Of a stretch of 39,241 bases of DNA, positions 1-39,241 are shown piece after piece (position 1 is the stretch's first letter; each line of letters begins with the position of its first letter). The notes beneath the pieces are model-generated. The model did not search any database. It had not been told where the DNA came from and saw only the letters and a program-made list of their open reading frames with translations. The position numbers and the translations under genes were made by a program. Source of the stretch: Candidatus Bathyarchaeota archaeon (GTDB lineage Archaea > Thermoproteota > Bathyarchaeia > Bathyarchaeales > Bathycorpusculaceae); NCBI GenBank assembly GCA_003589585.1, contig QYYE01000002.1, positions 1-39,241 on the forward strand. The letters are read 5' to 3'.

Positions 1-107
1 AACTGTGCATCTACGGTTTGGATGGGAAGGTTGTGGTTGATGCCTCGCTCTCTGATTTGGAGCGCAGTTGGAAGAGGACCTTGAGCACGGAGGAGCAGCC
101 ACAATGA
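1..107 (+). CDS. purL: Phosphoribosylformylglycinamidine synthase large subunit (PurL), C-terminal end only
   Basis: Partial: the gene begins before the window. Reading from base 3 gives 34 residues ending in a TGA at 105-107. The tail contains LERSWKRTL, which fits the extreme C-terminus of the PurL AIRS_C domain, where a Trp-rich helix ends the protein. The main support is context: the next gene is purQ, and its ATG overlaps this stop as ATGA (104-107), the usual translationally coupled purL-purQ arrangement. PurL carries the ATP-dependent FGAM synthase chemistry of purine biosynthesis step 4 and receives ammonia from PurQ. The fragment is too short for identification on its own. Confidence 0.75.
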   Translation, partial: LCIYGLDGKVVVDASLSDLERSWKRTLSTEEQPQ

Positions 108-922
108 AGCGACAAGACATCAAGGTTTGCGTTATGCGTGTGGGCGGAACTAACTGTGACGCGGAAACAAAGCGTGCTTTCCAAGAGTTAGGCGTTGCCG
201 CTGAAACGTTGCATGTGAACGAGTTGGTTAAGCGCAGAAACCTCTTGGATTTTCAGGTGCTGGTTTTTCCGGGCGGGTTCTCGTTTGGCGATTATGTGCG
301 TTCTGGGGTGATTTTTGCGCGGTCGCTGAGTGTTAAGTTGGGCAGGGAGATTGAGGCGTTTGTGGATGAGGGCAGGCCGATTCTGGGCATTTGCAACGGC
401 TTCCAAATCCTTGTTGAGTACGGTTTGCTTCCAGGCTTTGAAGGCGTCAGCACATATCCCGAAGCCACGCTTACCACTAATGAGCCAGCGGGTTTTAAGT
501 GCCAATGGATTTACCTCAAAGCCGAGAATAAGGGCAAATGCGCCTTCACCACGAAAGTCACACAGGGCAAGGTTCTCAGAATGCCAATTGCGCATGGAGA
601 AGGCAGGTTGCTGTTTCCAATAGAGAAGGAGCAGCAAGCCCTTGAGAAACTTGTTGATAATGACATGTTGGTCTTCCGCTACTGCGACAGGAATGGTGAA
701 GCTGCCGACGGCAAGTACCCCGTTAACCCGAACGGGTCATTTTATGACATTGCTGGCATATGCAACAGGGAAGGCAACATCTTTGGCTTAATGCCGCATC
801 CTGAGCGGGCAATGTACGGGTGGCAGCAACCCGACTGGACACGGCAAACGCAGCTGCAACGGTTCGGCGATGGAAAACTAATCTTTGAAAGCATAATCGA
901 CAAACTAACCAAAAAACGCTGA
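104..922 (+). CDS. purQ: Phosphoribosylformylglycinamidine synthase subunit I (glutaminase), PurQ
   Basis: PurQ hydrolyses glutamine and passes ammonia to PurL for conversion of FGAR to FGAM in purine synthesis. The 272-residue protein is a class I glutamine amidotransferase: the nucleophile sits in GICNGFQ (Cys97) and the His/Glu pair in MPHPERAM (His232, Glu234). The FPGGFSFGDY stretch is typical of PurQ. I start at ATG 104 because a GGAGG lies at 89-93 and the ATG overlaps the purL stop. A TTG at 68 in the same frame would add 12 residues with no ribosome site. Length and motifs are normal, and no frameshift is seen. Confidence 0.97.
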   Translation: MKRQDIKVCVMRVGGTNCDAETKRAFQELGVAAETLHVNELVKRRNLLDFQVLVFPGGFSFGDYVRSGVIFARSLSVKLGREIEAFVDEGRPILGICNGFQILVEYGLLPGFEGVSTYPEATLTTNEPAGFKCQWIYLKAENKGKCAFTTKVTQGKVLRMPIAHGEGRLLFPIEKEQQALEKLVDNDMLVFRYCDRNGEAADGKYPVNPNGSFYDIAGICNREGNIFGLMPHPERAMYGWQQPDWTRQTQLQRFGDGKLIFESIIDKLTKKR

Positions 923-990
923 ACCTTTTTTTCTCTCTTTATGTGGGTGTGGCGATTTTAGAATTTCCACAAGACAGCTGATGGGGGCGG

Positions 991-1200
991 TTGCTTTTTG
1001 GGTCTGCAACGTTTTTTGGCGCCTGTTTCGGTGTGGGAGTTGCTTTTTTCTGCACATGCCCAACATTGCTCTATGTTGAAGCCAACTTCTTGTGCTTGTG
1101 AAGGCATGTATCGACTGCTTTTTTTCTCCACAAGAATCAGAGGATTGCATGAAAGCATTGACAGCACTGAACGGCGAAATACAGGTGGGCACTAGCATGA
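991..1200 (-). repeat. Copy 1 of a ~200-base element shared with 27521-27713
   Basis: Read on the minus strand, this segment aligns with 27521-27713 from CATGCTAGTGCCC at one end to CCAAAAAGCAA at the other. Strings such as CTTGTGGAGAAAAAA, CGATACATG and GGCTTCAACAT are shared. In one frame both copies encode similar peptides (RYM, then FN-E-C-AC-EK, then SHT-T, then KKQ), with no gaps over about 40 codons. Upstream of that, copy 1 has one extra A in the A-run (seven against six) and other indels that break the frame. Both copies also place a small hairpin at the same spot (here CAACAT...ATGTTG). It may be a decaying small Cys protein gene or a structured RNA. Confidence 0.6.
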
Positions 1201-1383
1201 CCCATCAGGAAACCCCAAACCATATCCCACCTCACAAGAAACCTATCAACGAGACAACCGCTGCCTTTAAACAATTTTAGCAATACAAAACCCATAAAAA
1301 AACAGCCATATCCACACACACAACCAAACGCTATTGCTTTGCCACTACCCCCCTCCCCTTATTTAAAGGCACAAAGCCTGGGA

Positions 1384-1547
1384 ACCTACCCCTCTATCGT
1401 TTCTGCAATGAGTTTCTAATAGACGGCAAATATGACCACGCTAACCCTATCCCCTATATAGTTTTAACATAGAACCACTAATAGACGCCCGCCGTAGACC
1501 CTCTATCGGTTTTCTGCATAGGTTGACTATTAGACTGCAAATATGAC
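1384..1547 (+). repeat. Three degenerate ~50-base tandem repeats, related to one at 21264-21319
   Basis: Units at about 1384-1437, 1444-1490 and 1497-1547 share the order CCTCTAT, then GTTTCTGCA or GTTTTCTGCA, then CTAATAGAC or CTATTAGAC. Units one and three end in GCAAATATGAC; the middle unit is the most diverged. A fourth copy lies inverted at 21264-21319 and matches unit one almost exactly over ACCTACCCCTCTAT and GTTTCTGCAA, and again over GAGTTTCTAATA. Unit one has a TCTAT/ATAGA inverted pair. No coding frame is shared. Function unknown; it could be regulatory, an RNA or a small mobile remnant. Confidence 0.6.
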
Positions 1548-1817
1548 AGGGAAAACCGCACCACATAAACCGCTTTCCGTGGGCACCCCTTTGCAATTCC
1601 AGCACTTTTTCCAGTAAATCGGGCTTACATAAACTACCCAGACGAGCAAAGAACACCACCAACAACCCCCAACCAAAAACAATTTCCCATAAAAAAACAG
1701 CTTTTCCAAGCAAACAATCAAACGCAACTCTTTCTCGCGGATTCTAAAATTCTAACAAACCACTTGCTTACTAGAAATACACAAGGGCTTTAAGCACCAA
1801 AACAAAAAGAAAATACC

Positions 1818-2015
1818 ATGACTGCTGCTGGTGAAGTTGCCAAAGGCATACTAATCTTTTGCTGCGGTTACTTCCTGTTAACAGCAATAGTTCAAGCGAT
1901 AAGCGGACAATTAGCCTTAGCCACATTTATGCTGGCTGGATTTTCAATACCCCTAACATATGTTATTTATGGCTACGTTAAAGAAAAAACAAGAAAACTC
2001 AAAACCCAACACTAA
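1818..2015 (+). CDS. Small two-helix membrane protein, hypothetical
   Basis: A 65-residue open frame with two hydrophobic stretches, about residues 9-28 and 33-54, followed by a basic tail (KEKTRKLK). This is the pattern of a small double-spanning membrane protein with a cytoplasmic C-terminus. No Shine-Dalgarno-like sequence precedes the ATG; the leader is A-rich. I do not recognise a family. It stands alone between the repeat region and a leftward zinc-finger-like gene. The hydrophobic pattern makes it likelier than chance to be real, but certainty is limited. Confidence 0.4.
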   Translation: MTAAGEVAKGILIFCCGYFLLTAIVQAISGQLALATFMLAGFSIPLTYVIYGYVKEKTRKLKTQH

Positions 2016-2076
2016 AAAAGGGTGCTCACTCAATTTTTAACCGCTAATTTATTTATTCTAAAAATCACTAGACGGT

Positions 2077-2322
2077 TTAAAAACCGTTTTCTTGGTTTTC
2101 TTTTTCTTCCAAGTATTCTTTTTCGGCCATTTCTAAGCTAACGCAATAACGGTCTGAGCACCCGTAAATTTTTACTTTCTCCATTCTAGCGTTTGTGTCT
2201 CTTCCACCATAGAGGTTCATGGGTTTTGGGTCATACATCCCTTGAGGTTGCCAATCATCTACTTCTCTATCTTCTATTCTTTTTAGTACAACCTTTTTAC
2301 CGCAAACTCTACACTTAACCAT
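2077..2322 (-). CDS. Small zinc-binding-like protein (CxxC ... CxxxxC)
   Basis: An 81-residue protein opening with MVKCRVCGKK, a CxxC knuckle, and carrying a second Cys pair in YGCSDRYC. This suggests one structural zinc site. The C-terminal third is rich in Glu and Lys and probably helical. The family is not recognised. It sits in the accessory stretch beside a broken HhH gene in the same orientation, separated by about 70 bases. The Cys spacing and charged composition favour a real gene, but there is no functional clue. Confidence 0.55.
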   Translation of the reverse strand: MVKCRVCGKKVVLKRIEDREVDDWQPQGMYDPKPMNLYGGRDTNARMEKVKIYGCSDRYCVSLEMAEKEYLEEKENQENGF

Positions 2323-2391
2323 ACTGAAACCTTAGCTACCTATTCTCTACATTGAGGTTTTAAGTTTTTGCATAAGGTTACTAAACAGTTT

Positions 2392-2983
2392 TTAGGTTTT
2401 ATCTCGCTTTTTCTCAAAAATCGCCTTTTCAACCGTTCTTACGTCAAAGCCATATTGATTAGCCATTTTCCTCAATTCTGGTAAAACTTTAACATAATTC
2501 TCAGTTGTCCAGAGATATTCCCTTCTTGATTCTTTACCAGAAAGTTCTCTCCAAACATGCCTATCAAAAACTCCATATTCTTTTGGATTATAGAATGTCA
2601 ATATTACGCTTATAGTACCCGCGCCAATACCATAAAATTTTAGGGCATTAATCCTCTCTGAATCGGTTTCTGCTTGAGTAAAGGCAATGTTTGATTGCTT
2701 TCTTAATTCATTGTCATCGATATTTTCTACATCATTCAACCTGTCGTTTTTCCATGGCAACCCCATAAATTTCCATTCAACAACTCTCCGCAAGTCATCC
2801 TTTGTAACTTGCTTTGTCGTTCGGAACTTTTGCCCTAACTCTTGTTCGGGTTATACCCAATTCTCGTAATAGTCTCCCTGTAATAACTGTTTGAGTATTG
2901 GAGTATTTCTTTTCTGTTCATCCGCTAAGTCGCCAAGACGATAGTCCGTCCTTTTAGCTTTTAGTTTTTGCGCTTACTCCCAT
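2392..2983 (-). pseudogene. Broken helix-hairpin-helix (HhH/HhH-GPD-like) protein gene
   Basis: The intact part (2793 to 2392, TTG start, 133 residues) contains FYGIGAGTISVIL followed by YGVFDRHVWREL. That is a helix-hairpin-helix 'L-x-G-x-G' hairpin with a downstream Asp-Arg helix, as in HhH-GPD-like DNA-binding families. The same frame continues upstream through sensible protein sequence (ELGQKFRTTKQVTKDDL) but is cut by TAA at 2853-2851. Beyond the stop it resumes with GDYYENWV and similar sequence back to about 2960. A possible original ATG at 2983 (MGVSAKTK) lies in another frame. I infer at least one nonsense change and one frameshift. Alternatively, a short protein starts at 2793. It faces away from the broken HEPN-like gene, which begins about 25 bases beyond its putative ATG. 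Confidence 0.55.
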
Positions 2984-3007
2984 ACTGTTGACGGCTAATG
3001 CAAGCTT

Positions 3008-3933
3008 TTGCATGTGATAGAAAAACTAAAGAATACTTGCATTAAATATAGGGTTGATTTAATGAACCAGCCTGAGGATACCACTAAGAGAGACTTCGAT
3101 ATTGGTTGCAGCGAAGAGGATGAGTATCTCTGGGCTTTTAGCTACTTTCAAGCGCAGATTGGAATCATTAAGAAATGCAATGAAGAATTCTCTAAATACC
3201 TAAAAGTTGAAGACAAGCGTTTAGATGACGAATTATGGAAAGACAAAGGAATCGGTTTTAAAAACTGGCTTGAAGATATTAAAGAAATAAATAAAGTCCG
3301 AAGAATTAGCACTTACAAAAACCCTCTTATGCAGGTTAGTATAAAAAACCCTTTTTTTAAAGCCTGAGCGAGAGCATTGATTTGATGCAAAGTCGAGACC
3401 TTGTGAGGTTTATGAGTTTGGTTTTTCTTGTTACGATTTTTGAAGAATTCTTGCAAAAAACTCTGACAATCAGTTTTAGGAAAAGACCTGAAGCCCTAAA
3501 AAGCTGTCAAAAGAACCTAAGCTACGAAGAATTAGTTAAATTCAAAGATATTTCGGAAGTAAGAGAGGGAATAATTGAGAAAGAAAAAGCAATAGTGAAC
3601 GAAGACATTGAAGCTATACGAGAATATGTTCAAAAAAAGTTTGGCTTGGACATATCTATTATGTCCCCTGAAGACGGTAAAAAAATCAACAAGTGGGCTT
3701 TGGCTTTGTTTAATACTGACAAGCCCTTTAGTTGGGTTGATTTTAAAGAGCGTTTTTATAGACGAAATTTGATATTCCATAATTCAGGGATTCCCAATAA
3801 AATTTATCGGCAAAAGACTGGATATCAAGGAAATAATGAAGTATTAAAAGTGTCAAAAGAGTACTTAGATGAGTCCTTAGCCCTTTTTTGGGAGCTTGCC
3901 TTTAACATTGGTTTAGCCTTCGAAGAGAAATGA
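3008..3933 (+). pseudogene. HEPN-like putative RNase/toxin gene split by a frameshift
   Basis: Two open frames, 3008-3367 (119 residues, TTG start) and 3382-3933 (183 residues), join into one protein of about 308 residues if a single A is restored in the AAA after the T-run near 3352-3361. The join then reads NPFFK-SLSESIDLMQ. The second part ends with RRNLIFHNSG, an Arg-x4-His arrangement typical of the HEPN RNase active site, preceded by long charged helices. Many HEPN proteins are toxins or defence nucleases. As written, the frame is broken, so the gene is either dead or mis-assembled. The HEPN call rests on the motif and helical character only. Confidence 0.55.
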
Positions 3934-4213
3934 AAGAACCAAATAAACAGAAGGATTAACATCTTTTTTATCTTGCTAACTTTTATAGGGAAAAAACCAT
4001 CACTCCCTCCTCTTAGCAAGGTTGTAGCCACTAACTGGTTTATTTTATACATCCATCGATGTATGTATGATAATATAGCATCCACTGACAATTGTTGCCT
4101 TAGTTTTGCCAACAGTTTTATCTCTAACAGGTGTCAGTTCATCTTTAACCAGAGATAGAGGCTGCTATTACCATGTTATGTTGGGGCAAAAGAACGCTGC
4201 TTTTAATTAAGAG

Positions 4214-5125
4214 TTAAATTAGCGCCAAGTCTTTCTCGTAGGGTAATCCGTCGCGTGCACCCATCTTCATCGCGCATCTGGAAGCCACAAAATTCCCCAA
4301 CCGACCACATTCTGCTAGGGGTTTTTCGTGGAGTAAGCCGTAGAGGAAGCCTGCGTTGAAGGCGTCGCCTGCGCCTGTTGTGTCTACTGTTTTGACTTTG
4401 TAGGGTGGTATGGTGCGTTTTTCTTTTCCGTTGGTTACGTAGCAGCCTTTGGCTCCGAGTTTGACGGCGACGATTTGGACGCCTTGCTGGATTAGGATGG
4501 CTGCGCCTTTGGGGATTTCCCGCTCGCCAGTTAGCAATTGAAGCTCCATTGCGTTTGGCATCATAACTGTGGAGTTTTGGATTATGGGTTCGATGGCTGA
4601 GAAACCCTTTTGTGCGTAGAGGGAGCCCGGGTCGAAGCTGACCTTGACGCTGTCAGGCAGAAAACTGAGCAGTTTTTTTTGTGTGCGGAACGATTTTTCG
4701 CCAACAAAGGAAGACAAGTGCAGGAACTGGGTTTGGGTAACGTATGCAGGGTTTAGTTCTCGGAATTCGATGGTATCGTTGACGCCTGAGTTAATGTAGA
4801 GTGCACGAGCGCCCTTCTTGTCTACGAATCCGAGGCAGACGCCGCTTTTGCCCTTTGGCGAGTGGATTATGCCGTCGGTGTCTACGCCTTCGGTTCTAAA
4901 GCAGTCGATTTGAAGTTTGCCCTCGTAGTCGTCTGCAACTTTACCGATGAAGCCCACTTTGCAGCCGAGCCTTGCCAACCCCACCACGGTGTTAGCCGCT
5001 GAGCCCCCGCAAGCTTGCGTGTAGTCATGGATGAAGCTTTCCTCTTCAGCCCCCGCTATCCTGTCAACTTTAAGGAGAGTGTCAACGTTTAGAGCGCCAA
5101 AACCTACAACGTCAAAGCGAGTCAT
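4214..5125 (-). CDS. PfkB-family carbohydrate/nucleoside kinase
   Basis: A 303-residue ribokinase-fold kinase that should phosphorylate a sugar or nucleoside with ATP. The N-terminal PfkB signature is visible as [16 protein letters not shown] (about residue 39 on) and the C-terminal one as [14 protein letters not shown], with Asp254 as the expected catalytic base. Substrate cannot be read from the motifs. The ATG at 5125 overlaps the ftr stop (ATGA on the minus strand), so it is translationally coupled as the last gene of the purF-purD-HAD-ftr operon. An ATG 21 bases upstream lies inside ftr and is less likely. The context suggests ribose, nucleoside or pterin-precursor metabolism (inference). 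Confidence 0.9.
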
Positions 5126-6030
5126 GGAAACAGCTCCCGCAACCATATTTTGTGCTCACCCAGCTTGCCGCCGTAGTTGCCAGCAGAAACCCCCGTGACA
5201 CCGTCAACGTCCAAGATTGCTTGGATTCCCGCTTTCATGGCTTCCCTGACAGAATCCAAAGAGACACCGTTGAGGACTATCTCGGCAATGTACCCGACGC
5301 CTTCAGGAACACGGGATTCCTTGCCTAAGCGTTCCTTAAGCGAGGGGCAGTACAGGTGGTTGGTGGTTGGTCCTATCTTTGGAAAATGCGTTTCGGGCTT
5401 GGAGCCGGCAGAGCAGACGTCAAAGGGCGTAACAACACCATGCACTTCATGGACTGCTGCTAGGGCTTTTTCGCCTGCTTCTTTCATTGCCTCTTTTGAT
5501 GTGCACATTACCCAAAAATTCGCGCCCATAACACCACGGGCAAAACCCAGATAATGCTCGATAACAAAGTCGGGAACCATCAAGGGAACAACTATGACTT
5601 CTCTGCCAAACCGCTCCTCAACCCACTCAAACCCGTCGCCGCAGTGCCCCACCCGCTCCATCATATCCAGTTTGCCCTCAGCGTCTGGCAGGGCATCGAA
5701 GACTGCTGTGAAGGGCTTAACGAGGATATCTTGGCGGATCCTGTAGGAAAGTTCTGTTTCGAATTTTTTTAGGGATTCAGCGAAGGGTTTGTTGGGGTTT
5801 ATTTCAGCCCAAAACTGCAGGATTATGCCTTTGCGTTTGTCAGGAGTTTCCTCTTCGGTGAGGAATTTTTCTATTCCGCCCTCAGTTCTGCCAACCACAA
5901 CCGCTGGCGTCGCGGTGGAGTCCTCTGCAGCCTTACGCAACGTCTCCTCATCGTCGGCAGTCACGATTACTCGACAGTAAATCCCAGAGAAAGCCTCAGC
6001 AAAAGTATCCTCAATTTCCGCCCTGCCCAT
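5122..6030 (-). CDS. ftr: Formylmethanofuran--tetrahydromethanopterin formyltransferase (Ftr)
   Basis: Ftr moves the formyl group between formylmethanofuran and tetrahydromethanopterin, an early step of the archaeal C1 (methyl-branch Wood-Ljungdahl) pathway. The 302-residue protein has the family's N-terminal [10 protein letters not shown], the central [18 protein letters not shown] and the C-terminal [16 protein letters not shown], in the right order and at normal length. The N-terminus is a few residues shorter than typical. It starts one base after the HAD gene ends, and its stop overlaps the start of the PfkB kinase. No other gene of the pathway is adjacent. The unusual point is that it lies downstream of purD and purF. 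Confidence 0.95.
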
Positions 6031-6031
6031 T

Positions 6032-7114
6032 TTAACCGAGTCTCCCGATGGCTACTCCTCGCACCTTTTTCCTAAATTCACTGCTTTCCTTTACCAACGT
6101 TTCCATATTTTGGGGTGTTACTATTTGAACTTTAGGCAACACCTCAGGGTACAACTCAAAAAGCTGCTTTAATAACGACAGGTTCACTCCGTTGTCCTCC
6201 ACGGCTGATTTGCGCCAAAACCAAAGCACTTTTAGCGTCTGCTCCCTGCCCAACCTGCAGAACATGTCAACAATTACAGCCGTCACAAGATTACTCTCCG
6301 ACAGCACGGCAACATCAGCATTCCTCACCGCGTAGCTATTGCCGTTGAAAGAGACAGCTAAACCGCCGCTGGCACGGACAAGCCTGAAGGCTTCCACATC
6401 GGTTATGCTGTCGCCAACATACATCACATCAGCCAACCTTACACCCAAACGTTTCGCAGCGTCACGGATAGCTTCAGCTTTTTGTTCCCCGCCAACCGTC
6501 ACCACCTCACTGAACAGTTTGCCAACGCCCATTTTCGATATTTCGCTCCAGAAAATCTCATCCAACCGCTGCAGCGATGCCTGGTCAATGGGCGAGAAAT
6601 CCGCTGTTGCCTTGGCGTTTTGGGGAATGGTGATTAGCTGAATTTGAGCAATTTCCGCTGCCAGCTCTTTTAGGCGTTTTTGCTCTTGCGCGGTTATGGC
6701 GTAGTTGTCGAGGCGTAGCTTGGTGCAGTAGGTGTTTTCGAAGGGGAAATCGAGGGCTTTGCAGAGGGCTTTGATGTAGTGTTCGTAGCTGGTGCTGACG
6801 ATAAACGCGCTGGTTACGGCTTGAATATGCTGCAAGGTACCTTTGCTATCGGCGATTAAAACGATATTTTGAGCTGAAAACTCATCCATCTGCCTATCAG
6901 ATACATCGTAAGCTTTGAAGAACGGCAAAATCAACTTCAACGTGCTGCCTGCAGAATAACCCGGCTTATGCAGAACATCCGCCAACACGTCATCGTACTT
7001 ACTGATGTTGGCGAAGAACTTGTCGCCGTCTGGGATAAACTGGGATGCTAACTCGTAGGCGTTGTCGTTTTTGGAGATTGGTCCTTCGCAGTCAGAGACG
7101 AAAATGTGCTTCAC
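6032..7114 (-). CDS. HAD-superfamily protein of the EhaR (COG4030-like) type
   Basis: A 360-residue HAD hydrolase. Motif I is near the N-terminus ([14 protein letters not shown], Asp8 as presumed nucleophile) and motif IV is [12 protein letters not shown] in the C-terminal half. The opening stretch with '[18 protein letters not shown]' resembles EhaR, a protein encoded in energy-converting hydrogenase A clusters of methanogens, whose biochemical role is unsettled. The second acidic residue of motif I is Glu (DCE) rather than Asp, so phosphatase activity is uncertain. It starts with GTG overlapping the purD stop (GTGA) and is followed by ftr after one base, so it is tightly coupled. No hydrogenase subunits are in view. 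Confidence 0.8.
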
Positions 7115-8526
7115 GCTTTACGCCTCAACCGCTCCATATGGCTCACGCTTTTGGCGATATGCTGCTTTGAGGCTACATCGGTTCGATTCCACATTGCCCC
7201 GCCAGATATGGCTCTGGCGCCTTCCAAACTGATTTGCCGTGCTTCCTCAATGCTGCCGCCGACACCTAAAATGCCAACGGCTCGGGACTTGAGCGCGAAG
7301 CTTTGTCCATCTCTTACTTCCATTGAGCCAGGGTAAACACGAATTTTGTCTCCGTATTTTTGGGTTAGCTGGTAGGCTTTGGAGAGGTCAACTGGCGTGT
7401 CAACTGCCGATTGGTCCACTTGATTGGGGAAAACCTCTGCGAACCCTCCATAACCTGGCGGTACCTTGTAGGTTAAAACGGTAGCTTGCTTTTCCAACTC
7501 AAGACTGGTCAGGTTGCCCTCAATCATCCTAAAACAAACATCAACAAAATCATCCTTGATGATTGGTAAGATGTTGATTATTTCAGGGTCTCCCGGGCGA
7601 CTGTTATTTTCTAGGACTTTTATGTCGTCTCCCGTGTGCATGAACGCAAGGTACAGGGGCACTCCGCGAAGAGCGGAATCATCGTTTATTTTGGCCTGCC
7701 ACTTCTCAAAAATCTTTTTGCCAAGCGCAAGTTCACGCTCCCGTTCGGCAGCAGTTAAGAAGGGCAAGGCATCGCCAACATCCTTGTATGAGCCCATGCC
7801 ACCTGTGTTTGGACCCTTATCATCATCAAAGGCACGCTTGTAATCCCGCACACCAGGCAACGCAATGAAGTGTTTGCCGTCACAGAAAGCCATGAAGCTG
7901 GTTTCTTCTCCGTCCACCTTCTCCTCAATGATAACTGAGCTGTGCTGGAAGTTTGAGAGAAAATGCTCAAAAAGCTCCTCCCGAGTGGTGAAGTGGTCGC
8001 CCCACACGCCCACGCCTTTTCCTGCCGCGGGCTTATCTGGCTTTACCACAGCTTGGTTATCCAACTCATCCAGCCAGCGGTAAACATCTTTCTTGACCTC
8101 GCTTGTGCCCTTGTAGTCTTGGGGGTTGAAGATTTTGAAGCGCGGGTTAGCTTCAGGCGCTATCTCTTGAAATAGCAGGCGCTGTTGAACCTTGCTCTCT
8201 TCTATGGCGTACTTTTGCTTGGGACAAATCACTGGCAAACCAGTGCGCTTTTCGATGAGATCGCGGATGCCCTCAATTATGGGTTTTTCTGAGCCGACCA
8301 AAATAAAGTCAAGCCGGTCTTTGTTTGCCTCTGCAAAACGGCAAATCCCTTCAATATTAAGGCTTGGAGTGACAACGTGTTTTACAGCCTTTTCGACGTT
8401 GAAGGGGTTTTTTTGTTTGTCAGCTATGTAGAGTTCTACTTGGTAGTTTGGGCTTCTGGAGAGAGCGTCAACCATAGCAACTTCTCTTGAACCATAAGAA
8501 ACGACTAGTACACCTATCTTTTCCAT
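7111..8526 (-). CDS. purD: Phosphoribosylamine--glycine ligase (PurD)
   Basis: PurD joins phosphoribosylamine and glycine with ATP in step 2 of purine synthesis. This 471-residue ATP-grasp enzyme shows the nucleotide-binding KPAAGKGVGVW region, the GPNTGGMGSY motif and NSRPGDPEI, all hallmarks of PurD. It is somewhat longer than the usual 420-430 residues because of an extended N-terminal domain. I start at ATG 8526 (MEKIGVLVVS); another ATG 15 bases upstream is possible. It follows purF on the same strand after a 63-base gap, and its stop overlaps the GTG of the HAD gene. Confidence 0.95.
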   Translation of the reverse strand: MEKIGVLVVSYGSREVAMVDALSRSPNYQVELYIADKQKNPFNVEKAVKHVVTPSLNIEGICRFAEANKDRLDFILVGSEKPIIEGIRDLIEKRTGLPVICPKQKYAIEESKVQQRLLFQEIAPEANPRFKIFNPQDYKGTSEVKKDVYRWLDELDNQAVVKPDKPAAGKGVGVWGDHFTTREELFEHFLSNFQHSSVIIEEKVDGEETSFMAFCDGKHFIALPGVRDYKRAFDDDKGPNTGGMGSYKDVGDALPFLTAAERERELALGKKIFEKWQAKINDDSALRGVPLYLAFMHTGDDIKVLENNSRPGDPEIINILPIIKDDFVDVCFRMIEGNLTSLELEKQATVLTYKVPPGYGGFAEVFPNQVDQSAVDTPVDLSKAYQLTQKYGDKIRVYPGSMEVRDGQSFALKSRAVGILGVGGSIEEARQISLEGARAISGGAMWNRTDVASKQHIAKSVSHMERLRRKA

Positions 8527-8589
8527 CCGAGATACCACCATCTGCTACAGAGTAACAAAGATACGCTTAATTTGCTTTATCACTGCAAC

Positions 8590-10071
8590 CTAAGGTGCAG
8601 GCTCATCCAACTCGTAAATCCTCGTTTTTTCTTCATAGCCATCGAGGAACTTCTTTTTCATCTCATCCGCCAACTTCTGAGCCATAGGCGTGGGGTACTT
8701 GCCTGTAATACAAGCAAGACACAGTTCATCTTTGGTTTGGCCTGTAGCTTTAACCAAGCCTTCTATGGATTGATAACACACCCCGTCTGCGCCGATGATT
8801 TTAGCGATTTCTGCAGCGTTGTTCTTTGAGCCGATTAGTTGGCGGTAAGTTGACATGTCAATGCCATAAAAGCATGGACCAATTATTCTTGGGAAAGTAA
8901 CGAAAACATAAACTTTCTTAGCGCCAGCCTTGCGCAGTTTATCGATGATGACTGTGGTTGTGTCTCCGCGGACTATGCTATCCTCGGTTATTATCACGTT
9001 TTTACTTTTGACTTTGGAGTCTAAAATGTTAATTTTCTTGTCGATGGTTGAGTAGCGCTCCATGTTGAGGAGAATGAAGGCGCGTTCAGTTACATACCTG
9101 TGGCGTCTGGATGCGCGTTCCCACCGCAAACCGGATTCTTCATGCACTCCCATGGCTGGGTCATCGCCGGTTTCTGGCACTGAAAGAATGACATCGCACT
9201 CTTTGACGACTTCTGGGTATTCTTTGACGATGTTTCGTCCAAAGTCTTCTCGGATTTCGTAAACGTATTTGCCGTTGAACCTTGAGTCAGGTCTGGCAAA
9301 GTAAGCATATTCAAAAGCGCAAAATGCTTCACGCGGGTTTTTGATGACTTGTATACGTTTGAAACCGTCTTTTGAAACCGTAACCAGTTCGCCTGGTTCA
9401 AGTTCAAAGTCTCTTACAAAACTGTTCATGTCTAAACTTACGGTTTCAGAGGAAAAAGCAAAGGTTGCCTCATTTGGACTGTGCCCAGCGCACAATGGTT
9501 TTATTCCATGTGGGTCCTTGAAGGCAAAAAAGTCTCCGTCCCCAGTTATGCCAGTCACCGAGAATGCGCCATCCAAGCTTTCCATGACTGCTCGAGCAGC
9601 AGAGACCAAGTCTTTGCCCCTTTTAAGTTCCAGAAGCATTTTGTGGCATACTATGTCAGAATCGCATGTGTAGAGGAAGTCGGGGAAGTTTTGGCACATT
9701 TCTTTTTTCAGCGGCACAGTATTAACGATGTTGCCGTTGAAAGAGAGGGCGAGTTTTATCCCGTCTGCACACGCCGTTACTGGTTGGGTGCCCTGAATCA
9801 GCGAAGTGTCGTCGCATTTGCCTGAGGTTGTGTATCGGACGTTGCCTATGCCGATTGGACCTGGAAGCCTGCCGAACCATTCGTGTATGGCGTTGCTTTT
9901 TAGTTTTGGAACCAGATCCAGATTCTTGTAGATGTAGAATTGCTTGTTGTTGTATGTGAGGAAGCCGTGTGATTGGTGTCCTCGGTGGTTTTGGGCTCGA
10001 AGTCCCCAGTAAACATATGGGAAGACTGGTTGTTGTTCAAAGTTTATTGCGCCAAAGATACCGCAGCCTAT
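8590..10071 (-). CDS. purF: Amidophosphoribosyltransferase (PurF), apparent ATA start
   Basis: PurF makes phosphoribosylamine from PRPP and glutamine, the first committed purine step. The open frame runs from the in-frame TAG at 10086-10084 down to 8590. The Ntn-type N-terminus (GCGIFGAINFE) follows an ATA at 10071, and no ATG, GTG or TTG lies between the TAG and GTG 9717. Starting at 9717 would delete 118 residues including the catalytic Cys, so the real start must be upstream. The full product is 493 residues, the normal length. The PRPP loop reads ITEDSIVRGDTTT. Cys residues in AFCAFEYAYFARPDS, GPCFYG and LCLAC match the iron-sulfur-type PurF. It heads the operon with purD, HAD, ftr and pfkB. 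Confidence 0.93.
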   Translation of the reverse strand: MGCGIFGAINFEQQPVFPYVYWGLRAQNHRGHQSHGFLTYNNKQFYIYKNLDLVPKLKSNAIHEWFGRLPGPIGIGNVRYTTSGKCDDTSLIQGTQPVTACADGIKLALSFNGNIVNTVPLKKEMCQNFPDFLYTCDSDIVCHKMLLELKRGKDLVSAARAVMESLDGAFSVTGITGDGDFFAFKDPHGIKPLCAGHSPNEATFAFSSETVSLDMNSFVRDFELEPGELVTVSKDGFKRIQVIKNPREAFCAFEYAYFARPDSRFNGKYVYEIREDFGRNIVKEYPEVVKECDVILSVPETGDDPAMGVHEESGLRWERASRRHRYVTERAFILLNMERYSTIDKKINILDSKVKSKNVIITEDSIVRGDTTTVIIDKLRKAGAKKVYVFVTFPRIIGPCFYGIDMSTYRQLIGSKNNAAEIAKIIGADGVCYQSIEGLVKATGQTKDELCLACITGKYPTPMAQKLADEMKKKFLDGYEEKTRIYELDEPAP

Positions 10072-10235
10072 TTTTTGTCCCTTCTAACTGTGAATGGTTG
10101 AGTAGTGAAAAAAGGGGTTTATCAGCTTTTAGTACATATTTAGCTAAAAAGCATGGGAGTTTTAACATGATAGGATTGAAAAACAATGGGAAAGAAGGGG
10201 CAGAGCGCACTGATGGAAAATCAAAAAAAGTAGCG

Positions 10236-10631
10236 TTACTGTTGAGGCATCGGCATAGGTTCGAATAAGCCGATTTGGTTGCCCTCTGGGTCTAACGCTA
10301 ACGCAAACCAGCCTATCTGCGGAATCTCCATTTTTGGAACAATAATTTGTCCGCCTTGCTCGGTTACTTTTTTGCTGTACTCGTCTACGGATTCTACGCT
10401 GATGTAGTCGACGGGTTTTTGCTCTGGCTTTTCCTTTTTGTACATGCCTCCGTTTACTCCTGGGCGTATTAGGTTGCCTTTTTCATCTGTGGGGACTGTG
10501 GAAACGAGGAAGTATTCCATTTCCATGTTAGGTACTTTCTCAATTTTCCATCCGAAAACATTGCCATAAAACGCTTTTAGTTTCTCTACGTTGTTTGCTG
10601 GAATTTCAAAATGCACTATTGTATGGTCCAA
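10236..10631 (-). CDS. VOC-superfamily (glyoxalase/dioxygenase-fold) protein
   Basis: A 131-residue protein of the vicinal-oxygen-chelate fold. It begins with VHFEIPANNVEKLKAFYGNVFGWK, the usual first beta-alpha unit, and ends with WFALALDPEGNQIGLFEP, the usual last strands with the metal-ligand Glu. Members bind metals or small ligands, and this sequence gives no specific substrate. The TTG start at 10631 is preceded by GGTGAT at a suitable distance and, about 30-40 bases further up, a TTATAATTA box, both supporting the start. It is upstream of purF on the same strand but separated by about 160 bases, so it is probably independent. Confidence 0.88.
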   Translation of the reverse strand: MDHTIVHFEIPANNVEKLKAFYGNVFGWKIEKVPNMEMEYFLVSTVPTDEKGNLIRPGVNGGMYKKEKPEQKPVDYISVESVDEYSKKVTEQGGQIIVPKMEIPQIGWFALALDPEGNQIGLFEPMPMPQQ

Positions 10632-10785
10632 TAAAAATCACCATATTTCTAGATTCAAAATTAATTATAAAAAAGTTTACCTGTTGCTGTTTTCCCTCTC
10701 ACACAAAACTGACCTATTCCTTCACATGCACATCATTGCCTAAACAGCGCTCACTCGCAAAAAAGGCATTAATTAATGGGAGCCG

Positions 10786-11349
10786 TTAAGGTTTGTTCTT
10801 CTTGTTAAAACGATGAAAGAGAGCCAGCTCATCCTCGGTTATGCCGGCTTGGCGCAGTTTAGCTATGCATTTTTGGTACTGCTTTTCCGTGAACCTTTCC
10901 GGTTCTTGGCTTGCGTCTGTGAAGTGATAGGTTTCTTTGCAGGCTCTGCCCTTTTTTAAGGCTGAGAGCTGTTTTTTGAACCTGTTGAGTGGTTGGCAGT
11001 CTTGGGTTTGCATGCCAAAAGGGGTGTTTGGGAACTGTCGGCAGCCTTCGGGCCGAATCGGGTAGATGGAGCAGACTTTGTCTTTTAGGAAAGGGCATGG
11101 AGTGTGCATGGTGTAATGGTCGTATTTGGCTTCTCCCTCTTCCAATAGTTTGCCCAGTTCGTCGTAGAGCGCCTTTAGTTTGGCGTGAATCTGAGGGTTT
11201 TCTTCTGGTTTAGCGTTGACCTCTCCAGCCATCAAGAAGTCCTCAAGCGTGCAGCAAACCCCGCATTTGGTGCAGAGAAACGGCAGGTTAACTGCCAATC
11301 CGCCGCTTTTGGATGCGAATTCTAAGTGAACGTAAAACGTTTCAACCAT
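10786..11349 (-). CDS. YkgJ-family cysteine-cluster protein
   Basis: A 187-residue protein with the CxxCxxCC cluster (CTKCGVCC) near residue 26, a central HTPCPFLKDKVCSIYPIRP stretch and a following GCRQFP. These eight or so cysteines are the signature of the YkgJ (UPF0153/CxxCxxCC) family, thought to bind zinc or an iron-sulfur centre. Biochemical function is unknown. The C-terminal 60 residues are basic and helical. It stands alone between leftward VOC and rightward secreted-protein genes, with an ATG start at 11349. Confidence 0.88.
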   Translation of the reverse strand: MVETFYVHLEFASKSGGLAVNLPFLCTKCGVCCTLEDFLMAGEVNAKPEENPQIHAKLKALYDELGKLLEEGEAKYDHYTMHTPCPFLKDKVCSIYPIRPEGCRQFPNTPFGMQTQDCQPLNRFKKQLSALKKGRACKETYHFTDASQEPERFTEKQYQKCIAKLRQAGITEDELALFHRFNKKNKP

Positions 11350-11533
11350 ACTTGAATCTGATAGTTATTTCTTAAAGGATGTTTTCAACTTTTCTTTTTT
11401 TTATTCAGCATTCTCACGCTTGGTGTTGCACGAAAGGTCTTCTGAAGCTGTTTCAAAACTGTTTCACAATTGTTTCAGCCAACTATCAAATTATCCGAGT
11501 GCCATAATATCGGTAAAGGTCGGAGGTGACTGA

Positions 11534-12379
11534 ATGAAAAAACTTGGAATAATCGCAATTGCGACATTATCAATCTTAGCAGCGGCGCTACTACTGACTT
11601 CCACAGCTTACGCCATGGGACCATGGGGCTTTGGCACTAACCAGTACGGAGGCTACGGCGGAATGATGGGTAGAGGCGGAATGATGGGAGGCGGCTATGG
11701 CTACGGCTATAATCCATACAATCCATTATATCCAGCGCAGCCCGGCTTGACCACGCCAACAACACCAAACCAGCAGTACCAGGCAGTTTATCCATTTCAG
11801 TTCGGAGGAGGATGCCACGGAAGATTCGGCTGGAATACTGGCTATGGCTACACTGCACCACCATACGCCTATAACGGTGCGCCTTTGAACATAACTACCG
11901 CGGTGACCATTGCTCAAAACTACGTCGCCTCAATCGGTAATCCTGACTTAACAGTTGCAGAAGTTGAAGAGTACGCAGTGAACTTTTATGTTCAAGTCAG
12001 CGAGAAAAGCACAGGCGTTGGAGCCTTTGAACTCTTAATCCACAAGTACACTGGCAGCATCTACCCCGAAATGGGTCCAAACATGATGTGGAACACCAAG
12101 TACGGCATGATGCGCGGAGGAATCCTCGGAGGAATCTGGGGAGCGCCCACCACAACCATGACAATAACTGAGGCCCAAGCAAAGGCAAATGCTCAGCAAT
12201 TCCTCGATGCTTACTACCTAGGAACCACTGTTGGCGAAGTTACACCATTCTATGGATACTACCACGTGATGGTTGAAGAAGCAGGCAATCCTTATGGCAT
12301 GCTAAGCGTTAACGGCTACACAGGGCAAGTATGGTATCACAACTGGCACGGAGCCTTCATACAAGAAATTGAACTGTAG
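11534..12379 (+). CDS. Secreted Gly/Tyr/Met-rich protein with two PepSY-like repeats
   Basis: A 281-residue exported protein. Residues 1-27 form a signal peptide ending in TAYA. Residues 28-80 are a low-complexity segment rich in Gly, Tyr and Met (GGMMGRGGMMGGGYGYGY). Two PepSY-like modules follow, beginning at ITTAVTIAQNYVAS and MTITEAQAKANAQQFLDAYY, each ending in a YTG-containing strand pair (YTGSIYPE and YTGQVWYHN). The gene has a strong GGAGGTGA at 11522-11529. The low-complexity part could bind metal through Met and His, but this is only suggestive. It has no membrane anchor and stands alone. Confidence 0.8.
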   Translation: MKKLGIIAIATLSILAAALLLTSTAYAMGPWGFGTNQYGGYGGMMGRGGMMGGGYGYGYNPYNPLYPAQPGLTTPTTPNQQYQAVYPFQFGGGCHGRFGWNTGYGYTAPPYAYNGAPLNITTAVTIAQNYVASIGNPDLTVAEVEEYAVNFYVQVSEKSTGVGAFELLIHKYTGSIYPEMGPNMMWNTKYGMMRGGILGGIWGAPTTTMTITEAQAKANAQQFLDAYYLGTTVGEVTPFYGYYHVMVEEAGNPYGMLSVNGYTGQVWYHNWHGAFIQEIEL

Positions 12380-12475
12380 CCATCTAGAGCTTGGTGAGGC
12401 AGCAACAGTCAATTCCCTTCCTATTTTTTGGAAAATAATAAAGCTCTATAAACTAAGAGTTGGATGTGATAGATA

Positions 12476-12943
12476 ATGCTCAAAGTTAAAATTGGTGATA
12501 TGGCACCCGACTTCACGCTCAAATCCAACATGGGAGAGTATGTAACCCTCTCGCAGTTTCGCAAAACAAGAAACGTCATCCTTTTCTTTTATCCAATGAA
12601 CGAATCGCCCGTATGCACAAGAGAGGCATGTGCCTTCAAAGATAGCTATGAAGCGTTCAAAGAATTAGACGCAGAAGTCATTGGCGCAAGCTCGCAAGAT
12701 GTCAAATCAAACAAGTCTTTTGCCGACCACCATAACTTGCCGTTTCTTTTGCTTAGCGACATGGCTAATAAAGTTCGCAGTCTGTACGGTGTACCTACTA
12801 CCTTAGGCTTTATTCCTGGAAGAGCAACATACGTCATAGATAAAGAAGGATTAGTCAGGCAAGTATTCTCATCACAGTTTCAACCAGCAAGGCATGCAAA
12901 AGAAGCAATTTGTACATTAAAGCGCATGAAAAACTTGGGCTGA
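12476..12943 (+). CDS. Peroxiredoxin of the Bcp/AhpC-TSA type
   Basis: A 155-residue thiol peroxidase that reduces hydrogen or organic peroxides. The PMNESPVCTREACAFKD stretch holds the peroxidatic Cys and a second Cys five residues later, the Bcp (PrxQ) spacing in which the two can form an intramolecular disulfide. The upstream MAPDFTLKSNMGEYVTLSQF and downstream GRATYVIDKEGLVRQVF are typical thioredoxin-fold peroxiredoxin segments. It probably forms a single-gene unit behind the secreted PepSY-like gene, about 95 bases downstream. Normal length, no oddities. Confidence 0.93.
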   Translation: MLKVKIGDMAPDFTLKSNMGEYVTLSQFRKTRNVILFFYPMNESPVCTREACAFKDSYEAFKELDAEVIGASSQDVKSNKSFADHHNLPFLLLSDMANKVRSLYGVPTTLGFIPGRATYVIDKEGLVRQVFSSQFQPARHAKEAICTLKRMKNLG

Positions 12944-13076
12944 GGGATGATGGGAATGTTTCAGTCAACACATTTACCACTCAACGAGCAATTATTGCGT
13001 GATAGAGCGATGAAAAACCGAAGACAGAATCACAGCTGCGTAATTGGGGTTGAGTCGGTAAGGAGGTTATTTAGGC

Positions 13077-13788
13077 GTGTCAAAACTTAAACCCTTGACA
13101 ACCATTATTGCAATAACTGTTTTGTTATCCCTTGCGCTTCCGGTTTTCGCTCAAGTTTACAACCCCGGCGTCACAGAAGGGCATTATGTGCGGTATGGGA
13201 ATTTTGTGGGGATAGGTCCTGGTTTGAGTCCTTTAACGATTATGACTGGCTAAAACTTGAAGTCGTCGACGTATCGGGAAAGGAAGTAACGCTGCTTTCA
13301 ACAGGGCAATTTAAGAATGGCAACGCTATTCCCGGCAATGGCACAACAACATTTTGGAATGTTGAGTTGGGAACGGAAGAGGGGGTGCCAAGCACACAAG
13401 GTCCAATAATCGCTGCCAACTTGGTTCAAGGCAACGCTATCCGCCGCCCAACACTTACTTCGTTAACAGAACCGAAGATAGAGTGTACTTGGGTGTTGGC
13501 AGAAGCGTCAACGTTCTCGAAGTGGCAATTTCCATGCCCGATTACGATACTACACTTACTTACATATATGACAGGACTTCAGGGATGCTGCTGGAATCAA
13601 CTTCCAAAACAACTCAAACCCTGCCTGAACCAACCACATCCGAGTACTCCTACAGCATAACTGAAACCAATATATTCCAATCAACAACAATCCTGCCAAT
13701 CCCCTTAGAGTACCTTGTTTTAGTTATTGCCATCATAGTTGTAGTCGCCGTTGTTTTGGTTTTGGCGCTTAGAAAACCAACAAGATAG
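13077..13788 (+). pseudogene. Membrane-anchored secreted protein gene broken by two frameshifts
   Basis: A strong AAGGAGGT (13060-13067) precedes a GTG at 13077 that opens a signal peptide (VLLSLALPVFAQ). The frame stops at 13251, but the neighbouring frame continues the protein from about 13220 (FESFNDYDWLKLEV), and a third frame takes over near 13440 (YPPPNTYFVNRTEDRVYLGV) to the end. Each shift is explained by loss of one base. The restored protein would be about 237 residues, with a beta-rich exported domain and a C-terminal membrane helix (LVLVIAIIVVVAVVLVLAL) followed by RKPTR, a common archaeal surface-protein layout. Pseudogene or uncorrected assembly errors; the family is not recognised. 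Confidence 0.75.
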
Positions 13789-13813
13789 GCATTGCCATGT
13801 TTAGGCTAGCCCA

Positions 13814-14551
13814 TTAACGAGTTACAAAAAATTTGTTTAGATGGTCTGTAATTGATTGGAGGTCTTTTGCTATGTAGTTTGGTTCTTGCTTGCTGTTTGT
13901 TAAGTCTTCCAAACTGTTGAATTGTGAAGGTACAAAGATTGTTTCCAGCCCTACTTCTTTGGCGCCTTGTATGTCCTCGGTGGGGTTGTCGCCGATGAAT
14001 ATGGCGTTTTGCGGCTGAACCTGCAGCTTGTTTAGAGCCGCTTGAAAGATTTGTTTGTGGGGTTTTCGCCAGCCAATCTCGTCTGAAACCACCACCACAT
14101 CAAAGAAATCAGCTATTCCCAACTGCCGAAGGCTTGCATAAATGACAGGTGCACATGTAAAGTTTGAAATTAAACCTACCTTGCACCTCTCCTTTGTATG
14201 CTTAACTAGCTTCTTGGCGCCTTCATTTAGCTCCAGTGTGTCTATGAAGTCTTTGAAGAAAACGCTCAGTGCAGCTTTAACTCGGTAATCATCCGCCGCC
14301 ACCCTGTAGCCGAGACTGCAGAGCGCTTCTGAGACCCAGATGGCGTTGGTTACCTCTCTGTGCTCACCGTAGCGGATTTTGCGGTACTTCTCATGAGCAG
14401 CGTTGTACACGTTTAGAAACTGGTCTTGTGTGGTGTTAAAGCCCTCGGCCTGCAAGGCATGATAGAGCTTCTGCTTTGAGGCATCCATAGTGTAGTTTTG
14501 GGGGCTAACCAGAGTGCCTATGTAATCAAAAATCACCGCTCTACAAGACAT
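13814..14551 (-). CDS. HAD-family hydrolase
   Basis: A 245-residue HAD protein with the haloacid-dehalogenase-like layout. Motif I is FDYIGTL (Asp9 nucleophile), motif II is SNF, the motif III lysine lies in GWRKPHKQIF and motif IV is FIGDNPTEDIQGAKEVG. The Asp two positions after the nucleophile, expected in phosphatases, is Ile here. That resembles the dehalogenase-type DxYGT arrangement and makes classical phosphatase activity uncertain. Its start overlaps the end of the Mrp-like ATPase by 19 bases, so it is the third gene of the hypA operon. Confidence 0.88.
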   Translation of the reverse strand: MSCRAVIFDYIGTLVSPQNYTMDASKQKLYHALQAEGFNTTQDQFLNVYNAAHEKYRKIRYGEHREVTNAIWVSEALCSLGYRVAADDYRVKAALSVFFKDFIDTLELNEGAKKLVKHTKERCKVGLISNFTCAPVIYASLRQLGIADFFDVVVVSDEIGWRKPHKQIFQAALNKLQVQPQNAIFIGDNPTEDIQGAKEVGLETIFVPSQFNSLEDLTNSKQEPNYIAKDLQSITDHLNKFFVTR

Positions 14552-15297
14552 CTTGGCTCTCTCTTCTCTGCTAAAACTACGCTGTCAACGATGAGTTGGA
14601 TTTTTTTGCCGATGGCAGTGGCAAGCAGCTTTTCCACATCACCAATGGCATCCTCAACCCCTTCATCAAAAGCAACCTCGCCCAGAAACCGCAACCCCAA
14701 CTTCTCCGTTGCAGCCTCAATGCCTTTTGCCTTGGTCATCTTCATGTTCTCCACAACCCCTATAATGGGCATTTTGAGCTCGCATAACAGTTCTACCTGC
14801 TTCTTGACGGTTTCAAAAGCCAGAAGCGAAGGCGTGGTCACAATCAAAAACTCTATACGCTTAACCAGTCGCACTAAGTCAAGCACGGCATCGCCGATTC
14901 CAGGCGGCATATCAATCACCAGAAAGTCAAGGCTGCCCCACTGAGTAACCGCCAAAAGCTCAATGAGCGCGTTTGAAACGTCTGCTCCCCGAAGCGGCGC
15001 TGGCTGGTCACCGACAAAGTAAATCAGCGACATGTACTCTAATCCGTGGACGGTGGGTGGGATGATGCCTTTTTCTTCTTTGGGCTGGATTTTTTCTGCC
15101 CCGAGAATTATGTGGGTTGAGGGGCTGGTGAAGTCTAGGTCAAACAAGCCGACACGGCAGCCCTTTTTGGCGAGAGTTAACGCCAGCGTTGTCGCCACCA
15201 TGCTTTTGCCCACGCCGCCCTTGCCGCTGGAAACAGCCACAATTCGGCTTATCCTTGACAAACGTTCGTTAATCACGCTTACTCTGGGGTCAACCAC
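14533..15297 (-). CDS. Mrp/NBP35-type P-loop ATPase
   Basis: A 254-residue MinD/Mrp-class ATPase with the deviant Walker A SSGKGGVGKS (residues 23-32), FDLDFTSPSTH and the switch region VIDMPPGIGD. Mrp/NBP35 proteins carry iron-sulfur clusters for transfer to apoproteins, usually through a C-terminal CxxC. Here that region (GVVENMKMTKAK) has no cysteines, so the cluster-binding role may be lost or supplied by a partner. The GTG start lies two bases after the hypA stop. With hypA upstream, a part in hydrogenase or metalloenzyme maturation is plausible (inference). Confidence 0.88.
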   Translation of the reverse strand: MVDPRVSVINERLSRISRIVAVSSGKGGVGKSMVATTLALTLAKKGCRVGLFDLDFTSPSTHIILGAEKIQPKEEKGIIPPTVHGLEYMSLIYFVGDQPAPLRGADVSNALIELLAVTQWGSLDFLVIDMPPGIGDAVLDLVRLVKRIEFLIVTTPSLLAFETVKKQVELLCELKMPIIGVVENMKMTKAKGIEAATEKLGLRFLGEVAFDEGVEDAIGDVEKLLATAIGKKIQLIVDSVVLAEKREPRCLVER

Positions 15298-15299
15298 AC

Positions 15300-15698
15300 T
15301 TATTTGACTCCTTTTAGGGTTTCAAGCCAAACTCCACGCCCAACTACGATTTCAAAGTCAGGGCTGCCACAGTTTGGACATTTTATGAAGGTGTGCGCGG
15401 CTTCAGGCACAAAATGAATAGCCTCAGCCGTGTCCCTGTCAAGCTTTTCCTTTTTGAACTGCCAAGTGTTTCCGCAGACGCGGCACTTAAGCGTGGTTTT
15501 AGCCTTCAAAATCCGAAACTTGGCGTTCTTGAAAATTTCTGACTTTAGCTCGGAGATGGCAAAGCGCAAGATGCTGTGTTCAACTTGCTGGAGTTCGCCG
15601 ACTTTTATAGTGACCTCTGTAACTTCCTTTAGCTTCTCTTTCTGTGCGATTTGTTTTGCTGTGGCAATGATCGCCTCTGCCAGTGCCCATTCATGCAT
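15300..15698 (-). CDS. hypA: Hydrogenase nickel insertion protein HypA
   Basis: HypA delivers nickel to the large subunit of NiFe hydrogenases. The 132-residue product begins MHEWALAEAI, giving the His2/Glu3 nickel-binding N-terminus, and carries the zinc site CRVC...CPNC. The extra residues between the Cys pairs and the GRGVWLE tail match archaeal HypA. I start at ATG 15698 because Ni binding requires MHE at the extreme N-terminus; a TTG 18 bases upstream is disfavoured. A TTTTAAAG box 26-33 bases before the ATG suggests a leaderless transcript. Mrp ATPase and HAD genes follow. No hydrogenase is in the window, although an EhaR-like gene is. Confidence 0.93.
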   Translation of the reverse strand: MHEWALAEAIIATAKQIAQKEKLKEVTEVTIKVGELQQVEHSILRFAISELKSEIFKNAKFRILKAKTTLKCRVCGNTWQFKKEKLDRDTAEAIHFVPEAAHTFIKCPNCGSPDFEIVVGRGVWLETLKGVK

Positions 15699-15722
15699 AT
15701 AACATATCCTAGGCAAAAAAGC

Positions 15723-15732
15723 ACTTTAAAAG
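15723..15732 (-). promoter_or_regulatory. TATA box of the hypA operon (leaderless)
   Basis: On the minus strand TTCTTTTAAAG lies about 26-33 bases before the hypA ATG at 15698. Archaeal transcription starts about 25 bases downstream of the box, so the message would begin at or next to the ATG. No Shine-Dalgarno-like sequence precedes hypA, which agrees with a leaderless transcript. Confidence 0.5.
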
Positions 15733-15859
15733 AATATTCCAACAAAACCGGCAACTTCAACCAAAAACCCTCCAAAAAAGACCTTTTCATCCGAGACTTG
15801 GGACAGAAAGGTTATTACTTGAAAGCGTTCTCAATCGTACATTAAGGAGAATATTACAG

Positions 15860-16621
15860 TTGCCTCTAGCATTTATCATTGGAACCGCAGGCTCAGGAAA
15901 ATCCCTATTCACTGCAGCCTTTAGTGAATGGCTAAAAATGTCCAAACAAGACGTCGCCGTCGTCAACCTTGACCCTGGAGCACTAAAGCTCCCTTACTCA
16001 CCTGATGTTGACGTGCGCAACTACGTGAACGTAGGCGACCTCATGGAAAAATACGCACTAGGTCCAAATGGCGCTTTGATTATGGCTGCGGATTTGATAG
16101 CTGACGAGGTGGAAAACCTCACCCGAGACATCGAGGAAGTCCATGCCGACATTGTTTTAGTTGATACGCCTGGTCAGATGGAGTTGTTTGCTTTCCGAGC
16201 AAGCGGACCATACATCGTAAGCGAACTCACCAAAGAACCCAAAGCATTAATCTACCTTTTCGACGCCGTTTTCTCCATTAACCCCCTCAACTATGTCTCA
16301 AACATGTTCCTGTCCGCCGCAGTCTACAACCGCTTCTTCCAGCCCCAGCTTCATGTGCTCTCCAAAACCGACCTAATCCCAAAAAAGGATGTTCAAGCAA
16401 TTGCCACTTGGTCCGCTAACACTAGAGCACTCGAAGAAGCCATAGAGCAAAAGCTGGAGGGTACTAAGCGTCTGTTTAGCCGCAATATGATGCAAGCCAT
16501 CAACAAGCTGGGCTTAAAATTCCTGTTAATGCCCATTTCCTCTAAAACAAACGAGGGCATGGTTAACCTAAACACCACTCTGGAACGCATCTTAAGTTAC
16601 GGAGAAAAATACACGACTTAA
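15860..16621 (+). CDS. GPN-loop GTPase
   Basis: A 253-residue member of the archaeal/eukaryotic GPN GTPase family (as in the archaeal PAB0955 structure). It has the P-loop GTAGSGKS (residues 8-15), the diagnostic Gly-Pro-Asn insertion (GPNGAL, residues 68-73), the switch DTPGQMELF and the base-recognition motif SKTD. The eukaryotic relatives act in RNA polymerase assembly; the archaeal role is unsettled. It begins at TTG 15860. Its stop overlaps the convergent DUF4443-like gene by four bases. Normal length and intact motifs. Confidence 0.94.
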   Translation: MPLAFIIGTAGSGKSLFTAAFSEWLKMSKQDVAVVNLDPGALKLPYSPDVDVRNYVNVGDLMEKYALGPNGALIMAADLIADEVENLTRDIEEVHADIVLVDTPGQMELFAFRASGPYIVSELTKEPKALIYLFDAVFSINPLNYVSNMFLSAAVYNRFFQPQLHVLSKTDLIPKKDVQAIATWSANTRALEEAIEQKLEGTKRLFSRNMMQAINKLGLKFLLMPISSKTNEGMVNLNTTLERILSYGEKYTT

Positions 16622-17244
16622 GCGCTGATAAGCGACCAGCTTGCCGCAAACGCTCCGCGCTTAGCCTTCAGCATAGAATCCCCGCCCGCGATAATGACCA
16701 CGTCGTTATCTTGGGGAGCTATTTGTTTTAGAATTAGGCTTGCAGCTTTAGGATAATCCTTCTCTAGGCTCTCACTCACGGATTCAATACGCAAGTGACC
16801 GCTCCGAGACACAATAACCAAAGCCTTACGGGCACCAGCAATAATAGCCGCATCACGCTGGTCAATCCCAGACTTAACCTTATGTCCGCTGTTCTTCACC
16901 AAGAAAGCCTGATTAAACGCTGACGTTGACAACTCGGTCTTGGGAATCTCCACCCGCTTGGGAAAGATTTCTTCAAATTGACGCCAAGTTTCCATGCCTT
17001 TTTCCGTTAGGCTGCAGCCTTCTTTTGAGATTTCAATTAACCCCGCCTCCCTAAGCCTGCCAATAATTGTTCGCACTGCACCATCCCCCACTTCCAGTTT
17101 CTCCGCCAGCTTGTTTCTTCCCAGAGGTTTTTGCGCCAAAAGTTCTAAGGCATAAAAGATATGGAACACTGTGAAGGTAGTAGATGGTCCGGGTGCTTTT
17201 TTTCCTGCGACTTCTTGTATGAATTTTTTTAGGGTTGGAGCCAT
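16618..17244 (-). CDS. Winged-helix regulator with a DUF4443-type C-terminal domain
   Basis: About 208 residues. The N-terminal part (about residues 15-85) is a winged helix-turn-helix, with KLEVGDGAVRTIIGRLREAGLIEISKEG reading as recognition helix and wing. The C-terminal half (SGIDQRDAAIIAGARKALVIV, then DNDVVIIAGGD) resembles DUF4443, found in archaeal regulators. The start is chosen at ATG 17244 because a TTATAAAAA box at about 17279-17289 puts the transcription start near 17258, inside a longer GTG-initiated frame at 17271. The ligand and targets are unknown. It is convergent with the GPN GTPase. Confidence 0.75.
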   Translation of the reverse strand: MAPTLKKFIQEVAGKKAPGPSTTFTVFHIFYALELLAQKPLGRNKLAEKLEVGDGAVRTIIGRLREAGLIEISKEGCSLTEKGMETWRQFEEIFPKRVEIPKTELSTSAFNQAFLVKNSGHKVKSGIDQRDAAIIAGARKALVIVSRSGHLRIESVSESLEKDYPKAASLILKQIAPQDNDVVIIAGGDSMLKAKRGAFAASWSLISA

Positions 17245-17331
17245 AACTTGCACTGTCTTAATACTTAACACGGTTGGGTTTTTATAATTTGTTAATACGA
17301 GCCATCCCTTTGAAGGATTTGCTGGAGTGCT

Positions 17332-17709
17332 TTACTCTTTGTAGGCAACCACTGAAACCTCAAGCAGCGCATTACCCTTCAACTCCACACCCACCGTTGC
17401 CCGAGCAGGAAAATCACCCTCAAAAAACCTGGCGTACTCACGGTTGAACTCCTCAAACAACGCCATACTGGAAAGGTACACGTTAACCATAACCATATCC
17501 TTTAGGCTGTAACCTGCAGCTTCCAGAATCGCTTCTATGTTTTCCATAACTTGCCTTGTCTGCCCTGCCATGTCATCGGCGACGATTTTGCCTTCTTTCG
17601 GGTCAACTGCCAGCTGTCCTGACACAAACAGGAAATTTCCCGCTTGTGCTGCTTGACTGTAGGGTCCAGCTGGTTTGGGTGCTTTTGAGGTTTGTACTGG
17701 GTTTTTCAA
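17332..17709 (-). CDS. ridA: RidA family reactive-intermediate deaminase
   Basis: A 125-residue RidA (YjgF/YER057c) protein. Members hydrolyse reactive enamine/imine intermediates from PLP enzymes. Visible hallmarks are [15 protein letters not shown], the central [23 protein letters not shown], and [23 protein letters not shown], which contains the carboxylate-binding Arg and the C-terminal Glu of active RidA. The start codon is TTG at 17709. It is divergent from metK, with about 160 bases between the starts. Length and motifs are standard. Confidence 0.95.
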
Positions 17710-17870
17710 GGGTTTTCACTGGTTGTTTGGTGTTTTTTGGGGTTAAAATGGTTTGTGCAAGTGTTGCAACGGGGGTTTCTTGTTGGTTAGTTGCTTGTTT
17801 TGTCGAAAGGCTTTTAAGAAAAGCGTCGGGTTATCTATGTTCTTACTGTAAGCTGAATGGAAAGATTCCT

Positions 17871-19040
17871 ATGAGGATAAACGGAAAGTATTTGTTCACC
17901 TCTGAATCAGTTGGCGAAGGTCACCCCGACAAAGTTTCAGATCAAATTTCAGACAGCGTTTTAGACGCCATCTTATGCAATGACCCAAAAGCCAGAGTAG
18001 ACTGTGAAACCCTTGTTATGCAGGGTACAGTGGTTGTTACGGGTCAAATAACCACATCCACCTACATTAACATCCCAAAGGTTGTGCGCCAAACTCTAAA
18101 AGAAATCGGATTAGACAACGCCAAAGATGGTTTGGACTGGGAAACATGCGGCATCTTGGTTTCTTTAACCGAGCAGTCGCCAGACATTTCCATAGGAGTT
18201 ACCGAAACAAAAGACCGCGAGCAAGGTGCTGGCGACCAAGGAATGGTTTTTGGCTACGCAACCAATGAGACCAAGGAACTTATGCCCTTGCCGATTTTGC
18301 TTGCGCACAAGCTTGTTAAGCGTTTAGCAGAGGCTAGGAAAACAAAAATCATGCCTTACCTGCGCCCGGACTGCAAGTCACAGGTTACAATCGAGTATGA
18401 CGGTGGCAAACCTGAATGTGTAAAAACCGTGGTTATTGCCGCTCAAAACAACGGTGACGTCAGCGATGACACCCTCAAAAGGGAGATTATCGAGAAAGTA
18501 ATCAAACATGTCATCCCAGCCGACCTTCTAGATCCTGATGTGAAATACATCATCAACGGCACCGGACGATTCGTCGTCGGCGGAACCTTAGCTGACTCAG
18601 GCTTGACCGGCAGAAAAATCATCGTTGACACCTACGGCGGCGTTGGAAGCCACGGTGGAGGATGCTTCAGCGGCAAGGACCCCTCAAAGGTGGACCGTTC
18701 AGGCTGCTACATGGCAAGGTACATTGCCAAAAATATTGTTGCCGCTGGCTTAGCCGACCAATGTGAAGTACAAATTTCTTACGCTATAGGCATTGCTCAG
18801 CCTGTTTCTGTTCTTGTAAATACTTATGGAACTGGGAAGATTCCAGAGAGCGAGATTCTTGAGCTTGTTAAGAAGAATTTTGATATGCGACCTAAAGCCA
18901 TCATTGATCACTTCCAGCTGCTAAGGCCGATTTACAAGAAGACTGCGGTTTTCGGTCATTTCGGCAGAGACGACATAGATGTTCCATGGGAAAAAACTGA
19001 CAAAGCCGAAATACTAAGGCAAGCATTAAACAAGCAGTAG
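17871..19040 (+). CDS. metK: S-adenosylmethionine synthetase, bacterial/eukaryotic type
   Basis: MetK makes S-adenosylmethionine from methionine and ATP, feeding methyltransferases and the radical SAM enzymes nearby. The 389-residue product has [18 protein letters not shown] at the N-terminus, the [12 protein letters not shown] signature and [17 protein letters not shown], all diagnostic of the bacterial/eukaryotic MAT family. They differ from the archaeal-type MAT found in most archaea. I start at ATG 17871 (MRINGKYLF). The same frame stays open upstream to 17556 but overlaps ridA on the other strand and gives no family-like sequence. The family type suggests past lateral transfer (inference). 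Confidence 0.96.
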
Positions 19041-19100
19041 TTCTCTTTTTTCTTTTTTATTATCTTCTATTAGATTTCTTCGTTTTTATCCGAAGGCAGA

Positions 19101-20255
19101 TTACCAGTTTGCTGTGTTTCCTGTAAGATGGCTTGCGAGGGGCTCTTGTTGGCGCTTTGACCTCAAAAACAAGACGGCGCTTATGCTTACGGCTATAGCT
19201 GACAGTGAACTGACTAGTGCTATTAAGACAAGTAGTGGCAGAACAATAAGACTAGCCTCTGTACTCATAGCGCCATTATACTGTCTGTCTCCTGACCAGC
19301 CTGCCTGAATAGTGACAAAACCGCCAGTTGTTGGCTTCCACAAATACTCAAACTGCCCGTCCGCCTGAGTTTCAGCGGTGCCAAGGGTAGTCCATGATTC
19401 ACTGTTGATTTTTGCGTACAAGGTAACGTTTTGGTATGGTACTTCTTGAAGAATTTTCCCCCGGATCAGCAGTTCAGTGTTCTCCAGTAAGAGAGAGGTT
19501 GGGACTTCAAGTTCTAAAGTGCTAGGTTCCAATTCTTCCAGAGTTGCAGAAACTTGCCCTATTGAGATCTGCTCGGAATTTTGAAAAGTAATCACTTGAG
19601 AAGAGGCATTCCTGTAGTCAGTTGGGCATTCGCCGACTCTCCAGCCTTCTCTCCATTTTCCGCCTGTGGATTCAGCTATGTAGTATTTTGTGCCCTGGTA
19701 TTCTACATAGTAAACGCCGTTTCTTGCACTCTCTGGCGAGTTAGCAAGCTGTACCCCAAGCTGCATATGCGACTGAGTCTTATAGTACAGTAGCACAGAT
19801 TTTATGCCTCCTGCCTTTAGCAGTGAAGCTGCAATGAATGCGAAGAGGTCACAGTCGCCTTTGCCCTCGACCAACGTTTCAACTGGGTACTTTCCAGGGA
19901 TAGTTTCTTCATAGGTTAATTGGTGCACAAGCATGAGCACGCCGTTAGTGAAGTCCTCCTCGTTATCGTAAATTTCCCAGAGCCTATCAGCGATAGGCCG
20001 TAGCGTATAGGGAGTGATGAATTTGGCAAAGTCGCTATCCCAAACCAATCGGTGGCTTTTAGCCGCATAATACTCGTAGAGCAGATGAGAAATTGTCACG
20101 TTAAGCTCGTAGGTTAAGTCGCCGTCTGGATGGTTCAGCAGCTGAAACGAAATCTTGTGCTCTTTCCCTTGCGCTTGGCTAAAGGGAATTAGGGCAAAAA
20201 GCATGATGACGACGATTGCGGTTGCCGTTGCTGCCTTGAGGTATGCTTTTTTCAT
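19101..20255 (-). CDS. Exported transglutaminase-like protein with C-terminal membrane anchor
   Basis: A 384-residue surface protein. Residues 1-29 are a signal peptide. A transglutaminase/papain-like core follows, with Cys135 in EGKGDCDLFAF and His163 in TQSHMQLGV. The third position falls in YYIAESTG, where Glu replaces the usual Asp. Residues around 240-325 look like an immunoglobulin-like beta domain (LLIRGKILQEVPYQNVTLYAKI). A membrane helix (about 335-365) and a basic tail end the protein. The active site therefore faces the outside, and the protein may act as a peptidase or amide-bond enzyme on the cell surface. The Glu may still support catalysis; this is unresolved. Monocistronic. 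Confidence 0.82.
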   Translation of the reverse strand: MKKAYLKAATATAIVVIMLFALIPFSQAQGKEHKISFQLLNHPDGDLTYELNVTISHLLYEYYAAKSHRLVWDSDFAKFITPYTLRPIADRLWEIYDNEEDFTNGVLMLVHQLTYEETIPGKYPVETLVEGKGDCDLFAFIAASLLKAGGIKSVLLYYKTQSHMQLGVQLANSPESARNGVYYVEYQGTKYYIAESTGGKWREGWRVGECPTDYRNASSQVITFQNSEQISIGQVSATLEELEPSTLELEVPTSLLLENTELLIRGKILQEVPYQNVTLYAKINSESWTTLGTAETQADGQFEYLWKPTTGGFVTIQAGWSGDRQYNGAMSTEASLIVLPLLVLIALVSSLSAIAVSISAVLFLRSKRQQEPLASHLTGNTANW

Positions 20256-20347
20256 GGTACGCTACACTATGCGAGAGCTATGTTTTTCAAAAATAGGCTC
20301 TGTGCCCTTAAATTGTTATTCCCAAATCCATACAAAATCAAGCCCTG

Positions 20348-21157
20348 CTAAACGATGACTTTTCCACCGTTTTCTTCAATTAAGCTAGCTAACTGTGCCT
20401 TAGTTTTCATTAGCTTTGCCACTGGACCCTCAGCAATGTCTGAGGTTATTGTCAAGTGGAGCTCTATCTGGGGCTTGGTTTCCGTACCTGTAGGATGTGA
20501 CTTAATGTAAACACCCTTGTTGTCATTCATGGCTTTATCTATTAACGGCGCCAAAGAAGACTCAAACAAACCAAAAACAAACAGGCTGTCTTGATAAAAA
20601 CACACGTCGCCTGATGCCTGCTTGAGCAGCGGCGCTATGGTCTTGGCAAATATCGCCTCCATCTCCGAGGGCACACCGGGCAAAGCAAACAATTTCATCC
20701 CTTCCAAGCGGGCATGAACGGCGGGAGCGGTTCCAACTGGATTGTGGATTGGCTCTGCGTTTTCGGGCAAGGTTGCCATTTTCAGTCTTGGCTTGGTTAG
20801 CTCGATTGTTCCAAGCTGGCGTGCTTTTGCGTGCTCTTGATACTTTTGCTTTATCATTTCTAGGGCTTTTTGGTTGACTTCTAGTTTTTGGTTCAGCGCG
20901 ACGGCGAGTCCTTGGAGGGTTTTGTCGTCAAAGGTTGGTCCTAACCCGCCAGTTATGATTATGAATTGGGGCTTGCGTTCTGAGGCTTCTTGGATGGCTT
21001 TTGCAATTTCTCCTATTTCGTCTGGGATTACGGTTACTCTTTTTACTGTGGCTCCCAGGCTTGTCGCGTTTTGGCTTAGCCACTGAGCGTTGGTGTTCAA
21101 AATCTTACCTATCAGCAACTCGTTGCCTACGCAGATAATCTCCAAGTCTACTGCCAT
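20348..21157 (-). CDS. CinA-like MoaB/MogA-fold protein
   Basis: A 269-residue protein with the molybdopterin-binding (MoaB/MogA/CinA N-terminal) fold. It opens LEIICVGNELLIGKILNTN and carries IIITGGLGPTFDDKT and LFALPGVPSEMEAIF, the canonical CinA N-domain motifs. It lacks the C-terminal NMN-deamidase domain of full CinA. Related stand-alone archaeal proteins are annotated as molybdopterin-binding or nicotinamide-nucleotide-related, without firm function. ATG start at 21157. It is separated from neighbours by a 300-base intergenic region carrying repeat copy D. Confidence 0.9.
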   Translation of the reverse strand: MAVDLEIICVGNELLIGKILNTNAQWLSQNATSLGATVKRVTVIPDEIGEIAKAIQEASERKPQFIIITGGLGPTFDDKTLQGLAVALNQKLEVNQKALEMIKQKYQEHAKARQLGTIELTKPRLKMATLPENAEPIHNPVGTAPAVHARLEGMKLFALPGVPSEMEAIFAKTIAPLLKQASGDVCFYQDSLFVFGLFESSLAPLIDKAMNDNKGVYIKSHPTGTETKPQIELHLTITSDIAEGPVAKLMKTKAQLASLIEENGGKVIV

Positions 21158-21471
21158 TCCCAGTGCCTTCTTTACTATTGTATTAAGACCTTGGGACTGT
21201 TTCTTCTTTTAAGCTGTTTGCCTGACATTGGCTCAAAACAAGCGCAATTCCCCCCACAGATTTGGATATATTTGGAGCATATTAGAAACTCCCCTTGCAG
21301 AAACTATAGAGGGGTAGGTCATTATTGACGGTTTTCAACTCGATTAGCATGTTAAAAATCAGCGCTTATATGGAAAGGGTTCCATGCAAGAAAAGATAGC
21401 TCTTATTTCTCAGGCATTTTAAGAAGCAGAGTCAAAGCTAACGAGAAAGGTCGTCAACCTTCCAGGGCAGC
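21158..21471. other. Intergenic region holding repeat copy D
   Basis: About 310 bases between the leftward CinA-like and zinc-finger genes. Its main content is the inverted repeat copy at 21264-21319. A TTATATGG string at 21365-21372 could be a TATA-like element. I see no open frame with protein-like content and no tRNA-like fold. Confidence 0.5.
21264..21319 (-). repeat. Copy D of the 1384-1547 repeat family
   Basis: Read on the minus strand this begins ACCTACCCCTCTATAGTT, continues with TCTGCAAGGGGAGTTTCTA and ends AATATGCTCCAAATATATCC. It matches the unit at 1384-1437 with one mismatch over the first 24 bases and again over GAGTTTCTAATA and CAAATAT. The two sites are about 20 kb apart in opposite orientation and share no gene context. 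Confidence 0.6.
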
Positions 21472-21678
21472 TTATTTTTTACTAAGCCACCATTTGAGGT
21501 ATTCTTTACGGCGGGCTTGCTTAACGTCGTCGTCAGTTTCATAATCTGGTCGATTCTTATCATGCAGGTCATTTAGTTCCTGCCCAGTGCATGATAAACC
21601 GCAGCTTTTGCACACGTAATGCTTTGTCATTGATATGTAGTGCATTTCTCCGCCGCATTCAGGACAATAGTTCACCAT
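21472..21678 (-). CDS. Small zinc-ribbon protein
   Basis: A 68-residue protein with two CxxC knuckles, YCPECGGEM and YVCKSCGLSC, about 18 residues apart, forming a zinc ribbon. A charged helical tail follows, ending in ARRKEYLKWWLSKK. Small ribbon proteins like this are common in archaea, often in transcription or translation, but no specific role can be read here. ATG start at 21678. It lies downstream of the leftward htpX gene after about 100 bases and may share its transcript. Confidence 0.8.
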   Translation of the reverse strand: MVNYCPECGGEMHYISMTKHYVCKSCGLSCTGQELNDLHDKNRPDYETDDDVKQARRKEYLKWWLSKK

Positions 21679-21774
21679 TTTTACATGCCTTTTTTAGGGT
21701 TTCACATGTAAATCAATTTTACAGTAATATTAGTCTTCGCATAGGAATCTGCGATTTTTGCTCACAATCCACGT

Positions 21775-22830
21775 TTACACGTGAGCGTACATGTGGTCAC
21801 TGCTATATTTGCCGGTTTCCATTTCCTGCTCGATTTCCCGCAAAAGCAAAATGCGCTTAAACGTTGGCGGATGAGTGGCAAACAAACTGTTCATCTGCAC
21901 CCATGTATCACTGGCTTCCCGCTCCATGGCACGATTAAGTTCATGCTCGTCCAGAACGCCGTCTTTATCCAAGTCATACTCATGCGTTTTACTCATCACT
22001 CGTTGAATTTCCTGCTTTGCAGTTGCTGGGTCACCAATGTAAAACGCTCTGGCACCCTCTGGAGGTTTAGGAGAAATTGATAAGCCATAAGTAATCTTTG
22101 CAAGCCCGCTTTGCAAGCCACGGGGTGAACCTGTCAAGTAAGCTGAGAATGCATCAGCATAGTGCTCGCGCAGTCGGCTGAGCCTCATCACAACAAGGAA
22201 AGTTAAGATGTAAACTATAAAGGATATGACGCCGATGATAATGAGGATAGCACCAGCGTTTCCTTCTCTGTCACTTCTGCGTCCTCTTGTCATTGAACTA
22301 ATCATGCCTGCGCGCAGTGCAAACTGAGCAATAAGATATGCAATTAAAGGCAAAGCTGAAAGAATAGTCATTACAATGTAATCCTTATGCTTAATATGCC
22401 CCAACTCATGGGCTATGACAGCTTCAATCTCTGCCTTGTTTAGGCTGCGCAAAAGCCCCTCATGCACAGCTAAAGTGGCGCTGCCTGTGGTTCTGCCAAA
22501 TGTAAACGCGTTAGGCGTCCTGTCAGGCACAGTAGCTAACTTAGGCATGGGCAGCCCGCTTTTATTTGCCAGCTCTTTAACTGTGGATTCAAGCCAAGGA
22601 TTCTCGCCTGGCTTAAGATAATGCAGTCGTGTGGTGGCGGCAACAATCACTGGTCCAATCAAATACTGAAATAGTATGAACAGGGCTGAGCCGCCTAAAG
22701 CTACAAGCAAACCAGCGAACAGGTCCAGCTCTAAAAAGTAGACAATTCCGAATACGAAAACGGCAAAGATAAAGGTTGATAGGAAAATGGAAAGTCCCAT
22801 TGCAAACTTTAGTTCGGATAGTCTAGCCAA
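21775..22830 (-). CDS. htpX: HtpX-like M48 membrane metalloprotease with an EF-hand loop
   Basis: A 351-residue membrane zinc protease that degrades damaged membrane proteins. It has two N-terminal membrane helices (about 10-32 and 37-62), the zinc motif HELGH at 141-145, two more membrane helices (about 152-175 and 193-215) and a downstream Glu ligand in REHYAD (Glu222). This is the HtpX order. Residues 286-297 read DLDKDGVLDEHE, which fits every position of a canonical 12-residue EF-hand calcium loop, embedded in helical sequence before the C-terminal ATHPPTFKRI. That loop is unusual for HtpX and suggests calcium sensing or structural calcium. ATG start at 22830. Confidence 0.93.
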   Translation of the reverse strand: MARLSELKFAMGLSIFLSTFIFAVFVFGIVYFLELDLFAGLLVALGGSALFILFQYLIGPVIVAATTRLHYLKPGENPWLESTVKELANKSGLPMPKLATVPDRTPNAFTFGRTTGSATLAVHEGLLRSLNKAEIEAVIAHELGHIKHKDYIVMTILSALPLIAYLIAQFALRAGMISSMTRGRRSDREGNAGAILIIIGVISFIVYILTFLVVMRLSRLREHYADAFSAYLTGSPRGLQSGLAKITYGLSISPKPPEGARAFYIGDPATAKQEIQRVMSKTHEYDLDKDGVLDEHELNRAMEREASDTWVQMNSLFATHPPTFKRILLLREIEQEMETGKYSSDHMYAHV

Positions 22831-22935
22831 GCTTGTGCCCCTCTCAGTGCTCTCAAAAGACTACTAGATTAGGGAATTAAATCTTTCCAAAAACTAGCAA
22901 GGGAAACACAAGAAAATTAATGGAAAAAGAAAAAA

Positions 22936-23913
22936 TTAGATGGGGTAAGCTCCGCAGATTTTGCAGAACTGAATTTTTGTGTTCATGCGGCTGTGGCATT
23001 TGGGGCATTCTACTGAGCCTGTAGTGAAAATGTCTTTGGGTCTACCGAATACTTTGCGGAAGTGCTCGTAGTAGAGGAGTTGTTCCTTGTCTTGGATTTC
23101 AACATCGTCTTCTTCTTTGATAGCCTTCCTTTTCTCAGCAAAAACGTCGTCGGCAATGTAATCTTCAAAGTGGGTTCTCAGTGTTTCGGTTCCTGTACCG
23201 GCTTCTAGGGGTGCTTTGGGTCGCCAAATGATGTCTTTGGGTATAACGTCTTCATAGGCTTTGCGCAGTATCCACTTGCTGTATTTTACACCGTTGTACA
23301 TGTTAATCTTGAATTTGATGGGGAGCTTCTTTGCCCAATCCATAAACAACGGGTCCATGTAAGGAGCCTTAATGGTCATACCAAGAGAGGCAGCCATGGG
23401 GATTGAGGAGAAACCCATCTCTGCCCACATCTCCTCCTGCTTTACTGCAAACTCAGCCTCGGAGAGGTGGAACTGCCACGGGTAACCAAAAAGCTCGTCT
23501 AGCGCATCGCCTGTGAAAACGCTCTTTATTCCCTTGGGCTTAAGAAGTGTTAAGCCGATGTAAACGGGTAGGCTGTTTCGGATTTCCATGGGGTCAAATT
23601 TTTTGAGTGCTTCCACCACTTTAGGATAAAACTTTAGTACGTCTTGGCGGTCGAACTCGTGGGTTTCATGGTTGAGGTTTAAGAGTTCAACCATCTTCTT
23701 GACATATTCGGTGTCTTTGGGGGTGCCGTGCTTGAATGCCATGGTGAGGCAGGGTATGTCGGGTTTGTATTTGACTGCTTCATAAGCGATTATCTGTGTG
23801 TCGGTTCCAGCTGAAAACAGGAAGCCGTCCGCCATGTTTTGCTTAACAACCTTGTTAACTAAAGTTTTGACTTCTGGCAAGAGGTGGGCGTATTCTGACT
23901 GGTTAAGCGTCAC
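22936..23913 (-). CDS. Asparagine-synthase-like protein without glutaminase domain, with C-terminal zinc ribbon
   Basis: A 325-residue protein matching the synthase half of AsnB. A PP-loop-like SAGTDT lies at residues 34-39 (classical form SGGxDS), followed by SVFTGDALDELFGYPW (the GxGxDElfgGY region) and APYMDPLFMDWA. The N-terminal Ntn glutaminase domain is absent, so ammonia must come from elsewhere, or the enzyme adenylates a different acid. A zinc ribbon CPKC...CKIC (residues 303-320) ends the protein. The GTG start is supported by GAGGT nine bases upstream and an ACTTTATATG box further up. It is divergent from a nitrilase-family amidase. True substrate unknown. Confidence 0.85.
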   Translation of the reverse strand: MTLNQSEYAHLLPEVKTLVNKVVKQNMADGFLFSAGTDTQIIAYEAVKYKPDIPCLTMAFKHGTPKDTEYVKKMVELLNLNHETHEFDRQDVLKFYPKVVEALKKFDPMEIRNSLPVYIGLTLLKPKGIKSVFTGDALDELFGYPWQFHLSEAEFAVKQEEMWAEMGFSSIPMAASLGMTIKAPYMDPLFMDWAKKLPIKFKINMYNGVKYSKWILRKAYEDVIPKDIIWRPKAPLEAGTGTETLRTHFEDYIADDVFAEKRKAIKEEDDVEIQDKEQLLYYEHFRKVFGRPKDIFTTGSVECPKCHSRMNTKIQFCKICGAYPI

Positions 23914-24132
23914 TTTATTTACCTCGCAATACAGTGTTTGTCATCTGCGAGACATATAAAGTTAACTGTATGCATATAAAAGCAAGCAAATACTAAACAT
24001 GTGTGCTGAAATAAGCCTTAACGCTAAACAATCGACAACCGAGCCCACCCAAATATTCACTTACATTGCAAATAAGCATGTTTAAATCTTCAAAACTAAA
24101 CCAATACAACAACAATCCAAGAGGTCAAAGCA

Positions 24133-24885
24133 TTGAAAGTAAGCCTAATCCACATGAAAATCCGCGTCTCCTTGCAAGGCAACATAGACGCCGCAGCAGT
24201 CGCCATTCAAAAAGCAGCCAAAAACAAACCAGCCCTAATCGCCTTGCCCGAATACTTTACCGTGCCAAACTGCATGGCCGACTTCACTGACGCCTCAGCA
24301 ATCAGCAAAGAAACATGCGCCAAAACACTTGCCTTCCTCCAAGAAATCTCCAAAAAAATAGGCGACATCTACCTCTCAGGCGGTTCAGTGCTCGAAGAAG
24401 ACAGCGTCAAATACTACAACACAAGCACCCTGTGGAAAAACGGCAAACTCCTCGCCAAATACAAAAAAATCAACCCCATACAAGCCGAAGTTAAAGCAGG
24501 CGTCGCCAAAGGCAGCACACCGCTTGTGGTTGACACGGAACTGGGCAAAATTGGGATGATTGTGTGCGCCGACACATTTGACCCCTCACTAGTTAAACAG
24601 GTCGCGGGTATGGGCGCTGAAATTGTTACGCTTCCGGTTGCAGCCATGGGCACGCATCCGACGGTTAAGGGTCACCCGTTGACTGAGGCGATTGCGCGGG
24701 ATTATGGTTTGTTTGTGCTTAAAGTCGGCAACGTGTGCTCGAACATGAGGGGTGGGAGAAGTGCGGTTATTGCGCCTTGGGGCATACTTGGCGAGGTTTC
24801 GGATGAGCCAGAAGATTCGATTTTAACGGTTGATTTGGATATGCAGCGGCTAAGGGAGTATCGTCAAAAGCTCAGTAAATCTTAG
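24133..24885 (+). CDS. Carbon-nitrogen hydrolase (nitrilase superfamily)
   Basis: A 250-residue amidase-type enzyme with the complete Glu-Lys-Cys triad: Glu40 in ALPEYF, Lys112 in KYKKIN and Cys145 in IVCADTFDP. Members hydrolyse non-peptide C-N bonds in amides, nitriles or carbamoyl groups. The substrate is not readable. The start is TTG 24133 with GAGGT at 24121-24125. The gene is divergent from the asparagine-synthase-like gene 219 bases away, and its end overlaps the convergent CxCPRC gene by 14 bases. The gene pair may supply and use ammonia, but this is only a suggestion from adjacency. Confidence 0.92.
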   Translation: MKVSLIHMKIRVSLQGNIDAAAVAIQKAAKNKPALIALPEYFTVPNCMADFTDASAISKETCAKTLAFLQEISKKIGDIYLSGGSVLEEDSVKYYNTSTLWKNGKLLAKYKKINPIQAEVKAGVAKGSTPLVVDTELGKIGMIVCADTFDPSLVKQVAGMGAEIVTLPVAAMGTHPTVKGHPLTEAIARDYGLFVLKVGNVCSNMRGGRSAVIAPWGILGEVSDEPEDSILTVDLDMQRLREYRQKLSKS

Positions 24886-25756
24886 CCCAACCCTCAACGA
24901 TACGGTTCATTTCCTCAAAGCGGTATTTTTCAAGCCAACTGCGGTATTCAGAGTTGTGAACAGCAAACCTGCAAATCTGTCGCGCGTTCTCGGAGTCATG
25001 CACCAAAAACAGCACTGCTTGCGGGTTGTGCCGTGAAACGTAAGCGACCGCCTTTAGGAGTGCGTCAAGTTTGTCGTCGGTTGGCATTTCAGCGCTAAGC
25101 TCCAGCACCACTGGTTTTTTGAGGATTTTGATAAAGTCGCGGGTCAGCAAATCCACCCAGTAGTTAGTCAAGTAATCCCTTGATGAGAGCGGGACGTGGA
25201 AGTAGTCTACCAGTTCAGCGATAGCGTCAAAATCTATGCCGAACCGCTCCTTAGCCAACACGGGGTCAGGATACATCTCCACTGCGAAGGTGCCCTTAAC
25301 CAGCGCTTTTGCTTTTTTGAGAAAAGCGGTTATGGTCTGCGCTCGCCACTCTACCCAGTTCAAGTTGCTTTGACGCCACAGTTCCACGCATCTTGGGCAT
25401 GTGCAGAATTCTTGGTCTGGAAAATGGTAGAGATTGAGGGTTACGCCTTGAATGTTTTCTTTGCTTAGTCCCTCAATGTAATCTAAAACGTACGCTTGAT
25501 ACTGCGGGTGAGTTGGGCAAACGTAGTCAAAGGGCAGGTTTGCGGTTCGGTTCTTTCTCAGCGCTGGGCCGATGCTTGAGACTGCGACTTTGCTTGGATC
25601 GTCTCGTATGGCTTTGGCGTCGCAAAAGCAGGTGACGTCGTTTTGCATGCTCTTTGCTGCTGGGAAGATTTGTCCGTCTGCCCATTTTGAATAGTAAACA
25701 TGAAGGTCAAAGCCTTCGACTTTTTCTGGGGTGTAGGTGACTAAGCCAGTTTTCAT
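24872..25756 (-). CDS. CxCPRC-cluster protein, putative TIM-barrel (paralog 1)
   Basis: A 294-residue protein with alternating strands and helices resembling a TIM-barrel hydrolase. A Cys cluster FPDQEFCTCPRC sits at residues 113-123 (Cys118, 120, 123), and conserved FGIDFDAIAELVDYFHVPL follows. A CxCxxC cluster after a beta strand is also seen in some glycoside-hydrolase-like families (for example DUF4838), but no catalytic pair can be named. The paralog is at 27931-28833. I start at ATG 25756: the DNA before it (GGTATTTGAC) resembles that before the paralog's TTG, where an earlier start is blocked by a stop, and a TATATT box lies 25-33 bases upstream. An ATG at 25768 is the alternative. The frame runs open to 26164 but only as antisense to ferredoxin. 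Confidence 0.8.
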   Translation of the reverse strand: MKTGLVTYTPEKVEGFDLHVYYSKWADGQIFPAAKSMQNDVTCFCDAKAIRDDPSKVAVSSIGPALRKNRTANLPFDYVCPTHPQYQAYVLDYIEGLSKENIQGVTLNLYHFPDQEFCTCPRCVELWRQSNLNWVEWRAQTITAFLKKAKALVKGTFAVEMYPDPVLAKERFGIDFDAIAELVDYFHVPLSSRDYLTNYWVDLLTRDFIKILKKPVVLELSAEMPTDDKLDALLKAVAYVSRHNPQAVLFLVHDSENARQICRFAVHNSEYRSWLEKYRFEEMNRIVEGWAKIY

Positions 25757-25778
25757 GTCAAATACCATGTGCGCGCAA

Positions 25779-25791
25779 CAGATATATTCTT
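25779..25791. promoter_or_regulatory. Shared TATA element for divergent CxCPRC and ferredoxin genes
   Basis: AGATATATTC lies in the short gap between the two divergent genes. It is 25-33 bases before the CxCPRC start at 25756 and about 30 bases before the ferredoxin ATG at 25817. Both distances place transcription starts at or just before the start codons. One near-symmetric box could drive both directions. Confidence 0.45.
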
Positions 25792-25816
25792 GGCGCTTAT
25801 TTACTTGTTGATTCGC

Positions 25817-26026
25817 ATGGACAAGCATAAATCCTTTATCATCATTGACCAAACCAAATGCACCTCTTGCCCAGGACTTATCTGTGTCGGCGTTTGTCCT
25901 CAAGGCGTTCTGGAAGCGGATGAAGCCAACAAGCCGCAGGTTGCTGATGAAGTGCAGTGCACTAGATGCGGGGTCTGCGTTAATTTGTGCCCAGCAAAAG
26001 CTATAACAGTGAATCCTAAACAATAA
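25817..26026 (+). CDS. 2[4Fe-4S]-type ferredoxin
   Basis: A 69-residue electron carrier. The first cluster motif is CTSCPGLICVGVCP, slightly expanded from the classical CxxCxxCxxxCP, and the second is CTRCGVCVNLCP. The altered first motif could tune or change one cluster. I start at ATG 25817 (MDKHKSF); an ATG-type start 48 bases upstream would overlap the divergent promoter. The gene is followed after 19 bases by cbiZ in the same direction and faces the CxCPRC gene across a 60-base gap. An electron-transfer partnership with either neighbour is possible but unproven. Confidence 0.92.
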   Translation: MDKHKSFIIIDQTKCTSCPGLICVGVCPQGVLEADEANKPQVADEVQCTRCGVCVNLCPAKAITVNPKQ

Positions 26027-26045
26027 ATTAGGAGTTTGGGCAGGC

Positions 26046-27203
26046 TTGAAAGAGTTTGACCTTGCAGAAAACGTTAAACTTATTGTAAAAGATAATGTGC
26101 TGGCAGTTTTATGTGACAAGGGCTTAGCAACGGTTAGTTCAGCAATTTTCAACGGTGGGTTCAAGCGGGTTAAGGCTGTGTTGAATATCGGTGTGCCTGA
26201 AGATTACAGCGACCTTTCCCTGCACCTAAACCCCATGCAACTCATCACTATGTCCTCTGCCAAGCTCGGCATAAATGAGGATTATCTTGCCATGATAACG
26301 GCTGCCCGAATCAAAAATTACAGTTTGGTTTCCAAGAAAGGTGAGGATTTTTCGGTCAGCGTCACCGCTACCGCTGGCTGTTCGCACGGTGAGGCTTCGG
26401 GCGAGGAGATGGATGTCCAGGAAATCACAGGCACCATAAACATCATCGTCTATATCGATGGCAATCCAAGTGACAGCTGCATGGTCGCCGCCTTAATCAC
26501 CGCTACTGAGGCTAAGACGGCGGCGCTGAAAGATTTTGATGTTCGTAGCAGGTACACTGGCGACTGCGCAACAGGTTCGATAACTGACGCGGTTACTGTG
26601 GCATCGACAAAGCAGGGCAAAGAAGTCAGCTATGCAGGTCCAGCGTCAAAGCTTGGCAAGCTAATCGGGTACTGCACAAGACGGGCGGTTAGGGAAGCGT
26701 TGCTCAAGCAGGAGCCCGAGTGGGCACACCGCACGGTTCTGGACAGGCTCAAAGAGAGGCATTTGCCGCTTGAGAAGCTGGCATCTGAAGTGTCCAAAAT
26801 TGAAGGCTTAGCCGTAACTGCCGAGGAATTGGCGAAAATTCTGAACGGTAACCCCTCAGCGCTGGCTGCTTTGTTGGCTGCGGCGAAGATGGATGACGAC
26901 TACAAGAAAAACCTGCTCCCAACCGACCTGCCAGACTGGGAAACAGCAACCAGAAGTTTAGCCGACATCGATTACTCTAAGCTGACAAACTACAACGCTG
27001 TTGACCTGCCACCCTTCATAAAAGTGGTGCTAATCAAAATCCTCAAGCACGCCCAGATTGCAAGTAAGAGAAAGTCGGATATAATCAAACTTGCGGGCAT
27101 TATGAAGGACGAAAAGGAAAAGCTTGATGAACTTAAAAAGGAGATTGCTGCTGAAAGAGAAGCCAACTATGGTCGAAAATTTGACAAAAATTCTTTGAAG
27201 TAG
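26046..27203 (+). CDS. cbiZ: Adenosylcobinamide amidohydrolase (CbiZ) with C-terminal extension
   Basis: CbiZ cleaves the aminopropanol arm of adenosylcobinamide to give adenosylcobyric acid, letting archaea salvage incomplete corrinoids. The family pattern is clear over about residues 1-225: VSSAIFNGGFKRVKAVLNI, then ATAGCSHGEASGE, then INIIVYIDGNPSD and SRYTGDCATGSITDAV. About 160 further residues, helical and charged towards the end (KEKLDELKKEIAAERE), have no recognised match. The TTG start follows GGAG at 26031-26034. It shares a transcript with ferredoxin, and its end is directly followed by a VapC remnant. Its presence fits the corrinoid enzymes further right. Confidence 0.88.
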   Translation: MKEFDLAENVKLIVKDNVLAVLCDKGLATVSSAIFNGGFKRVKAVLNIGVPEDYSDLSLHLNPMQLITMSSAKLGINEDYLAMITAARIKNYSLVSKKGEDFSVSVTATAGCSHGEASGEEMDVQEITGTINIIVYIDGNPSDSCMVAALITATEAKTAALKDFDVRSRYTGDCATGSITDAVTVASTKQGKEVSYAGPASKLGKLIGYCTRRAVREALLKQEPEWAHRTVLDRLKERHLPLEKLASEVSKIEGLAVTAEELAKILNGNPSALAALLAAAKMDDDYKKNLLPTDLPDWETATRSLADIDYSKLTNYNAVDLPPFIKVVLIKILKHAQIASKRKSDIIKLAGIMKDEKEKLDELKKEIAAEREANYGRKFDKNSLK

Positions 27204-27391
27204 CCGTTTCCCTTCGATTTAGTCACCGCTAAAGAAGCCGTCGTGCTTTTTGAAGAACTCCAAGATACTGGAAGAATGATTAACGAGAGCGATTTGCTTA
27301 TTGCAGGCATTTGCCTTGCCAACGACGAGGTTTTACTAACAAGAGACCAAAAATCAGCAAACTCGGAAAAGAGAAAATAAGAATCGTCTAA
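27204..27391 (+). pseudogene. C-terminal remnant of a VapC/PIN-domain toxin
   Basis: Directly after the cbiZ stop and in the same frame, the DNA reads FEELQDTGRMINESDLLIAG, then ANDEVLLTRDQ. This is the end of a PIN-domain toxin with its conserved DLLIA and TRD acidic positions. A one-base shift near 27350 then gives ISKLGKEKIRIV before a stop, which is a normal VapC tail. The N-terminal half, with the first catalytic Asp, and any antitoxin gene are missing. It is a relic of a toxin-antitoxin module, perhaps lost through recombination at the end of cbiZ. Confidence 0.7.
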
Positions 27392-27520
27392 TTGCCAAGC
27401 ACTCCATGGTTGGGACTGGTGTGTTGGTTGTAACCCACCGTTGGGATGGGTAATTTTTTACCATCCTGTAGCTCCTACGGGTGGTTGGGTTTTTTGGCGG
27501 ACGTTAACCTGTTTAATGAG

Positions 27521-27713
27521 CCATGCTAATGCCCGACCTGCATTGTGCTGTTCATCGCTGCTCGATACCACTTGTGGAGAAAAAAGCAAACGATACATGC
27601 TTTCACATGCACACTATGGCAGCTTCAACATGGAGCCATGTACCGCGTGTGAAGAAAAACGCATATCCCACACCCAAACAGACGTAGAAAAACAACGCGA
27701 ACCAAAAAAGCAA
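27521..27713 (+). repeat. Copy 2 of the ~200-base element shared with 991-1200
   Basis: Homologous to the minus strand of 991-1200. Here the frame is open, and a peptide beginning MSHANARPALCCSSLL runs through GEKSKRYM, FNMEPCTACEEKR and SHTQTD. The position matching copy 1's CAACAT...ATGTTG hairpin reads ACATG-GAGC-CATGT, a stem of different composition, and GCGT...ACGC forms a second possible stem. This copy could be the intact version of a small Cys-containing protein gene, or an RNA gene. It sits between the VapC relic and the second CxCPRC gene, just after a hairpin and T-run near 27460-27500. Confidence 0.55.
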
Positions 27714-27930
27714 TCCAAAGCACAAGCAGACATGTGGCAGTCGTAAAACGCCAACACCCACAAAAAAACCAAAACCTCAAAAAAGCAAATTAACCCAAAG
27801 AGGGAGCTAGCACAAATTATTCAAACTGACAACCTAAACCTCGAAAAACAGAGAAATAGGCGCTCCCTGCGAAGACTTAATAAGGTTGCAAAGTCATGTT
27901 TTGGTAAAATTACAAAATGGTGTATTAGAC

Positions 27931-28833
27931 TTGAAATTCGGCGTGTTTCTTTATCAACCCGAGCCTGTAAAAGGCGTCGATTATAACTTTTACCGACAAA
28001 AATCTGAATCAGGAATAGTGGGCAAAGTAAATCCCCAAATGTACACAAATATCGCTGTCTTCGGCGACAACAACATGGCAGCAAAACGCCCCGACTGGGT
28101 CTCCACAAGCAGCTTCGGGCCAGCCCTGCGCACCAACAAACGCTTCAACCTGCGCTGGGACGTCGTGTGCATGACCAACCCAGAAGCCCGCGAATACAAC
28201 CTCAAAATCATCGCAGAGTCCGCCAAACAAACCCCAGGCATAAGCATCAGCAGCCAACACTTCGCCGACCAACACTTCTGCACATGCCCCAGATGCATAG
28301 AGCAACAACGCAAGAGCGGCTTGAAATGGGTTGATTGGCGAGCAAAAACAGTAACCGACTTCCTCGCTGAAGTCAAAGAAATAGTCAGCGGCAAACCCCT
28401 CTTCGTAAACACCCTTCCCGACCCATTGATGGGCAGAGAACGCTTCGGCTACGACTTCGAAGACATGGCACAATACGCCGACTACTTCGTAGTCCCAATG
28501 TTCAGCAAGGCGTACCCGACCCCGTGGTACTGGGAAACCATCGCAAGAGGCTTCAAAAAAGTCCTAAAGAAACCCTTCTTCGTAAACTTCTACGTCCGCG
28601 GTCCAAACGAAACCTGGGACACCGTTGCACCAACTAAACAAATCATGACCGTAGCCACCCGTGTTGCACGCCAAGGTGTAGACGGCATAATCTTCCTAGC
28701 AGAAAAGGCTGAGTACATCGAAAAGTTCCAAAAAGAAGCTGCTGCTGACAAGGAAACCCGCGAGTTCCTAAAAGACCACGGCGGCGACGACGTGCTGGAA
28801 CTCTTTAACCGCTGGGAACAACTCTACAAATAG
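27931..28833 (+). CDS. CxCPRC-cluster protein, putative TIM-barrel (paralog 2)
   Basis: A 300-residue paralog of 24872-25756 that aligns along its whole length: SSFGPALRTNKR against SSIGPALRKNRT, FADQHFCTCPRC against FPDQEFCTCPRC, and FGYDFEDMAQYADYFVVPM against FGIDFDAIAELVDYFHVPL. Cys117, 119 and 122 form the cluster. The second half diverges more. The TTG start at 27931 aligns with the paralog's ATG and follows GGTGTATTAGAC; a frame extending 45 bases upstream lacks counterpart sequence in the paralog. It lies 0.7 kb beyond cbiZ, so the two paralogs bracket ferredoxin and cbiZ. Function unknown; possibly a hydrolase or metal/cofactor-binding protein. Confidence 0.8.
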   Translation: MKFGVFLYQPEPVKGVDYNFYRQKSESGIVGKVNPQMYTNIAVFGDNNMAAKRPDWVSTSSFGPALRTNKRFNLRWDVVCMTNPEAREYNLKIIAESAKQTPGISISSQHFADQHFCTCPRCIEQQRKSGLKWVDWRAKTVTDFLAEVKEIVSGKPLFVNTLPDPLMGRERFGYDFEDMAQYADYFVVPMFSKAYPTPWYWETIARGFKKVLKKPFFVNFYVRGPNETWDTVAPTKQIMTVATRVARQGVDGIIFLAEKAEYIEKFQKEAAADKETREFLKDHGGDDVLELFNRWEQLYK

Positions 28834-29016
28834 TCTCAACAGATCATCTGCCTACTTTCTTTTATCCATCTTTATCTTTGCCTTTTGTCGCGAAAGCCTT
28901 TTTGCAATTCCTCGTCGATTTTTAAGACTTCGGCCAAGTGACAGGGACAACGGTTGAATTAGTCAGCTAGTTTCTATTTTAGCAACCATTTCACTTTTCT
29001 GCTCTAAAGCAAGCAA

Positions 29017-29574
29017 TTAGTCTTCTTTTACTGGGAATGTTCTGTTTAAGGACAAAAGTTGTTTTAAGTCATTTCTCATGAGGTCTACCCAGCCGTGTTC
29101 AAAGTGGAAAGAGGAGTTATCGCTAAGCGCTCTTACTTTGCAAGGTTTACCTTCAAGCGCTCCTTTACAGTCAGACTTCTTCTCAGGGACTCTCCCACAG
29201 TTAGCTTTGCACTGGTTGTCTACACAATTAGTTATCGTCAGGTACAGTTTTTCTGTGTCGAAATGGGGCATGTACTCGTCTGAAACTAACTCGATTTTTT
29301 CCTGTGACATTTCTTGAGTTGCGGAAGTGGTGAATCTTTTGCTGATAAGGATGCCGCTATCATAATTTTCGCTTTTCATCAGTTTAATCATGTTTTTCAC
29401 TATATCTACTCCAACATATCCAGCTTTGCCTTCTGGCTCTATTGAGCGCAAAAGTATTTTTTTGTTTGACGCATCTTGGGCTGTTATGTCAATAAAATCA
29501 GGTCTTCTTTCCTTTTTTGAATATTTATAGTTGCGAATAGCCATTATAAATTCAGTTTTTTCTTCAACATTCAT
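29017..29574 (-). CDS. Restriction-endonuclease-like (Mrr-type core) protein with Cys-rich insert
   Basis: A 185-residue protein. The N-terminal half (RPDFIDITAQDASNKKILLR, then YVGVDIVKNMIKLMK, then GILISKRFTTSA) has the strand-helix order of a PD-(D/E)XK or Mrr-like nuclease core, with an Asp followed by a strand of similar length. The classical EXK is not clear. The middle part has several cysteines (NCVDNQCKANCGRVP, then DCKGALEGKPC) that may bind zinc. The assignment is tentative; it may be a small type IV restriction-like protein or an archaeal protein of unknown role. An AT-rich region with TATATG-like strings lies upstream (29650-29710). Confidence 0.45.
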   Translation of the reverse strand: MNVEEKTEFIMAIRNYKYSKKERRPDFIDITAQDASNKKILLRSIEPEGKAGYVGVDIVKNMIKLMKSENYDSGILISKRFTTSATQEMSQEKIELVSDEYMPHFDTEKLYLTITNCVDNQCKANCGRVPEKKSDCKGALEGKPCKVRALSDNSSFHFEHGWVDLMRNDLKQLLSLNRTFPVKED

Positions 29575-29717
29575 TTTTTATCACTTTCAAGAATGAAGAA
29601 GGTAAGCGAGTTTATCTCAAAAGCCATCAGACCAACGGTCTAAAAACTTCTATCATTCATATAATAATATATGTCTATGCTTAATATATCATTCTACGAT
29701 ATAAAGGAAATCTGCCA

Positions 29718-29903
29718 TTAAAGTGATTCTAAGTCTTCGTTTTCATAGACAAAATCTTTTAAGACAACTTTCCCGCCTTCAACCGACGCCTTATAACCAG
29801 CATCACAAATTGGGCAAGACAATATCTCGCCCTCTTTTAGACCGTCCCGTTGGAATGTGTTTCCACATTCTGTGCATTTTAGGATAACTGTCTTAAGCCT
29901 CCT
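29718..29903 (-). CDS. Small zinc-ribbon protein after aIF1A, start codon unresolved
   Basis: An open frame of about 60 codons reading LKCTECGNTFQRDGLKEGEI, then LSCPICDAGYKASVEGGK, and ending in an acidic tail (YENEDLESL). Two CxxC knuckles make a zinc ribbon. It opens four bases after the aIF1A stop, with GAGGAGG at its front, so it is clearly set up for translation. Yet between that site and the first Cys there is no ATG, GTG or TTG in frame. A non-canonical start or a base error must be invoked. The family is uncertain; the LysW-like size is noted but the tail does not match LysW. Confidence 0.6.
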   Translation of the reverse strand, partial: RRLKTVILKCTECGNTFQRDGLKEGEILSCPICDAGYKASVEGGKVVLKDFVYENEDLESL

Positions 29904-29906
29904 CTA

Positions 29907-30212
29907 CTACATTTTGAGGTAGTTATGGCTTCGAAGCCAATCAGACTGGTTCTTACGGTAACGCCAGAAAATGTCTCCTCTTGTATCGGCTTGAAAATCC
30001 CAAGGTGACACCAAAACGATGTCGCCCTCTCTTATCCACACACGCCTCTTTAGTTTGCCTCGGACTCGGCATAAGCGTTCTTTGCCATCTTGACACTTAA
30101 CCATTATTCTTTCTGCTCCAAGCATCTTAACAGCCATACCTAACACGTCGTTTGAGGAAGGTAAGACCATACTTTCGAGGTTGCCCTCGTTTGTAATTTT
30201 TCTTTTTCCCAT
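29907..30212 (-). CDS. Translation initiation factor aIF1A
   Basis: aIF1A binds the A site of the small ribosomal subunit and helps select the start codon. The 101-residue product has the OB-fold core: VLGMAVKMLGAERIMVKCQDG, then RVRGKLKRRVWIREGDIVLV, then WRYRKNQSDWLR. The basic N-terminus is MGKRKITNEG. I choose ATG 30212 because AGGTG lies seven bases upstream; an earlier start would add ten residues ahead of that site. The protein is diagnostic of Archaea (eIF1A in eukaryotes; the bacterial IF1 is shorter). A small zinc-ribbon gene follows at once. Confidence 0.96.
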   Translation of the reverse strand: MGKRKITNEGNLESMVLPSSNDVLGMAVKMLGAERIMVKCQDGKERLCRVRGKLKRRVWIREGDIVLVSPWDFQADTRGDIFWRYRKNQSDWLRSHNYLKM

Positions 30213-30569
30213 TTTTTTTACACCTTTGTTGGCATGAGCCAACCTAAATCAGAATCGTCTTGAGAAAAACAAAACGTTATTAGCGGTTCTGTCTGTTCCC
30301 TAAAGAACTCTAACCTTACAACATTAGACACTATATGTATATTAGTATAGCCTAAACTTTTGAGGCGTTTTCCTGATTTTACGGACGGCCCATCGTTTTT
30401 ACGCCTTTATTTTTTAAGCAAGGGCAAAATTTTTTGCTTTTTTTCAAAAAGAGGCGTTTTTTGGCATGCATTTATAAGCCTGCAAGCGCATTCGTAGTTG
30501 AAGAGTTTCTTTTATCCTCTAGGATGCGCCTATCTGAGTAACTGATTCTTTTCAAAAGAAAAGAGGTAA
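30213..30569. other. AT-rich intergenic region between aIF1A and two small Cys-protein genes
   Basis: About 350 bases with no credible gene. It contains an AT-rich near-palindrome CTATATGTATATTAGTATAG (30331-30350) and a consensus-like TTTATAAG at 30470-30477 that could promote the rightward small-protein pair. T-runs near 30408-30445 could act as a terminator for either direction. Confidence 0.45.
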
Positions 30570-30752
30570 ATGGATTTGTGTATGTCACGGGCAGGTCTAG
30601 TTCAGAATTGTCGAAGATGTAAATCTTCTGTACGAACAAATTGCACCTTGAAAAAAGAAGGCAAGGCAGAAGGTCTTTGTTTGGTGACAAGAAGAGAGGA
30701 GAAATACTTAATTTCAATTAAAATGGGAACTCGTTACTCTTTTTTAGATTGA
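30570..30752 (+). CDS. Small cysteine-containing basic protein, hypothetical
   Basis: A 60-residue frame beginning MDLCMSRAGLVQNCRRCKSS, with four or five cysteines (C4, then NCRRC, then NC) in the first 30 residues and a Lys/Glu-rich middle. It may hold one zinc site. An alternative ATG at 30582 leaves MSRAGL as N-terminus; the AGAGG at 30562-30566 is too close to the first ATG, so the second may be right. The gene is followed after four bases by a better zinc-ribbon gene in the same direction, which is the main support for coding. No family recognised. Confidence 0.45.
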   Translation: MDLCMSRAGLVQNCRRCKSSVRTNCTLKKEGKAEGLCLVTRREEKYLISIKMGTRYSFLD

Positions 30753-30756
30753 AGAG

Positions 30757-30957
30757 GTGAAAAAAATACAAAGAATAATTCATGAAGTAAAATGCACAAC
30801 ATGTAATCAAACGACAACTGTACCCTTCAAACCTACCGCAGGCAAGCCAGTTTACTGCAAAACATGCTTTGCCAAACGCTTAACCAGTCAATCCATAAGG
30901 ACAAATACGAGCCGTCTTTTTGAGCCTAAACAGGCGTGGGCACGTCGAAGAAAGTAG
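30757..30957 (+). CDS. Small CxxC-x17-CxxC-type zinc-ribbon protein
   Basis: A 66-residue protein. KCTTCNQTTTVPFKPTAGKP and VYCKTCFAKR give two CxxC knuckles about 17 residues apart. The 'VPFKPTAGKPVYC' spacer is typical of a CxxC zinc-ribbon family common in bacteria and archaea, with unknown function. A basic tail (KQAWARRRK) could contact nucleic acid. The GTG start at 30757 has GAAGAGG partly overlapping it. It is apparently co-transcribed with the preceding small Cys gene. Confidence 0.75.
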   Translation: MKKIQRIIHEVKCTTCNQTTTVPFKPTAGKPVYCKTCFAKRLTSQSIRTNTSRLFEPKQAWARRRK

Positions 30958-31423
30958 CTGGATGAACACCCTCTTTAGTATCATCTGTCTGTGGAATATG
31001 AACAATGAAGCTGACTAAAGACTGAAAAAGATAAGCAATCAAAGCAATAAGAAAAAAGGAAGCATTGATTATTTTCAAAATGACTCAGTTTAATTACTCA
31101 TTTGAGCTTTGCCAGATGTTAAAGGGACACTGGTTCCACCAATGGGGACCTGATTTGTACATGCAATTTTTGCATTCCGTTCTTTCAAAAGCGCCTTTGT
31201 CTGGGTCTACTCAAAAAATCCATCAACCTAAAAAGTGCTGTTTGTTTCAATGCTGTTTTTGTTTTCTTGCATTATTTTTTGCCTTTTGCTTTGTTTGAAA
31301 AGGCTCTGTTACACAGTTGGCTTTTAGCCAAAGAACAAGAGAAACTCTTCACTTAGTTGTGTGCTGGCCATGTATAAACGCATATTAAATAAAACCGATA
31401 AGCATTTGATTATTAGAAAAAAA
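30958..31423. other. Intergenic stretch with no supported gene
   Basis: About 465 bases. A 77-codon frame from 31065 has no recognisable family, no ribosome site and a Cys/Phe-rich tail typical of chance frames, so I do not call it. No tRNA fold, repeat or clear promoter was seen. Confidence 0.5.
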
Positions 31424-31663
31424 TTAGGCGTTAGCCAAAGCACTTAATTTTCTTTGCCGTTGCTTGAGCAGCATTTGTTTGCTTCGCTTAGGGCGTGGTC
31501 TTACTCTATAAATTTTTCCATGAGTGTTTTTGTAGAATTTTTTCCCTTTAGCTTTTAGCTTTGATTTTTTCCTCAAGAGCAAGTTCTCCTTGGTTTTTCC
31601 TACAGTTCGGTGCTTTATACAATGCTTTCTGGCTATTTGAGTATGCCTATACTCTTCAACCAC
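31424..31663 (-). CDS. Very basic small protein frame, doubtful
   Basis: A 79-residue frame, GTG start, composed largely of Lys and Arg (KKSKLKAKGKKFYKNTHGKI, then RPRPKRSKQML). The same frame stays open upstream for about 40 more codons (including FFWELLAEFFQVVEEYRHTQ) without a start codon. If real, it would be a nucleic-acid-binding protein or the remains of a longer gene. There is no ribosome site or family match. It lies leftward of the first radical SAM promoter. Confidence 0.25.
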   Translation of the reverse strand: MVEEYRHTQIARKHCIKHRTVGKTKENLLLRKKSKLKAKGKKFYKNTHGKIYRVRPRPKRSKQMLLKQRQRKLSALANA

Positions 31664-31784
31664 TTGAAAAAACTCTGCAAGTAGTTCCCAAAAAAATTTT
31701 CTTTCTTTTCGTGACCTAAATTTCTTTCCAACAGAACAGAATTTCCTAGAAACGTTGGCTTCGGTTTTTTGGCATTTATTTAGA

Positions 31785-31797
31785 AAACAATATATGA
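31785..31797 (+). promoter_or_regulatory. TATA box of the first B12-radical SAM gene
   Basis: AACAATATATGATTATTCAA lies about 50 bases before the TTG at 31841. The second radical SAM gene has AGCAATATATTCAA at nearly the same distance, and both leaders end with AAAAAAGGGCG before the start. The promoters look like products of the gene duplication. Confidence 0.5.
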
Positions 31798-31840
31798 TTA
31801 TTCAACGTCTAACCACTCACTAAAAAAGGGCGAAACAGCA

Positions 31841-33226
31841 TTGAAAGTTACTCTGGTTAATCCCCCTTACCCGCCAAATGCACATTCACACCCACCCTTC
31901 ATACCGTTGGGCTTGGCGTATCTTGGTGCAGTCGCCGAAAAAGCAGGTCACCAAGTCACTGTTATCGACTGTCAAGGTGAAAGATTAAACTACGACAGTT
32001 TCCGCCAAAGAATCGCCAATGTCCCCTCTGATGTTATCGGCGTAACCTCAACCACGCTTCTCTACAACTCAGCCAAAACCATCCTCCAAACTGCCAAAGA
32101 ACAGCACCCAAACGCCACAACCATGATTGGCGGAAGCCACGTTAGCTTCTGGGATGAAAACGCCCTAAACGAATCACCAAGCATAGACGTAATCGTGCGC
32201 CGAGAAGGCGAACTCACATTTCTTGAACTCCTGCAGCGCATGGAAGAAAACAAGGGCTTTGAAGAAGTCCAAGGCACAACCATCCGCACAAAAGACGGAA
32301 AAATCACCCGCAACCCAGACAGACCCTTCCTCCACGACTTAGACTCACTGCCTTCTCCAGCATACCACCTTCTCCCATTGGACTCATACCGCCGTATGGG
32401 CAAAACCATCTTCCCCATCGTGACAAGCCGTGGATGTGTTCAATGGTGTGACTTCTGTAGCACCGTGCGCATGTTCGGCAGAGGATACCGCGTGCGAAGC
32501 CCCAAAAAAGTCGTCGACGACATGGAAATGCTCCACAACAAGTATGGCGAAAGCCAATTCACATTCTACGACGACGCATTCACAATCAACCGCAACCACA
32601 CCCTTGAAATGTGCGCCGACATCAAAGCCCGCAAACTAAACGTTGAATGGGACTGCGAAACCCGCGTTGACGCAGTGGACAGGGAACTGCTTGAGAAAAT
32701 GCGCGATGCTGGCTGCATAACAATCTGGTTTGGTGTTGAGTCAGGCTCAGAGAAGATTTTGGGAAAAATGCATAAGAAAATCAACCGGGACCAAGTGCGG
32801 GAAGCCTTCAAGATGGCGCAGAAGGCTGGAATGATGACTATTGCCAGCGCAGTTATCGGCTTCCCAGGTGAAACTGAGGAAACAGCTTGGGAAACAATCA
32901 ACTTCATCAACTCACTAAACCCCGACGACATCGGCTGCTACGTTGCCACACCATACCCAGGCACACCCATGTACGAGGAAGTGGTCCAAAACGGCTGGCT
33001 AAGAGTTACCGACTTCAACAAATACGACACCGCCACACCAACCTTCGAAACCCCGTATTTGAGTATGGAGAAAATCAGCGAAATCAAATACAAGGCGCAC
33101 CAAAAATTCTACCTGCGCCCAAGCTACGTGCTAAAGATGATTCGCAAAGGCGGAACATACGGCAGGTCAGGACTGAAAACCTCTGCCGCTTACGCTCTTA
33201 GGGCTATGCACATTAAACTCTCCTAA
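31841..33226 (+). CDS. B12-binding-domain radical SAM protein (paralog 1)
   Basis: A 461-residue enzyme. Residues 1-140 form the cobalamin-binding Rossmann-like domain (VTLVNPPYPPNAHSHPPFIP, then MIGGSHVSFWDENAL). The radical SAM core follows, with the [4Fe-4S] cysteines in RGCVQWCDFCS (Cys199, 203, 206), then FGVESGSEKILGKMHKKI and IGFPGETEETAWETINFI. Such BchE/HpnR/methyltransferase-type proteins use SAM and cobalamin for methylation or ring chemistry; the substrate is not readable. The TTG start is matched in position by the paralog's ATG. It is the first of a tandem pair in the same direction with separate promoters. Confidence 0.92.
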   Translation: MKVTLVNPPYPPNAHSHPPFIPLGLAYLGAVAEKAGHQVTVIDCQGERLNYDSFRQRIANVPSDVIGVTSTTLLYNSAKTILQTAKEQHPNATTMIGGSHVSFWDENALNESPSIDVIVRREGELTFLELLQRMEENKGFEEVQGTTIRTKDGKITRNPDRPFLHDLDSLPSPAYHLLPLDSYRRMGKTIFPIVTSRGCVQWCDFCSTVRMFGRGYRVRSPKKVVDDMEMLHNKYGESQFTFYDDAFTINRNHTLEMCADIKARKLNVEWDCETRVDAVDRELLEKMRDAGCITIWFGVESGSEKILGKMHKKINRDQVREAFKMAQKAGMMTIASAVIGFPGETEETAWETINFINSLNPDDIGCYVATPYPGTPMYEEVVQNGWLRVTDFNKYDTATPTFETPYLSMEKISEIKYKAHQKFYLRPSYVLKMIRKGGTYGRSGLKTSAAYALRAMHIKLS

Positions 33227-33266
33227 CCCCCTTCACTTGAAACCGCTGATTTTACAAAATTTAAGA

Positions 33267-33279
33267 AAGCAATATATTC
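33267..33279 (+). promoter_or_regulatory. TATA box of the second B12-radical SAM gene
   Basis: AAGCAATATATTCAATCCAA is about 54 bases before the ATG at 33325. It parallels the box of the first paralog. The duplicated gene therefore probably has its own transcript rather than depending on read-through. Confidence 0.5.
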
Positions 33280-33324
33280 AATCCAACACAAGAAAATCTC
33301 CCAAGCAAAAAAGGGCGTCTTCAA

Positions 33325-34707
33325 ATGAAAATTACCCTAGTTAACCCTCCCTATCCGCAAAGCGTCCACTCGCACCCGCCGTTTATTCCACTGGGCATAG
33401 CATACCTGGGCGCGGTTGCAGAAAAAGAGGGATACCACGTCACCGTTATCGACTGCCAAGCAGAAAGACTAACCTATGAAGCCTTCAAAGAACGCATCGC
33501 GCAAACACCATCCGATATCATCGGAGTAACAGCAACAACACTACTCTACAAGTCAGCGATGAAGATAATCACCATAGCTAAACAGGAGCAACCGCAAGCA
33601 GTCACGGTGCTCGGTGGGTCGCATGGAACTTTCTGGGATGAAAACGCCCTCAACGAGTACCCAAGCCTAGACATAGTCGTACGGAGAGAAGGTGAACAAA
33701 CCTTCATTGAACTGCTCGACAAACTCCAAACCCAATCCAGCCTTGGCAGCGTGCTAGGCATCACATACCGAAAACAAGGCAAAATCGTCCGCAACCCAGA
33801 CCGCCCTTTCCTGCATGATTTAGATTCGCTGCCTTTCCCAGCGCATCACCTGCTACCGCTTGAAAAACTAAAGCATAACGGCAAAATCCTCTTCCCCCTA
33901 GTTACCAGCCGTGGATGCGTTTACTGGTGTGACTTTTGCAGTACTGTGCGCATGTTCGGCAGAGGATACCGTATGCGTAGCCCAAAAAACGTTGTGGACG
34001 AGATGCAGCTGGTCCATGACAAGTACGGGGTTGACCAAGTCACGTTTTATGATGACGCTTTTACGGTTGACCGCGACCGAGTGATGAAAATCTGCCAAGA
34101 ACTGCATGATAGAAAATTGCGTATGACTTGGGATTGTGGCACACGGGTTGATATGGTGGACCGTGAACTTCTCAAAACCATGCACGGTGCAGGATGCTTT
34201 GCAGTTTGGCTGGGAGTAGAATCAGGTTCCGAAACCATCTTAGGCGCTATGAACAAAAAAATAAAGCTAGAGCAAACACGCCAGGCCTACAAAACAGCCC
34301 ACCAGGTTGGGTTAATGACCATCGCAAACACTGTGCTGGGCTTCCCAGGCGAAACCGAACAAACCGCTAAAGAAACAATCCGTTTAATCAAGGAACTAAA
34401 CCCAGATGACGTGGGCTTCTACATTGCCACACCGTATCCTGGGACACCCATGTATGAAGAAGTTAAGAAGAACGGTTGGCTACGAGTTACGGATTTTGAC
34501 AAGTACGATACTGCTGGTCCAACTTTTGAGACGCCTTGGTTGAGTATGGAGAAGCTTGCGGAACTTCGCTCCAAAGCATACCAAGACTTCTACCTGCGAC
34601 CAAGTTACGTGTTTAAGATGATGCGTAGAGGTGGAGTCTACGGAATTGCTGCGGTTAAGACTTCAGGCGCTTACCTGTTGCGGGCTCTCCACTTGAAGAC
34701 TTGGTAG
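33325..34707 (+). CDS. B12-binding-domain radical SAM protein (paralog 2)
   Basis: A 460-residue tandem paralog of the preceding gene, collinear throughout; by eye the first 50 residues differ at about ten positions. The radical SAM cysteines are in RGCVYWCDFCS, with the same FGRGYR, GVESGSETILGAMNKKI and LGFPGETEQTAKETI segments. Both copies keep intact catalytic motifs, so both are probably active. Differences cluster in the substrate side of the barrel and the linker (for example CAVWLGVE versus CITIWFGVE), compatible with distinct substrates. The end overlaps the convergent DUF1616-like gene by 45 bases. Confidence 0.92.
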   Translation: MKITLVNPPYPQSVHSHPPFIPLGIAYLGAVAEKEGYHVTVIDCQAERLTYEAFKERIAQTPSDIIGVTATTLLYKSAMKIITIAKQEQPQAVTVLGGSHGTFWDENALNEYPSLDIVVRREGEQTFIELLDKLQTQSSLGSVLGITYRKQGKIVRNPDRPFLHDLDSLPFPAHHLLPLEKLKHNGKILFPLVTSRGCVYWCDFCSTVRMFGRGYRMRSPKNVVDEMQLVHDKYGVDQVTFYDDAFTVDRDRVMKICQELHDRKLRMTWDCGTRVDMVDRELLKTMHGAGCFAVWLGVESGSETILGAMNKKIKLEQTRQAYKTAHQVGLMTIANTVLGFPGETEQTAKETIRLIKELNPDDVGFYIATPYPGTPMYEEVKKNGWLRVTDFDKYDTAGPTFETPWLSMEKLAELRSKAYQDFYLRPSYVFKMMRRGGVYGIAAVKTSGAYLLRALHLKTW

Positions 34708-35079
34708 CGTTCTGCTTTTTCTTATGAAAGCAACTGTAGCTAAAACAAACACTATGACGCTAAGTGAAACTGTTATTGATGTAAAGTTAATTCCTATAGG
34801 TGATAAGCCTAAGAACAAGCCGATAAGCCCAGCTATGCCAAAGCTAAGTGCAACCGACAACACAATCTCTTCAACTATATCTATCTTGTTTTTACCCAAG
34901 AACAGTATGTTAACTAGGCAGTAGCCTGGCAGAAACGTGACAAAAGTAAATGCTAAAATTATCCTCAAAACAACAAGCGGAGAATCGCTTGGAACAACAT
35001 TAACTATTGCTAAAGTTAAAAGCGTGTAGGCAACAATTATTTCAAACCATCTCAGAGGCTTCAACCCGTAATCCTTCAA
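34663..35079 (-). CDS. DUF1616-like membrane protein
   Basis: A 138-residue integral membrane protein with four hydrophobic helices (about residues 12-28, 35-57, 70-90 and 97-116) and a polar C-terminal tail. The LPGYCLVNILF stretch, followed by EEIVLSVALSFGIAGLIGL, resembles the DUF1616 membrane domain common in archaeal surface and glycosylation loci. Function unknown. The TTG start is at 35079. Its 3' end runs 45 bases into the convergent radical SAM gene, which supports a compact real gene rather than a chance frame. Confidence 0.7.
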   Translation of the reverse strand: MKDYGLKPLRWFEIIVAYTLLTLAIVNVVPSDSPLVVLRIILAFTFVTFLPGYCLVNILFLGKNKIDIVEEIVLSVALSFGIAGLIGLFLGLSPIGINFTSITVSLSVIVFVLATVAFIRKSRTLPSLQVESPQQVSA

Positions 35080-35108
35080 AAAACAAAAAATAAAAAATAA
35101 AGGAAAGT

Positions 35109-36017
35109 TTACATGAAGGCTTTGAAGATCGGGTGAGATTCTTCTAGCGGTCGTGTTCCAAGGTCAGCTGCGGCAGAAGCAACATAAGTATCTACGACTG
35201 CAACGGCTGGGAAGACCCATTCCGCTTGCTCTGCTGGCCCAATCATAAGCCAGTTTGCACCCATCGTTTGCATAATCGCGTTAGTAGCGGTTACGCATCC
35301 CTTGCGGAATTCCTTAGCAAAGTTTGCTTTGACCCAACCCATGGTTGTGACCACGTTTCCGCTGCCAAGACCCACTGGATGACCATATTTCTCTTTCATT
35401 ACAGGTATGGTTCTCACAGCAGTACCCATGTCTGGAGCAAACGCTGGAATGGCAGTGTCAATCAGTGGCTTGGTAATTCCACCTTTATCCGCCAACGCTA
35501 AAGCTTCCTCGATGACCTTCATTTTTCCTTCTAGGCTGTTGTCTTTGGGGTCGTCAGCAAGCACAATGGACATTTGGATGCCGCTTTCTTTCAGCACTGC
35601 TAATTCAGCGTCAGTTACGCCTTTGTAGACTGAGTTGTAGAAGCATCGGTCGGCAAGACCCATGTTCTTAGCCAAGTTTGCAGCTGCCATACGAGTCTTA
35701 GGGCTCATTGCATCCAACATTATTGGAGCTTCACTGTGTTTAGCAACGAAGTCAATGTACTTCTCAAAAGCCAGCTCGGTTGTTCCCACAACGTCAAAAG
35801 CAAAGGGAACCCCGGTAATGTCGCTTTGAACCTGACACTTGTTGATTATATCTTCAGCTACGGCTGCGTCAAAAACACCTTTGTTTGCGTCTGAAACCAT
35901 CTTCTGGCCAAGCCAAAAGATAGAACCAATCAGAAAAGTTGGCAGTTCTCCTGGTTGACCGCCTACTTTTACTCTCCCTATCTCGTATACTTTTTGGTCT
36001 GTATTGAATCTGAGCAT
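35109..36017 (-). CDS. mtrH: MtrH-family methyltransferase (tetrahydromethanopterin S-methyltransferase subunit H type)
   Basis: A 302-residue TIM-barrel methyltransferase of the MtrH family. It transfers a methyl group between tetrahydromethanopterin (or another pterin) and a corrinoid protein. Family stretches are YEIGRVKVGGQPGELPTFLI, then AFDVVGTTELAFEKYIDFV, then GLGSGNVVTTMGW and MGANWLMIGPAEQA. None of the other Mtr subunits (A-G) is in view; instead the neighbour upstream is a small corrinoid protein 18 bases away. That points to a soluble methyl-transfer module rather than the sodium-pumping Mtr complex. The methyl donor substrate is unknown. Confidence 0.92.
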   Translation of the reverse strand: MLRFNTDQKVYEIGRVKVGGQPGELPTFLIGSIFWLGQKMVSDANKGVFDAAVAEDIINKCQVQSDITGVPFAFDVVGTTELAFEKYIDFVAKHSEAPIMLDAMSPKTRMAAANLAKNMGLADRCFYNSVYKGVTDAELAVLKESGIQMSIVLADDPKDNSLEGKMKVIEEALALADKGGITKPLIDTAIPAFAPDMGTAVRTIPVMKEKYGHPVGLGSGNVVTTMGWVKANFAKEFRKGCVTATNAIMQTMGANWLMIGPAEQAEWVFPAVAVVDTYVASAAADLGTRPLEESHPIFKAFM

Positions 36018-36035
36018 TTTACATCAACTGATGGA

Positions 36036-36461
36036 TTATTTCTTGATTGCCTTTTTAGCTAACTCAGGGGCCTCTTCTTTGTTTTTGCCAAAGAGTGCGC
36101 CGATTGCATCTGCATCTTCTTTTTTGACTGCTGCACCGCCCATGATTATGCCGATTTGACCTTTCAAACCTGCAGCTTTTAGCGCTTCATCAAGTTTTGG
36201 TATGTTGTTTTTTGCAGGAACTGTATTTACTGAAATTGCAATCAGGTTTGCGTTGTTTTCTTTTGCTTTGTCAACGAAAACTTGTGGTGCTACGCTTTTG
36301 CCAACGTCAATTGTTTTGAATCCTGCGCGTTTTAGTGAGCGGCGGACTGCTTCTTTTGCTGTGTCGTGCATGTCGGGTTCGATGTTGCCGATAACGACTA
36401 CGCCGATTGGATTCTCTGGTTCTGGAGGCTCTTTTTCCATCATAGATTTAAGCCAAGACAT
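36036..36461 (-). CDS. Small corrinoid (B12-binding) protein
   Basis: A 141-residue protein comprising only a cobalamin-binding Rossmann-like domain: NIEPDMHDTAKEAVRRSLKR holds the D-x-H core (Asp30, His32), LIAISVNT the second loop and GIIMGGAA the third. The usual DxHxxG reads DMHDTA, with Ala for Gly. The N-terminal four-helix cap found in MtaC/MtbC-type corrinoid proteins is missing; only about 18 residues precede the fold. It presumably carries the methyl group handed to or from the adjacent MtrH. The ATG at 36461 follows AGGTG, and TATAAAAAG lies about 37-45 bases upstream. Confidence 0.88.
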   Translation of the reverse strand: MSWLKSMMEKEPPEPENPIGVVVIGNIEPDMHDTAKEAVRRSLKRAGFKTIDVGKSVAPQVFVDKAKENNANLIAISVNTVPAKNNIPKLDEALKAAGLKGQIGIIMGGAAVKKEDADAIGALFGKNKEEAPELAKKAIKK

Positions 36462-36495
36462 TTAAACACCTTTTTTTCCTTTTAGTTACTCTGGG

Positions 36496-36506
36496 CTTTT
36501 TATACT
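36496..36506 (-). promoter_or_regulatory. TATA box of the corrinoid protein/MtrH operon
   Basis: On the minus strand GAGTATAAAAAGCC lies about 37-45 bases before the corrinoid protein ATG. It is among the closest matches to the archaeal consensus in the window and would give a leader of about 15 bases containing the AGGTG ribosome site. Strong expression of the methyl-transfer pair is likely. Confidence 0.55.
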
Positions 36507-36577
36507 CGAATTCCATATTTAAGCTTTGACTAACAAATTCAATCAAGCATAGCATAAAACATCAAACGGGAAAGCGG

Positions 36578-38911
36578 ATGGTCAAAGCAAACAAAAAGCA
36601 TCTACTGCTGATGTTGGTTTTCATTTTTGCGTTTATTTACCGTTTGGTTTTGATGCTTTGGGAAACTTTTCCGCCAGGCGCAGATATCGGTTTACACAAC
36701 AGCGTTATTTACTCTATTACTGGGTCAGGAAATGTTGATTTTCTCTATAACTTTTATCACATTGGCGGTGGTGTTTCGCTGACTTTTCCAGGTTACCACA
36801 TTTTCACGGCAGGCATAATGATGCTGACTGGAATGCCTGAGTATCTTGCGCATGCTACAGTTGTGTCCTTGTTTTCATCGCTTATGGTTTTGTGTGCTTT
36901 TTTGATAACTCGGAAGGTTTGGTCGGTTTCTGCAGCGTATATTGCGGCTGTTTTGGTGGCGATTTCACGCTTTGACATTGAAATGTTGCTGTGGGCGGGT
37001 TACCCCAACGTTATAACCCTGCTCTTGATTCCCTTAACCTTCTACTTGTATCTACAAAAAGACCGATTCTCCATCACACCATTCTTGGTTTCAACTTCTA
37101 TCTTGGCAGGCTCATTATTCCTTACGCATTCCCTTAGCGCAACCATTTTTGTAGCAATAACGTTTGCTGTTGTCCTCTTCAGTCTGGTTTCGCCTAAGAG
37201 GTTTGGCGCTTCCAGAAAAACTACATTATACTGGTTGTTACCCATAATTATTGGCGCTATTCTTGTTTCGCTTTTTCTGGTGCAAGCAGCGCCAGCTTAT
37301 CTGTCTGATAGCGCATACCTTAGCGGTTCAAGTTCAAACGACATTGAGAGTGCAACTCTCTCAGCACGGGTTCTACCGCTCTGGATGGTTTTGCCGCTCT
37401 TTGCTGTTATCCCAGCCTTTCTGCTTTTCTCTAAGAAGGTTTACAAGAGATTTTTGGCTCTTCCAGTGTTCCTGTTCTGTATGTGGGTGCTTGTCTCCTT
37501 GATTCCAACTCAAGGCTATTTGCTTGGGCTTCCCTTTGATTACAACCGTTTCCTCTACTTCGCAATTTTGCCAGTACTAATATTCATGGCTGTGCTTATC
37601 GACCATGGCTCAGGCTTCTTTGCAAAAATCATAGATACCTACCGAACTTTAACACGTCAAACACAGGCAATAAAACCGACCACTCATAAGCGAGTGGCGA
37701 GGATTTCGGCAGCTCTTACACGAAAAAAAATCTACTGCATCTTTGCCACGTTCTTCCTGTTGTTTTCTTTTTTAGTTCTTCCTATTTTTATGGGACCAAC
37801 CTATAATTTTGGGACAAGCATACAGGGTTTCTACCAAACAATGAACCAACCGCTCTGGGATGCGATACAATGGATTAAACAGAATACACCTGCCAACTCG
37901 GTGTTTGTTTCAGACGCGTTATATGGCTGGTGGCTCGGCGGCTTTGCTCATCGGCCAACTTTGAGTGCTGTTGACCCCCAGTATTTATCGCTAAACCGCG
38001 AGGTTGACAATGCAACGTTTGCCAGAAACATCCTTGACACCAACTACATAATCAATAATAATTCAACTTTGATTCCACAGGTCCGCGATGACGGCGGATA
38101 CATTGCAAGGCACAACCCCCAGATTTTAGTCAATCAAAATTGGACGTACTATCCATCATCATTCTTCAATTTCAACAGTAACGCCACGAGCATTATGTAC
38201 CGTGTTGATGACAATCCTCAGCAATTCGTAATGTTAAACGAGCTTGCAGTAAAAGAAACACGGATTGAAAATAATTTACAACATGCCACAATTATAGTCA
38301 CTAGAGGAAATGATGACTTTAATCATACAGTATCAACAACAGTTACTCAGGGAATACGATTCGTTAACATAACTGTAATATTAACCAGTTTACGTTCGGG
38401 TGTATTTTTTGACTGGGTAGACATTCAAGTAGAGACTAAGCCAGAACAGATAAGATACAACAACGACAATGTCACCATGGGCTTTGTGGATGTGGGAACA
38501 AAAGCGTTCGGCCAGCTAATCTTTAGTACAACACCACTCCGCGCCGATTACTCGCCTTCAACGGTTAGGTTAAAGTATTCTCTCCAAGGACAATCACAGG
38601 CACAAATCCAGATGCTCGCAACCGCATATTCCGAGAGTAACAATGAACAGTTTTACAGCAGCCAAGAAGCTATGAACGAATATTTCATTCCCATAATGAC
38701 TGAGAACTTAAAGACAGCGCTGAAACCAATCGAACAAGCCAGTCACTTGGAGGTCTTCGATTACCGCTCAGAAATACAGGCACGGAGCATTTCATACATC
38801 GCCCGTCGAGACTCTGAAATAGATCCCAAGTTCCGCAATGATCCCTTGTTTAGCCTTGTGTTTATTAACGATAAAGTTGCAATTTACAAGGTAGATGGGA
38901 ACCTCACTTAA
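36578..38911 (+). CDS. Large GT-C-like multispanning membrane glycosyltransferase
   Basis: A 777-residue membrane protein. The first half (to about residue 415) has at least ten hydrophobic helices. The first extracytoplasmic loop contains PPGADIGLHNSVI, an acidic residue plus His as in GT-C sugar transferases that use lipid-linked donors. The second half is a soluble exterior domain (from LWDAIQWIKQNTPANSV, then SDALYGWWLGGFAHRPT), reminiscent of the C-terminal domain of oligosaccharyltransferase-like proteins. It probably acts in surface protein or lipid glycosylation; the donor and acceptor are unknown. It overlaps the next gene by 17 bases. Confidence 0.8.
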   Translation: MVKANKKHLLLMLVFIFAFIYRLVLMLWETFPPGADIGLHNSVIYSITGSGNVDFLYNFYHIGGGVSLTFPGYHIFTAGIMMLTGMPEYLAHATVVSLFSSLMVLCAFLITRKVWSVSAAYIAAVLVAISRFDIEMLLWAGYPNVITLLLIPLTFYLYLQKDRFSITPFLVSTSILAGSLFLTHSLSATIFVAITFAVVLFSLVSPKRFGASRKTTLYWLLPIIIGAILVSLFLVQAAPAYLSDSAYLSGSSSNDIESATLSARVLPLWMVLPLFAVIPAFLLFSKKVYKRFLALPVFLFCMWVLVSLIPTQGYLLGLPFDYNRFLYFAILPVLIFMAVLIDHGSGFFAKIIDTYRTLTRQTQAIKPTTHKRVARISAALTRKKIYCIFATFFLLFSFLVLPIFMGPTYNFGTSIQGFYQTMNQPLWDAIQWIKQNTPANSVFVSDALYGWWLGGFAHRPTLSAVDPQYLSLNREVDNATFARNILDTNYIINNNSTLIPQVRDDGGYIARHNPQILVNQNWTYYPSSFFNFNSNATSIMYRVDDNPQQFVMLNELAVKETRIENNLQHATIIVTRGNDDFNHTVSTTVTQGIRFVNITVILTSLRSGVFFDWVDIQVETKPEQIRYNNDNVTMGFVDVGTKAFGQLIFSTTPLRADYSPSTVRLKYSLQGQSQAQIQMLATAYSESNNEQFYSSQEAMNEYFIPIMTENLKTALKPIEQASHLEVFDYRSEIQARSISYIARRDSEIDPKFRNDPLFSLVFINDKVAIYKVDGNLT

Positions 38912-39241
38912 GGGTGAAGATAGTCGCTTGATAAGCCTCCTTAAAAATGAGAGAAAACTTGAACTTGGCTTCTTCGCTGTTTTCTCAGTGCTCATCTTTG
39001 CCATCTTCTATGTTCTTGTATCGATGAATGGGGTGGTTTTGGGCAATGACCCTGCGGTTCACCTAGAGAAAGCCCAAATTTTCCTCAGCACTGGTGAGAT
39101 ATCTTTAGCTAATTTAGGTTGGACTCCTCCGCTGTATCAGATTGTGCTTGCTATGCTGATTTCTCTTGGCGGCGCAGTTGATATTGGGCAGTATATTTTT
39201 CTGATTAAGGCTTTGGCGGCGATGGTTAATTGGTTTTTGTT
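38895..39241 (+). CDS. Second GT-C-like membrane protein, cut by window end
   Basis: Partial. The ATG at 38895 overlaps the previous gene by 17 bases, indicating coupling. The 115 visible residues have a charged N-terminus, a membrane helix (LGFFAVFSVLIFAIFYVLV), a loop with GNDPAVHLEKAQIFLSTGEI, then WTPPLYQIVLAMLIS. An acidic residue and His in the first loop, followed by an aromatic Pro-Pro, is the same GT-C-like layout as in the upstream gene. The two probably work in the same glycosylation step or form a heteromeric enzyme. The rest lies outside the window. Confidence 0.75.
   Translation, partial: MGTSLKGEDSRLISLLKNERKLELGFFAVFSVLIFAIFYVLVSMNGVVLGNDPAVHLEKAQIFLSTGEISLANLGWTPPLYQIVLAMLISLGGAVDIGQYIFLIKALAAMVNWFL

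Follow-up and report, generated by a model that had tools for sequence, protein, structure and literature searches.

The locus described here raises the question of where a corrinoid protein that consists of little more than a B12-binding domain obtains its methyl group, and where that group goes, when its neighbour is an MtrH-type methyltransferase. The two genes lie in a window of 39,241 bp, the whole stretch of DNA that was analysed, which is an entire contig from a genome that is 83% complete. The original prediction placed the pair at 35109-36461, which the positions of the open reading frames (ORFs) confirm, and proposed a link from an unknown methylated compound to H4MPT. The link to H4MPT is retained, and the substrate class is probably a known one, the methoxylated aromatics (PMC10989822). 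The corrinoid protein (CoP) and the MtrH-type enzyme are very probably the MtgC and MtgA of the Bathyarchaeia O-demethylase, and it is probable that carrier (MtgC) and second methyltransferase (MtgA) work with MtgB-like donor enzymes encoded in the same gene island to pass methyl groups to H4MPT. The system itself is already known (Yu et al. 2023; the couple in Loh et al. 2021), and at this locus the entire candidate system is visible at once. Anoxic sediments harbour abundant Bathyarchaeia, and the way in which these archaea draw on the methyl groups of lignin is relevant to carbon cycling.

Coordinates of the features are collected in Table 1. The ORFs of CoP and MtrH are 18 bp apart on one strand, and no further Mtr gene adjoins them in their neighbourhood in the window, as had been predicted for an MtrH apart from neighbouring Mtr subunits. 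The TATA element proposed for the pair was recovered as two TATA-like boxes, TATAAAAAG at 36504-36496(-), 43 nt ahead of the CoP ATG, and AAAGCTTAAATAT at 36527-36515(-); of 70 homologous upstream regions, 47 have TATAWA at about -55 to -27, where shuffled sequences, which ignore relatedness, give 5.4.

Table 1. Features of the CoP-MtrH locus and of the associated island, in window coordinates.
Feature	Coordinates	Strand	Evidence
MtgC-like cap-less corrinoid protein (CoP)	36036..36461	-	141 aa; PF02310 (B12-binding) 52.4 bits (cut-off 32.1), family alignment, motif census, model
MtgA-like, MtrH-type methyltransferase	35109..36017	-	302 aa; PF02007 266.9 bits (cut-off 22.8), full length
Two TATA-like elements before the pair	36496..36527	-	sequence; recurrence in relatives
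DUF1616 protein	34663..35079	-	PF07760 70.8 bits; downstream neighbour of the pair in nearly all relatives (synteny)
MtgB-like protein b, candidate substrate-specific methyltransferase (MT1), about 300 aa	27931..28833	+	alignment, co-occurrence, TIM-barrel model
CbiZ, adenosylcobinamide amidohydrolase (corrinoid salvage)	26046..27203	+	PF01955 170.5 bits; synteny
Small ferredoxin, two 4Fe-4S motifs	25817..26026	+	PF12838 42 bits on ORF 25769-26026; synteny
MtgB-like protein a, second candidate MT1, about 294 aa	24872..25756	-	alignment, co-occurrence
Nitrilase-family protein (carbon-nitrogen hydrolase), final gene of the island	24133..24885	+	PF00795 105.1 bits; synteny

The lack of a helical cap in CoP, already noted in the original prediction, stands: the 141-aa ORF matches PF02310 only, with the B12 domain beginning at residue 21, and no second Pfam family exceeded its own cut-off in the Pfam search, hence no cap domain. 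A longer ORF with a hidden cap is ruled out because a TAA stop lies in frame directly 5' of the ATG, and the place of the cap is occupied by a conserved N-terminal tail, MSWLKSMMEKEPPEPENP. The predicted exchange of Gly for Ala in DxHxxG was likewise found (D30-M-H32-D-T-A35, with A35 at the Gly position), and the other motifs read S77-x-N79 and G108-G109. Residues M1, L4-K5, K10-E11-P12, D30, H32, S77, N79 and G108-G109 are invariant across 19 aligned homologues. All 60 of 60 distinct MtrH-linked carriers have A, P or S at the sixth position of the motif and none has G, and the cobalt-ligating His is invariant; SxN replaces SxL in every MtrH-linked carrier that was scored, and three capped relatives within the family carry DxHDIG. 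Judged by the canonical features of corrinoid proteins, CoP thus has the His and the GG and lacks the cap, the motif Gly and SxL. An AlphaFold model (pLDDT 79) matches MttC (7xcn), Moorella 1y80 and the B12 domains of MetH. MttC, MtbC and MtaC (7xcn, 3ezx and 2i2x) share with CoP the B12-binding Rossmann-like domain, the His ligand and the GG (MttC 7xcn is 37% identical in the fold alignment), but differ in having DxHxxG, SxL and a helical cap at the N-terminus, where CoP is capless and has Ala and SxN. The locus suggests a B12 methyl carrier that is apparently able to dispense with the cap and has an altered cobalt-binding motif.

The His is lost in all but one of the scorable cap-less copies that lie away from MtrH (D-I-M-D-T-A and similar). 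Because these unlinked paralogues are mostly His-less, the pattern argues that the His, and hence cobalt ligation, is important in carriers partnered by MtrH. MtrH-unlinked carrier-like proteins with Met or Ile for the cobalt-ligating His were seen at loci L121-L130 and L197 (e.g. L124:9019-9456 and L126:8788-9228); they share the N-terminal tail of CoP, and among their neighbours no partner enzyme recurs in all. A literature search for cap-less corrinoid proteins returned nothing, and the cap-less, Gly-less signature of this subfamily, together with its His-less paralogues, may be new.

Besides the Pfam match given in Table 1, the MtrH-type enzyme scores 271.7 bits against TIGR01114 (cut-off 271.4) and 207 bits against the MtgA model NF047990, below the cut-off of 550. 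Its solved relatives are MtrH and Desulfitobacterium MtgA (8z9u, 9qtp and 6sj8). By sequence, the MtrH of the Mtr complex and Desulfitobacterium MtgA belong to the same family; the partner there is MtrA or a capped MtgC, whereas here it is a cap-less B12 domain.

Contrary to the original prediction, the pair is not a minimal two-gene unit. Across Bathyarchaeia the gene order CoP-MtrH-DUF1616-MtgB-CbiZ-ferredoxin-MtgB-nitrilase recurs, and by synteny it is present in the window as well, with two MtgB-like genes, ferredoxin, CbiZ and nitrilase; in relatives, radical-SAM genes often lie between DUF1616 and the first MtgB-like gene. Capped-carrier clusters of the same family contain a RACo activase, in place of which the cap-less island has the conserved ferredoxin and CbiZ. 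The two MtgB-like proteins are 34% identical to one another. H125, C132, C134 and C137 are invariant in their alignment and may serve as zinc ligands, and the model obtained is a TIM barrel (pLDDT 90). Pfam and fold searches gave distant, glycoside-hydrolase-like TIM-barrel matches only, and the alignment profile had no significant match among PDB sequences. A donor-specific methyltransferase had been expected to lie elsewhere; with two MtgB-like candidates inside the window, a donor enzyme outside it was dropped as the default.

A corresponding system was described by Yu et al. 2023 (PMC10989822) in Ca. Baizosediminiarchaeum ligniniphilus, which encodes mtgB_1, mtgB_2, mtgA and mtgC and whose recombinant MtgB_2 and MtgC together demethylate guaiacol and vanillin (PMC10989822). 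From the stated concentrations (1.2 mg/ml = 79 uM; PMC10989822), the published MtgC comes to about 15.2 kDa, so it looks cap-less too. The window and that system, both from Bathyarchaeia, have in common an MtrH-like second methyltransferase (MT2) and a small corrinoid protein of, by implication, about 15 kDa; in Ca. B. ligniniphilus these accompany two MT1 proteins of about 300 aa that are unrelated to known MT1, in a cluster from which an activase is absent (PMC10989822). In the window, the MtrH-family MT2 lies 18 bp from a carrier of 15.05 kDa (against the 15.2 kDa implied), and two genes for proteins of about 300 aa, with no similarity to known MT1, co-occur with the pair, their MtgB likeness being one of description. 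These TIM-barrel proteins fit the published MtgB by size, by multiple copies, by lack of similarity to known MT1 and by lineage. Ca. B. ligniniphilus belongs to a different genus and subgroup, and the proteins of the window were matched to the published Mtg proteins by description, not by alignment. According to a later study (PMC11697101, 2024), every one of the Bathy-6 metagenome-assembled genomes (MAGs) has MtgA and MtgC, while MtgB numbers between two and five in some subclades and is missing from another. The available part of Loh et al. 2021 (PMC7886697) describes a CoP-MtrH couple in all Bathy-6 MAGs, that is, the same gene pair in the same lineage with MtrH as the only Mtr subunit, and leaves both a catabolic and an anabolic role open; that part mentions neither the missing cap, nor the Gly replacement, nor the MtgB island.

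Co-occurrence was counted in 91 genomes of the family, with no correction for phylogeny. The MtrH-type cap-less carrier is present in 57 of these, all 57 of which also contain MtrH, and MtgB-like genes were found in 46 of the 57 carrier-bearing genomes versus 4 of the 34 others (13/14 versus 2/19 when split by genus). Of the four carrier-less genomes with MtgB-like genes, three do not exceed 75% completeness, and the fourth shows only a weak match. The O-demethylase reading is favoured because the island recurs across Bathyarchaeia and MtgB-like genes track the carrier, and further because the mass of the carrier is close to that of the published MtgC, MtrH-linked carriers keep the His, and MttB is absent from the genus. 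Against it count the location of the MtgB-like genes, which in the window lie 6-10 kb away from CoP and MtrH and share no transcript with them, their glycoside-hydrolase-like distant homology, and the existence of eleven genomes, ten from the genus and one from outside it, that hold carrier and MtrH without an MtgB-like gene.

In the proposed mechanism, the MtgB-like enzymes would transfer the methyl group of methoxylated aromatics to the Co(I) of the cap-less carrier, as has been shown for the relative (PMC10989822). The MtrH-type enzyme, judged from its family, would then move the methyl group from the carrier to H4MPT, and the resulting methyl-H4MPT would feed the Wood-Ljungdahl pathway, where the Cdh complex would use it; CdhD/E-type genes are present in the source genome on another contig. 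CbiZ would presumably salvage the corrinoid, and the conserved ferredoxin may stand in for a RACo activase by aiding reduction and reactivation of Co(II).

The genomes that keep the pair without donor enzymes are where a different role must be weighed, namely that MtrH passes the methyl group of CH3-H4MPT to the cap-less carrier and from there to a hypothetical homocysteine methyltransferase, as a split methionine synthase to which MtgB-dependent O-demethylation is an add-on. We regard this as unlikely, and it is equally doubtful that the pair is anabolic at its root and that lineage-specific MtgB attached later to exploit lignin methoxyl groups. The pair is present in all 32 genomes of the genus, including ten that have neither MtgB-like genes nor MttB; in MtgB-less genomes the dN/dS values, 0.04 (carrier) and 0.07 (MtrH), indicate strong purifying selection. 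At least six MtgB-less loci lack the MtgB-ferredoxin-MtgB-nitrilase block between DUF1616 and an asparagine-synthase-like gene, and CoP, MtrH, DUF1616 and CbiZ stay in place. That MtgB was lost and the pair kept may also be new. Relatives of this kind amount to a natural experiment that allows a further role of the pair, perhaps a missing step in methionine synthesis, to be tested directly.

Gene content bears on the same proposal. Of the pair-bearing genomes, 44/57 have the homocysteine gene PF01837 without PF01717, and PF02574 was found in one of the 91 genomes. According to Loh et al. (PMC7886697), who raised this reading, a CoP-MtrH couple adjoins metE in Ca. Methanomethylicus. MetH itself offers an analogous pairing of pterin enzyme and B12 carrier, with a B12 domain of the same fold as CoP; here the proteins are separate, the carrier is capless, and no homocysteine domain (PF01717 or PF02574) was found in the source genome. 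On the other side, no acceptor enzyme was found nearby, the genomes may be simple methionine auxotrophs, PF01837 proteins can serve other roles, and the presence of MtgB follows the pair by genus. Genomes with tandem PF01717 are mostly without the pair, but at the level of genera this opposition is not significant (p = 0.16; not corrected for phylogeny). A methionine synthase of the PF01717 or PF02574 type was set aside as partner, neither family having been found in the source genome at 83% completeness.

The block-less loci belong to termite-gut relatives (L157, L161, L165, L177, L179 and L181). Most genomes of the genus have PF01837 and lack PF01717 and PF02574, which could reflect a missing enzyme or auxotrophy. 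One MtgB-less genome of the genus (L100; G014:C50:1766-2569) carries a 786-aa open frame with PF02574 (S-methyl_trans) and a B12 domain, MetH-like, which is either an acquired gene or a contaminant.

Lower in probability, and in our view improbable, is service to another donor enzyme, either of the UroD family or a methyltransferase that has escaped recognition and acts on methylated amines, thiols or alcohols. One UroD-family gene is present in the source genome (contig C179), and some genomes that lack MtgB have a second MtgA homologue (PMC11697101). UroD-family matches are nevertheless sporadic, occurring in 4 of the 32 genomes of the genus that all have the pair, and a UroD-type donor was rejected on this ground. 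An MttB-type donor was rejected as absent from the genus; MttB occurs in 3 of the 91 family genomes, where it sits with capped carriers. It is very improbable that the pair simply ferries methyl groups between H4MPT and the acetyl-CoA synthase complex in the Wood-Ljungdahl pathway, as the original prediction also suggested: CdhD/E-type genes do occur in the source genome, and 53 of the 57 genomes with the pair have them, but 19 genomes of the family hold them without the pair, the neighbourhood offers no link of the pair to cdh genes, and the CdhD/E of other archaea takes the methyl group directly from methyl-pterin, which counts against such a shuttle.

The O-demethylase reading is the one preferred for the pair. 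Divergent from the pair, at 36578-38911(+), lies the gene for a probable membrane protein of 777 aa, with no clear family in Pfam, that keeps its position in nearly all relatives. Just downstream of CoP-MtrH, at 31841-34707(+), two B12-binding radical SAM proteins, of 461 and 460 aa, are encoded in tandem, and about a dozen such proteins are found in the whole genome.
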